Assembly (NCBI GenBank): GCA_003667245.1
Contig: RCNN01000183.1
Span: 1 to 64,000 of the forward strand
Source of the DNA: Heterostelium multicystogenum
Taxonomy: Eukaryota > Evosea > Eumycetozoa > Acytosteliales > Acytosteliaceae
DNA length: 64,000 bases
Direction: 5' to 3'
Made by a program: the position numbers and the translations under genes
The notes under the pieces: generated by a model
Seen by the model: the letters and a program-made list of their open reading frames with translations, nothing else
What the model was told of the DNA's origin: nothing
Databases searched by the model: none
In this document: piece after piece, positions 1 through 64,000 of the stretch
How the letters are laid out: every line of letters begins with the position of its first letter
Numbering within the stretch: the stretch's first letter is position 1

Positions 1-2756
1 TCAAAATATTTAACATCATCATCATAGGGTAGGTTTCTGTTGAAATAAAAAAAGAGAGGTTAGAAAGACGTTTACTTTTGAACTACTTATTATAAGATGA
101 TTAAGAAAGTGAATATATAAATAGATAAGAGTCAGATATTAGATTGAAACAGTCTAGCGTTTTAATCAGCTGGTGATCAGAAACACGGATGCAAGTATCA
201 TCATTAAAGAATAGTACTATATAGATAACAGATAGATCATTTTGGGGGTAGAGAGAGGTAATACATACATTTCGTAAAAAAATAAAACTGAAGAAAAATG
301 GGCATCAGTTTACTGTTTTAATAGACAATACCTGCCCCACTCGTCTGCATTGAAAAACAAAAAAAATAAACTGAAAAAACTTACAAAGAATTTACACACT
401 TTCGTATGCAATCAACTAAATTTTAAATATATATTCTTTAATTAGTTTAGAAACTGATAGTTTGTTTGAATTGGTCGAAAGACCTTAATTGGATGATTCA
501 ACTCTAATTTTAGAATAATTATACTTACATATATACGTGTAATGTAATATTCTTGTCAATCTATAAAGAGACTGTTGAAATGAATGAAAGTTAATATATT
601 GGTTATTATTATAATAATAGAACAACTTGAACAGATCATCGTCATCGTCGTCAAACTTATTATAGTATGATTTTGAATGATATAACATATAGAAGTCATT
701 ATTAATGTTCAATCAATTTAATAATATTATTATTCTATTCGTATTCATATTATGATTTGTAACAAATTACTAAATTAGGGTGTGAAATATATATTTATAT
801 GTTACCAAATTATGATAATGTGTAATTAGACAATAGAATTTTAAAAAATAGAATGATTGTACATATGATATATTATGATATATATTTTCCTTATTTGTGT
901 TTTATCTTGTTGTCATAATAGATTGGGTTACTATATTTAAACATTGAAATCAACAAATAATATATAATATAAATTAATTGGTAGTAACATTGTAGAATTT
1001 CCAATTATTAACACTGTTATATTAGATTGATATTGTTTAAGAATCTCATGTTATCAGATGTTGTGCAACTTAACAATACTTTATAACAATATCTAGCTGT
1101 ATTGCCTGCCATATGATGACGATGAGCGAATTAACCCAAGACAACTTAATTCAACACTTCTCCCACGACCACTGACATCCCAAAACCACAGACACCTATA
1201 ACATGTATATGTATGATTTTTTTTCTCTAAAAGGAATTCATAGCTATTGATTATGTATATATATTTAAATTCATTAAAAATTTATTCATGAACCATTAAT
1301 CTTAACACACACATTCACCCTCAAACTTCCAACACACCCCACCACTGTTTTACTTGATAACTATCACAATCAATCACATCGTTGGCCACTACAATGATCA
1401 TTCATTCATCCCAATGATTGATTAATCACCTAATAATCTGTTTAATCAAATCAAACACTAGTATCAACTAGTTAGTATTTAATTAATCAAATTCCAAATC
1501 ACCGAGCTGTTTCTGTTGTTGTTGTTGTTGTTGTTGTGTTGCTATTGTTGTTAATTCAATCAGCTGATAGATGAGTGTCCAACCAATAACAACCAACAAG
1601 CATTTTACTTACTTATTTAATTACTTTGCTATTGCCCAGTCACCTACTGGTATCTCATGTGATCACATCACTTGATCACTTCAACCCTTGAAAATTCAGC
1701 CAATCCAACTCAACTCATTGGTTTGTATTGTACTAAGATTGTGAAGTTTTTGAAATTTGATCATCAACCACACACACATCCATTCAATTCATTCCTTGCT
1801 TTCCATTTTCTGTTTCTTTGCTTTTTAAATGTTGGATCCAACACTCTACACTCTATGGATATCACTTAAAATTGTTAATTATTTGATCGCTTCGATGACT
1901 GATGGTTGTTGTTATTGTTGTTGTTGGTTTGAAATGTTAGTAAAACCATTGGTAGAGGTTTAGATAATGACTAAATGAATGAAAAAAGTATGAAATTCAA
2001 TCATCATCATCTAAATCACCCAATCATTATAAGATGATCATTGACCTTCAATATCTACCAACCTTTTCATTCCTTATCTTCCTATATCCCTAATTTCTTT
2101 TCAATTCAATTCAACTCAATAATAATAATAATAATAACAATAAATGTAACTCACTCACTTCTCCATTTCAATCTTTAAACCTATTCTAAATATAAACATA
2201 ATTTACCTATAAAGTTAAATATATTTAGCGCAGGGTGAATATTCCAGTGTCACCGACATCTCACCATCTGACCATCCATCTGTACATATATACATTCACA
2301 ATCCAAAATATCCACCTCTTATCAATCCATAGCACACACCACTACTTTTAAGATTCACGTGGTATCTCACTCACGGGTGATAAAATTCCCAAACAAACCA
2401 CCTATCATATAAATCTTTAGATATATGTCAATACATAGACTGACACCTGACTTGAAATAAATAAGAGGTTAGTCCTATTTTAAGAGTATATGTAAATCTC
2501 TTGTCACTTTTAAATAAATGATCCATAGAGTTAATATTTGATTATTAAATAAATGGTAAGTCAACAATAACAACAACGCAGAACCAATATAAATGAACTG
2601 GAAATTGGTAATTTCAATTATTAAATTCAAATATTAATTCCAATATTAAAATTATTATCATTTTCTTATCAGTAATCAATAGTTTAAACTATTTCTCTAT
2701 TTCTAAATACTCATCTTGACTCCTAAAGATAAAATTAATTTCCTTCTATCTAAAAC
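1..2756. other. intergenic, no gene recognised
   Basis: No reading frame here has coding character. The sequence is AT-rich with CAC/CAA-rich stretches (about 1130-1420) and trinucleotide tracts: a GTT/TTG run near 1515-1537, TTG runs near 1905-1927 and an AAT run near 2119-2135. Short open frames at 485-712 (minus) and 1672-1869 (plus) are low-complexity and have no recognisable motif. It probably contains promoter or 3' flanking DNA of neighbouring genes. Confidence 0.6.
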
Positions 2757-3808
2757 ATGGTTTCTACAATCAAAATTTTAATAATTACGATAATAATTCT
2801 GGTATACCTAATATGTATTTTCCAAATCTCTTAATACCAATTATATTGGTTGGAGTAATTTCGGATATAGTCAGTTTCCAGAATTTATGGGTTTGAAAAT
2901 GCATATCAGATGCTATCCAAATCCTAATTTTCAAAAGTTCAACAAACCAAACGTGATTTTCGACAGCGGTCTTCCATTTCCATCTTTAGTTTATGCCGGA
3001 TTCATTGAATCTTTAATGCCAAACTTTCCTAGTTTAAATGTTGCCAATGTTTGTTTCTTTGATAGATATGGATATGGCTATTCCGATCCATCACCAAGCT
3101 CTTTGATGGCAAACGAAACCGCTTTCCGTCTTCATGAGTCCCTCAAGATTGCCAACATTCGACCACCATATATTATGGCGGCTTGGTCTTGGGAAGTATT
3201 GATATTCAGTTTTTCACACTTTCATATATGAAAGAAGTAGTTGGAATGCTGACGATCGATGGAACCGATTCTGAATATGCCAATGACCAGACTCTCCCAG
3301 CAAAGCTTGCTGATTTAACATCAACCTGCCAATTTCTATTCTCAATGGCACAGGCCAATACTCTTAGAGATTTTACAAAGCAAACCAATCTCTCAATCGA
3401 AACCGGATTGATTCCAAACAATACTGTGCTACCGCCACAAGCAACCGCAAAAATCAATGATTTCTTCTACACTCCAAAATTCTTTTCTACCGTAATCCAG
3501 GAATTACAAATCATGCTCCCAAGTGCAAGCTTATTAAGATGTCACCTACAAAATCAATGAATACAACAAAACCATTATCCAATATTCCATTGATGGTATT
3601 GACAGCCGACCAAAAGGATCCACAGTGGAACGAAAGACAAATCAAAATGGCGTCTTTATCTACCAGATCAGCGCATATTTTTATTAATAGTAACCATTTT
3701 GTTCCAATGTACTATCCATACTTTATTGTTGACTCTTTGAAAATGTTAGTTGAAAGATTTGTTGACAAACAAGTACCCATTGTTCCTATAGGCTGTCCAT
3801 TTTCATAA
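2757..3808 (+). CDS. alpha/beta hydrolase-fold protein with N-terminal membrane anchor (frame-disrupted)
   Basis: The reading frame starts at ATG 2757 with a hydrophobic N-terminus (MVSTIKILIITIIILVYLIC) that looks like a signal anchor. It then needs a frameshift near 2832 to enter the body (GWSNFGYSQFPEF...). The nucleophile elbow reads AWSWG at about 3180-3198, where one base is missing and the frame changes again. A third change lies near 3540. A plausible catalytic Asp follows (VLTADQKDPQW) and a His (INSNHFVPMYY), so order and spacing fit a serine hydrolase of the alpha/beta fold. The substrate cannot be inferred. Three breaks in about 1 kb mean either a decaying pseudogene or sequence errors like those in neighbouring housekeeping genes. 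Confidence 0.7.
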
Positions 3809-4231
3809 ATTTCCTTTAGTTAATTAATATAATCAACCGAGATGTATCATTACCGAATAATAAATGAACTCATTATATTTAAAAATTAAACAAAAGGATT
3901 ACATGATTTGTTTTTTCGAAATAAAAACCAATAAACCATAAATCTAATTTTGTTATATAAACAAACATTTTTAAGTGATGAAAATAATAAAGACTATCAA
4001 GACCCCTAACAACAATTTAAAACCTTCTATTTACCAATGAAAAATCAACAGGGATCTGTCTAATTAAAACTCTCACATAATATTTTGATGAAATATCCAG
4101 CATGAAACTTCTTACAATATTTCTTTACTCGAAAATATAAGTTCTTATTATTATTTTCTAATATATATTAACATATGGTACATTTATTATATATATTTAT
4201 TCAATAGAAATTTAAATTTTGTTAAGTTATA
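3809..4231. other. convergent intergenic spacer
   Basis: AT-rich DNA between the 3' ends of two convergent genes. No gene or structured element was seen. Confidence 0.6.
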
Positions 4232-5380
4232 CTACACGTCTGATCCACCTGGTGTAGATTGAATATCAACTATTGCATCAGCATTTGATGGATTATTTGT
4301 CTCTTTAACCTGCTCTGACTTTTCTTTATCTTTCTCATCTTTTGTATTGTCTTTTGGTGTATTCTCATTTTCATTATCTTCGTCATCGTCGAAATTGGTA
4401 CCAGAAACTCTATTGGAGTTTCCTGGACCCCAGGTTTGCAAAGATGGAGAAAGTACTAGAAGCATCGAAACAATCCATAGAATTTCAATGACTCGAACGA
4501 CTACTGTAAATGCCAATAGATTCTTAATTTCGAAAGGTGGATTTGATACTGCTGCCCAAACGATGACAGCAAAGGTCAATGATGTTACAACAATTGCTAC
4601 CTTCGATAAAGTTGTCACTTTTTGAATCTTTCCATGTGTCTTTTCGCTAAACACACCGCAATCTTTATTTGAAACCAATTGATATTCATTCCAAATCATT
4701 TTACCGAATACTGCAAATCCAACACTGGGATTTAATCAAATATTAATCCACGTTCATATTATTGAATATAGATTGATAATACATACGCTCCTATTCCAAC
4801 ATAGAATCCAAATACAATATTAGTCGCATAATAAGGCCAACTAACAATACTTCCAAGAAGCATCAAAAGCAATAATGCGATTTGAGCACCAATCAATACT
4901 TTTCCAGTGTATGGGAACATTTTCTCTACTACTTTACTGAAGTTTACATGATATATAATCTTCATCAAAACCAATAGAGTATTGAAATATGAGCAAACTA
5001 GTAATACTATTGGAATTAAATATAAAGCTCCCATTAAAATAATTGCTGGATAATGTAAAAACAATAGTACTGATCGAACTATACGAACTGGAATCAAGTT
5101 TAATATATGTTTTGATGAAATTTATAATTAAGTACCTACTTAAACATGCAGCTAAAAGGAATATATGTGAAACTAAAGACCATGTGTTGTTGGTTGTTTT
5201 TGTCTGAACCATTCTAACAATACGATATCCAGACACCATCAATGGTGGGATAAACAATATTATGAATACAATTGCCTGAGCATCGCAAGCTTTTTGGTTG
5301 CATCCATATGATGGGAGAGCAGGATCACAGTAGCACTGCTCAGATGTACCATCCAGACTCGTTGTAGTTGAATTACTCAT
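4232..5380 (-). CDS. seven-transmembrane protein, THH1/TOM1/TOM3-like
   Basis: Three exons join cleanly: 5380-5140, 5087-4787 and 4724-4232, with GTAGGT...CAG and GTATGT...CAG introns. They give an uninterrupted protein of 344 residues. The N-terminus is outside-like and Cys-rich (QCYCDPALPSYGCNQKAC). Seven hydrophobic segments follow: AIVFIILF, SLVSHIFLLAACL, IILMGALYLIPIVLLV, VLIGAQIALLLLML, FGFYVGIGAVGFAVFG, VAIVVTSLTFAVIVW and LLAFTVVVRVIEILWIV. The tail is acidic and Lys-rich (about 60 residues, likely cytoplasmic). The overall pattern resembles THH1/TOM1/TOM3 (DUF1084) membrane proteins. The assignment is by pattern only. An orphan seven-TM receptor-like protein is the alternative. Confidence 0.65.
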
Positions 5381-6999
5381 TATTTTATATTATTGCGATA
5401 CAGTTTTCCTTAGATATAATTCTATTCGTTTCTTTTTCGTTTCTTTGGAATACTACTGGTACAAGGATGGATATTAAAATTATTCAAAATTGGATTGATT
5501 TTCGAATTCTATTATGATTATTTACTAGTTGTATAGTTAATTTACTAATGTATGGAAATTGTAGGTTCGAGAATGGAATTTGCTTGGTCGTAAAATATAG
5601 ATTGTTATAATGAATGAATGAATTGATGGATAATGATGGATGAATATATAAAAATATTAATGACTATCAAGTAGTGTTATAATAGCATAAGAGAGAAGAG
5701 GTAGATGCAGCTGTTTCTTTTGATTAATTATTTGATTTAATAGAATGAAATGAATTGGATCGTGGGGTATAAGAATGGAAATGGTTATGGATGATTAAAT
5801 TTAAAGATGAATAATATAGATAAAAAGATATAATTAAATAAATAACAATGTTTATCTGTAGTAGTATTATTATATGATGATAGTTTTAATAAATTCAAAA
5901 GTTGGAAATCCAACCAACAATAACAACAACAACAACAACCAGAATGAAAGAAAACAAGCAAATGCTTAAATTTAATTTGATTGGTATTGTAGTTGTAGTG
6001 TTCTGAAAGATAGTGTAGTGAGTGTGTGGTTATTAACTGATCGGTTGGTTGAGGAGACAAAAGATATTTGATAATAATAATAATAATATATGAATGATTG
6101 TGTTATGAAATAATATAATATAAATATTTTTTAAAAATAATATCAGAATAACAACAATAACAACAACAAGGATTTACAAGACACCAATATAATAATTAAT
6201 ATTAAAATAATATACTATGTTATATTTTAATAGTGATTATTATTTTGGCTTGGTTGTTTGTTTGGCTTAACTGGATGTTGATTCAATTGAGACAAAATAA
6301 CAATAATAATAATGAAGCACACCTATGGCAACCTATCGTTGATTCTATAAGAATAATAATAATAAGGTTTACCACAAACAGCTTAACAAAACCAAACACC
6401 TAATTATTTATATGGAAACTGGAAATTGCTTTTGTACAAATATAATTATTGATAGATTTAAACAGTAGTTTGTTTTATACTGCGGATTTTGAAAGAATTA
6501 TAATTAAACAACAAACTTTGGTTGGTGTTATTGTTATTACTTCTTCTTCTGACAATCAAATATTTTGTAGTACTGGCTGATTGATCAATTCAATTCTATT
6601 CAATTCAATTCAATTGAATTTAATCCAAACTCAATTTAATTAATATATCGCTTGTTGCTGTAGTAGTAGTAGCAGCAGCTGGAGTAGTAGTCCATCCACT
6701 CCACTCTACTATGCTTAGCATACTGGTATTCTCTGGTGCAAACTAACAAACAACAGGCAATTCAATCAAGCTCATAATCAGAAAAAAAAGAAGCAGAAAA
6801 GAACAACAAATAAAGATAATGAAATCCACCCCACCTACTGACCCACTATTCCATAATGGATGTGACTGATTCAGACCAAAAAACACAACAAATATAGACT
6901 GATTGAATATATCTAAAATTGAGGATGAATGGTTTGTGGTGGGAGTGAGTGTTGCTGTTGATGCTGCTAGTGTGGTCGAGTCCTAACTCACTTCCCTTC

Positions 7000-7030
<31 letters not shown>

Positions 7031-9055
7031 TAATATTGGAATTATAATTAGTATGTTGAATAATTTAAAAATATATGCAAGCAAGTAACATATGTATATG
7101 TTTAAAACAAACATCACCAACAGCATCAGCATCAGCAATGTAATGTAATATTAGCAGTATGTTTGCTATGTTTATCTTCAGGCGGCTGCCTGCAACATCC
7201 AGTACCACTTTCATTCTATGCAATTCTATTAATAATTGTACCGCTTCCCTTCACCTTTTCACACATGAATGGTAAGTTTGATAATACAAAATACAACTAA
7301 CACAATTAACAATCATCGATTGAAAGACACTGTGTTACTCTAGGCGATCACATAGTAGCATGGCTGTATTTATTAATTCATCAATATTGTTTAAATATTC
7401 GACTTTTAGCAGTGGTTATTTAAGGATTGGATATGATAGGAAAGGATAAGGAAGGATGGTTGAGATTCACTTAATTAGACTATCAGTCGTGGTGGGGTTG
7501 TGGTGATAGGAAGTTAATCACACAACAACAACAACACATTTAAACACATAAGAACAACAACAAAAACACAGAAGTTTAAGTACAAGACAATATAGGATGC
7601 TAATGTATTGGTAGATGGGTATTCATTTGGTTAACCTAACCAAAATTGTCTATCTCAATTTAACTTAATGACGTGTGGCAATGTTGTTTTAAGCAATATA
7701 TCTTACGGTAGAGTATCCATATTATAATATGAAGGTTAGGAAGTGGGTGTGAACTTTGTGCTGTGCTGTGTCTGTAACAATAATCATGAACATCACCACT
7801 ATTATCCTACTGGGTGGTGAATGTGGTAGTGGTTGAGATTTATCAAACCAATTCCATTGACCATAAACCACATTGCATGCTACTATAAGTTAAATGCTAT
7901 TGAAATTAATCTAAATCTCTTGATGGTGAAGATACAGAGATAAATGTTTTAAATGGTGTCTGTACATGAGTCTGTGGTTGTGTGTTGTGTGTGTTATTAT
8001 TGTGATTGAGTTGTGTGTATGTGTGTGACTGGCTATTTAAAAATGATTGGGTATATGATGATATGAGCTATAACTTTTAAACAGTTAAACTTCACATGTT
8101 GAAGTTAGTGTTGATGTTAATTAATGTTGGTGTGGTAGTGATGATGGTGGTGATACCAATGATTGACTAACTAACTAAGTACTGATATGGTAATATTTAA
8201 TTTGTTTGCTTATAAACTAGTCACTTGATTGGATATATTATTTGTAATTTTAAATATAATGAGTATTTATATTACTCTATTGACACTAATACAATTTACA
8301 TATTTGATTGTATTCATTTAAACTAAATGTAAACTATCCTTTTGAAAGTGATAAATGCAACCGATAAGATATGAGCAAGTTGTCTAGATGCCATTGAGTT
8401 CAAACAGCTGGATTTCCATTTCATGCTATTCAAACACATGAGGTAACCAATCAAAAGTGAACAACATAGATTAGTTAGATGGAATAGATCTACCTGTCAT
8501 CGATTGTTTTCCAATGGTTTTGATAACCATTGGAATTTCATGTTTATGCAATGATTGATTGTTCCTATTTGATGTTTAATGTGAATATTAGTGTAATTGA
8601 ATGGTTAATAAATAGTCATCTTCTATTGTGTTATTATTATCATTATTTGATTAGGGTGAGGGGATATCCTCGATAAATTCAAAGAACTTTATCTTTGTAA
8701 AACAAATATAGAAATATTTGAGTTACAAATTGGAAGATCCATTCCACATTGCCAAATGACAGTATATTATGATCATTGATATTATGGGAACAAAATTGCT
8801 CAACCAAATTTGGTTTCGCAATGATCATGATCATCACCAGATCTGGAAGAGTAATACAATAAATTTGTACAAGTAAGACAGAGAATAGATAAATAAATTA
8901 GATAAAAAATACATTTATTATATATATTGATTTGCTAATGAGTACAACTGGACATGTTGTTGCTATTATGTTGTTGCCAACATGCCTAGGCGAGAACACT
9001 TAATAAACCATTGCTACTTCTTCTATAATAATTCACTATAAATCGGTAAGCAAGT
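5381..9055. other. long intergenic region with simple repeats
   Basis: There are 3.7 kb without a convincing gene. The region contains AAC/TTG and AAT tracts (for example around 5918-5940, 6300-6320 and 7000-7030) and CAG/TAG runs near 6656-6690. The open frame at 5785-6060 (minus) is simply a read-through of repeats. Mixed GT/TG-rich DNA at 7900-8170 has no coding signature. Confidence 0.55.
7000..7030. repeat. (AAT)n microsatellite
   Basis: About ten uninterrupted AAT units. Such tracts are common in dictyostelid intergenic DNA. Confidence 0.9.
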
Positions 9056-9975
9056 TTATTGGTATTGCTCTTCGTATTGTTGCTCTTCACCGTATTGTTG
9101 TTCATCATATTGTTGTTGGTCGTATTGTTGCTCCTCACCGTATTGTTGTTCTTCGTATTGTTGCTCCTCACCGTATTGTTGCTCTTCGTATTGTTGTTTT
9201 CTTCTTGGTGCTCACCAGAGTATTGTTGCTCGTAACCAGCGTTGGAGCTTGGGGCATTTGGATCGGCACCGAAGACGGCGTAGGTTGGCTTTCCACCAAT
9301 ACCCTTTTGTACACCACGGGCACCCTCGGCGGTCTTCTTTGGAGCGTTGAGGGCGTTCTTGGTGGCAATTGAGTCCAAACCGAATGATGGACGGTCACCA
9401 GATCCCTTTTGGGCAGTACCCAAACCTTCAGCGGTCTTCTTTGGAGCGTTGAGGGCGTTCTTGGTGGCAAGGAGTCAGCAACTTGGGTGGCAGTTGCCTT
9501 TGGGGTGTGGACAGCACAGTAGAGGGAACCCTCGAGGGCCTTGAAGTTCTTTACATTAAGAGTCAATTTGCAAACAGAGCCTTTATATTTGAAATAAGGA
9601 ATAATAATAATAATAAATTATAATATTCATTAATATTTATTTTTTTTTTTTTAAGTAAACTGGAAATCACAGAAAATCAAGAAACAAATCAAATGATCAA
9701 AAAAAAAAAGATAAATCAAACTCAAACAAATAATGACCAACTTCACCTCCTTCCTCAGACTCTAACCAACCACCACTTCGATTCATTTCGACAAGTCGAA
9801 ACCCAGCTACCACCTCCCTTTCTCCGACATTCTCTCACGACTCTTTCGATCCATCTTTCTTTCTTTCTTTTATAGACATACATTTGAAGCAACCCTTGTG
9901 ATAGGTCTTATCGGCGACGATTGACTCTAATGGGTATGAGGTTTTATTACAGATTCCACACTTGGCAGCAGACAT
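9056..9975 (-). CDS. limE: LimE-like LIM-domain actin regulator
   Basis: Exon 1 (9975-9882) starts MSAAKCGICNKTSYPLE and carries the first half of a LIM domain, with C-x2-C, then H and C-F-K-C across the junction. A 301-nt GTATGT...AAG intron (9881-9581) follows. Exon 2 completes the LIM finger (CSVCKLTLNVKNF...LYCAVH). Next come two copies of an ATKNALNAPKKTAEG-type linker repeat and a Gln/Tyr/Glu-rich tail made of EEQQY/GEEQQY units, ending at 9056. This order matches Dictyostelium LimE, a small cortical F-actin-associated LIM protein. Two single-base breaks, near 9467 and near 9200, must be bridged to read it through. The repeated AAC/CAA codons of the tail make the second break hard to place. 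Confidence 0.88.
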
Positions 9976-11331
9976 TTTATATATGAGATTGGTTGTTGGT
10001 TATTATAGAAAAATAAAACAGAAAAAGAAGGGAGTTTATATTATAACAGAGTGTTAATTATATTATACAGATATTGGTTTGAAATATGAATGAAAGATTT
10101 TTGGTCAAGCCCTCTTATTGATTTGTGTGACTACTGGCAAGTTGATACTGAAATTTTATTTATTTTAATAATTATTATTATTATATTGTTTTTCAATTAT
10201 TATCATCGCAGGGCACCCATAGAATGTTTGTGAGTTTTTTAATGGGTTTTGGAGTTCAATATGTGCAGTTGGTGGAAGGAAAGAAATCATTTTCATGCAC
10301 AATCAATCACTACTGATCCACTAATTTATTTCATTTTTCTAAGGTGGGTTGGAAATGTGGCTTTTTAAAAACAACATTTGGATTTTTTTCAAAATATTTT
10401 AGTTTGAAAATGAAAATGATGTTAAATTAATAATTATTTTTTTCATTTTAATTTTGGTTTACAGATCGATCGATTGACATCAGTCATTAATATTAAAATT
10501 AAAATAATATATAATTAAAAAAAATAAAAAAAAAAATAAAATATTAATATATTTTATCAATTTCAATCAAACAGAGGAGAGAGCCTGCTCTTTGTTTGTT
10601 TGATCAACTCTATTGCCAAAATAAAATATCCATCCATCCACCACATGACTCTAATTAAAATATAATTGGGGAGTAAACAAAATTTCGACAGACAGATTAT
10701 TGTAATATTTGTTTGTGTCATTTGGTGAACCACTCACAATCAGACACTTGATGTGTGAGATATTTATATATTGCTTCGCATTTTTCTAAATCAAGTTCAA
10801 TTTACAATAATGAAAGGAACTCATTTACAAATTAGATTATGGTTTATATCAAAAATTACCCATTTTAAGTCCTCTATTGTTTTATAGGTTTTATGATACT
10901 CTTTTGGTTAGAAACCATTCACATGACAACAATACTATTTCCATTTTCGATTTAACCAAACTTGTAAATAATATAAATATAAAAGAGATTACTCTTGTTT
11001 ACCTTTCCTCATTTTCCATACTCAATATTAATAATGTATACACTGTGTTCTATCATCACATGTGATGTTGTAGTTTATTAATACATGGTGTAAACTTATC
11101 ATCAACTTTAGATTGATTGATTGATTGATTGATTGATTACTTTTATCATTTCCATATTGTATGCAATTTTGGCTTGATCCTGTTTTGATTGTAACGTTTT
11201 TTTTGAAAATTTGAAAAAATTAAAATGATTGTGTGTGCAGATTTGACGATAATAGTTGATCATTTTCATAGTATTACTTTGTTCGTTTTCCTCTAAATTA
11301 ATATAGATAGTCGATTGATTGGAACTAGAGA
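9976..11331. other. intergenic region
   Basis: AT-rich, with poly(A/T) tracts at 10500-10545 and a GATT tandem near 11113-11137. No gene was recognised. The short plus-strand frame at 10877-11065 has no supporting features. Confidence 0.55.
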
Positions 11332-12175
11332 ATGAACAAGTTAGTCAAATCATTCACTTGTAGTTTATATATGAATGCTGCACGTCGTAGCAGCACCAAG
11401 ACTATTGGCACTGCTGCTGCTTCTCTATACTCTCCTTTGAATATAAACACTATCAAACAACAGCAACAGTCATGCTATCAGAACATACTTTACACAAATC
11501 ATTGAGCACTAGATCGACTCAACCATCAAATACAAGTGCTGCTGGTGCTGCCACTGCTACTCCAACCAATACATCTACATTGATTCAATCAGTTTTGAAA
11601 GAACAAAAGCAAAAAGAAGAAACTACCAAACCAGTCGTCAAAACAGCAACTGCCACTCTTAGAAACCTTCCATACAGCCAATGGAAATTGATGCCATTGT
11701 TCAAAGCTCTCACTGGTCTTAGCTACCGTGAGGCTATCGCCCAACTTACTTTCGCCAACATCGGTCCAGCAAATCAAATCAAAGGTCTAGTTACATCTGC
11801 ACGCTACAACGCCGAATACTACAAGAATTTAGACCCAGATCGTTTAATTGTTTGTAAGTTCGACAACAAGATCATCCTAGTTATGGCACCATAGTGCAGC
11901 ATTGCAGAGCATTTGCAGAACATCAAGTTACTAAAACTATCTATCTTATGATGATCCTCATCACAATTGTAGCACAAATATATACAGGAAGATCACACTA
12001 TCAATCAAGAATCGAATTTAAAGGAAGAGTAGAACTGGTATTAGAAGAAAGCCATTCACCCATGTTACAGTTGAATTGAAAGAAGTCGAAAAGGTGCCAG
12101 GTGAGAAGAAGCTTGGTAAATTTGGAAAAGACTCACAAGACCATCGAAAATTATAACAACCCATTGATCTCTTAA
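11332..12175 (+). CDS. mrpl22: mitochondrial large-subunit ribosomal protein uL22 (mRPL22)
   Basis: The start at 11332 gives MNKLVKSFTCSLYMNAARRS, basic and hydroxylated and suitable as a mitochondrial targeting peptide. The frame shifts near 11465. The uL22 core then follows: YREAIAQLTFANIGPANQIK, SARYNAEYYKNLDPDRLIV. A GTAAGT donor after DRLIV (about 11853) suggests an intron, with the acceptor probably among several AGs at 11893-11930. The downstream exon carries the basic C-terminal hook (RIEFKG, then RTGIRRKPFTHVTVELKEVE) and ends THKTIENYNNPLIS at 12175. At least two further single-base breaks (about 12025 and 12130) are needed. It should line the exit tunnel of the mitoribosome. Confidence 0.75.
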
Positions 12176-12285
12176 GCATAACCTATGAACTTAACTTTAA
12201 CTAATAAACGAATATTATACTATTATATATAAGACAAAATGTTGAGATAATGATGATAGTCATAGTTACTACAAATTAACTTTTA

Positions 12286-14477
12286 TTATTTACATTTGAC
12301 GATGGGTGTCGAGCAAGTTATTCTAGTAGCTGTGGATGTAAATCGAAAGCAATACAACGATATAGTCATAATGTCGTATAGTAGTTGCATCCAAAGCTTC
12401 TTGTTTTGTATCGTGAACCACCATCCAGCCAGTAGACTAAGGCTGATAATGATATGTGGAAATTGCTCGTAAAGGAATTGGAGGAGCACTTCTCTGTGTA
12501 TGCACATACCAACTATCAAGGGAATCGCCATCTTGTAGAGGTCTGGAATGAATTGAAACATAAAGAGGATAATCACCAAAGGCATGACTGCGGTCCACTC
12601 AACAGAGCACCGGGGATCCACTCTGACGATGGAGGATGGGCTAGAAAATGAAAGCGATATTTGTGGCATTGAAACAGTATAATAGGTTGAAGAGAGGAGA
12701 CATGATTGTGTTGACTGTGCCCTTAATACCAATAACTAGATAGATCGCAAATACTATCTTAGTTAATATTCTAAAATGTTGCTTGTTTGCCAGCTTCATT
12801 TGCTCTTCTTCCATCAACTTGATCTTTGCCTCTCGTTCCTCCAACTTTTTTTTGCGCTTCTCGTGTGCGGCTGCTAGCATTTCATCACGTCTTTCCTTAG
12901 CCTTGAGAATCCTCTGATTTTCTTTCTCGGCCAACTTGCGCTCTGCTCGCTGGCTCTTGTTTAATTCTTTAAGCTTCAAACGGCGCCACTCGTTGCTCTC
13001 CCTGTCAAAGTGCATCCAAATGATCAACCATCAGAGTATGACACCTCTGGCGATAGTGAATATCTTTTGTTGACTCCAAAGCTATGTCTCTTATTCTGGA
13101 CATATTCTATATCCTCATCACTATCATTTGTTGATTCCAATTTCTTTACGACTATTGCTTGGTCCTCTTCCATATCATTTTCACCCTTCCTGTGTTCGTC
13201 GCCCAATCCTTTATTATCATCAGCTTTGCTCTGTACCGAAGCTTCTAGTTGTGGAACTTGTTGGTGCTGTTGCAGTTGCTCTAGTTGTAGAGGACCATCT
13301 TTTATTTCGGTTTTCTGTACGACTAAATCCTTGAGCTTGATTGCCAAGATCAATGCTTTGGATCCAACCGATTTTGACTCTAACGTCTCAAGCAGTTTTT
13401 TCGACTCTTGAACCTCGCCACTATTCATCTCTGATCCAATATGTATCAGTCTATTTAGTTCTGCAATATAATTCATCTCATCGCTGGCTTTCTTGAATGA
13501 CTTGTCCAGTTCAACAAACTCCTCTCTCAGATCATCTAAAATTCAAACAAGGTCAGTACAAAATGAAGATTGGGCTAGCGCTGTTCATTTCAAACTTATT
13601 ACGACCTACCATTGTCCTTTAGAGAGTTTTTGAATTGGTTATAGTTTTTAACACAGCTGCTCGTGTTGCTCTTTGCAGTCGGAAAATACTAGAGCTGTTA
13701 AATAGATACTCATTGATTTGCTCCTCGATGTATCTTCCTTGCTTGAATGCTGCAGCGATCGATCTTTGCCTGCTCAAGCTCCGGTCCATTTTCCAGCAAC
13801 TGCGAATCTTTCAGGAGATCCAGCTCTTTCTCTATGCAATGGAATGCCTTCTTCTCTCGATACTCCTTGAGCTCCTCCAATATCAGTTTTTTCTCGTCGG
13901 GCATTGCTTTTGACTCTGACAATTTCTCGCTCATTGTCTTCTTCTCGGTACTTATATCACTGAAAAGAGTAAAAGTTGAATACATAATCAGAAGGAAGAA
14001 GAATCCAACTATAAATAGATTGTTTATAATTCTATTCTTATTGCTGTCTTTCTCATTTTCATTCTCATTACTGAAGTACTTGACTTCATTAATAGTTTGG
14101 CTTGGAGATTCTACCTGAACATCTTCAGCATTCTGGTTGTTACTATTATCTTCTCCACAAAGTTCAGGAAAGTTCAAACAAATAGATGATATCTCCGAAG
14201 CTTTCTTTTGATTGTTGTTGCTTTTACTTTTACTGTTACTGTTCATTTTACTGTTTGAATCTACATTGTCACTACTTTTACTCTGTTTCTTTTGTCGATG
14301 TTGTTGATTAGGTTGATTAGGTTGATTGGCATGATGATGTAGATCTGGATGATTCGCTAAGATTTGAGAATTAGGCTTGTCTGCCTTTTTAGCAATGGCC
14401 ACAACACTATTGAATGATAGCAATAAAGTAGTCATTACAACAACCAAAGCAACAGTTAGGAACAGTGATCGATTCAT
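12286..14477 (-). CDS. unidentified multi-pass membrane protein with long coiled coil
   Basis: The product begins with a clear signal peptide (MNRSLFLTVALVVVMTTLLL). An Asn/Ser/Lys/His-rich luminal region, a TM segment (NLFIVGFFFLLIMYSTFTLF) and charged coiled-coil stretches (KLILEELKEYREKKAF; ERKLAEKENQRILKAKERRD; KKKLEEREAKIKLMEEEQ) follow. The last ~200 residues hold several hydrophobic segments (VFAIYLVIGIKG, PLVIILFMFQFIP, IIISLSLLAGWWF). One intron is clear at 13609-13536 (GTAGGT...TTTTAG), joining SLKDN to DLREEFVELDKS. Frameshifts occur near 13730, 13660, 13025 and 12645. I do not recognise the family. A coiled-coil tether of the endomembrane system is one possibility, unproven. Confidence 0.6.
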
Positions 14478-14774
14478 TCTTTGTGCTTCAATTCTACCCT
14501 CATGTACAGCGATAGATATAATATAGATATATATACGTGGTTATCTAAAATAAAACAGATCGAATCAACCACGCTTCTTTGACATGGCAAAGTTCACTCA
14601 CACATATTTCATTGAAAAATTAAATTAATATTTGATTTAAATTGGTGGGCATGAGCGTTGTTGTCTGTCATCATATTAGTTTTGAAGATTTTGACCCAAA
14701 TTTGGAAATGCCCAAGATTTAAATGGTTGGGTATGTTATGTATTTATTATTATTAGTATTAGTATTACGAGGAC
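14478..14774. other. short intergenic spacer
   Basis: AT-rich spacer upstream of the coiled-coil gene and downstream of the DUF829 gene. A (TAT)n-like tract lies at 14740-14765. Nothing else was seen. Confidence 0.5.
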
Positions 14775-15541
14775 TTAGAGCTTAGATGATGTAAGCTTGA
14801 ATTGCTGAGCGAGCTTGATGAGCAAGTCAACTTGGTGTGCATATTGGACTGGGGTATTTACGGAAGTGTAAGTACGTGTTCGGAGTCTGCAAAACATTTG
14901 GAGAGGATGAGACTGTCGTCTTTGAGCGACTTCGATAGTTGCTTTTTGAATGATTCGACACCGGACGATGATACCATGGTGTCGCCGGTTGAGTAGAGGA
15001 AAAGATGAGGCCAACGATTGTTCGTTGACGCGAGTGTAGCGTAGTATTTATATGCGAATGGAAGATATTGGATTTGCCAACAGCGGAGAAAACAACACTA
15101 CCAGCCAGAAGACGAGTGGCGATGTTGACATTCGAATGGCCCTGATTGCTGTTGCGAAAAGAGAGAGTCGGCAAACTGTCGTAGATGACTCCACGGACCA
15201 AACCGGTGGATGAAAGCAAAACTCTTTCGTTTGGAACAAAATGTTACAAAATGTGGCATAGTTTGGAAATCCACCCCGCCGTTTGAGAACATGTGGATGA
15301 TGATCGACTTGCAATCGGTTTGTTTATCTCGAGGGTAGTGCTTGACCTCACGCAGCATACGCACCGCTTTTATATCGCATGAAGAAAAGGGAAGCCAAAG
15401 TCTACGAATGGCGTGGGATACTGCATGGTATTGAAACCTTTCTCATTCCACAGTCCGGCATACTTATCTAGCTGACTGTTCTTCGAACCGACCCATCCAA
15501 AGCAAGATGACTAGCGTCGTGATGACTCGTTGTACCGCCAT
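14775..15541 (-). CDS. TMEM53-like (DUF829) alpha/beta-hydrolase-fold protein
   Basis: ATG at 15541 gives MAVQRVITTLVILL. After a one-base shift comes the family's N-terminal signature (GWVGSKNSQLDKYAGLWNEK). Further along are the conserved strand-and-elbow region (SIIIHMFSNGG), GVIYDSLP, a late block with an Asp in LYSTGDTMV and a C-terminal block with SEHV. This order matches the TMEM53/DUF829 family of nuclear-envelope/ER-associated hydrolase-like proteins. At least four frame changes are needed (near 15460, 15250, 15045 and 14865). Length, about 250 residues, is normal for the family. Activity of the family is not established. Confidence 0.72.
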
Positions 15542-16478
15542 CGAACTTTGGCACTGGAGTAGTGCTTACTTGCAATTCCTCAATTTAAACAATAAACTCG
15601 GTTTATTAACGTCACTCATCATTAATAATCTACAGTTAATAAATAATAAAACTTCCAACTATAAATGAATAGATTCCTATCTTATTATTATTATTATTTT
15701 TACACTATTTCTATCTAAATAATAAAAATATAGATTCTACAATCTATCTCTATGATTATGATGATGTCAAAAATGAAATAAGCAAATAATATACAACAAA
15801 CAAATCAATCTAAATTGTCAATGCAAATGCCAGGGAAAAAATACCACACCACTCTATTCCATATATATCTTTGAGTGAGTTTACTAAATATCTAATTAAA
15901 AAAAACAAAATATCATATATAACAACAACATAACACCATTCAAATGAATATGCTATTATTATTAATTATTATTTGTATGACAAATACAATATATTTATAT
16001 ACAATCTAAAAAATAAAATAAATAATTGTTGTAAATTACTTTTAACTTTAAAGATTATTATATTGTTAGTAAGTTATTTAAATCAATGTTAATTTAACTA
16101 TTTAGTTTACTTTGTATGAATAACAACAAATACATCTCAAAAATAGAGTACAATAGCTATATGAATACATTGATAAACAAATATTTGTTGTTTTGTTTTT
16201 ATTTTTATTTTCCACATAAATAATTATGCATAATATAATATACATGATAGACTTTCATTTTGGTAAACTCGTTGGTATAGAAACAGAAGTTCATGAATAT
16301 TATGAATTTTCAATTTTTTTTATTTTATTTTTAATTTTTCGTTATGTGGGGTTTGGCGTACTGTGGTGAGTGTGTGGCTGGCGAGGTGCTTTGCCTCTCG
16401 CAGCTTCATGCTCTCAAAAACACATGAGATATACCCGCCTCGCTTGGTAGACAGTATCTATTCCTCCTTAAGTTCATA
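15542..16478. other. intergenic region upstream of rpl38
   Basis: Very AT-rich DNA to about 16320, then a more mixed 150-bp stretch (16340-16478), which is probably the rpl38 promoter and 5' leader. No gene was seen. Confidence 0.5.
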
Positions 16479-16876
16479 ATGGTATGTCATCCTACTACTT
16501 CAATCCATCTATATCTATTCTATACTCTAGACTATGTCTATCAATCTTAGCTAGAATGGCAGTCGTTAACAAGCCTACTACCTACTACTACTTTTTAGCC
16601 CAAACAAATCCGTGAGATCAAAGATTTTCTCTTGACTGTTCGTCGTAAGGACGCCAAGGAAATCAGAATCAAGAAGAAACGCCAAGGACACCAAGTTCAA
16701 GGTCCGTTGTGGAAGATTCCTTTACACTCTTAAGATCACTGATCAAACCAAGGTTCCAAAGTTGATGCAAATCCTCCCACCAGTAACTATCATCTACTAC
16801 TTATCTAGACCAGAACACCAACTAAACATCTTATTTATAGGCTCTCAAGCAAGTTCACATTGACGGAAAGAAATAA
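16479..16876 (+). CDS. rpl38: 60S ribosomal protein eL38
   Basis: Exon 1 is only the start codon (16479-16481) and is followed at once by GTATGT. Exon 2 (16599-16782) encodes [20 protein letters not shown]... and exon 3 (16841-16876) encodes [11 protein letters not shown]. The product is about 73 residues, the normal eL38 length. The summed exons are one base too long. Removing one A from the run at about 16677 restores [20 protein letters not shown], the conserved core. An intron directly after ATG is a known habit of ribosomal protein genes in dictyostelids. Confidence 0.92.
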
Positions 16877-17104
16877 ACGGTTTTATTAAGCATTATAGAG
16901 GAATAAATGGTATAATTTCAACTTAATTAACTAGTCGAATTAGCAGGGTACATGTTGTTTTTATTATGACCCGTATGGTTTAGTCAAAAACAATGGAACA
17001 GATCTCATTATAGCTTAGTTAAGTTTAGTTTTTTATGAGTAGATCATTAGATTTCGTCTGCTTACAAAGAATCACTCGCAGAAGTTATGTTGTTGTTGTT
17101 ATTG

Positions 17105-18481
17105 TTATGTGTTTATTTTGTCAATCACCAATTTCATTATTTCATTGGTCGTCTTTGGTTTAAAGTTATACAAGTGATAGTTCTTGTTGTGTAGATCCTC
17201 TATGCTGATTTCTGGCAGATATGATAAACCTGTGATAAACTGTGCCCACTTGAATGGTCTTTCCTTTTAGCTTGTTTGTTGATAGGGAAAATGTTTCGCT
17301 AGAGAATCAATAAGAGCACTTGATTAGTATATTGCGTGTGCTGGACAACTGTATAACTGGTCCCAGTTTCGTGTATATACATACTTTCCAAATATGAAAT
17401 GATTTGATTGATTTGGTGTTGTCAGACCTTTATCGTTGGAGTCTATTTGCTCCAGCAAGAGGTGTCCTTTCTCCTCGCTGTTGTTTTAATGCTGGTTGGA
17501 CAGTGACAATCTTTAGTGTTGGTAGTAGTAGAATTCCAGCTTGATTTCATTGTATCCATGGTCAGATATGATTTTAATGGAAACATATGTATTTGATGGC
17601 GTGAGAATATACGATTTAATTGTGTGATGATATGTCCATCATCGCTGTGTCCTGTTGCTGCTGATGCGGTTGTTGTTGATATTCTGTACAGATTATATCG
17701 ATATCTATTTTGTTATCTGTCGTCGATGCAATAGAGTTCAGATGGTTAGATGAATCAAAACTATAGCCTATAGGCTCAGAATGGAATGGAATGGATGTGG
17801 ATATAAAGCTTACATTCTATATTCTTATATGATAACAATTTCGTTGTAGAGTATAAATAATGGAAGTGGTGTCTGCTTGAGAAGATGGTTCTTTGTATGT
17901 GGGTATGGGATGAGTTTGATGTATGGATCGATCGGTTTTGAGAATAGATTGCACAGAAAATTTGATTATTCTTGAGTTTGTAGTCAAACTCTGCAAGGTG
18001 CTTTCGCTTCTTTAGCTCCTGTTCCTTCAGCTCCTTGCGCGTTGCCTTCAGCTTGTCCAGCTCCTGAAGCTTCTCTATTCGCTTCGACATCTCCCATTCA
18101 AGACGTTCAATGATCTTATTCGAGTGGTGATTCGAGTGGTATGCATTGGTCTCCAGGAACTTGGACTCCTCCGACAAGTTGAGGGAGGGGTCATTTTGAT
18201 GTCGAAAGGTGGCGACTCTTCCAGTTGTCTAAGTTTAGAGGCACACAAGTCCTTCTCGTAGAGTATCGATTGCAAGTTGATTGTCGAGTGTTTCGAGCGC
18301 AGCGATTTGTTTGTCGATGCCACTCTGACTGCTCTCTAACAGACGATCGAGTCATTCGTCAGATCCGAGAGGTAGATCAAGTGTTTCATGCTGTCGAGTG
18401 AGACCACATTCTCCGTCTCTTCAGTGGCAGCATTTGATAGTTTCTTCGCCACAGATTGTGCAACCTCTTTTTTGATGACAT
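17105..18481 (-). CDS. thoc5: THO complex subunit 5 homologue (THOC5), short form
   Basis: Recognisable THOC5 blocks run in order on the minus strand. First is an N-terminal helix region (VVSLDSMKHLIYLSDL, then LQSILYEKDLCASKL). Next is the coiled-coil block ERLEWEMSKRIEKLQELDKL with a KKRKHLAEFDYKLKNN tail. Then come LLKQTPLPLFILYNE, the beta block YNEIKLEFYYYQ and LKIVTVQPALK, GHLLLEQIDSNDKGLTTPNQ and FKWAQFITGLSYLPEI, ending VIDKINT at 17105. One intron (GTATGT...CTCTAG, about 17385-17303) is visible. Several frame changes are needed (18470, 18190, 17960, 17630, 17500, 17250). The end lies soon after the block that in animal THOC5 is mid-protein, so the large C-terminal half seems absent. 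It would act in mRNA export as part of THO/TREX. Confidence 0.75.
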
Positions 18482-18741
18482 CGACTACACTATAGCATTT
18501 GATTGGTATTCCTTAATCTGATGATTACATTCAAATTCATCTTTATTTGAGGTCTTCAGATGATGATATAATATAATGATCTTCTTCTCTTTAAGATCAA
18601 GAATAATAAAAGTGAGTCAACTGTGGTTAGTATTGTATTCAGGGGGTGGGTTAATTATTTTTGAAAAATTTTTGCAACAAATGTTGTAGACAACTTTTTA
18701 GAAGCAGCAGACTCTGGACTCGACTCGACTGCAATAAGGAA
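18482..18741. promoter_or_regulatory. bidirectional promoter interval, THOC5/DHX57
   Basis: These 260 bp separate two divergent start codons (18481 minus, 18742 plus). The spacer must contain the promoters and leaders of both genes, so shared regulation is plausible. No specific factor site was identified. Confidence 0.4.
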
Positions 18742-21700
18742 ATGGCTAAAGGATCTAGTTCTTCGCCAGCAGTGGAGGAAAGGATGATAAGCTGAAGAAA
18801 GATGATAAGCTGAAGAAGGACGACAAGTCAAAGAAGGATGATAAGTCAAAGAAGGACGACAAGTCTGGTACCGGATCCAAAAGTTCGACTGATCAGTCAA
18901 AAGGATAAGAAGTCAGGTAAAGACGGTCAGGCTCAAGCTCCACCTCAATCTACTGAGCCACCAAAAGTATGTTATCATCTAGACTGTTTGTCGATTGTTG
19001 TGCTTATGATTGATTTTTTGTTTGATTGATTAAATATAGCCAGATGGACAGGTAAAGTTCCATTGCAATATTTGAATGAGTATTGTCAGAAACAACATAT
19101 GCCTAGACCTGTGTTTGAGGAGGTGAGGGCTGCCAAGTCTGCGAAGGGCGAGATGCAGTTTTAAAACAAAGGTTACACTGTGCTTTGAAGGAAAGAAAAA
19201 GCAAATCATTGAGAAGAGTTATGTACCTCCACATTCATCGCCAACCATACAGGAGGCACGGGCTTATACCTCGCTTGTTGCCCTGTTTGACTTGTGCGGA
19301 AACACTAATATCTATAAGCTATTCCCGCCAGAGTACACTCCATTTTGGATGCAGATGGCAGAGGAATCAAAGGTCCAGAAGGCCGAACAGGAGAGAATCG
19401 AGAAAGAAGCAGCTGCCGAAGCGGAGAAAGCTAAACAAGACGAGCCGACTCACACCCAGCAAATACCATCTATAAACATGTCGGAGGAAGCCATCAGAAT
19501 CGTTCATTCACTAGTGCGTCAGATGAATTTGAATTTAGAAGGAGGCGACGATGTCGATGTTAACATGAAGGAGTTGAGTGAGAAAGAGCATGCTTTGATG
19601 TCGTCTACATTGACAACACTTGGATTTACAGAGTCAAGCATCAACAATGCATTTAGCAGAGTCAAAGATGTATCCAGTCTTACCAACCTCATTTCATGGC
19701 TGTGCTTGAATGTTCCTGAGGATCAGCTTCCAGTTGCCTTCAAACCAAAGGCACTTGGAATTCAAAGAAGTCAACTGCTACAGTTTCGAATTCAAACAAC
19801 AGCCCAGAGGTAAATGCTGTGATTAATCAGCTGCTATCATACGGATGGACAGAGGAGGAGATAATGCAGGCAATGCCAAGTGATGTCGACAAAGAATCTT
19901 ATTGTATACTTTGTATTACAAGTTGACTAATGTGGATATACAGGCAGAGGCATCTGAGAATGACGACAGTATCAAAGGAGACGAGCAGCAGGCTATTCAG
20001 TCAATTTACGAGACATTCACAGTAAAGTCTGAGAATCAATATAACATTAAATTGGAGCTTGGTGAGCTCGATATCATCTTCCCAGAAATGGCTCAGTATC
20101 CTTTGAATCCACCAGTTCTACTTTTTCAAGTCAAAAGATAGATCTCTGCAATCTAAGGTTAGATATCTATTGACAGAGTTGATGAATCAGTGCAAACAAA
20201 CATTAGGACAGCCAATGCTGTTCACAGTCATTGGATATATAGACGCCTCTGGACTCGACATTTTAAAGAATAGCAAGCATCATACTACTACATCGGCGTC
20301 GTCTTCTGCAATGTTGGCATTACATTGAATAGTCCAACTTCAAATGAATCAAGCAAAGTAAAGAAATATACAAATGACAGAAAGAATCAGCAGTCAGTTG
20401 CAAACAATGAGAAAGAAAATACAGAGTTGAAGAACAAGCTAGATTCAGTATTGAAGTCGGAAAAGAACAAGCCAATTCTCAAGGTCAGAGAGTCACTTCC
20501 TGTGTTCCAAAAGAAAAAGCTGTTCCTTGAGATGCTAGCAAGCAACCAGGTGATGGTGGTAACGGGTGAGACAGGTTCAGGTAAATCAACTCAGATCCCA
20601 CAGTATATATTGGAGGATATGGTGTCAAAGGGAGTTGGATCTCAGTGCAATATCCTTTGTTCACAGCCAAGACGTATCTCTGCAATTGGTGTGGCGGAGC
20701 GTGTTTCAGTGGAGTGGAATGGCGGTGATAAGCAGCAGTTAGGATCCATGGTTGGTTACCAGATCCGTAATGAATCCAAGCGTAGTTCTGCCACTAGATT
20801 GTGCTTTGTCACCACTGGTATTTTGCTGAGAATGATGCTGGACAACCGACCACTGGAGAACGTGTCACATGTCATTATAGATGAGGTTCATGAGCGTTCG
20901 ATGGATAACGATTTCCTGCTTATCATCCTCAAACAACTCCTGAGAAGACGACCAAATCTCAAATTAATTTTAATGAGTGCCACTTTGGATGCCAAGTTAA
21001 TTGCCAATTACTTTGGAAATTGGTGATTCTGCAATATTTTCCATTGCCGGATTCACTTATCCAGTCCAGAATATCTACCTCGAAGATTCAGTAAAGATTA
21101 CTCAATACAGACCAACCAACTATAAAAGACAAAAACAACCAGATGAATCTCAAGAATCAACAACTACTACAACTACTACAACTACTTCAAATAACAGTGG
21201 AGGTGATGGAACAGATATTGGAAGCATATTGGAGGCTATGGGTGCCAAAATGGATCAAAAGAGAATCAACAGCGATTATATTCAACATTTGATTACACAC
21301 CTGGTAAAGAAAGAGATTAAAAGTGGAAAATCTATCTTGGTTTTCGTACCAGGTTTCTCGGATATTCTACAGATTATCAATGGATTGAACGGAGGAGCCG
21401 ATTCCAATCTTATGTGGTTGCTTCCACTCCATTCTTCGTTGACACCAAAAGATCAGCAACGTGTATTTTGAAAAGGCGCCAGCCGGAAAGACTAAGGTTA
21501 TTGTTGCAACTAATATTGCAGAGACATCCATCACCATCGACGATATTGGTATAGTCATTGACACTGGTCGTGTCAATCAGATGTCCTACAATGCATTCAC
21601 CAAGAACTCAATGATGTCCGAGTGCTGGATCGCAAAAGCTTCAGCACGTCAGCGTGCAGGTCGTGCAGGTCGTACATCTGCCGGTGTATGCTATAAGCTG

Positions 21701-23076
21701 TTTACAAAATCGATGGAGTCGCAGATGGCTGACCAGGAAACTCCTGAAATCTTGCGTTACCCCACTCCAGCAACTCTGTCTCCACGTTAAACTTTTCCAA
21801 AGCCAATCCAACAATCCTAATGCAAAGCTAAAGTCTGTATACGACTTTTTATCTATGGCAATCGAGCCACCTGAGCAAACACTAGTTCAACATGCAGTTG
21901 AAGAGTTGATCAACATTAATGCACTCGATAAGAAAGAGCAACTTACATCACTTGGATACCATCTCTCACAGCTGCCTGTTGACATTTATATCGGAAAGAT
22001 GTTATTGTTTGGTTGTATTTTCCGTTGTCTCGATCCAATTTTGACTATAGCAGCAACACTATCATACAAGCCACCATTCATTACATCTGCTCAGGATAAA
22101 TCACTTCGTGCCAATTCCAAGTTCCATTTCGGACATCAAAGTGATCATTTTTTCATTCTTTATTGCATATGATCAATGGCGTAAATCGATCCGTGACGGC
22201 AATGAATATGCATTCTGCGTCGAAAATCATCTTTCAATTCCAACATTGAGAACTATCCAAGATCTAAAGTTCCAATTTATTGAGCAACTATCAGAGATTG
22301 GATTTTTACCAAGTGGTCTTACTTCAAAGAAGATATCAAAGTTGCAGGTAACTATCCATTTATTACGAGTATATCAATCTAAACATTTATTAATTACTAT
22401 TATACAAGAAACTGAGTATGTTGGATGAAGTCAGTGAAAGCTGTGGAGCCATTTATAATTCTTTTGCATCCAGTTCTAAAGTAATAAAGTCCGTGCTTTG
22501 TGCTGGAATGTATCCGAAAATTGTCCGTATCGATTTGCCAGCTGCAAACATACACCAAGATTGCATCAGGTGCCATTCAGAATAAATATGATCCACATTC
22601 ATTACTTTTGTTAACTAAAGTCGATAAGCGTAAGTTGGAACTGAATACAAAGCAACAAGATCGACTTCAACAAACTTATTAATATTTTAATAATAACAGA
22701 TAAACAAAAAGTATTTATACATCCAAGATCAGTAAATTCAGATGAAGGAGAGTTTGTTACACCTTTCCTGCTATATCATGAGCGTGTCCAGACTTCAAGA
22801 ATGTTTTTACACCATACTACAAATATCAGTCCCCTTACACTGCTCCTCTTTTCCATTGGTGGTTCAATTGAGATTGACAGTTCATTCCAACATATTCTAC
22901 TCGATAAATGGCTGAAGTTCAAGGCAACCGGAAAGATTCTAGTTATTTTGAAAGAAGTTAGAATGCTCCTGGATGAGCTGCTCAACCAGAAAATTAAAGA
23001 TCCAGCCTTTGACACCTCGTCTTCAGTTGTCATTGATATTATTATAAAGATTGTAACCAACGAAGGATATATCTAA
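18742..23076 (+). CDS. dhx57: DEVH-box RNA helicase, DHX57 family
   Basis: The N-terminus is a Lys/Asp repeat (KKDDK units), then RWTGKVPLQYLNEYC after an intron near 18968-19040. A UBA-like segment (VINQLLSYGWTEEEIMQAM) and an RWD domain (DEQQAIQSIYETFTV...LGELDIIFPEMAQYPLNPP) come next. The helicase core has Walker A GETGSGKSTQIPQYIL, DEVH in IIDEVHERSMD, SATLDA and QRAGRAGRTSAGVCY. The HA2/ratchet region (LPVDIYIGKMLLFGCIFRCL) and an OB-fold end (KVFIHPRSVNSDEGEF) follow. A second intron begins near 22349. The UBA-RWD-helicase order is that of DHX57. Frame breaks near 19160, 19770, 19890, 20140, 21024, 21474, 21754, 22151 and 22545 interrupt it. Several, including all four in the helicase core, are resolved by removing one base, usually T. 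Confidence 0.88.
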
Positions 23077-23128
23077 ATAAATATGGAGCGGGGCTAACCA
23101 TTCCATCTCAACTTTATTTATTGAGTAG

Positions 23129-24668
23129 TTAATTGATCGTATATCTGTTTAGTAAAGATGGATGATTGTTGATTGCACGCATTAATGGATAGAAGAATTC
23201 TCTTTCAACTCCACTGTCTTGATCGATGATATCTAGATATAATAGGGTTTTGTTAGCGTTGACCGCTTGTATTAGACGGTGAAGTGATTCTTCTTCCACA
23301 TAGTCTGTGATGATAAGTTTGATGCAGCGTGTTTGGGTGTTGTGTTCAATGATGTTTGCTATATAATCGAATGTTTCTTGGTAGATAATCATGAAAATCA
23401 GGTTATCTACATTGTTGAAGGCTAAATAATCATAGACTTTATCCTCTAATTTGGATTGGTAATCGATGGACATATCACTGTTTGATTGTATGCTGACTAT
23501 GTTGCTCGATTTCGAGACGATCGACTCGATCGGAGTTGATATTGCGGCGGTTGCCATTGGATCTACATCTTCTTGGTTGTTGTGGTTGATAATCGCATTG
23601 TTGTTGAAGTCATTATCGGTATCGAATACCAAGAAGGTTATCTTAAGAGTTGAGATTTGGCGCTCAATCCTCACTCTGTGGTCAATGTACATATTAATTG
23701 AGATTTCATCGATCTTACATCTTGGATCTGCCAGGACATAGTGGTTCAGCTGGTTACTAACAGCATTCATTTCGTATGCGAAATAATAGAGTTGCTGGTT
23801 GGTTTGCAGGAAGTTTATCAGATAGAGGATCGATTCTTGATCGTGATGTATTATGGTACAGTTGTTGGCGTTGATGTGGAATTTAGTTATGTTGGGCATT
23901 GACGCGGTGAGTCCGTCAAACAGCCCTTTATATACATCGATGTAGTAGACTTGTATACCCCATGTGTCATTCTTGTCGATGTTGAACGACCGCAGGCCTG
24001 GGAAGCGTTGTGAAAACAGGTGCATCAGTGATTGTTGATAGTTGAATCTGTAGTATCGGGGATATATAAGGGTGAGATGTTCGAGGTGCGGGATCAAGTT
24101 CCAAAGGTTTTCAGGAATCTCTTTACTCAAGCAAAGGCTGATGGTGGTGATCCTCGACAGCAGAGCATTGTTATTGATACGATCGTTTACAAACTCCAGA
24201 TGAATATTACTGCACTTGTAGATAGTAGTCAGTGAGTTCATAATGAGATGGTCATCAAGCAGATCGATTCCAACTCTTTTTCCAACAAGATTATAATTAA
24301 CACTGAATTCGATCACTTCAATTCTTTCATATAGTTTATTTAATATGGCATTGTCAGTGTTGTTGTTGCTGGCCGCTGCTGTTGCTGTTGCTATTGTTGT
24401 TGGAACGATTCAGTGCATTAAAGAGTTTCTCAGTGAATAGTAATCTTTTGTTTAGTTGCCTAAAGATCCTTGTAAACATGTGGTTGACAAGTCGAAGCGA
24501 CAGACACCAGCTTCTGTCATACTCTAAAGAGGAGCTGCCATTGTACATCGACAAGGAATAGGCATCTCTGATGATTTTAAATACTAGTATATCCGGTAGC
24601 AGTTTATTATTATAATATACTTGTGAACTACTACCTTCTACTGATGATTCCGATGACATCATCATCAA
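23129..24668 (-). CDS. F-box-like / leucine-rich dictyostelid protein
   Basis: The start at 24668 reads MMMMSSESSVEGSSS. A probable F-box helix set follows (KLLPDILVFKIIRDAYSLS ... SWCLSLRLVNHMFTRIFRQL). An Asn/Ser/Gln tract (about 24355-24400) contains a one-base break. The body of ~395 residues has irregular Leu-rich repeats (ITTISLCLSKEIPENLWNL, HLEHLTLIYP, NITKFHINANN) and an Asn/Asp-rich loop. It ends RYTIN at 23129. Such F-box plus degenerate LRR proteins are abundant in dictyostelids and usually serve as substrate receptors of SCF ubiquitin ligases. The specific target is unknown. The F-box call is by pattern, not by profile. Confidence 0.6.
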
Positions 24669-27521
24669 TCACAATTACTTGAATTAATTAATATATATCT
24701 ATATATATATCTATTTTTAATTAATTAATTTGAATTAGCATCAAAAACAACAACAATATAAAAAATTGATTGACTTTAATTTTGGAAGTTGTTGTTAGGG
24801 TTTGTTTGCACATCAGCAATCAAAAAACCAAAAATTAAAATTGAATAATTCAAGAGTATAAAAAGACCAATTAAATTTGAAAAGGATTGCGCCTATTCCA
24901 AAATTAATTGAATTTTTTAAGTTGAAATAACCTCAAACGTCCTTTTTGGATATTATTTTTATCACCTGACTGTTTGACCATCACCTGAAAAAGTCTCCTC
25001 CGAATACTTATGCTTCATAGCAAACAGTGCACATGTCACCTTACCAGGTTAATAGATATTTATTTTATTTTCATTCTAAATTAAAAGAATATCTTACATT
25101 TTTAAACACTTTGACTTTTATTCTTATGTTTCATCTATCACATAATCAATTTAGAATGAGTGTCTAGTTTACAATAATGAATGAGTAAATGATTTGAGAT
25201 ATTTTATTTTCAATAATATCCAATTAGTATAATAAAGTATCATTAAGAAAAATAGAATAATATTTTTATGGAAATATCTTGAGGCTCACTGCTATCGTTA
25301 TTATACTATCAATATGAAAAGATTTATAAAAAGTTTTAGATATCCACAGTTAGGTCTATTACGAGTCCCAGAGAATGAAATTCAATGACCGAACAGATCT
25401 GTTTAGTTTTGGTATTAATTACAATGGAACTTTTTTAAAAAACTTTTAGAATTGATATTGCTGAAACCTTCTTCGATTGGGAGTTGGATAAATGAAATTG
25501 GGATTGAAATACAAAAATATCAGCAAAAATGATGGTATTTTATATATAAGTTAGGGTTCCATCATTTTCAAAACGATTGAAAAGTCTTGAAATTCCCTTA
25601 AGAGAAAATTGGTTTCATATTCTGATTGGTAATAAAAGATTGATTTTACATCATAAATAGAACTAGTAGTGTTTTATAACTTGGAATCGGAAATATTGGA
25701 TGTATTTTGTACCTAAAACAATTTTACTAGTTTCATATTTAAAATCAACATGTACTTTTATCAAATTAACAGAAAACCAAAGGTCCAACTTTCATTGGAA
25801 AAAATGATTCACTAATTGAAACAGATAGTATTGATACATAAATATAAGAATAAAACAATTCTATCGATATTTTATTTAAAAGTAATATTCATGAAACACT
25901 TTAGGCTACTTAAGACTTAATAAACAAATAAAGATTACAAATATACAATTTAAAAATATAATATATGTAATATGTATTTACAAATCAACATTTGATGAAG
26001 ATCATCACTAGATCCACCTGAGAGCTAATAGCAACACTACTGTCATGTCATTATTAACTTTAAAAGGGTAATGTTAAAATTTATTAATTAATGATGATGA
26101 GGAAGGAGTCAACACCCAATTTATAAATTGACTTTTATATGTTTGATGTCGAAATGGAGGGAGAGATCTGGTTTTTGTACATATATAGCTTGTGTTGAAT
26201 TGATGTTGAGATTACTCAGAGTGTTAACAAAAAGAATATTATTAACATTTATTTTGTTAAGTCTCTCATCTTAACAACATCAACATCATTCAAATAAACA
26301 AATAATAACCCTACACCAAGGTTATTGTTTCTAAATATAAGTTCATCCTATTCAGTTCAAATTGTTGTTGATAGTGGTTGAGAAAATGAATGAAATTTGA
26401 TAGCTAACAGTGATGTGAAGGTAATTAATATTGATGAACTGTGTGTGTTTACACTTTAAATAGAGTGGTGGTAAGATCAATATCAGTAATTCGATTAATA
26501 TAATAACATATACATTCATATTCAATCTCGACACTTGGTGGTTAGTTATGTCAGGTGTACAATTACCATATTGTACACACTACAAGCAGGTTCATAGGGT
26601 GTTGACAGCTTATTTAACATATCATAACATATCACTTATATTTTTATTTAAATTTGATAATATTATAAAAAAGAATAGAGTTGATGTTGTTGGTTGTTGT
26701 TATTGTTATTGTTAAATAAATTAAAAATAGATGAATAAGCTTCTTTAATACCAGAATAGTTCTTTGGTTAATTTAAATTGGTTGATGAAACACATAAAAT
26801 TACTTAAATTAATAATAATAATAATAATAATAAAGGTGACCTGACTGACTGAATGTTTGAATACCAAATGTTGGTGCGTGATTGATGTTGGTGGGGGAGT
26901 GTTGTTTGATGAATTGAGAGAAGTAAAATGAAGTGCCAAATGATTGTGTGTGTTATTAGTGATCAGAAATACCACACTAACCACATGAGCACTGCAGTGA
27001 TAAATGAATGATGGATGTTATATTGTATGTTAGCTTGTGATACAGGGATGTCTTTGGAAGTTATTTCGCTCTAGTCATTGATATATAGTAACACATATGA
27101 AATCACATCAACATTAACAACAGCAATTAACCCTGCACTACTCTATAAACTCTTGTTAAATATGTGTGGTTGAAGTTGTTCATCTGTGGTATGCTTTTGG
27201 TGCGAGGAGAAGCAATACCACTCCACTGACCACTGTATTGCCACTGCAATCTTTCATATCTCCCAGAAATACAGAATTAAACTAGAGGTGGTGGCGCCAA
27301 ACCCAGCAGTCAAATTAAATTATTCAAAAGACTAAATATATATTAAATTGGCTTCATCAGGAACATATAAATAATTGACTGGAACATTTAAATTTTCATT
27401 CTATTCATTCTTGAATACATATAATAAATAAATACATATATATAAGTAGAAGTAGTACTAGAATTATATAATAGACAGAGTCCCAAACAAATAATATTTG
27501 CCCTGATACACGAACTATAAA
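24669..27521. other. intergenic region
   Basis: 2.85 kb of AT-rich DNA with TTG, AAT and ATC tracts (for example 26810-26833). No coding signature was found on either strand. The short minus-strand frames at 26352-26534, 26745-26984 and 27388-27591 are low-complexity. Confidence 0.55.
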
Positions 27522-28232
27522 ATGAGATTGTTGATTTTGACATTATTGATTTCCTTGGCTTTGGGTAAGAAACTCTGTTGAATTTAACCATTTGTTCTAA
27601 CCTTGAAATTAATTTTGTTTTTTCCTTGTCCAGTCCAAGGACAAACCACCAGTTATGTTGGTGATATGAAGAACAGTACTACCACTGTTGGTGTAGCCAA
27701 TGTAGACATTACCAAATTCGCCGATAATGCTTATGGTTTCAACTACACTGTTGTTTTGGCCCATCCAGCGGCAGCCCCCACTGCAGGTTCATATTCAATG
27801 ACCTTCCATGGTTTGGCAGCAGCCGATACTATTGAAATGACATGTGATTTGACTTCAACAAATAATCAACTCATTTGTGTTGGTTCACACAATACCACTG
27901 CTTCTGACCAAAAGATTCTTACCGATGTTTTGAGCAGCCCAAACCTTGGAAATGGAACCATCTATGTTACTTACACTGAGAATTCCACTGAATTCGGTAG
28001 AGCCATTTTAACCGTTCGTGGTCCAACCACCAACGCCACCACCGGTAGCAGCTCATCCCCAACTGGTAACACCACTGCTTCACCAACTTCCTCTGCCTCT
28101 GCCACCTCAGCTACCGGTGCCCCAGGTAACACCACTGGTGCAACCACCACCGGTACCACTGGTAACGCTTCCAACCTCGTCCCAACTGTCTTTGTTGGAC
28201 TTATTTTGGCTGTCTTGGCTCTTTTGATCTAA
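27522..28232 (+). CDS. GPI-anchored surface protein, ponticulin-like
   Basis: Exon 1 (27522-27564) encodes a signal peptide (MRLLILTLLISLAL). A 69-nt GTAAGA...CCAG intron separates it from exon 2 (27634-28232). The 213-residue product has no break. The mature part is a beta-rich domain of about 130 residues with two cysteines (EMTCDLTSTNNQLICVGS) and several N-x-T/S sites. A Thr/Ser/Gly/Pro-rich stalk (TGSSSSPTGNTTASPTSSAS) and a hydrophobic C-terminus (VPTVFVGLILAVLALLI) behind a small-residue site fit a GPI anchor. The plan resembles dictyostelid ponticulin-like proteins, but a generic GPI glycoprotein is equally consistent. Codon use is strong and GC-richer, which suggests high expression. 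Confidence 0.65.
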
Positions 28233-28285
28233 ATAGTCACACCTAAATGATTATAATTACATTTCTGCCAATATCTCTCTACTTT

Positions 28286-28296
28286 GGTTCGAATCC
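28286..28296 (+). promoter_or_regulatory. isolated perfect B-box (TFIIIC site)
   Basis: GGTTCGAATCC matches the tRNA B-box consensus exactly, but no tRNA A-box or cloverleaf surrounds it. It lies about 55 bp after the stop codon of the ponticulin-like gene. Dictyostelium tRNA genes are known to have external B-boxes downstream. Here no tRNA is present within view. Confidence 0.35.
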
Positions 28297-28673
28297 TCGA
28301 TTGCTCATTGATCACATATAATTAATTAATTTGCACAACCCACCATCACATTTCCATTTTAAATTTTGATCTTAATAATAAAAAATTTTAATTAATTAAC
28401 TTTTAGTGTGAATCTTTAAGGGCTGATTGTCAATCGGTTGCAACTAACTAATCTCAGAGTTGGTCTAAAGTTGTCAATTGGATTCCATCCTTCTGGAAAT
28501 CTTAAAATTTTAAATTATGGGAATAGATCCAAAGTTGGTGGTGATAAAGAGAATGCTAGTATTCTCAAGATGTTTGTATTATGTCCAATCTAATTCCAAC
28601 TAGAGTCGTCTCTGATCATTGTAATGTTGATATAAATAAATTCAAATAATGGAATCTATTCTTTTCTTTATTG

Positions 28674-29516
28674 TTATTCTCTTTGCTCGCCTTCTTCGTA
28701 GTCGTCATCGTCTTGTCTGTCACTCATATGAGTTTCATGGTAATCATCGTCATCAGCATGATCTCTATCGCTAATTTCATCCTCGTAGGAAGTTTCTTTC
28801 TTATTTTTCTCCAATGTCATTGTATCGTCTTCATCGTCACTTTCTTGAACCTTGAAGTGAAACAACCATAGAGTTTAGTGAATTAATAATGTGTCTAAAA
28901 TGAATGGGTCATCTTAGTTGGATGTAACATACAAATTTATCATGTTTCCACTGAAGATTTTGATCTACTCCAAGGTTTTGTCTTCCATAGAGACTTGCTC
29001 TGCTATTGAAACTAGTTGTTGTTCTATCATCATGCTATGGATGATGACATTAATATAACACAATCACTGATTCTATCTATTTATTGATATTTACAAATGA
29101 AGTAATGACCTTGTTTCTTCCACTGTAGCCTCTGTGACCACCGCCATGGTGCCGTGACTGTGAAGACAACACTGAATTCTTAAAACCTTGACTGTTCTTT
29201 GATATATATCTGTGGCCACCATGATGATGATCATCTCTATTATTGTTCCTAAAACCTTGGTTGCCACTTCTTTGAAATGACTGTGGCAATTCATGTCCAT
29301 CTCTTTGGTATTTATAATAACTCACAGTACCTGTACCACCACCTCCTCTTCCTCTTCTATCCCTATCTCTGTCTCTATCTCTTTCTCTATAACTGTCTCT
29401 GTCTCTGTCTCTATATCCATCTCTTTGTCGATGACCACCATAGTCCTCGGTTGGCTTCTTATCCTTATAACACCATGCACATCCTCATAGTAATTTCTAA
29501 ACTTATTAGTATTCAT
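28674..29516 (-). CDS. Arg/Asp- and Gly-rich protein with Btz (CASC3/MLN51)-like motif
   Basis: ATG at 29516 gives MNTNKFRNYYEDVHG. After a one-base shift (about 29465) comes a long RD/RE dipeptide region, then Gly/His-rich sequence (HHHGGHRYISKNSQGF, HHGGGHRGYSGRNK). Two introns (29109-29035 and 28932-28851) bracket a 34-codon exon. That exon contains HDDR, then YGRQ and WKHDKF. The last exon is acidic (ESDDEDDTMT ... DDDDYEEGEQRE). The order H-D-x-R ... W-x-H-D-K-F followed by an acidic run is that of the SELOR/Btz region of CASC3, which clamps eIF4A3 in the exon-junction complex. The match is short, so confidence is moderate. An unrelated RD-type RNA-binding protein is the alternative. Confidence 0.5.
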
Positions 29517-29832
29517 TGTCGATGCTGATAACTGCTACTGATTGCTGTTCATTCATCAACCCTTAATCAAGTGAGTAACACACAACAGGTCCAATTTTAA
29601 ATTGTGTTTAATTTTGGTTTTTATTTTTACACTGTTGTGGAAATCCATTCATGCACCTTAAGGGGATTGGACTCAATCCAACTCGGGATTGGCAACTTGG
29701 CTTATGATCGAACTATCATGATATGTGCAAATGCTGATTAAATAAGCATTTCAATGCACGAATCATTGGGCAGAGCAAATAGATCATGATCAATCTATGT
29801 CTTTTGAATAGAATTTGGTTTAGTTTATAAAA

Positions 29833-30864
29833 TTACTTTGAATGGTCAAATACAATTTTTCCATTTGCTTTTCCTTCCTCAAAGCATTGGTAGGCATCTC
29901 GAACCTCAGTCAAGGGGAATACTTTGCCAATGTTGGTTACAAGCTGTCTTGATTCAAAGATTCTTGAAATTGTTTGAAGTGCTTTGCTTGATGGAACAAA
30001 CAATGAGGTATCGAATCTTATTCCTTTTTGTTGCTGTATTTGCTCGGAACGCTTTTGGCTCTCCATCATTGCTGTTGGAAGACCAACCAGCAAGCCTTGC
30101 GCATCACTGGTTCTAACTAGATCGGAGTTGAACGATATATATTGTCCACCTCGCTTCAATGCTTTTATACATCTATTTTGGATTTCTTCGCCTTTATCTA
30201 CACAATTCAAAACCAAATCAAACTGGCTGCTCCACTCGACACTATCGCTGTTGTCTACAGTGTAGTCAAAAACAATGTCTGCTCCGGCATTCTTTATCTT
30301 TTCGAAACTGCGACTTGCACAGGTCGCGCCTACGGTACAATTGAGGTGGTTCTTCAGCAGATTGACTGCAAAGAATCCCACACCGCCATTGGCACCGTTG
30401 ACCAATACCTTCATTCCTTCCTTCACTTTGGCAGTCGAGTATATCGCATTCCAGGCTGTTAATGCAGCAAACGGAACCGATGCAGCTTCCACATCGGATA
30501 GGTTTTTTGGTCGATGGGCAACTTCGCCCTCGTTCATCACGACATAGTCAGCATGTGTTCCATTGGAAAAAGGTGCATTGGCCGCCCAAACTTTGTCGCC
30601 CACTCTGAAGTCCCAGACGTCTGATCCAACCTGCACAACCTCTCCAGCACAATCACGACCCAACACCAAGGGCAGCTGAGACTGTGACATTGAAACAATA
30701 CTCTTTGCATATCCCTTTCTCATTTCATTGTCCAACGGGTTCAAGCTTGAGGCGTTCACTTTGATGAGCACCTGTGAGCTCTCTGGCAAATGGACACTCA
30801 CATCTTTCACCAATTCCAAATTCGACAACGATGTTCCATATTGATTCAAATGTACAGCTCTCAT
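29833..30864 (-). CDS. MDR-family oxidoreductase, RTN4IP1-like
   Basis: One unbroken ORF of 343 residues on a single exon. It has the medium-chain dehydrogenase/reductase plan: a GroES-like N-terminal half (VLIKVNASSLNPLDNEMRKG; LPLVLGRDCAGEVVQVG; VGDKVWAA) and a Rossmann half with the nucleotide-binding loop VLVNGANGGVGFFAVNLL. No zinc-ligand cluster is visible, so a zinc-independent quinone-reductase type is likely. The motifs PLVLGRDxxGxV and AALTAWxAI resemble reticulon-4-interacting protein 1, a mitochondrial NADPH oxidoreductase. No clear targeting peptide precedes the domain. It is one of the few long ORFs in the window with no frame break. Confidence 0.8.
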   Translation of the reverse strand: MRAVHLNQYGTSLSNLELVKDVSVHLPESSQVLIKVNASSLNPLDNEMRKGYAKSIVSMSQSQLPLVLGRDCAGEVVQVGSDVWDFRVGDKVWAANAPFSNGTHADYVVMNEGEVAHRPKNLSDVEAASVPFAALTAWNAIYSTAKVKEGMKVLVNGANGGVGFFAVNLLKNHLNCTVGATCASRSFEKIKNAGADIVFDYTVDNSDSVEWSSQFDLVLNCVDKGEEIQNRCIKALKRGGQYISFNSDLVRTSDAQGLLVGLPTAMMESQKRSEQIQQQKGIRFDTSLFVPSSKALQTISRIFESRQLVTNIGKVFPLTEVRDAYQCFEEGKANGKIVFDHSK

Positions 30865-31412
30865 TTTGAGAGTTGGATGAATATTTTTTCCATGTGGTGC
30901 TGAAGATCAATATTTTAAGTTTCATTTTCAAACCAAGTCAACCAACCAACCAACAAACCAAATCAACCAATCATTCCATTTAAATAATGTATTCCAATCC
31001 AAATCAATAAGAGTTAAGTACATATTATATATTAATTAACATTCATAGCATTAATGTGGGGTTACACTTACCTCTAATAAAACTTTTTAATAAATTAAAA
31101 GATGTATTTGCATTCATTTTTTAATACTTATATATAAATATTTACAAAACAAGTAAGAAATACATTCAAAGAGTGTGTGTGATCACTGTGGAGTCTAAGT
31201 ACAGATCTGATTATATTTGATACTGAGCTGGGTTTCAATTCATTTCAGATTTACACATAATCATTTTAAAGTATGTCCAAAAATGTTTTTTTAGTTTTTT
31301 TTTTTGCATTTCATTTGTGTTCTTGTCGACAATTAATAGACAGGTGTCAGATTTCTATTTCTTACCTATTCATACATTTTAGTATATATATATTAAATAG
31401 ATAATATAAAAG
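30865..31412. other. divergent intergenic region
   Basis: AT-rich spacer between the divergent oxidoreductase and COX20 genes. It includes a CCAA-rich stretch (about 30935-30975) and a poly(T) run near 31293. No gene was seen. Confidence 0.5.
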
Positions 31413-31966
31413 ATGAGCAATTCAAACGAAAAACCTAAAACTCTTGCAAATACATCGATTACAGAGAATGAAAATATCAATCTTTATCCTATAGACACAA
31501 AAGAACCAACTACATTTTGGGAAAAATATAATCCATCGAGAATACCCTGTTTCAAAGACTCGCTGATATATGGTATAGGTTCAGGAGTTGGTGTTACTTT
31601 TTTTACAAATATATTTACTTCCAGTAAGTGTACTCTATAGACTCTTCAGATGTAACATTTTAACTCATCGTTCGTTTAGAAACTCCAATGAGAGCAGCAG
31701 ACTTTGGTGTTTTAACATTTTTATTAGTTTCAGGCGCATATTGGTAAGTAATATATAGTTTGAACTGTATAATACACCACTCATGATTCAGTGAATAGAT
31801 ATTGTACTAATAACCGCTCTAATTCAATAATTAAAGGCCTATTTGTAATTATAATAAACAAGTTCAAGATAAAAAGATAAAGATGGTTATGGATGCTCAA
31901 ATTGCAGAAATGAATAGAAAATCTCAAGAATCTCAACAAAAGAATAGTAATAATAAACAACAATAG
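31413..31966 (+). CDS. cox20: COX20 (FAM36A) cytochrome c oxidase assembly protein
   Basis: Three exons (31413-31623, 31680-31743 and 31837-31966) with GTAAGT donors give 134 residues without a break. After a hydrophilic N-terminus comes IPCFKDSLIYGIGSGVGV, a first membrane segment. A second follows (DFGVLTFLLVSGAYWPIC), joined by a short loop TSKTPMRAAD, then NYNKQVQDKKIKM and a charged tail. The paired hydrophobic hairpin, the conserved Pro-Cys before helix 1 and the C-x-YN after helix 2 match COX20. COX20 stabilises newly made COX2 in the mitochondrial inner membrane. Length is close to that of other family members. Confidence 0.82.
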
Positions 31967-32412
31967 CTCATAATCATATTCAAGAATAGACACAGTTGGA
32001 ACAGATGATTCATTTAATTAATTTACGGATTTTATTAAAAATAATATTATTTTGGATTTGGGAGTTTATACAAGATTAGGTGAAACAAAATATTGAGGGG
32101 ATTTATAACTTCCAGTTATCACGATTTGGGTATATCTATCTGTAATTGTAGATGGTAGTATTGGAGATATAATATATGACATACCATAATGTGGGATTGC
32201 TTAAAGATATAGTTTGTTATCAACACAAAATATATGGATTTGTTGATGTGTATGGTGTGGAGAGTTGTTTGTTTTGATGGGTTTATATGATTGGGGAGGT
32301 GTCTGTGATTATTATTTGATTACTATTTCAGAGTGTTTTTTGATTGTGCTTAACAAAGTTGGTTTTTGGATTTGTTTTTTTTTTTTTTTTTTGCTCATCA
32401 ATTACCGATTGT
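31967..32412. other. convergent intergenic spacer with 18-nt poly(T)
   Basis: Mixed AT/GT-rich DNA between convergent genes, with an uninterrupted T18 at 32375-32392. No gene was seen. Confidence 0.55.
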
Positions 32413-33884
32413 TTATGAAGCAATATATCTGAGATCTTGAACTGGATACTTATTTTGTGTCATCTTTGAATAATCTGAAACTCCATTTATGTCACTAATA
32501 GATCTACTGCTCAGATCAGGCAGTCCATTGTCAACACTAACTAAAACTTGAAGACCATCAGAACCAGAGATTTCTTTTTCTTTCTTCTTGGCCACCTTTT
32601 TTCCAGATGCTCCGGTCGGTGATAGATTAGGATTAATCATTCCTCCATTTACTAGCATATTGTTGTTCATCGAAACTTGTGATTGGATATTCATGATAGA
32701 TGATGGAGATGGAATGGATGGTGGGGTCATCGAAGTTGGTGAATTAGATGGACGCAATGAGTTGTTGAAAGTCATTGATACCATTTCTTTGTTTCCTAAT
32801 GGTGAAGAAAACATTGGTGGTGGGAATGATGGTAGTTGTTGAGGTTGAGTGAGGTGAACAGTATTTGGAAGTAGCTGATTATTTACATTCATTGTAGAAG
32901 TGGTTGAAGAAGTTTGGGAGGATGGTGATGTAACAGCAGCTGCCTTTTTCTGTTTGGTCTTCTTTGGCTTTGGAAGAGGTTGGCGATGTTGGTACGTTTC
33001 CTTCTGTTTGGAGGGTGAATGGCTTTTTACAATCTTTACAGTACCAACGCTTCTTGTCATGCTTCCATCCGGCAGTACCACCGCAGCTTGGACAATTGCA
33101 ACTTACTGGTGTGACTTGATTTGGATTTTGGGGGACCGATGGTGGTGTATTTTGTGAACTGTTGGGTTGAGTCTGATCCCATTGTTGGTGTTGAGCAACT
33201 GGCAACTGAGTCTGTGGAGTAGGAGAAGCATTTTGGAGCTTTGAGATACCTGGTGTGAATGCCTTCTTGCATTCTTTACACCACCAACGTCTCTTGTCGT
33301 GTCTCCATGAAGCAGCTTCAGAACAACGTGTGCATTTAGGAATTGTATTTGGTGCAGTAGTTTCTTTCTTTTCGGTGGTGTTATGTTTGCGCTTTGTGGA
33401 TTTAGTTGGTGTAGTGGTAGTGGCAGCACTTGGGGAGTTCTGATGTTGAATGTTGGCTTGACCCAAGTGAGCATGTGATGGATGTTGATGCTGCATTTGT
33501 TGTTGTTGAGCAGCCGATTGCTGTAAATACAAATATGGATATTGGATGGCTGGCGAGAAGTGAGCCGAGTGTCCATGATGCATATTAAATTGCTCCATAG
33601 TTGGCATGTCAATTCCACCATATGGTTGAGAACCATCTTGGAAGATATTCGAGTTGTGAGACATCATCGAGGACTGAGATGAGGGCAACATGAAAGATGG
33701 AGTCAAAGAAGTCGATGGAGTCAAGGTGGCAGATGGTGAAAAAAGGATTGGTGGATTCATACTGCTATTGTGAAATATAGATGGCAATGGAAGAGTTAAG
33801 TTAAACGTCTGTCAAAGAGGATTGGGGAGAGGTTGCTGATGAACTGGTAGTAGCTGAATTTGTATTGGAAGACACTGGTAGCAT
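32413..33884 (-). CDS. double zinc-ribbon nuclear protein (putative DNA-binding)
   Basis: The likely start is ATG 33884 (MLPVSSNTNSATTSSS), entering the long frame after a one-base break near 33815. The next internal Met is at 33787. A Gln/His/Ser/Pro-rich N-terminus precedes two near-identical zinc ribbons. The first is CTRCSEAASWRHDKRRWWC followed by KECKKAF. The second is CPSCGGTAGWKHDKKRWYC followed by KDCKKPFT. Each is C-x2-C-x14-C-x2-C. A second break at about 32975 leads into a Ser/Pro/Asn-rich C-terminus with a basic KKVAKKKEKE stretch, ending LRYIAS at 32413. Low-complexity flanks with paired ribbons suggest a transcription factor. I cannot name a family. Confidence 0.65.
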
Positions 33885-36800
33885 GGCGATGGTAAATAAA
33901 TAATGTTACTCCTTTGTTTATTTCTAAAAAAATAAGAACGAATCTTAGTTTTCTTAGAGCCTCTGGGAGAAGATTGTAGCTTTGTTGGTTTTAATTAATT
34001 CAAATGAATCTATAAACCAAGATTCTATAAAATCAAAGAGGGTTAGTATTGTTATTCGTGTGTTGTCTATACTGGAAAATCAGTGATTGTTGTACGTCGG
34101 TAGTAGCAGTAGTCGTGGTGTGTTGGTAACATTTTAATTGTTATTATTGACTATGACAACAGAACACATTTACATGCTGGTATATAAAAAGTCACAAAAT
34201 ATAATTGGGTGTTGGTGGAATCATTTTTTTAGTAGTGGTAGGTGTTTGGTGGTGGAAGGGGGTTTTTACCACTTGAAGTCAGGTTGTGGTATTAGTCTTA
34301 ACATATATAATAAATATATGTTAATATATATTTTATGAACCACAACCAATTATAACAACAAACAACACAGATATTTATTTAGAACACATGTGATAAATGG
34401 TTCTGGTGTTAGAAAGATCAAACACATGTGATTAAGTGGTCGTGGGAATGGAGTGGCGTGGTGGATTATGTGGGAAACTAAAGAGTTTGGGGTGTGTTGA
34501 AGTTTTTTTTTTGTGTTTTGATCTTTAAAAGATTGGGTATTCAGAAGAGACTCAACAACATCTTTTAAAACACATATATTGGTTTGGCGTGGAGAAGTTT
34601 TAAATATGTGTTGGCAGAGGGGTTCGGTGTTGTCGATGATGTGTGAGATCAAATCACTTGGTGACTTGAAATATTGATAATACTTGAAAGATTTAAAGGA
34701 GAAGACGCGCCAATGTGCCACAAAGTTGATGTAAATCGATATTAGAAAAGAGCAAATTGTCTTACTGAAGGACTAGCAAAATAAATATTGTGAATGATTG
34801 ATTGATTGTTGGCTGGCTGGATGAACTCTGATTGAATATATACTTGTGTGTTATGATTGTTATTGATGATGATGAGAATATAATAATAATAATGTTTGTT
34901 TTTGTATAGTTGGGTTTTAGGGTTGAGTGAGAATTAGGGCGTATAAATATATGTTTCACACAACATGTAATAATAAATATATTGTGTAGATAAAAAATAA
35001 ATTAAATTATTATTAATTAAATTAAATAAATTAAAATGAAATTAAATTGTTTAATAATAATAATAATATAATGTTATTAATATTTGTTTAATTTAATTTG
35101 GATTTTTCATAAAACTCAATCACATCATTATTGATAACTATTGAGAGTAAATAAAGCGGAATCCAACTTATTACTATATGTAAATATGGAAAAGGTGAAT
35201 GTAATATAGGTTGCTGTTGATGTTATTTGATTTTTGGTGTTGTTGTTGTTGTTGCTGTTGCTGAGTGAAAGTATGATTAAAAGTGTAGTAGTAGTAATAG
35301 GTAAGGTAATGAGCTGGGGTGAGTAGATGTGTGGGGTGTAGTATTGTTATTGTTGTTTTTGGTTGATAGACCAAATGAAATGTGTTAGATGAATAGAACA
35401 GAAAGAGAGATAGATAGATACTATCTTTTAATTGAGTTGATGTGGTGGGGTTACCAACCATGTTTTGTTGTTGTTGTTGTTGTTAATTTTGGATTATATT
35501 TTGTCAATATGATGATGAACACTCTCTGTCACTAATAGAATTCTATTAGTGGAGCGATGTGCAAGTATCAAGTACTAAACACACTTAACTTTCTCTCACA
35601 ACATATTAGTAGAAAACAACCCAAAACAACAGCACAACCAATATTAATGTCAGATAGAAAGGCAACCAATCTACGTTAACATATTAATATTATTTTCAAA
35701 CACACAACACTTTAATAACAGGTTGTGTGTATATGTGTGGAGATTATTGATGAACCTTGTTATTATTATTATTGTTTTTTATGGATATATTTGAAGGGGT
35801 GGGTGGGTGTGTGGGGTGGGTGTGTTTAATGTGTTTTATATGCGGTGCAGTGGTGGTATTTGTTTTTGATTGTCAACAAACATAAAATACCAATGAGATT
35901 TTCAATATACTATATGATAGTAGTAGAAATTCCACTGTCTCTACACAACATCATCAACATCAGCATTAGTGATGTTAAATGGAAACAACAAAAATGATCA
36001 CTACTAATGTTGATATGACTAGGATTATTTGTTTGATTTGTTGATTGAGTGTAACTACTGCCATTATGACTGATATAACTATTGAATACCTACAACTGTA
36101 ATTGTATATAATAAAAATATCAAAATTGAAATGGTGTTAGTGTTGATTAGTTGGATCAAGCAAATTAATTCTGGCAAAATAAGAAGTAGTAATAGTAATA
36201 GTGACAGCACTCTATCTAGGTTGTTTGTTTGGTTCAACACAGATCTAGGAGGAGTGTAGTGTAGTAGTATAGTTGTGGATTGGAGTGCTGTTTTAGTGAT
36301 GGAAATATTGTGAGAGAATATCTGTATTTTTTTATAAATTATTGATTGTTTGATTGATTATTATTATTTATATAAATATAAATATATATATATATATAAT
36401 GTTGTTTTATCTCTATAGTTTGTGGTGTTTTTCTTTTTGGTATTATACAATATATAAATATATTAAAGGTTGTGGGGTTTTAATTTAATTAACAGAGTGT
36501 GAATTAATTATTATTATTATTTGTTTTTATTTTATTGATTTAATTTAATTTCCACTCTTTTTTAATTGTGAGTGAGTGGGTTGAATTTACAAAATTAATT
36601 TTAGATAGCTGAATGTTGGTTGTTGTTTTTTTTAAAATTGATGCATTGCCTGCAAAAAGAAAAACAAAAAAAACATCAAACCACTCCCTAAGATGGAACT
36701 AATTTGGTAAATAATTCCACATTTGAATCGGAAGGGGTGAGCAATTGTGGTGGGGGTAGTGGGTGTGGGTCTCTTTAAATTAAAAATGTCTGTTTAATCA

Positions 36801-39800
36801 TAATTGTTTGAATTTTGTGTGTGTGCTGATGGATGAATTGTTATTTTCAAAACTGTAAACTTTGGGAGATTACAGCCACCACCACCTAAAAATAAGTATG
36901 TATGATTGGTTTGCTTGGTGGGGTCGTTTGATTTGATGAGATTGTAGTGATATTATTACTATTTGTGTATACACCCACTCCAACACTAACTACCACCAAA
37001 ACATTCTTATTTTTGGTTCTCAAACAAACAAACAATCAATCAATCATGCAGTCTTCACCAAAAAAGATGAAAGTTATTATTAAATTTGGCTGTTATTCTA
37101 TTCTTATTCTGTTGTTGTTGTTTTTGACATCAACCAACTAAGAACAATTAATCATTCATTTATGAAATGATCAGAAATCAAAAAATAACAACAATATGAA
37201 GAGTGCTGATTGACTGATTGATTCGAACAACATTACTTAGATTGGGTAGTGGATTGGTGAATTTATATTATTAATAGGAAGAGCAACATAAAATAAAGAT
37301 GGGTGTGATGGCGTGTGTTTGTTTAATGTATTATAATTGTGAGTGAATTTGACTGGTGTGAAGGACTTGTGGCCTGTTGTGTTAGTGGTAGATCAAACTC
37401 AAATAAAAATAGTCACTATTGTGTTTGAACTAAAAAAATAGTTGAGTCGCTGATGATGATGATTGATTGTCGTGTGTTATGTTTAATTAATAAAAATAAC
37501 AAATTCTACTTGTTGATCAAAAAATATGTTGTGTGATTGCCAGTGGGATTTGTGATTAATTATAAATTTATAAATAATCGATGTGTGGCGATTGCTACTA
37601 CATTTGGCATTTGTTTTGGTAACACTGGGAGTGTTGTGCACTGTTTAAGTATAAATTTAGAGGTGAATCTCTCGCACACACCAACAACAATAACAATAAA
37701 AATAGATTTATTGGTGTTAGATGAGCAACTCTGAAATAACTTTGTGATTAAGATGACAGGCTGAATTGCTCTTTCCAATAGATTATTGAAGATTTTAGGA
37801 ATTGCCGTTGGCCTAATGGGAGCTCATTATCGTATTTAAATAAATGGGTTGGTGTTGGCTCCAAGTATGAATGAATTGTTTAAGAACACATTTCATTCAT
37901 TAATAGAATAACTTTGGTTATAATATTATTGAAAGAACCAAATGTAGCCATGAATAAATGAAATGAAGAATGTTGGGTTCTTTGTAAGTGTTGATTTTGA
38001 AAGTGTCATTGAAATATAATGCAATAGAAAATCAAAACTAAGAGTTTTGCTATTGAGGGATTTATAAAAACACAAAAATAATAATAATTGTGCAAATCCT
38101 GGATTTTTGATTGTAAACTCGTAAGGCATTGCACGATGCGATTTTTTGATCAGCATTTTGAGTGATGAGACGTGCAATGTGGGTGATATATAATTAGTTT
38201 GGTCAATGGGTATGACCCTTAATTTTTCCGAAATCAAAGTTACCCACAGCACACACACCATATGACACTCGAATGTCTATATTTGAGTGTGGTTGGTGGT
38301 ACCATAGACTTTATATTAGATTTATGAAGTAAAAATGAAAAAAAAAAACTTGAAAAAAAACACCAAAAAAAATATATGTTTGTTGGTGGCAACTTGGATG
38401 ACAATGTGTGTGTTGTGTTGTTGGTGTGGTCGTGTGGTCATGTGGTCGTATGGGTTTGTCAAAAAGCAACCCACACCTAAGGATTCTATTTACACCATCA
38501 CACACACACACATTTGCAAAAGGGGGAAATCAAAAAGTGTTGTGTGCCTATTTAATCATGAGTGTTTTAAACAAACACTTGTGTGTGGTGGTAATTCAAG
38601 TTTGGAAATTGCGATGAAGAACTGACGACTTGAAATTGAACACACCCATCCACTTTCAAGTCTGACATTCACCCACTTTTCTTATACTAAACGAATGTTA
38701 CATTATTATTTACTGTTTTTGGTCATTTAATAAAGAAACACTCGAATGTGACCAAAACAATAGATTGATTTACTTTTACTACTCTTATTTGCCAATATAT
38801 ATATTTAGTAAAGTATACGTACATCAGGTTTATAGTGTTTTTAAAGGTTTGGTTTAAGGTTGTTTAGGAAATAAGCTTTTTAACAGCTTTGCTAATTAGC
38901 AAACAACAATAATAAATACTATGTAAAGGTACGTTGTATTGTTTGTTTCTTGCTACTTTGGTTTTAAGTTACTGGGGTTGTTGTTTGTTGTTTTTTGTTA
39001 AACTTTGTTTTGTCTTTAGTAATGAGAACTAACTAGTTAGAAGAATGTGAATGTGCAAAGTTGGGATGAATATTTATAGTATGATTTGAGTAATATACAA
39101 CAAGCAATAGCAACTTTGTTTTTTTTGATGTTATTTACTGTACTAGTTGCTGCTATCAATTGATTTTAATAGTGTTTTAGAGTGTATAATAATGAGTGTA
39201 AAGAAGTAGAATACTGGTAGTACTTTCTAAAAAAATTAATTACATAAATATTAAAGTGTGGTGTGGTTTTTTTGTGTGTTAATTTTTGTTTTGAATGGGG
39301 GTTTTTTATCAATTAAATTTATTTAATTTCATTTTTATTTTTAAATTCTTTTATGAAGTTCATAATAGTTTTATTTGAAACATTATTATAAATAATAATA
39401 TTATTAATATTAAAAATTTTATTGTTGTTGTTTACCTGACGTCACATGTGATAATTGTGCCTTTTATATCTATTACCTATATATTATTATTATTTTTCTC
39501 ACAACTCTTCCTGCCCTGTACAATTGCTATCAATGTATCAATTGGTTGGTTTCACAAGACAAACTCAATAATAAAATATAGAATTACACTACAACTTGTA
39601 AATGAAAGTTTGTAATTGAGTTGTGTTTCTTTGTTTACTTTTACACAAAACGAAAAAGGAATTCCTTTGCTGTGCCTATTCTATGAAGGTCAATAATTCT
39701 TTTTAATTATGATTATACGCACATAGTAGCAATAGTTTACTATTATTCTTAATTAAATGACTCTTTCTCTAAAGTCTTGCAGAACGTTGTTGTTCTGATT

Positions 39801-39969
39801 TTTTATAAAGATAAGTCATTGATTCCAATTCAAAGAAAAATCTGCTAAACTTCTCAATATTTTAAAAAAACACAACTCAAAAAATGGCAAAGATATAAAT
39901 ATTTATGTACTACTAAAGATTATTATTTTACAATTATATGAATTGCAACTTAAAGACACTTAGTTAATA
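33885..39969. other. 6-kb gene desert, GT-rich on the plus strand
   Basis: No gene could be supported. The plus strand is markedly rich in G and T (TTG, GTG, TGG words) over most of 34-39.4 kb, with TTG tracts near 35235-35262 and 35463-35484 and AT tracts near 36386. Open frames such as 34350-34721 (minus) and 38335-38625 (plus) follow this skew and have no motif. Confidence 0.5.
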
Positions 39970-41413
39970 ATGAATTCAATAGATGCCGAACAGTTAAATG
40001 AGTATTTATCAAAAGGGAAAATAAATATATAGATCATATACTTGGTTTGATATATGGCAATGCTCTGGGTGATGCACTTTGGTCTTGGTATGTATATGTT
40101 AACTATCTGTAGTTGAGAGTTTTACCAAAAATAATTAGCTAATTGATAATCGTTGGATCATTATATACAGCAACTGAGTTTTGGAACAAGAAAGAAGTTC
40201 AATCGCGTTATCCCAAACGTTAGAGATCTAATCCCATTCCCTGACTATGTTACCAACAGACATAATTCTCGATGGGACAAGGGTGATTGGTATGATGTCG
40301 AAATCCCACTTGGATCTCTGGGTGGCTTTAGTTGATTATTATGTATTAACCGAGTGTAATCAATGAATGATTGAATGAATGATATTTTTTATAGGACTGA
40401 TGATACAGATCAACTTATTGTTTTGATGAATATGTTGAACGATAAATGGTGGAGTTGTTAACTTACCGGATGCAGCAACTAAACTAAGACATTGGATCGA
40501 TAATGGATTTCAGAGGTGGGAGATCTACATGGTATGGGTATTGGACAGACAGTTATGGCTGTTACCACTCATTCCAAATTTACGGTGAATCCCTTGGAGG
40601 CAAGCAAAGAAATTTGGATTCAAATGGGGAAGAGATTTGGTTTCAAGTTTGCTGCCAATGGTGCGGTGATGAGAACATCTATTCTGGGTTGTGCCAGTTT
40701 CGATCAGCCTCAAGTTGTCGAAAGAAATTCTATTCTTTGTGCTCAGTTGACTCATTACGATCCAAGATGTATTATCTCTTGTACAACAATCACTTCAATT
40801 CAATCGGCTATTATCAGACACTACAAGGAGTTTGGTTTCAGCAAACCATTGGAAGCCAGAAAATATCGAGCAATTTATCAAGGATGCAGAGAGTCAAGCA
40901 AAAATAGTTATGGAGAATTTAGTGAAAGAGTACGGAAATGAATATAAACAGAGTGAAGCGGATGCCCAGTTCGAAGAGTATCAAAAGTATCTATATGAAA
41001 AGAAAGAGTTGGCTGATTTGGAGTTGGATGAACAGTCATCGATTGGATACACATATAAATGTATGGGTAGTGCCATCTGGGGTGTACGATCGGAAAATGA
41101 CTTTAGAAAGACAATTGATCTTTTGATTAGAGAGGGTGGTGATGCTGACACCAACGCAGCAGTTTGTGGTGCGCTCGTTGGATGTGTCATCGGATATACC
41201 CAACTACCAGCAGACATGCTAAAGGCTCTTCCACACAAAGCATGGCTCGACCAAATAGTGATGAAGTTCATAAATAATGTAAATATTGAATCCACCAAAT
41301 CCAGATGGCCACTCCTTGTCTTGTGGCCACTTCCGAAGAAAAGGAAGCAAGAAAAGAACTCCAGGTGTTGTCAGCAATTGCACTATCTGCTAAAGTTGTG
41401 TCAACTTTTTTAA
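39970..41413 (+). CDS. ADP-ribosylglycohydrolase (ARH/DraG family)
   Basis: Start at 39970 (MNSIDAEQLNEYLSKGK). After a break comes HILGLIYGNALGDAL, then a GTATGT...ACAG intron (40088-40170) and ATEFWNKK...PFPDYVTNRHNSRW. A second intron (40290-40394) joins GDW to TDDTDQLIVLMNML, the metal-binding TDDT motif. Later blocks are GDLHGMGIGQTV, AANGAVMRTSILGC, THYDPRCIISC and the C-terminal metal site GGDADTNAAVCGALVGCVIGY. All key acidic residues of the DraG/ARH fold are present, so activity is plausible. Frame breaks occur near 40030, 40079, 40205, 40450, 40515 and 40910. The exact C-terminus is uncertain because two frames remain open near 41310. Confidence 0.85.
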
Positions 41414-41530
41414 AAAAATTTGAAAAATTTTATGTAAATTTGTCAGTTCAAATAAACTGTTATATTACACTATTCTTAATTAAAACAGTCGATTGTTGTT
41501 CTTCCTTTCCTATTGTTATATTAGTAGAGA
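41414..41530. other. short spacer between tandem genes
   Basis: AT-rich 117 bp upstream of the DMAP1-like gene. It should hold its promoter and leader. Confidence 0.4.
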
Positions 41531-43601
41531 ATGTCTGATGTTAAAGATATTCTAGGTGTATCACAGCCAGGTGTGACTACATCAACTACAGTTGATTCCA
41601 TTTTAAAGAAAAAAGAGAAGCCAAAGACACCCAAAATAGGTAAATGAACCAATCATACAGTCTTGGTGTCGAAAGTTGCTTACTAACAGTTAATCTTTAA
41701 TACAATTGTAGAGGGTTCAGCAAGAGGTGGATCTACTATAGACAAACTTTCAGCAAGCATTTCTTAATCTTGAAGGTGAGACACTTACTTTTGCCGCTCC
41801 CATCACAAACGCAGGTCTAAAAGAAGAAGAGAAAGCTAAAGGTTTCTTGGGAGAAGCGAGGATTTAGAAACAATGGAAGAAACGATAACATGACACTATA
41901 TCACTATGTTAAATCAAGTGATAAAAAAGATGGTAATTGAAGATAAAATATACCTAATGCTGCTGTTCAGCCTGAGCCGCTTCTAACCTATAAGTCAATA
42001 TATTATTATAGATTATAAGTAATTGTAGATTCAACAAAAAAGATGGAGATTTTAATATACAACGAAGAGGAATACGATCTATACTTGAGAGATCCTGATT
42101 GGACAAAGGAAGATACCGACCAGCTTTTAGAGTTGGCTAAGAAATTTGATACCAGATTCATTATTGTTCATGATAGATTCCAAGGAAGTGTTCCTCGTTC
42201 AATCGAAGATCTAAAGGATAGATACTATAAGATACAATCAAAGCTTGTCGAACTACGAACCAAACCAGAGGAAGATCCATATCACAATCCACTTACCAAT
42301 TATAATTTTAACAAAGGTAATACTATTATCCGACTTTGTTGACTCAGAGTCATTAGGGCAAATAACTAACATTAACATATTCATTTAGTATACGAAACTC
42401 AAAGAAAACTACAAGCCAACAGAATATTCAATTTATCAAAAGAGCAAGTCGAAGAGGAAGACACATTAGCTGAGAAATACCAAAGTATAGAGAAGCATCT
42501 TTTGAAACATAGCAAGTAGGTCTTGTGTCATCAAAATGATAATAATTTCAATTCACTAACATTGTCATCTACTTAAAAGGGATAGTAAGTCAATTTTTAA
42601 AGATGGCAAATCTAGCTGTTACCAATGGTCCACTCAAACATTACAGTCAACAAGATATTGTAACCGAAACTGTATGTAATCTATTCCACATTATCGTAAT
42701 ATTACGATATTAATATGTATATCCTTTTAAAAATGATAGAAAAAGAATAAGAAAAAGTTGGAAGCAATGGATGAAAAGGACAATCACTGCAAACAATAGA
42801 CAGGCACAGAGAGTTGATGCAACATTGTTTGACTTGCATATTGGTAAACCATTCAATAATGTTCTTGCTAGAAGATTTTTACAATGACTTGAAGCAAGAT
42901 ATTATCACTTTATTGGATGTCCAGAAATATTATCTGGAGAAGCGATATCACTGCGAGATTCTAAAGTCTCAAAAAGAGTTTTTACAAAAAGAAATAGAGG
43001 CTATGCAAATGACTCCAGAAATTCTGGCAATTCCTGTGGAGGAAGAGAATGAGCCTGTCCCAGCTTCGACAACAATCACAGCACCAGCAAATATAGATTT
43101 AAATAGTAGCAGCCACAACTTGAATGTCAGTCAGAGTGGTGATTCTGTCAGCACAATGTCAACTAATACTCCATTATTCCAAATGTATGCGTCTGGCGAT
43201 CTTACTCAATCGGTCGATGGTTCAGTTCCAATTTCTACACCTAAAATGGAAGAATCTGCAACAAACAAACAAAAGGGTACTTTAAAGCGAAAATCTCTGA
43301 AGGATGGAGAAGCTTCAATTGATTTGACAGCTAGCAGTGGTTCAGTACAAGTTGATTCTGCAAAGAAAAAGAAAGCTGCTTCTAGTGCAGAGAAAAAGAC
43401 GCCAAAAAAAGAAAACTACTGCTCCTCAAGAAAATGCAATTCCAATTGACTTAAGCTCAAGTGTCGATCAGATAAACCCAACTGAGCCACCACTTAAAAA
43501 AGAACAAATCATCACCCAAGAAAGAAAAGAAAAAATCTACACCAAAGACTCCATCAGAGAAGAAAAAAAGAAATAGTACAGGTGATGATTCATTAAAATA
43601 A
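41531..43601 (+). CDS. dmap1: DMAP1/SWC4-like subunit of NuA4/SWR1 chromatin complexes
   Basis: Starts MSDVKDILGVSQPG. Exon 1 ends at 41639 with a GTAAAT donor. The next exon needs frame changes and carries a WEKRGFRNNGRNDNMTLYHY block, the family's W-x2-F-x-N-x-R-x-D motif. The following exon (from about 42030) contains the SANT/Myb-like domain: YNEEEYDLYLRDPDWTKEDT, DQLLELAKKFDTRFIIVHDR and RSIEDLKDRYYKIQSKLVEL. Then come YETQRKLQANRIFNLSKEQV, DATLFDLHIG, LLDVQKYYLEKRYHCEI and a Lys/Ser/Pro-rich tail. The most natural end, PSEKKKRNSTGDDSLK, is at 43601. Five or six introns have clear GT...AG ends. It would link histone acetylation and H2A.Z exchange. Confidence 0.82.
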
Positions 43602-43720
43602 TAATAGGAATAAATAATTTGTAAATGTATAAAGATGTTAGTTATTTTACATAGTTGTTATAAGCCAGAATTCAAATCTAGGGTTATAACAAAATTTATT
43701 GATAATCTAATCTATTTTGT
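43602..43720. other. convergent 3' spacer
   Basis: Short AT-rich spacer between two convergent genes. Confidence 0.5.
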
Positions 43721-44364
43721 TTAGTGAGAAAGAAGTTTGGAAATGGTTGGGTTATTGATACCGTAGGTGATCCATTCGTCGATGGTAAATGGTTTTGTCA
43801 CCGTTGGCATCGGCCTTGTGAAGGTTCTCAATACATTCCTTGATTTCGTTTTCTGGAATTTTACCATGTTCACCGACAGTGACAATGCTCTTGCAAATCA
43901 AGTCAAGTTCAGCCAAATCCAAAGTACCACTTTCGTCATTGTCGAATACAGCAAACAAGAATCCCAACTTTTGTTCAACAGTGGCATCAACAACAATACT
44001 GGCCAAGGCAGCAAACTCGGCAACAGAAATTTTACCATCCTATATATTCCAACAAAATTGAATCAACATTTATGAGTTTACTTATTCATTGAATGATAGT
44101 CAATTGAAATTTACCTTATCTCTATCACAGGCATTGAACATACCCTTCATAGTACCTTCTGAAAAATCCAAGTTGTGATTGGTATAATTTTGAGAATTCT
44201 AAAATTAATTAGATTTAAAGATTGTTAATAAGATTATTTAATCACAGAGTCAAAAAAGAAAACTTACCATCATAGGTCAAAAGGTGATTTCTGTCAGTCT
44301 TGACATGGATAAACATGTAGTAAAGGTTATCAAGAACACTTAGTTGTTGTGGAGCTTCAGACAT
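43721..44364 (-). CDS. EF-hand calcium-binding protein (three visible EF hands)
   Basis: Exon 1 (44364-44268) begins MSEAPQQLSVLDNLYYMFIH. Introns at 44267-44199 and 44114-44040 have GTAAG/GTAAA donors. Exon 2 contains DFSEGTMKGMFNACDRDK after one break. Exon 3 (from 44039) continues DGKISVAEFAAL, DNDESGTLDLAELDLI and DANGDKTITIDEWITYG, giving three canonical EF loops. It ends TISKLLSH at 43721. An extra T near 43788 truncates the raw frame before the third loop is complete. Total length about 165-170 residues fits the dictyostelid CBP-type sensors. The specific partner is unknown. Confidence 0.8.
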
Positions 44365-44712
44365 TTCTATGAATTGTGATAAATATATATTATTACTATT
44401 TATATTTGTTTGTTGGAGTTTTGTTGAATAATTAAGGTAATGTTGGGTTTTTGATAAGGTAAGCAATCTGCTCCACTAATTTTGGTGGTTGAGTTCCAAT
44501 TTAATTTAATTTCAAATTATTTTCTAAATTAAAAAAAAAAATCTGTGCATGTGAAGTTGACCTTTTAGGTTTTCAAATAAAAAAACAATTTTCAAAGGTT
44601 GACACAAATTTATGCTGATTGATTAGTTTTCTTTGTTTTCAGGTTATTTTACCACCTGCGTAAGCTTTTATTGGGATCAATCAAGTAGAGCATAAATTGT
44701 TTGATCGACAGC
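44365..44712. other. intergenic spacer
   Basis: AT-rich spacer between the 5' end of the EF-hand gene and the 3' end of the Ire1-like gene. Nothing else was seen. Confidence 0.45.
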
Positions 44713-47700
44713 TTAGTAGAATTCATTGAGATATTCTGACGAATTATTCTTTGTAATCTCATCTCTGAAAAATTGATAGGTATAAAGTAGCAATGTAGGA
44801 TACTTCTCCAAAAAGTATTCAAGTGCTAGCTCTTGACTGTTGAACCACAGTATCTTTTTGTTACGATCTGTATATATTTCTTGATGGTGGTGTATACAAT
44901 TTCGAACACATCTTAATAAATCTTTTACATTTTGGAAATTATATTGTGATCCTAATAAAAGAATTTCAATTGATATTATTATTAGTACAGTTTAGAAAAT
45001 ATATATATATATATATATATGCTGATTTTGATATTTACCTTCATTTAAGACTGATAGTAAATTTGAGTCAATCGATTTATCCCATGGCTCTTTGAGGAAT
45101 GAATGGTTGAGATGGGTATTGAGTGAAGTTGGTGAGTATTTCTTAATGGCCTGGTGAGCTTTGTCGATGAATTTTCAATTTTTGTTCCAATTTCCAGAAG
45201 AATGGATGTTTGGTAACGGTTTGGATCGAAGGTCTGGCAGACTCTTCAAATGATATCATCCAAGAGATCAAGTCAACAGCATATGGATCTGTCAGGTCTT
45301 TGAGGTCGGGGCGGTTCATTATTATATTTGGTACTCTTAATATCATATTTTCACCAAATGGATGTTTGCCTGAAGTGATAATATAATAAATCAAACAACC
45401 AAGTGAGAATATGTCGACTGATGAAGTTTTTCTTTGTTGGTTGATCACCTCCGGTGCATAATATCCACCCATTCCACTTGGCGTATGTGTGAGGGTAAAA
45501 GAGGATTCGACCATCATCTTACTTAGACCCATATCGGTAATAAAGAGTTGACCATCTTTGAAAAGAATATTTCGAGGGTTGAGATCGTTGTGAACAATCT
45601 GATGCGAATGGAGGAACTTAACTCCTTCTACGATTCCATCAATCATAATCTGCTTGGAGAGTGACTCTAGTTGATGTGAGTTAGATTTGTCTTCAAAGAG
45701 CTGCTGAAGTGACATATCACAAAGAGTCAATCCTAAATAAATAAAGTTTTTATCCTCTTCACGATCGATGTAGCGCACCAAATTTGAGCACTGGTTTGAC
45801 TTTGTTGTTAATTCAATCAATACTTCTATTTCCTTGTCAATGAGTTGGTTGAATCCTTTCACTATTCTCTTGATTGCAACAGGTACTTTATCGCTCCATA
45901 GTCCACGAAATACAAGTGTGGCATTACTTCCTCTACCAATAATGTCTTCTGAATTGAATTTAAACTTTCCTATATGTGTATCATATTGTTTTGGAGCTGG
46001 AGCTGGAGTAGGTATTGGATTGGGTGTGTTTGGATTAGATGTTGTTGAATTGGATGTCGTTAGATTGGGTGACTTTGGAATAGGTGTTGTTTGATTGAGT
46101 GTGTTTGGAGACTGTGTCTTTGGATTCGGACTTTTCGTTGATGGAGGTGAGGTTGATATTGTATTGTTTGTCGTTTTGGGTGGTGAAGCAGATACAGGGG
46201 AGTTGGGTATTTTCAGTTTAGGAGAAGATTTACTTTGCGGAATGGATTTCGACGGACTGGGTTGAGTTGGCTTTGTTGGAGTTAAAATTTGAGTTGTTAT
46301 ATTGTCTTTTATATTATTATTATTACTATTATTACTACTAGATTGTTCTAAATTTCTATTGCTTTCATCTACGTTGGTTATCTCCTCTTTTTGTTTATCT
46401 TTCTTTATCTTGTTCTTGGTCTTCTTTTTTCTTTTTGTTATTTGATAAATCCTGGACAATCTTGTTATTGTAATCATCTCTTTCTTTTAAATCTTGAATG
46501 ATTTTCAGTACTTCTTCTTTATCATTTGTTCTATATTTAAGTAGATCTTTTGATTGTTTGGAAAGTGGTGTTCCATATTGATTCAGAAGGTATGACAGCG
46601 GAGCTAATTGACCAAATAGAATAAATACATCAAGCAAAGAGAGAGTCGGGATATTTTGAAGAAATCCAAGATATTCAGTATTGAATTCGTTACTGAAAAA
46701 GCGTCTAGCCAATTCAAGTACCTGTATTGTCTTCATATTGATCGAGCGAATGGGTGGAAATCCTTCTTGAGATAGCATAGTTTCGATGCTGTCCATATAC
46801 CATCCAAAAGTAACGAATGGTATCTTGGTGTTGTGTATGTAGATGGGCCATTGTGAGTTTACAAATTTCATATTCACTACCAGTTCCAAAAGTCCTTGGT
46901 ATCCTTCTTGAGGTTTGTTCATCATATCTATCAATATTCCATCACAGGTATGCCATGCTCCATGTAGTTTATTTCGATTCAGTCCAAGTTTTATAAGTGT
47001 AGCATGATCGCCCTTGTTTATCACAAGATTTAGTGTACTCAACTCATTGAGTCGATATGACGAAAGGGGTTGTGTGCACATACATTTGAAAGGCTTTAGA
47101 GGGTAAGTGATATCCAGGTCATTAAGATTGCTCAGATATGTATAATTTAATTTGAGAGCTACGACGTCTTCAATATCGAGTTTGCGTTGAACGTTATTAC
47201 AGGTTACAGGATTATTTACATTGGATCTAGCAATTTCCATTATCAGTGATCTCTTTGATTGACTATCATTTGTATGTGCCATTGTCCAGAAAGGATTTGA
47301 ATCTGGATTATCGAGTGCGTAGTTTGGTTGTAGTAAAAGTAATTCTTTGAGTATATAGTTTTCTGACATGACATCAAGCAAAGTTGGATAAGATGCATTG
47401 AACTCCATATTGAATAGACATTTAAACATATTAAGAACTCCATTGAATGCAGCTATATATGCCAGAGTAACTTCTATGTTTTCATGTAGATGTTGATTTT
47501 CTGGCTCCATCAATTTCTTTGGGAAATAGAATGAGCCTTTAAATGTCTTCAAGTGTGGTTTTCTACTTAGTAAACTAGTGAGGTCAGCAATTATCTCTGT
47601 AGTTGTATCCAATGTGTTTTTGTAATGCGAAATGAGATACTTGAGGACATAGAACAACACTTTGTCCGATAGATTCCAATGAAGATATGAAAAGTCGTTC

Positions 47701-48719
47701 CAAATATTGCTAGATACTTTGATGTTGTTGATTAGATTTAAATAGATAGCTTCATCACTGAGTTTGGTTAGTGCTATTTCAATTTGCTGTTGTAACCTAT
47801 AAAGTCAAGAATTAATATTGGAATTCAAAGCGATGTGTAATGTTGTTGTGTTTGGTTGTTTCTTACTGTTCTCCGCATATACTATTATCAATATAATTGC
47901 CCAATCCAAGCATAAAGTTCAATACTTCTTTTGCATCTTCATCGTTCACTGACACCATCGATATACCTTTGGAGTTTATGTAGATCTTTGAAATATCTAT
48001 ATCTTTGTATGCATCATCTCTATTGATGCCGGTATTTTCATTGATATTACAAAGTGCTTTCTTGATCCTCAAAGCTAATTACGAGGGATTAAAGTTAATG
48101 TTTGTGTATCCGATTTAAGAGCTATCATTATTATCTTTGTCATACCATATTGCTCTTCTAATCGAAATCTAATTCTGCTACCTGAAGGTATGGTTAGATT
48201 TGTGCCATCTAAGAGAGGAGTATCCATTGATATCAGTTTGCTCGTTTTCTGATCTGTCTCTCGGTTGTGGCTTGTGATTTCCAAAACTAAATTATCCTTC
48301 ATTTGATAGGTAAACGGCAGAGATGCACCGAAAAAGAGAGGTTTGAGGGATAATACCTTTCTAAAAATATCTCTGCCTACCTTGAGATGCTGAGTATCAA
48401 TGATCATTGAGCCCATTGAGAACTCAGCGACATAGTAACCAGAGCCAACTAGATGAAAGTCTAGGTATTTGATGTTGTGGTATTCATGTGAAAGCTGCTT
48501 GACAATAAAGATTCGGTCATTGATCTTTATATAGCCATTCTCGATCCATTTGTCTCTTTGGTAGCTATCGAGAAGCAACAAGCTATCGTTGTTTCTGTTT
48601 GAAGGAAAAATAGTGATCAAATGATGCCTACTATCTTTATCTTCTGATATATCGGCATCTGAGCGAATGGATTCATCGATGGTGAGAGCAGAATCTAGAC
48701 TTTGTTCGCTAGTAACCAC
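44713..48719 (-). CDS. Ire1-like protein kinase/RNase (irl family)
   Basis: A ~1,300-residue product read through three breaks (48075, 46430, 45165) and two introns (one near 47863-47800 and 45038-44952). The N-terminal ~430 residues are non-kinase (MVTSEQSLDSALTIDESIRS...ALRIKKALCNINENTG). A helical Leu-rich region follows, then a Ser/Thr/Pro/Asn linker. The kinase domain has DIIGRGSNATLVFRG, VAIKRI, catalytic loop HNDLNPRNILF (HRD changed to HND, Asp and Asn kept), DMGLSK in place of DFG, GGYYAPEVIN and SVDIFSLGCLIYYI. Directly behind it is a KEN-type RNase block with DLLRCVRNCIHHH, keeping Arg-Asn and His-His. No signal peptide or TM segment is evident, unlike true Ire1. This is the plan of the dictyostelid irl kinases. 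Confidence 0.82.
45000..45020. repeat. (AT)n microsatellite in an intron
   Basis: About ten AT units inside the last intron of the Ire1-like gene. Confidence 0.85.
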
Positions 48720-49216
48720 ATTGATCGTGGTCGGATAGGTTTCAAAGTATAAATAGATAAAAGTAGAGTCACTTTTGCTTCTGTGGTTGTGTCTTTTCTT
48801 GTAAACTATAAGAAGGTGTAGAAAAGTAATGGGGTGAAAGTGATTCGACTATATCACTAATATATCTTATATAGTCTGCTTTGTTTTGTATATACAATAT
48901 AAATAAATACATATTATTATTATTATTGTTGTTGTTGTGTAGTTATAACATTGCAAATCTACTACTACTAATATGATTATTATGATTATAGTTGTGACAC
49001 AAACGATTGCATCTGATCATGCACTTCCAAATAACAAAGATACAAAAAATGACCAAAGTGTCAAACTTGAGTGTTAATTCACAAAATATTCGTATTTTAT
49101 AAATACTAAACTTTTTAGGTCGACAACTCTTGGTTCATATTTCCATTATTTAGTTTTTATTTGGAAGATTTTAAAAATTTATGGCTAATAACATTTTTTG
49201 CAATTTCAAAGAAATT
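48720..49216. other. intergenic region upstream of tRNA-Ser
   Basis: AT-rich, with an ATT/TTG tract at about 48914-48936. It holds the promoter of the Ire1-like gene on the left and the tRNA 5' flank on the right. Confidence 0.5.
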
Positions 49217-49297
49217 GACACCTTAGCCAAGTGGTTACGGCGATTGACTAGAAATCAATTCCCTTCGGGGGCGCAGGTTCGAATCCTGCAGGTGTCG
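49217..49297 (+). tRNA. tRNA-Ser(AGA)
   Basis: The 7-bp acceptor GACACCT/AGGTGTC is perfect and followed by discriminator G. The anticodon arm is ATTGA-CTAGAAA-TCAAT, giving anticodon AGA. A long variable arm (CCC-TTCG-GGG) marks it as a class II serine tRNA. The T arm is GCAGG-TTCGAAT-CCTGC. There is no intron. CCA is not encoded, as expected for eukaryotes. Confidence 0.97.
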
Positions 49298-49301
49298 AAA
49301 C

Positions 49302-49306
49302 TTTTT
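49302..49306 (+). terminator. Pol III oligo(T) terminator of tRNA-Ser
   Basis: Five T residues beginning 5 nt after the discriminator base, the usual RNA polymerase III stop. Confidence 0.8.
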
Positions 49307-49318
49307 AAAATAAATTTA

Positions 49319-49331
49319 ACCGGAGGCGGTG
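49319..49331 (+). promoter_or_regulatory. post-tRNA palindromic motif (ACCG-N4-CGGTG)
   Basis: ACCGGAGGCGGTG starts 22 nt after the tRNA-Ser discriminator. The same ACCG-N4-YGGTG pattern follows the other two tRNA genes of this window at 19 nt. Function unknown. Confidence 0.5.
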
Positions 49332-49369
49332 ATGTAGTTCCTAAAAAATAAAAATGTAACAACAACAAC

Positions 49370-49581
49370 ACAATTTTACAATAATTTATAAAAATATCAA
49401 TTTTACGAAAAAAACACCTTAAAAGGAAAAACCGAAAGAATCTTAATCAGATTAATAATTTACTACAAATAGAGAAACTAACTAAGTATATTATTTAATT
49501 TGATTAAGGTTCTCTATTCAGAGTTTAGTTTGAGTTATATCTTTTAATAACAATAGGTCTGATCAACCTATTATTTATTAA
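49370..49581 (-). repeat. dispersed repeat B, copy 1
   Basis: About 210 bp that match 60163-60364 in opposite orientation with roughly 80% identity by eye. Both contain GGTTGATCAGACC, GTAAATTATTAATCTGATTA and TTTCGGTTTT. It begins about 72 nt downstream of tRNA-Ser. It has no ORF and is likely a remnant of a mobile element. Confidence 0.75.
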
Positions 49582-49622
49582 AAAAATTTTCCATAAGGAA
49601 GAACAGTGGATGATGTGTAATA

Positions 49623-52000
49623 TTACTTACTGCTGATGGAGTATAATACATTGTTGGTGAGATCATGAGATGATTTGAAGTCGAGGCTTGTTATAAAGTC
49701 GAGTGGCAATGCCACTGAATAGTGGTAGAGTGTATTGATGTTGATAGAGTTTGCACTCTCGAGAATATCAAATAGGCTTCTATAGTCTTTAGTTCCTAAA
49801 GATGATAGTTTTTTATTTATCTTGTTAAAAAGGTGTGAAGATTTCTTTTGTATTGCAAATAGGACATTTTTTGATAATTCAAATTTAGCACCTATCTCTA
49901 TGCAATATTCCATCATTGGTATGAATAGGGACGATCGTGTCAAAGATAGTAGATTGGCTTCATTAAACATTGAATTCAAAATTTGATGTGATTTATCTTT
50001 ATATTGTTGGTCCAATAGATATTTAAATATTTCTAGTTGGCCTGTGACTATGGACTGCTCCACCAATGGATTTAAATCGAATGGATTTGTTGATTGTTTA
50101 CATTTCTCAATGTAATATTTAATGAGGTCTAATCTGCCAAGGTGTACTATTGAGAGTATATCGGATGAAAGATCATCTAGAGAAATGTGGTTTTGTTGCA
50201 AACAATATTCAATGAGATCGAAGTTACCATGTACAAATGCATAGTATAATAATAATTTGTAGTTTGGTCGGTGGTTTTCGAGTGTTTGAAGTACTCCAAT
50301 ATCTCCCACTTTTCCAACTGTATCAACGACATTTTCTATGAGCGAAGGATCGTATTCAGCGATATAGGATATGAATTCATAGTTTAGTGTTTTGATGGAT
50401 GCATCCAGTATTCTTTGTAGATTGAGTGATGGACTTTGCTGTGTTATCTTTTTGAAAAGATTTAGGTCTTTAATCATAAAGGTTCCATTTAATAGATCGT
50501 TGAAAAAGCAGAGTTTGTGTCAAACACTGAGTTTCTAAATAATGAAAGTAAGTTGTCTACATATTCTTCAGTAATGAATTTGATTTGAATAGGAATGCTA
50601 AGCTTGATGTATTTGTAAAGATAGGCTTGTGAATCTAAAGCTTTCAGACAAAGTCTGAGTCTTTCTGGTGTATCCATGTAGAGTTTACTAACGTCATAGG
50701 ATTCGAAATGGCTGGCAAGTTGTTCATAACCATAGAGCTCGACTAGATATTGGAAAACAGAACGATCTGGATTTTCAAAACTTCCTATTACCCAATCTTG
50801 GCAAAAATGATGCTCGTAGTTTCTAAGTGATACCAATCGTGCAAGTTTAATTTGATCCAGTGTGCCGTATTGGAATATTTTAACTGATTGTTGAGGTGGT
50901 GATGAACCAAGTTTCATTATGATAGGTATGCCAATGATACCGCCACTTTTGATAAGGCTAGTCAACAGTCCACTAAACTCATTGTAGGTGTAATAAGGAC
51001 GATTATCGTATAGCACCTTTAGGCAAGCATGAATAAGTAGATAGTACTCTAGTTCAGGATATTTATCAGCTTCGCAAGGATCCAGCGAAATGTCATAGGT
51101 TTTGAGTTCGTTGATTGCAGCGTTTAGTGATTGTTTGATGTCCGATTTCATAGCATCAAAATTGAAACCATCTTTCAGGTTATCTCTTCCTATTTGATCC
51201 AAGATTTCCATGGTATAGTTTGAATCAATTTCAATCTTATTGTTTTGAAAGTAATACCCTGCTATTTCTCTATTTAATTTAATGTTTGGGAACATCTTCT
51301 TTAAGATACGTAATCCATTCAATTTGACAACCAGCAATTTCGTTGTTTTGTAAGGATTTTCTTTTAATAGCTCCACCTTGATAGGATAGAGCGGACTTGA
51401 TTCAGTGGAGTCAATGACTTTTTCCAAATAGTTGAGATCCTTTTGAATCAATGTCGAGGAAATCAATGTGGTTGCTTTTAGTTTTGCACCTATATCAGAA
51501 AGCGGATTGCCATCCTCATCTTTTACATGCTCTATCAAATAGTCGTACAATTCAAACTGTGCTTGTACAAATGCATAGGTTTGAATGTTCATTGGTCTCG
51601 ATGACTTTCGAGCAAAAGCAATCGGGTACGACTGTTGTGATAGAAGCTTTACTCGTTCCAAAGAGCCACTCTCTACTGCGTAGTACAGCAGATCCTTGTC
51701 GACAAACTTCCATTGATATTGGCGATAGACAGCTTCGAACACTTGATCACTGACCAACCTGCATTTAACAAGTGACTTTATACAATCGTTTGATATATAC
51801 AATGATTGTGTTTTCATTCGATCCAATAGTAAACTGTAATATCCTGATCTCAAGATCTGATCTAATGTAAAATAGTGACTACTTTTGAATGCCCATTTAC
51901 TCTCTTTATTCGATTGTAGATCTATCGATTTTCTGGATTCAACAATCTTTTTAAATAGATATTTATTCTTAATTGTATTATATATTGGATTTGTATCCAT
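49623..52000 (-). CDS. large ankyrin-type repeat protein (dictyostelid family)
   Basis: Two ORFs (52000-50489 and 50477-49623) join through a single-base break in a T5 run near 50500, giving about 795 residues. The N-terminus MDTNPIYNTIKNKYLFKKIV is the type that opens many dictyostelid ankyrin/F-box-like proteins. Repeated helical units such as YYAVESGSLERVKLL, YYAFVHGNFDLIEYCLQQ, IVHLGRLDLIKYYIEK and QSIVTGQLEIFKYLL are degenerate ankyrin repeats. No catalytic domain is visible. Its role is unknown, and such proteins form large lineage-specific families. No intron is needed. Confidence 0.72.
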
Positions 52001-52783
52001 TTCTCAACCTAAATAAATAAATAAATATGACCAATATTTAGATTCAAAGATAAGATTTATAAAATTTCACCTAGATATGTTGCTAATCTCAACTATTTCT
52101 GATTTTTCAAAAAACAACAATCTAAAAACAACCTTCATTTTGAACCAAGATATTAATAATAATCTAAAGATAATCTAAATAGGTATACCTAAGTAATCCT
52201 ATAAATAAACTGAAATCTAGATAGTTTATTGGTTTAGAGTCTTTTAAAGATGAATGATTTAGTTCGGATATAGTTTACAAAAAAAAAAATCATTAAACTC
52301 TTTGGTCCACAAAACCAAACTTTATTCATTAGATCCAAATCAAAAAAACACGCAAACTAACATATTTATTTAAAAATATGTTATAAAATTTAACTAACCT
52401 GGTCAATAGAAACCTAAATATTTGGTTTTAGCCAATTTGATTGATATGGGGTTTTCAAACTATTGCAATGGATTATTATTGTAAAAACACAAACTTTTAT
52501 ATATTTTTAATTACTATGAATAGAAATAGAAAAGTGTCAAAGGAAATCACTTAAACTTTTAAGTTTGGAATGAGTTTAATTTAACATTTATCATTTTAAT
52601 TTAGAATCAATTTTTTTCTTGATTTGAACTGGTATTTAAAAGGACTATTGAGGATTTTCCATTTTAAATATATCAAACTTGTTTGTATAATATTTCTTTA
52701 CAATAACTTTATCTAATTTGTACCTATATCATAAAAATTAATTTTATTATTATTTGTGTTAAAAATATATCTATATATCCACT
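52001..52783. other. intergenic region
   Basis: Very AT-rich spacer between two divergent genes, with poly(A) stretches near 52279. It presumably holds both promoters. No other feature was seen. Confidence 0.55.
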
Positions 52784-54241
52784 ATGGATAAAATTAAAAC
52801 AATATTACCAAATTCTGAAGATTGGTGGAGTACTATAATTGGACTTGGTACATTTGCCTTTTGTTTTGTCATTTCTTTCTCTACCAAAGAAGATTACACA
52901 ACTGCCCCAATATGGACTAACCCAAAGACATTTTTCACGGACTCTTACTATTGGTGCTCCATTCCGATTGCATTCGTTATCTTATTAGTTGGAACAATGA
53001 CTTCTATGAAGTTTATGGACAAAAGGTTCGACATTCGAGGCTTCGTATTTATTTTTGCTTTAACTATTCTTTGTATCTTCATTGGAAGTCAAAAGACCTT
53101 TCATGACATCGGAGTAGGAGCACCTGTTTGGTCAATTGGCTTTGGATTTATATTTTCCAATATCATTTTCAGAGCGTACCATGTATCCATAAATTATACC
53201 AAAAGAGAAAGATATCAGTCAATTCAAGATTTTTCTTTAGATGAGAGTTCCCTCCTTATACCTCAAGAAATTAAGTCAATTTGGACAGAAGATTGTACCC
53301 CTCAATGGTTGAAAAGTGTCCTTCTCGATGAGTATTTTATTAAGGTTAGCTTGGTTCTACTGGCAATGGATCTAACTAAAGTGAAAGATGTGTTTGTTCC
53401 ATCGATTATAGTCTCTTCCGATACCATTTTCCTATTCATCTTTCTTTTTGCTATTGGATGGAAAATTTGGGTTCTTGATCATGATACTGCCATGGTTGCA
53501 GCGGCTGCTGTTTCAATATGTGGTTCATCTGCTGCCAATGCCATTGGGTCAACTATTGGTGCTTCAAAAAGTGCCATATCTTTCCCAATTGCAATCATGG
53601 CTATATGGACTGTACCATGTATTGTTCTAATGCCAATTATGTTTACCAAGTGGTTGGAGGATACTTTGCACTGGTCAAGTCGTCAAGGAGGAGCTTGGAT
53701 CGGAGGAACTATTGATACAACAGGTGCTGTAGTTGCTAGTGCTGCCACCATTGACGATGACTCTAAACAATCTGCAGCCATTGTCAAAATGCTTCAGAAT
53801 TGTCTGATTGGTCCAATTTGTCTCATCGTTCTTCTAGGTAACATCTGCTTCAGTCGTGACAAAGAGTCCAACATAACTTTTAAAAAAGTGTTGGAAATCC
53901 TATGGAACAGATTCCCAAAGTTTGTACTTGGTTTCATTGTGGTTTGTTCAATATTGATTGCATTGCCCAGTTCCGATTGGAAAACTCAGATCATCAATAC
54001 CTCCTTGCTAGGAAGTTCATGGTTTGAAACAATGGGATTCGTTTGTATCGGATTGAACATCAACATCACAGAGATCTGTAACAATCTAGGTGTAATGAAA
54101 CTGCTCGCTTTCTACCTGTTAGCGCAAATATTCGATATGTTTTACAACAGGTTTATTAACAAACTATGCATTTTGACAACTTACTACTTAAACCCAGTTA
54201 TAAATAGCCATGCCACCCAACAGCCACCTGTAGCTATTTAA
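52784..54241 (+). CDS. YeiH/UPF0324-family membrane transporter, copy 1 (intact)
   Basis: A single-exon ORF of 485 residues with no break. It opens EDWWSTIIGLGTF, as in bacterial YeiH-like proteins annotated as putative sulfate exporters. It has about ten hydrophobic segments. The family core is clear: AAAAVSICGSSAANAIGSTI, SFPIAIMAIWTVP, then GAWIGGTIDTTGAVVASAAT and QSAAIVKMLQNCLIGPICLI. The C-terminus is WFETMGFVCIGLNINITEI. The family is mainly prokaryotic, and together with the lack of introns this suggests acquisition from bacteria. The transported substrate is not known from sequence. A second, broken copy lies 670 bp downstream. Confidence 0.85.
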   Translation: MDKIKTILPNSEDWWSTIIGLGTFAFCFVISFSTKEDYTTAPIWTNPKTFFTDSYYWCSIPIAFVILLVGTMTSMKFMDKRFDIRGFVFIFALTILCIFIGSQKTFHDIGVGAPVWSIGFGFIFSNIIFRAYHVSINYTKRERYQSIQDFSLDESSLLIPQEIKSIWTEDCTPQWLKSVLLDEYFIKVSLVLLAMDLTKVKDVFVPSIIVSSDTIFLFIFLFAIGWKIWVLDHDTAMVAAAAVSICGSSAANAIGSTIGASKSAISFPIAIMAIWTVPCIVLMPIMFTKWLEDTLHWSSRQGGAWIGGTIDTTGAVVASAATIDDDSKQSAAIVKMLQNCLIGPICLIVLLGNICFSRDKESNITFKKVLEILWNRFPKFVLGFIVVCSILIALPSSDWKTQIINTSLLGSSWFETMGFVCIGLNINITEICNNLGVMKLLAFYLLAQIFDMFYNRFINKLCILTTYYLNPVINSHATQQPPVAI

Positions 54242-54908
54242 ATATCTAAAAAAATAAATTACGAATAGTAAAAAGATCTTTCTGAATCCCCGAAAAAGAT
54301 TTTTGTTGTCGGTATTTCACTTTGAGTGTTAAAAAGAAAAACTTGTGTTCAATTTCAAATAAACTACTAATATAAATGAGATTTGATAAATTATTAAGAT
54401 CCTCATTAATGATATAAATTATTAATTAATTAGTTTTAAAAGAAATATAATTATATAATATAAAGAATTGAGATCTACAAAATGAAATCATTTACATAAT
54501 GGTCTTTAGAGTGTGCATATGAAATTAATAAAAAAAATGCAAAAAAACACAAATAAAATCTCTGGGAAGAACCATCAGAAATAAATAAATGATAAAAAAG
54601 TTTAGAGTTTCGAAAGAGCCTGTCACATGCCATGCACTTATTGGGTTAGAAAATGCACAATTACTGTTTTAAATAGAAGTTAAAATACTGTTATGCTGCT
54701 ACCTACTATGTCTGGTACATTCTTCATTGTCACAATGAATTAATAATACTTTTCTATTACAATTATTATTATTAATAATATTAATATTATTATTTGTATA
54801 TTTATTTATTTATAATACTTGTCGACATTTAATATTATCATTCGACTTTAATTATATCACCTGGTTGTAAAAGTAGAGTAGATAGTAATAATAGTGGTTT
54901 AGTAGAGA
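54242..54908. other. spacer between tandem YeiH-like copies
   Basis: AT-rich DNA with ATT/AAT palindromic runs near 54763-54795. No gene was seen. It includes the promoter of copy 2. Confidence 0.5.
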
Positions 54909-56348
54909 ATGAATAGTGTTGTTGAAAAAATTAAAAACTTGTTCTCAACTTTTTAATACAGAAGACTGGTGGAGTACTGTCATTGGTTTGGGAACATTTG
55001 TATTTTGCTTTGCAATCTCATTTACAACCGATGCAAACTACTATACACCACCTTCATGGTCGAACAACCCAGCTACATTTTTCACTGCTTCTTATTATTG
55101 GTGCTCTATTCCTGTTATATTTTTTATCCTCCTAATAGGAACAGTGATACCGCTAAAGTCAATGAAAAAGAAATTTGATATTCGCGGTTTTCTATTTGTA
55201 TTTTTCTTGACTGTATTCTGCATCATCATTGGACATCAAAAGACTTTGAATGGCGTTGGACTTGGTGCTCCTGTTTGGTCTATTTGTATTGGAATTGTCT
55301 TTTCTAATATCATTTTCAGAGCGTACCATGTTATTGTGAATCTTATCAGAAGAAAGGGCTATGCTAGCATTCAAGAATCACCACTTGAAGACTGGGAAAC
55401 CCAGATAGTTCTACATCTTTAAAGCAAGCAGCTAAAACTGAATCGATTTGGACAGAAGATTGCACTCCAGAATGGTTGAAATGTGTATTGGTTGATGAAT
55501 ACTTTATCAAAGTTAGCTTGGTTCTACTGGCAATGGATCTGATGAAATCTAAAGATATATTCATTCCTTCAATCATGGTATCATCTGACACGATATTCCT
55601 CTTTGGATTTCTCTTTATATTTGGATGGAAAGTCTGGAGGCTTGACCGTGATTATGCAATCGTATCTGCAGGTGCTGTTTCAATCTGTGGGTCATCTGCT
55701 GCCAATGCCATTGGATCAACTATTGGTGCTTCAAAAAGTGCTATATCTTTCCCAATTGCAATCATGGCTCTGTGGACTGTGCCTGTCATTCCATTGATGC
55801 CAGTCATGTTTACAGAATGGTTGGAGGATACTTTGCACTGGTCAAGTCGTCAAGGAGGAGCTTGGATCGGAGGAACTATTGATACAACTGGTGCTGTAGT
55901 TGCCAGTGCTGCCATTTATTGATGACGATGCAAAACAATCGGCTGCCATTGTCAAAATGCTTCAGAATTGTCTGATTGGTCCGATTTGCTTAATCATTTT
56001 GATTGGTAACATCTGCGTCAATAGAGACAAAGAATCTGATCTATCTTTTAAAAAAGTGTTAAAGATACTATTTGATAGATTCCCCAAGTTTTGTACTCGG
56101 TTTTTTTTATAGTTAGTGCTATCTTGACAGCGTTGCCAAACTCTGATTGGAAAACTCACATCATCCAAACCTCATTACTCGGAAGTGCTTGGTTTGAAAC
56201 TATGGGATTTGTTTGTATCGGATTGAACATTCGAATAACAGAGATTTACAATAATCTGGGTGTGATGAAACTCATTCCGTTCTACCTTTTTGCACAATCT
56301 TTGGATATGGTAACAACAGGTTTACTTTCAAACTATGCTTTTTCTTAA
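54909..56348 (+). pseudogene. YeiH/UPF0324-family transporter, copy 2 (four frame breaks)
   Basis: Start at 54909 (MNSVVEKIKNLFS). The frame is lost in a T run near 54950, then continues EDWWSTVIGLGTFVF. Further breaks occur near 55400, 55918 and 56095. All blocks of copy 1 are present in order, including SICGSSAANAIGSTIGASKS, GGAWIGGTIDTTGAVVASAA and KQSAAIVKMLQNCLIGPICL, so content is complete but the frame is not. Parts of the core are almost identical in DNA to copy 1 (about 71 bp around 55818-55890) while the ends differ more, which suggests gene conversion. It could be a functional gene spoiled by sequence errors, since similar breaks affect conserved genes nearby. Confidence 0.8.
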
Positions 56349-57199
56349 AATTTAAGAAATTCACTAAATTTTGGAAATATTTAATAAAGTGGTTTTGTTA
56401 AAACTAATGATACTAAAATCGATCATGATCATTTATCAAAAAAACCAAGAAAGTTATTTTAATCAAGATATTTTTAAAGGAGTAATAAATGAAGTACTTA
56501 TTTTGTTTTTTTTTTTTTTTTTTAAGGAGGTAATAAAAGAAGTATTAAGCTTTATTTAATTGGATGGCCGGAACCATCAAGTTGATTAACAACTGAGAGT
56601 TTGTATCTTGAGGAACTAAAATGATGCTATCTACCAAAGACGAGAATGAGGCAAGGGGGTAGTGTCGTAGTGTCAAAGTCACGCCTTCTGCAGATTTTCT
56701 CTTGTTCAATTAGGTTAAGTTCTAACGACGGCCAATGAGAGTCGACATGGTGAGGATAACCCATGATTTCTATGCACAAGCAGTATTCTGTACCTCCACA
56801 TCTGAGCTGCCTGCATCAGCCTGGTGGGGACAGAGAGCTCCAGTACCTGAATAAGCTAATGATTCACCCAGACATACGCTTGAAAGAGGCAAACATTTAG
56901 CGTCCCTACTAAACGTTGATTAGGAACTGTAGCCTGGGCATAGAAAAGTGACTGCCAAAAGGGCGGTAACGAAAAAGCTAGGTGTAATGCGAAAAAGTGA
57001 AAAAAAAGGAATTTGGATTTCGATGACAAAAGAGCGAAAACGATGCAAGAAATAGCTATACTAAAGTAGAATAGTTAAGAGAATGATAAAGAACGATAAG
57101 TATATAATTAACCACATCAAGTGGCTCTTGATATATAGATTTTTTTATCGGATGACTTAAACCATTTTTTTTTACAACAAAAATGAAAAGACTTAAGTA
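56349..57199. other. unassigned region with a GC-richer segment
   Basis: After T18 (56506-56523), the stretch 56560-57000 is clearly GC-richer than surrounding intergenic DNA yet has no sustained ORF on either strand. It contains a perfect 6-bp hairpin (ACTGCC-AAAAG-GGCGGT) near 56951-56967. It might be a structured RNA gene or a mobile-element remnant. I could not match it to U snRNAs, SRP, RNase P or rRNA motifs from memory. Confidence 0.4.
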
Positions 57200-57614
57200 T
57201 TTTTTTTTTTTTTTTTTTTTTTTGTTGTTATAACCCATACAGTCAGTTGTTTATTTAAGGTAGGGTTTAGAAGCCTACAGATTTCTTTTTACAACCACAG
57301 GCCGGTTGTGATGACCATCATTTTATAGAGGCATGACTGCCTATTATTATTTGGAGCAAGGTGTTTCAACAGTGGACTGTTAAGTATTTCGAAGCGACAG
57401 AAGATTTTAAGAGTACACCAATGGTTTTACGTAGTTGAGGGCTTCGCTTGTCAATTTACATATTCTTCATGGCGGGATGGTATCATACAGACTTGAGAGT
57501 ACATGGGTTCACTGGAAGTGTATGGGGAAAAACTGGAAAACCCGGGATTCGAACCCACGACCCAAGGCGTCACAAGCAGACTACCATACCACATCAGCTA
57601 TTCTGCCTTGGGCA
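57200..57614 (-). mobile_element. tRNA-derived SINE-like element, copy 1
   Basis: The 5' end at 57614 (TGCCCAAGGCAGAA) is followed by an A-box (TAGCTGATGTGG) and, 44 nt later, a B-box (GGTTCGAATCC), the exact tRNA spacing. About 300 bp of tRNA-unrelated body follow, then AACAAC and a 24-nt poly(A) (T run 57200-57223 on the plus strand). It matches 59163-59573 over its full length with only about ten differences. It lies 91 nt downstream of tRNA-Val in the same orientation. No clear target-site duplication was found. Short ORFs inside it (57435-57636) are not genes. Confidence 0.85.
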
Positions 57615-57674
57615 AATTGCATTATCGATTAGATAATTTTCTTTTTTGGAGCGACTGACCAAAAAAGTATGAAA

Positions 57675-57688
57675 CACCACATGCGGTG
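57675..57688 (-). promoter_or_regulatory. post-tRNA palindromic motif after tRNA-Val
   Basis: CACCGCATGTGGTG on the minus strand, with ACCG starting 19 nt after the tRNA-Val discriminator. It differs at one base from the motif behind tRNA-Ile. No T run precedes it here. The first T6 on the minus strand (57661-57666) lies beyond it, so the primary transcript may contain the hairpin. Confidence 0.5.
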
Positions 57689-57705
57689 CTTCTTTGGTCA
57701 ATATA

Positions 57706-57778
57706 TGTTTCAACTGAGGATTGAACTCAGGACCCTGACCGTGTGAAGGTCATGTGATAACCACTACACTATTGAAAC
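57706..57778 (-). tRNA. tRNA-Val(CAC)
   Basis: The acceptor pairs GTTTCAA with TTGAAAC, with discriminator A. The D arm is GTGT-AGTGGTTA-TCAC. The anticodon arm is TGACC-TTCACAC-GGTCA, so the anticodon is CAC. The T arm is CTGAG-TTCAATC-CTCAG. All stems are sound and there is no intron. Confidence 0.95.
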
Positions 57779-58458
57779 CTTAATAATATTTTCAAACGAT
57801 TTTGGGTATATTCAAAACTAACCGTTAACATTCTAAAAATAAATTAAAAAAAAAGTTAACAAACATTTTTCCACTCTAACCAATGTCCACATTCACCTTA
57901 GAGGTATCTATTTGAAAGGAAATGATTTCACAATAAATTTAACGGGGTTGTATTTATATCAACTCCAATTACTATATAGATAATAATATTTCTAAAGAAT
58001 ATTGGAGCTCTTGGTTATAGTAAGTATTATAGGTATTGTAGTGATTAGTATCATAGATTGATTAATACTAATATATTTCATTAGTATATATAGCTAAATA
58101 TTCCAACTCTGAAAAGATTAATATTTTCACAAGGCATGCCAGTGCACTGGTATGTTTATCATGTTTTATCAATACAAACTAGTTTAAGCTAATTTATATT
58201 TGTATATCCAGTATTTAGATCAGATTGGTCACCATTTTTTGTATGGATCAATCTCTAAGAAAAATTACGCCAAGAATTTAGCAGATATCTATTTTAATTT
58301 GGAGAGACTTAATTGGAATGGTGGAACATTCATCACTTGTAGCTTAAATTTTAAATAAAAAGAAGTAACCATCTACTCTTTGTGTTTATGAAGATACAAA
58401 CAACACTGCATTAATGTACATTGAAGCTAATGTATTTTTAACAGGTGCGGGAATCTTT
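57779..58458. other. intergenic region
   Basis: AT-rich, with several inverted ATTA/TAAT stretches near 58030-58110. No gene or RNA was recognised. Confidence 0.5.
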
Positions 58459-58762
58459 TTATTTAGTATCGGATTTCTTTGAAAAAAAATAGGTCCCTAC
58501 AGATCCAAGAACACCACCTGCAACTTGAGTTGTTACTGCAATACCAGCAGCACCGACTGACTGAAGCTGTGAAACCAAAGCACAGGTACCGAGTTTACTC
58601 ATCATCGTTGCCCGCAACTGTGCCTTTTCCAATGCCACCAACTCCAAAACCTACCATAGAAACAGCTCCTGTTGTAGCAATAGGTAAAGTAACTGCAACT
58701 GCAACTCCTACACCAGTGACAAGTGCTACATTTTTAATATTATCTTTTTGTTATTAAGTTCA
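58459..58762 (-). CDS. ISG12/IFI6-IFI27 family small membrane protein
   Basis: Start at 58762 (MNLITK; one A too many in the A5 run). Then VALVTGVGVAVAVTLPIATT, GAVSMVGFGVGGIGKGTVAG, a break, and MMSKLGTCALVSQLQSVGAA with GIAVTTQVAGGVLGSVGTYF. It ends KKSDTK at 58459. The run of Gly/Ala-rich hydrophobic helices with G-F-G-x2-G-I, then M-M-S and L-Q-S-V-G-A-A-G, is the signature of the ISG12 (IFI27-like) family, small proteins of mitochondrial or nuclear-envelope membranes. About 100 residues is normal. It sits alone between two divergent tRNA genes and the SINE copies. Confidence 0.78.
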
Positions 58763-59018
58763 TATCTGGTTGTTATAGAAATTATAATTTCTATTTGTTT
58801 TTTTTTTGATTGTTTTCTATTTTTGTTTGTTTTTTCAACATTATTTATGCTTTTATGATTTATAAAATGAATGATACAAAGGATACAACCATAATTATTG
58901 ATAAGAATATAATTGGAGATTCTAACAACCACTTGTTTAACATCAATTGATAAAATGTTAAAAAACTAAACTAAGAGATGTGGCACAAAATATGACGATG
59001 AAACACAAAATGTCATAA
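58763..59018. other. spacer between ISG12-like gene and tRNA-Ile
   Basis: AT-rich 256 bp containing the ISG12-like promoter and the tRNA 5' flank. The minus frame at 58726-58932 here is not a gene. Confidence 0.45.
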
Positions 59019-59110
59019 GCTCTCGTAACTCAGTCGGTAGAGTGTAGTACTTATATTACAGTATAGATTAGCAATGCTAAAGGTCGTGAGATCGAAACTC
59101 ACCTGGAGCA
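59019..59110 (+). tRNA. tRNA-Ile(UAU) with intron
   Basis: The acceptor pairs GCTCTCG with CTGGAGC with one mismatch, discriminator A. The D arm is ACTC-AGTCGGTA-GAGT. The anticodon stem TAGTA/TGCTA closes a loop CTTATAA once an 18-nt intron (about 59056-59073) is removed after position 37, the canonical intron site. The anticodon is then TAT. The T arm is GTGAG-ATCGAAA-CTCAC, whose loop begins A instead of the near-universal T54. So the gene may be a variant or a pseudo-tRNA. Confidence 0.8.
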
Positions 59111-59113
59111 AAA

Positions 59114-59118
59114 TTTTT
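59114..59118 (+). terminator. Pol III oligo(T) terminator of tRNA-Ile
   Basis: Five T residues starting 4 nt after the tRNA end. Confidence 0.75.
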
Positions 59119-59127
59119 AAAAACTTT

Positions 59128-59141
59128 CACCGCATGCGGTG
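59128..59141 (+). promoter_or_regulatory. post-tRNA palindromic motif after tRNA-Ile
   Basis: CACCGCATGCGGTG is a perfect palindrome, extended by CTTT/AAAG on either side. ACCG starts 19 nt after the tRNA discriminator, as behind tRNA-Val. Confidence 0.5.
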
Positions 59142-59162
59142 AAAGTACCTCTTTGACTTAAA

Positions 59163-59573
59163 TGCCCAAGACAGAATAGCTGATGTGGTATGGTAGTCTG
59201 CTTGTGACGCCTTGGGTCGTGGGTTCGAATACCGGGTTTTCCAGTTTTTCCCCATACACTTCAAGTGAACCCATGTACTTTCAAGTCTGTATGATACCAT
59301 CCCGCCATGAAGAATATGTAAATTGACAAGCGAAGCCCTCAACTACGTAAACCATTGGTGTACTCTTAAAATCTTCTGTCGCTTCGAAATACTTAAACAG
59401 TCCACTGTTGAAACACCTTGCTCCAAATAATAATAGGCAGTCATGCCTCTATAAAATGATGGTCATCACAACCGGCCTGTGGTTGTAAAAAGAAATCTGT
59501 AGGCTTCTAAACTCTACCTTAAATAAACAACTGACTGTATGGTTATAACAACAAAAAAAAAAAAAAAAAAAAA
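59163..59573 (+). mobile_element. tRNA-derived SINE-like element, copy 2
   Basis: Head TGCCCAAGACAGAA, A-box TAGCTGATGTGG from 59177 and B-box GGTTCGAATAC from 59222 (one base off consensus). The same ~300-bp body as copy 1 follows, ending in an A21 tail (59553-59573). Folded as a tRNA, the 5' GACAGAA and the sequence after the T arm (GTTTTCC) can form several acceptor pairs, as expected of a decayed tRNA origin. It lies 52 nt downstream of tRNA-Ile in the same orientation. Confidence 0.85.
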
Positions 59574-59588
59574 CATATAAAGTTTATT

Positions 59589-59662
59589 TGTTCCAATTTA
59601 TTGTCATCCTTGTAGCTGTAGTCTTTGTTTTAGTGTTATAGTGACAAGTTAGGCTGGATTCA
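59589..59662 (+). repeat. left terminal repeat of TRIM-like element
   Basis: TG...CA-bounded 74-bp repeat, preceded by TTTATT. Confidence 0.65.
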
Positions 59663-60054
59663 TTTGTTATCGCTTGGTTATCGGGTTTATATAATATTTG
59701 TATCCTCTATCTGCTTACTATCAATCTACTATCAATCTTCATCATCCCTGTGTATCCAAGGTATATCTTCGTGTATCCTTGGTAGTAGTGTTTGTTTACT
59801 TACAATGGGATCTGAAGGGCTTAATTTCGCAAAGCTCTTTAGTTCCATCAAGACTAATGCTCGCTTCCTTGGCACTCACAAGCAGCTCTTCATCCCTGAT
59901 TTATGTCATGGTGAGAGTCTACTTCAGGAACGCTGGCTCATTCAACACCGGTATTCTCGACAAGTTGAAGTCGTTCCTTGTTGACCCTAAGCCTATCAAC
60001 TTCCCTCTGAATGTTAAAATCCCGATTTATATATATATATATAAAGTTATTATT

Positions 60055-60127
60055 TGTTCCAATTTATTGTCATCCTTGTAGCTGTAGTCTTGTTTTAGTG
60101 TTATAGTGACAAGCTAGGCTGGATTCA
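60055..60127 (+). repeat. right terminal repeat of TRIM-like element
   Basis: TG...CA-bounded 73-bp repeat, followed by TTTATT. It is one T shorter than the left copy and has C for T in the CAAG(C/T)TAGG word. Confidence 0.65.
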
Positions 60128-60162
60128 TTTATTAAACTTAACTCTGTAAAGACAATCTAATT

Positions 60163-60364
60163 TAATAAATAGAGGTTGATCAGACCTTAGTTATTAAAAG
60201 ATATATCTCAACTTAACTCTGTATAGAGAACCTAATCAAATCTAATCAAATAAGAAAACTTAGTTAGACTCTCTACTTAGAAGTAAATTATTAATCTGAT
60301 TAGGATTGTTTCGGTTTTCCTTTTTAAGTGATTTGATATTTTTATAATTATTTGCAAAATTGTG
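60163..60364 (+). repeat. dispersed repeat B, copy 2
   Basis: Matches 49370-49581 in reverse complement with about 80% identity by eye. It lies just beyond the TRIM-like element. No ORF. Confidence 0.75.
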
Positions 60365-60465
60365 CAAGTTGGTCAACTGAGTTCTAACTTACAGTTGAAG
60401 ATATTTTGATATATATTAAGAACAAATGTACAAAAAGTGAGTAGTTGAATCCAATTCACAATTTA

Positions 60466-60499
60466 AGAACATGTGGATGATGAACGACATGCAATCGGT
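60466..60499 (-). pseudogene. fragment of a TMEM53/DUF829-type gene
   Basis: 34 bp match 15286-15319, inside the TMEM53-like gene, at 32 positions. On the minus strand they read TDCMSFIIHMF, the equivalent of the conserved SIIIHMF strand. Nothing else of the gene is recognisable around it, so it is a relic of a paralogue or of a local duplication. Confidence 0.55.
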
Positions 60500-60541
60500 G
60501 TTGATCTAGATAGGTTATTTTATTTTAATTTGATCAAATGT

Positions 60542-61182
60542 TTAGAACTCAACAATAATTGTAGCTCTGACTGCTGGAATGATGACAGGCTCATCAACTA
60601 CAGCTTTTGGTTGATCAGCTGGTTTCTTTGATTTGGTCTTGGCTGGTCGTGGCAAAGAACTGACTGGTCCTTGGAAAACACCACTACTGTTGGTTGGTTT
60701 GGCAATGTAGATGATCACAGTTTTTACCATCGATCATTGGTCGATCGGCAGGCTTGATTTCCCATGGATAGAAGCTGTTTTGTCAATGGATCATGCCAGA
60801 TTCCAAATCATCATTTTTGTGTGTTTTTTCGGTTGAACTAAAAAACATTGTCTTTCAACTTGTATTTAAGGGCCACACCTTTGGGCTAGTCAAATTTGCT
60901 CCATCACTATCTGATACATTTAAACTCTATATTATTGGTTTGGTCCTCCTGTTGCTTGGAAGAACACTGGCTTTTCATAGGCACCCTTCTCAATCATCAC
61001 CAAGGCTCTGTACCTGTTTAAATGAATGATGAATATTTAAATAGAGAATGAATATAGATACAACAACAGTAGATTGTATATACATACGCTCCCTTTCCCT
61101 TAGGTACCTCTGCGTCGTCCCATGCCACTACTCTTACATTAGGTAGTTTCTTCAAGCTAGTGAATGTTAATTCTTTTCCCAT
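60542..61182 (-). CDS. unidentified small protein
   Basis: Exon 1 (61182-61088) encodes MGKELTFTSLKKLPNVRVVA and continues WDDAEVPKGKG. A 74-nt GTATGT...ACAG intron leads to exon 2 (from 61013), YRALVMIEKGAYEKPVFFQA. Downstream coding character is visible but broken by several frame changes (NVSDSDGANLTSPKV; ALKYKLKDNVFF; ESGMIHDPLTKQ). The C-terminus, VIIYIAKPTNSSGVFQGPVS through a Lys/Pro-rich stretch to VRATIIVEF, ends at 60542. I do not recognise the family. The predicted product is about 185 residues. No TM segment or signal peptide is seen, so a cytosolic protein is likely. Confidence 0.5.
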
Positions 61183-61581
61183 CTCGTATCTCTTTATTTA
61201 ATTGTATTGAGCAAATAGACAATGTTCAGATATATACCAAAGTCTTTAAAATACTTGAAAGTATGATCCATGAGAGAGATAACAAATTTTAATTAATTCA
61301 ACTAATTTGTCCAGTGACTGAAACTGATTGGTTTTTTCCCAAAAATAATCAACTAATTCTTATCAGCCTATTATCTGATTCAATTAGAATAAAGACATCA
61401 ATGTTCAAAAATCTTGTCAAGAAAAACCCAAGATGACACAAAATTTGATGAATCAAATCTCTGTCCAATTTGAAAACTTCCACGAATTGGCAATTCAAAT
61501 CAAATTGATTGATTTGACCAACAAATCATCCATATTATAATGGTTGAATTAGTTCATCACATAGAATAGCTCTTTTTTAAG
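61183..61581. other. intergenic region
   Basis: AT-rich spacer of 400 bp between the start of the small unidentified gene and the 3' end of the helical-repeat gene. No feature was seen. Confidence 0.5.
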
Positions 61582-64000
61582 TTATTTATTGATTGAATAA
61601 TTTAGCTTTAATATCTGCCGATATTTTAGAGTTTGCTTCTGATAATTTATGTAGTTGCTCTTTGTACGCGTTAAAGTTTTGTAGAATGCACTATTTCTGT
61701 TGAAATGCTCGAGTAATGTATCCTGTTGCTCTTCATCGTCCATTTCTGAAAGGAGTGCAAATTCTCCAACGAATGAATCGAGTGACATCTCAACGTTCTT
61801 GGGCTTGAAAGTTGTTGTTTCTCGGCAAATGACAACAGGTTTGCTCAAGAGCGTCAATTGAGCAATTCTAAGATAGAGGTCAGAGTCAGGTAATTTCAAT
61901 ACTACCGATGTTGGAGAGAAGGTATTGGAAAAGTAGGGCGAGCTGATCTGGTTTAGCAGAGCAAGATTTTGGTGGAGCAACAGGTACCATTGATAGATGA
62001 CAATATATAAGCAGAGATCTCTTCGAGCACAATGAACTTGGCTCTATTTACAAAATCGAAATCGACTCCGTCTTCGGTGAGAACCATCTTGTCAGTCAAA
62101 ATCAAACCAAACACTCTCCAAATCTTATCGAATTGCTCCTGAGTGCACGCTCCATGGATTGTAATGTTTGAAATCGTTGAAATAGCATCGATTGAGTATT
62201 GTATAAAAGTTTTCCAACTGTATTTCAATATGGTTTCTGTCAACTCGATAATGTCGCTATAATAATCGTTAACATATAGTGATCCGAATGACGTGACATT
62301 CTTCAAACTCTTTACAATGCTATTTGCTAACTTAAATGACTGTAAATGTAGTATTAGTAAGGTTAGATTAAATGAGAATAGGATTACATGAAATTATTAA
62401 TTACATTTTGGTATTTAGATGTAAGCTGGGATATTAATGGTTTCATGACTTTTGGTAGATAGATTTCGTCGAACTGTTGTCGCAACTCTGTGGATGGATT
62501 TGACTCTAATTGGAAGAGTAGTGCATATAAAAAAGTTGGAAAGAACCATTGGCTCTGCAAGAACGTAAGCAAATGAAACGAATTCATCTGCATACTCAAA
62601 GAATCCATCGAAAATCAATAGCATCTTGCAAATTGCGTTGCTTGAAATTTCACGTGCAGCTGTCAAGGCTGCGCGTAGACTCTTGTTTGTTGGATTCTCT
62701 TTTGATTGGTTCTTAAGGTTTGTGAAATGCAATGTTACTTTTCCAAAAAAATACTGGTAGATACTGCTGGATGATCTCCAGTTCTCTCGGTGTATTTGAG
62801 AAAAACATAAGACAGACAATGAATGACCACTTTCAGACCTTCGCCATGGTCTGCTCCAAAGCGATCTGAAAACTGATTAAACACAGACTCAACGACTGGC
62901 TGACATTCAGAGTAATGATGAATCGATGAATATGAAGAAATAATACCCAAGAGAATTACATATGACTCCTTCTTCCACAAATCTGGTGACGAAGAGATTT
63001 CTCCACCAAATCAGTCGATTGCTTGATGGATGGCTTTGGCTTGCTTGAAAAGCTTGCTCTCTTGATTTTCAATTGTTCCTGCATTTGATCTGGTGTCAAC
63101 ATTTGATTCTCATCTTCATCTTCCTCGTCATCACTTTCATCCTCTTCTTTTGCTTTTCTTTTTCTGTGTCGAAGAATTCGGCTCCAATGATTCAAAAGTA
63201 ACATAGATAAACATCTGTAAGTAATGACCAATAACATTTACTATTTCATCAAATATACTAGTAAACTTTATAATTATCTAATGTCCTATTATTATTATTA
63301 GCATTGTTATTAGTATATATATATAAGAGGATGCATTATCTTTTACTGAAAAAAAGATAACTACTAGCTGGCCCTAAAATACATACAAACAAACATCAAT
63401 AATATAGGTGATTAAGGTGAAGCTATCTACAACGAGATCCGGTGATGTTTGAATTAAAACAGCTACCAACTCCAAGATAGATGTAATAGAGTATTGCTCG
63501 ATTTCATTTTCAATGACAGTTGGGAACAATCCATTGTCAATCTGCTTCATCAATGACTCAATGACAGAGTTTTGAATATTTATCCATCTTGTCATTATAT
63601 GCTTGTAATATTAATGTATAACATTTAATAGTTTCAATCTATAATTGATAATAATAATAAAAATAATAGTTAAAATACAACTAATTCGCATAAAGAAGGT
63701 ATACTATATAGCTAATGATGATAATACATACATAGAGTGCTCTAATTTTCTAGACTATCATAATCAGTTACATTATTAAAGGATCTTAATGTAACAAGCA
63801 ATATATCATTGATAATCCGATCTAAAATAGGTCTTGAATGAATTGATATATGGAGAGTATCTTGCAATCTAGTTGATATCGAATGAATTTGACAGTTGGT
63901 TAATATATATATATATGAACTAAATAAAGTAGCATGCCATTGGCGCCGATCGAAGGAACATACCAAACCAATAGAAGTAATCAACTTTCTCAACTTGTCT
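61582..64000 (-). CDS. large alpha-helical repeat protein, 5' end beyond window
   Basis: The gene enters the window from the right and ends KLNYSINK at 61582. Visible exons include LQDTLHISIHSRPILDRIIN (about 63880-63750) and a longer one with SVIESLMKQIDNGLFPTVIE and ITSILELVAVLIQTSPDLVV (63595-63374). An acidic linker KAKEEDESDDEEDEDENQML (about 63150) follows. Then come helical pairs (ESYVILLGIISSYSSIHHYS; MLLIFDGFFEYADEFVSFAY; FDFVNRAKFIVLEEISAYIL). Introns of 50-120 nt and at least four frame breaks interrupt it. Helical pairs and an acidic linker suggest a HEAT/ARM solenoid such as an importin-like or nucleolar factor, but no family could be fixed. Confidence 0.55.

Follow-up and report, generated by a model that had tools for sequence, protein, structure and literature searches.

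The stretch of DNA analysed here, referred to as the window, comprises 64,000 nt of Heterostelium multicystogenum sequence and contains two copies of a 410-bp unit, which are 98% identical by BLAST and lie on opposite strands (Table 1). A protein search with one host protein gave Heterostelium album PN500 as the source of its best relative (83% identity), followed among other named species by Polysphondylium violaceum (51%), so that the host is regarded as a near neighbour of H. album PN500 but distinct from it. An earlier note on this DNA had described a pair of near-identical elements of about 410 bp that carry A and B boxes at tRNA spacing and follow two distinct tRNA genes, for Val and Ile, at 91 and 52 nt from the tRNA 3' end and in the same orientation. 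The elements, the boxes in both copies, the gaps and the orientation are as described, and so is the tRNA-Val gene, which is called by both ARAGORN and Rfam. The second tRNA gene is recognised by Rfam with 40.6 bits against a cut-off of 29 and is missed by ARAGORN with introns allowed or not; its putative assignment as an intron-containing tRNA-Ile with the anticodon TAT comes from our reading of the sequence and not from a tool call.

The inverted similarity within the window ends at the ends of the elements, so that the pair does not represent one inverted segmental duplication. A comparison of the flanks revealed no recognisable target-site duplication at either copy, and both 3' flanks contain other repeat debris. 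Behind copy 1 this debris includes a LINE C-type non-LTR fragment that is 93.6% identical to a copy at locus C92 and matches LINE C at 86% over its final 73 nt. Repeat debris likewise follows tRNA-Ser(AGA), the third of the tRNA genes in the window, namely a fragment 65 nt behind it (49364-49582) that is common to C171 and other loci, and a further palindrome site lies at 49319-49329 in addition to the two listed in Table 1. The window also holds a tandem gene duplicate (52919-54139 and 55066-56309) in blocks that are 71-80% identical, the listed relatives of which carry PF03601.

Table 1. Features in the window at and around the two copies of the SINE
Feature	Position	Strand	Basis
SINE copy 1, full length with poly(A) tail	57203..57614	-	sequence, BLAST; 98% to copy 2
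SINE copy 2, full length with poly(A) tail	59163..59573	+	sequence, BLAST
A box of SINE copy 1, TAGCTGATGTGG	57589..57600	-	sequence reading
B box of SINE copy 1, GGTTCGAATCC	57545..57555	-	sequence reading
A box of SINE copy 2	59177..59188	+	sequence reading
B box of SINE copy 2, one change versus family consensus	59222..59232	+	sequence reading
tRNA-Val(CAC) gene, 91 nt upstream of SINE copy 1	57706..57778	-	ARAGORN; Rfam 61.2 bits
Intron-containing tRNA gene, 52 nt upstream of SINE copy 2	59019..59110	+	Rfam only (L001 1357-1448)
Palindrome-like motif, 18 nt behind tRNA-Val	57676..57687	-	sequence
Palindrome ACCGCATGCGGT behind intron-containing tRNA gene (Ile by reading)	59129..59140	+	sequence
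LINE C-type non-LTR fragment with poly(A) end, behind SINE copy 1 in the same orientation	56499..57148	-	
Repeat fragments behind SINE copy 2, common to other loci	59584..60364	.	

Copy number, anatomy and retroposition marks of the SINE

The genome that was searched comprises 29.7 Mb in 528 contigs. Three conserved patterns of 33-36 nt, allowing up to three mismatches, gave 67, 61 and 64 matches and their reversed versions gave none, so that the recurrence of the unit is not due to chance. A total of 99 loci were fetched; together with the window they form 72 blocks totalling 280,158 bases, 64,000 of which belong to the window. These blocks contain 88 SINE pieces of at least 80 bits, 65 of which are near-full (query start at or before 60 and end at or beyond 370) and 23 smaller; pieces below 80 bits were left out of the association table, and copies that the three patterns miss through divergence, as well as unscored candidates (40 of 103 were scored), are possibly absent from all counts. 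The genome-wide search proposed in the earlier note has uncovered a multicopy family with at least 65 near-full copies, and the notion that only the two copies of the window exist, within one inverted duplication, is at odds with 30-nt 5' flanks that are distinct in 64 of the 65, which speaks for independent insertions. The consensus was built from 54 copies that reach position 380 or beyond and is 406 nt long; the mean divergence of these copies from it is 1.2% with gaps excluded, and the family is young.

The unit is a tRNA-derived SINE composed of a tRNA-like head, a non-coding body and a poly(A) tail. The A box (consensus 15-26) and the B box (consensus 60-70) are conserved in the 54 aligned copies at 96-100% and 98-100% per position, respectively. 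Among 49 distinct tRNAs of this genome, the three best-scoring ones in comparison with the head, Val, Cys and Leu, reach z values of 10.0, 8.5 and 7.7. The minimum-energy fold of the head gives no cloverleaf, the Rfam tRNA model does not report the head at an E value of 0.05 in 20 sources, and the RNA fold of the window SINE copy is not stronger than that of shuffled sequences (z +1.26). The longest stop-free stretch amounts to 60 codons, and in the lack of a long ORF the SINE is not itself a member of the TRE3 elements, which encode an ORF1 and an ORF2 with APE, RT and zinc finger.

We infer that the SINE is transcribed by Pol III from its own head, but the extent of the transcript may be limited. 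A TTTT run at consensus 75-78, just past the B box, is present in 54 of 54 aligned copies, and a TTTTT run at 83-87 in most of them (its first T in 94%). Since the longest T-run behind the tRNA genes of this genome measures 4 or 5 in 38 of 67 3' flanks, termination by Pol III within the SINE may be frequent; the conserved runs may thus speak for partial termination and count against a full-length Pol III RNA. Some copies (C38:46524 (+), C49:121832 (+), C473:42101 (-), C135:99705 (-) and C92:108071 (-)) are preceded at their 5' end by short extra pieces of the head, roughly 6-14 nt from GCCCAAGGCAGAAT, which could reflect a jump during reverse transcription or a head fragment already present at the site.

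Target-site duplications were sought in the 53 copies that start at or before position 5 and end at or beyond 395. Duplications of at least 6 nt flank 32 of them and duplications of at least 8 nt flank 30 (median 9), compared with a mean of 1.15 and a maximum of 5 in 200 shuffles that paired the flanks of different copies. The readable duplications span 7-14 nt, and the remaining 21 copies, which include both window copies, have none of at least 6 nt. The unit is bounded by its poly(A) end and, in these 32 of 53 copies, by the duplications, and the SINE is therefore not part of a longer autonomous element, a possibility that the earlier note had considered.

At least two SINE pieces are present at 19 loci. 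In ten of these a near-full copy of 96-98% identity lies nearer to the tRNA gene than remnants of 74-91% (C60 also has one of 95%), a young copy has inserted into an older one at C70 and C265, and the other seven contain interrupted, deleted or similar-aged pieces.

Placement behind tRNA genes and the candidate machinery

The distance and orientation of each near-full copy to its tRNA gene were tabulated. A tRNA gene lies upstream in the fetched DNA of 57 of the 65 near-full copies, and all 57 have the orientation of that gene, which contradicts the possibility that copies across the genome show no tRNA association. Measured from the tRNA 3' end, 43 copies start at 45-127 nt, one at 152 nt, one is fused to the gene (-1) and 12 start at 240-1486 nt, which places 44 of the 65 within a zone of 45-152 nt. 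The chance of hitting this site and strand is 0.0005-0.002 per insertion under an assumed number of 200-800 tRNA genes (a genome-wide search with RF00005, in which 63 of 1723 candidates were scored, gives no tRNA total). The tRNAs ahead of the 44 close copies belong to 19 named isotypes, with four left unassigned. This diversity, the distinct 5' flanks and the locus-specific duplications leave next to no chance that the family spread segmentally through duplication of tRNA genes along with their SINE. C492 and C493 do have identical flanks, and a pair of tRNA-Arg genes at C32 has a common 3' flank, though with the SINEs at 50 and 76 nt; segmental spread is refuted for all but one pair.

Other repeats fill part or all of the gap in 10 of the 11 distant copies that were compared, and comprise LINE C, LINE D, LTR-like or unnamed repeats; for the insert in the gap at C137 there is no match, but the SINE that it interrupts has its head start at 138 nt, and the twelfth gap, at C60, contains another SINE. 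Upstream of the eight near-full copies without a tRNA gene in the fetched DNA lie LINE D at C56, C70 and C92, a Skipper-type element or other repeats at C217, C77, C80 and C168 (a chromodomain LTR element of the Skipper type at C217 and C77) and an LTR-like repeat at C340. On the same strand and 5-6 kb upstream, C56 and C70 have a tRNA gene, C77 a B-box match and C340 a B box with palindrome, while no tRNA was located for C92, C80, C217 and C168 in the fetched DNA and among the upstream matches. SINE fragments at C18, C352, C458 and C467 also have no tRNA gene in the fetched DNA, and C458 has a same-strand B box with palindrome 4.6 kb upstream with LINE C in between. A 182-nt repeat is found between the tRNA gene and the SINE at C27:93164-93345 and C362:32546-32727, and its last 52 nt precede the SINE at C467:3500-3551.

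It is proposed, with considerable confidence, that this is a tRNA-derived SINE that is transcribed by Pol III and inserted behind tRNA genes by the proteins of a TRE3-like LINE. Pol III would make the SINE RNA from the SINE's own head, and the proteins of a resident TRE3-like non-LTR element would dock on the Pol III complex at tRNA genes. These proteins would take up the SINE RNA via its poly(A) tail, introduce a nick downstream of the tRNA gene and insert a copy of the RNA there by target-primed reverse transcription. In this way the SINE would inherit its integration site from the LINE that it exploits, and newer insertions near the tRNA gene would push older ones outward and give rise to layered insertions.

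A different account of the same distribution holds that insertion is random and that copies persist only in the gene-free zone behind the tRNA genes of a compact genome. Dictyostelid genomes are described as gene-dense (PMC5006619), and unrelated retroelements, including the Skipper-type chromodomain LTR element, pile up in the same zone. Selection of this kind is nevertheless very improbable as the cause, for it leaves unexplained the single orientation of all 57 copies, the narrow zone of the 44 close ones and the insertions into sites near tRNA genes that were already occupied.

The resident elements that could supply the proteins are varied, with 60 matches to RVT_1 in the genome across several families. 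Families C and D are classed as non-LTR elements by their ORFs and poly(A) ends; LINE C has its best match in an RT protein of D. discoideum (38%), and for the C-terminal 416 aa of LINE D no relatives and no Pfam domain were found. Among 39 fragments of LINE C and D, 27 have an upstream tRNA gene in their block and all 27 are on its strand, counts that are no census because the loci were chosen for holding a SINE. The other 12 have no upstream tRNA gene in the block, and four of these (C95, C92:104.8 kb, C64 and C49) are antisense to the tRNA gene of the block, the one at C49 having a same-strand B-box match upstream. Where a LINE fragment is the first element behind the tRNA gene, in five cases, it starts at 51, 59, 73 and 84 nt for LINE D and at 53 nt for LINE C.

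These fragments bear on a further alternative, in which targeting resides in the SINE RNA itself, whose tRNA-like head would bring Pol III factors so that any LINE inserts there. The head does retain its A and B boxes in the 54 copies, and TFIIIC at box B is reported to guide the dictyostelid TRE5-A (PMC5911963). However, LINE fragments whose available sequence starts far from any 5' end share the range of distances and the orientation, although a tRNA-like LINE head is possible. In other organisms tRNA-headed SINEs do not, to our knowledge, gather at tRNA genes, and targeting by the SINE RNA is considered improbable.

Insertion by TRE3-like proteins raises the matter of the partner. Comparison of the 3' end of the SINE with those of LINE C, C', D and three other poly(A)-ended sequences revealed no shared tail beyond the poly(A); in local alignments against these six 3' ends, which represent a subset of the LINE families, the fractions of shuffles reaching the score were 0.848, 0.564, 0.048, 0.198, 0.07 and 0.394. 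A BLAST match of 87% between SINE positions 373-411 and LINE D ends was rejected, as it consists mostly of poly(A) and the alignment failed without it. Naming one partner LINE by the length of its duplications was likewise dropped, there being too few clean LINE duplications. Given the missing common tail, a relaxed, Alu/L1-like mobilisation through the poly(A) by a TRE3-like LINE fits best, with several candidate partners. The earlier suggestion of a parasite of TRE3-type machinery accordingly agrees with the data in site, orientation, poly(A), duplications and the presence of resident non-LTR elements in the same zone behind tRNA genes, but no common tail was found, so that the use of such machinery is inferred.

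The tRNA genes themselves are marked by a CpG-rich palindrome. In 66 of 68 tRNA 3' flanks, which omit one SINE-fused tRNA and one repeated flank, it starts 13-28 nt behind the gene in 65 at a match of at least 0.7, as the ACCGCATGCGG type in 52 and as the ATGCGCGCAT type in 13. At a match of at least 0.8 it is present in 54 of the 66, whereas two control intervals each gave 0 of 66 and shuffled sequences 6 of 1320. A B box followed after 20-50 nt by GCATGCG occurs 83 times in the genome and one followed at that spacing by TGCGCGCA occurs 36 times, with no occurrence of either reversed pattern. Many of these places have no listed SINE, and the palindrome is also seen behind tRNA genes without one. 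A narrow search of open-licence papers gave no literature match for the motif.

All 44 close near-full SINEs lie beyond the palindrome. The standard deviation of their distance is 23.7 from the palindrome, 23.1 from the B box (39 of 44 copies) and 24.0 from the tRNA end, and with such near-equal values position is silent on which mark is read. External B boxes are a known feature of D. discoideum, where they are reported behind about 80% of tRNA genes. A more far-reaching model, unlikely but worth stating, is that tRNA genes carry a docking platform made up of the palindrome and the Pol III complex, which would be read by TRE3-like LINEs and hijacked by the SINE via the LINE proteins. The B box that each SINE adds behind a tRNA gene may then serve as a new external B box and draw further insertions, and the external B boxes of D. 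discoideum could be relics of SINE heads.

Meaning and relation to known systems

Work on how LINEs choose their targets usually centres on the LINE itself. A SINE without any protein that lands in the zone and orientation of a LINE would imply that the choice of target comes with the machinery that is borrowed, and would provide a short and genetically simple reporter for TRE3 targeting. It would also add a second level of parasitism to the safe havens at tRNA genes. In line with the earlier note, which knew of no such SINE in dictyostelids, neither a dictyostelid nor a tRNA-gene-bound SINE turned up in the titles and abstract starts of the open-licence literature. A survey of five dictyostelids in 2016 (PMC5006619) used TBLASTX, and its main text does not contain the word SINE; a non-coding element would escape such comparisons at the protein level.

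The closest counterpart is TRE3, whose insertions in D. discoideum are described as lying 40-150 bp behind tRNA genes and in their orientation (PMC5911963). TRE3-A to D are listed for D. discoideum and TRE3-like elements for P. pallidum (PMC5006619), and TRE3-A ends in oligo(A) (PMC5911963; PMC5006619). The SINE shares this downstream zone, the orientation and an A-rich end, and its targeting is thus TRE3-like. In contrast, TRE3 is autonomous with two ORFs, whereas the SINE is a non-coding unit of 410 bp with a tRNA-like head.

SINEs of the Alu/B2 type have a Pol III-type head and are dispersed; unlike the SINE described here, they are not bound to tRNA genes. Their mobilisation by L1 offers a parallel in that they have a poly(A) tail and no homology to the LINE beyond it (PMC3747384). 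The stringent SINE/LINE pairs that share a tail, such as those of the eel, resemble it as non-autonomous partners of a LINE (PMC3747384) but differ in the common 3' tail, which the SINE does not have with any of the six 3' ends compared. Skipper-2 chromoviruses finally occupy the same target zone, with insertions reported 54-136 bp downstream of tRNA genes in P. pallidum (PMC5006619), but as LTR elements with an integrase they reach it by an unrelated mechanism.
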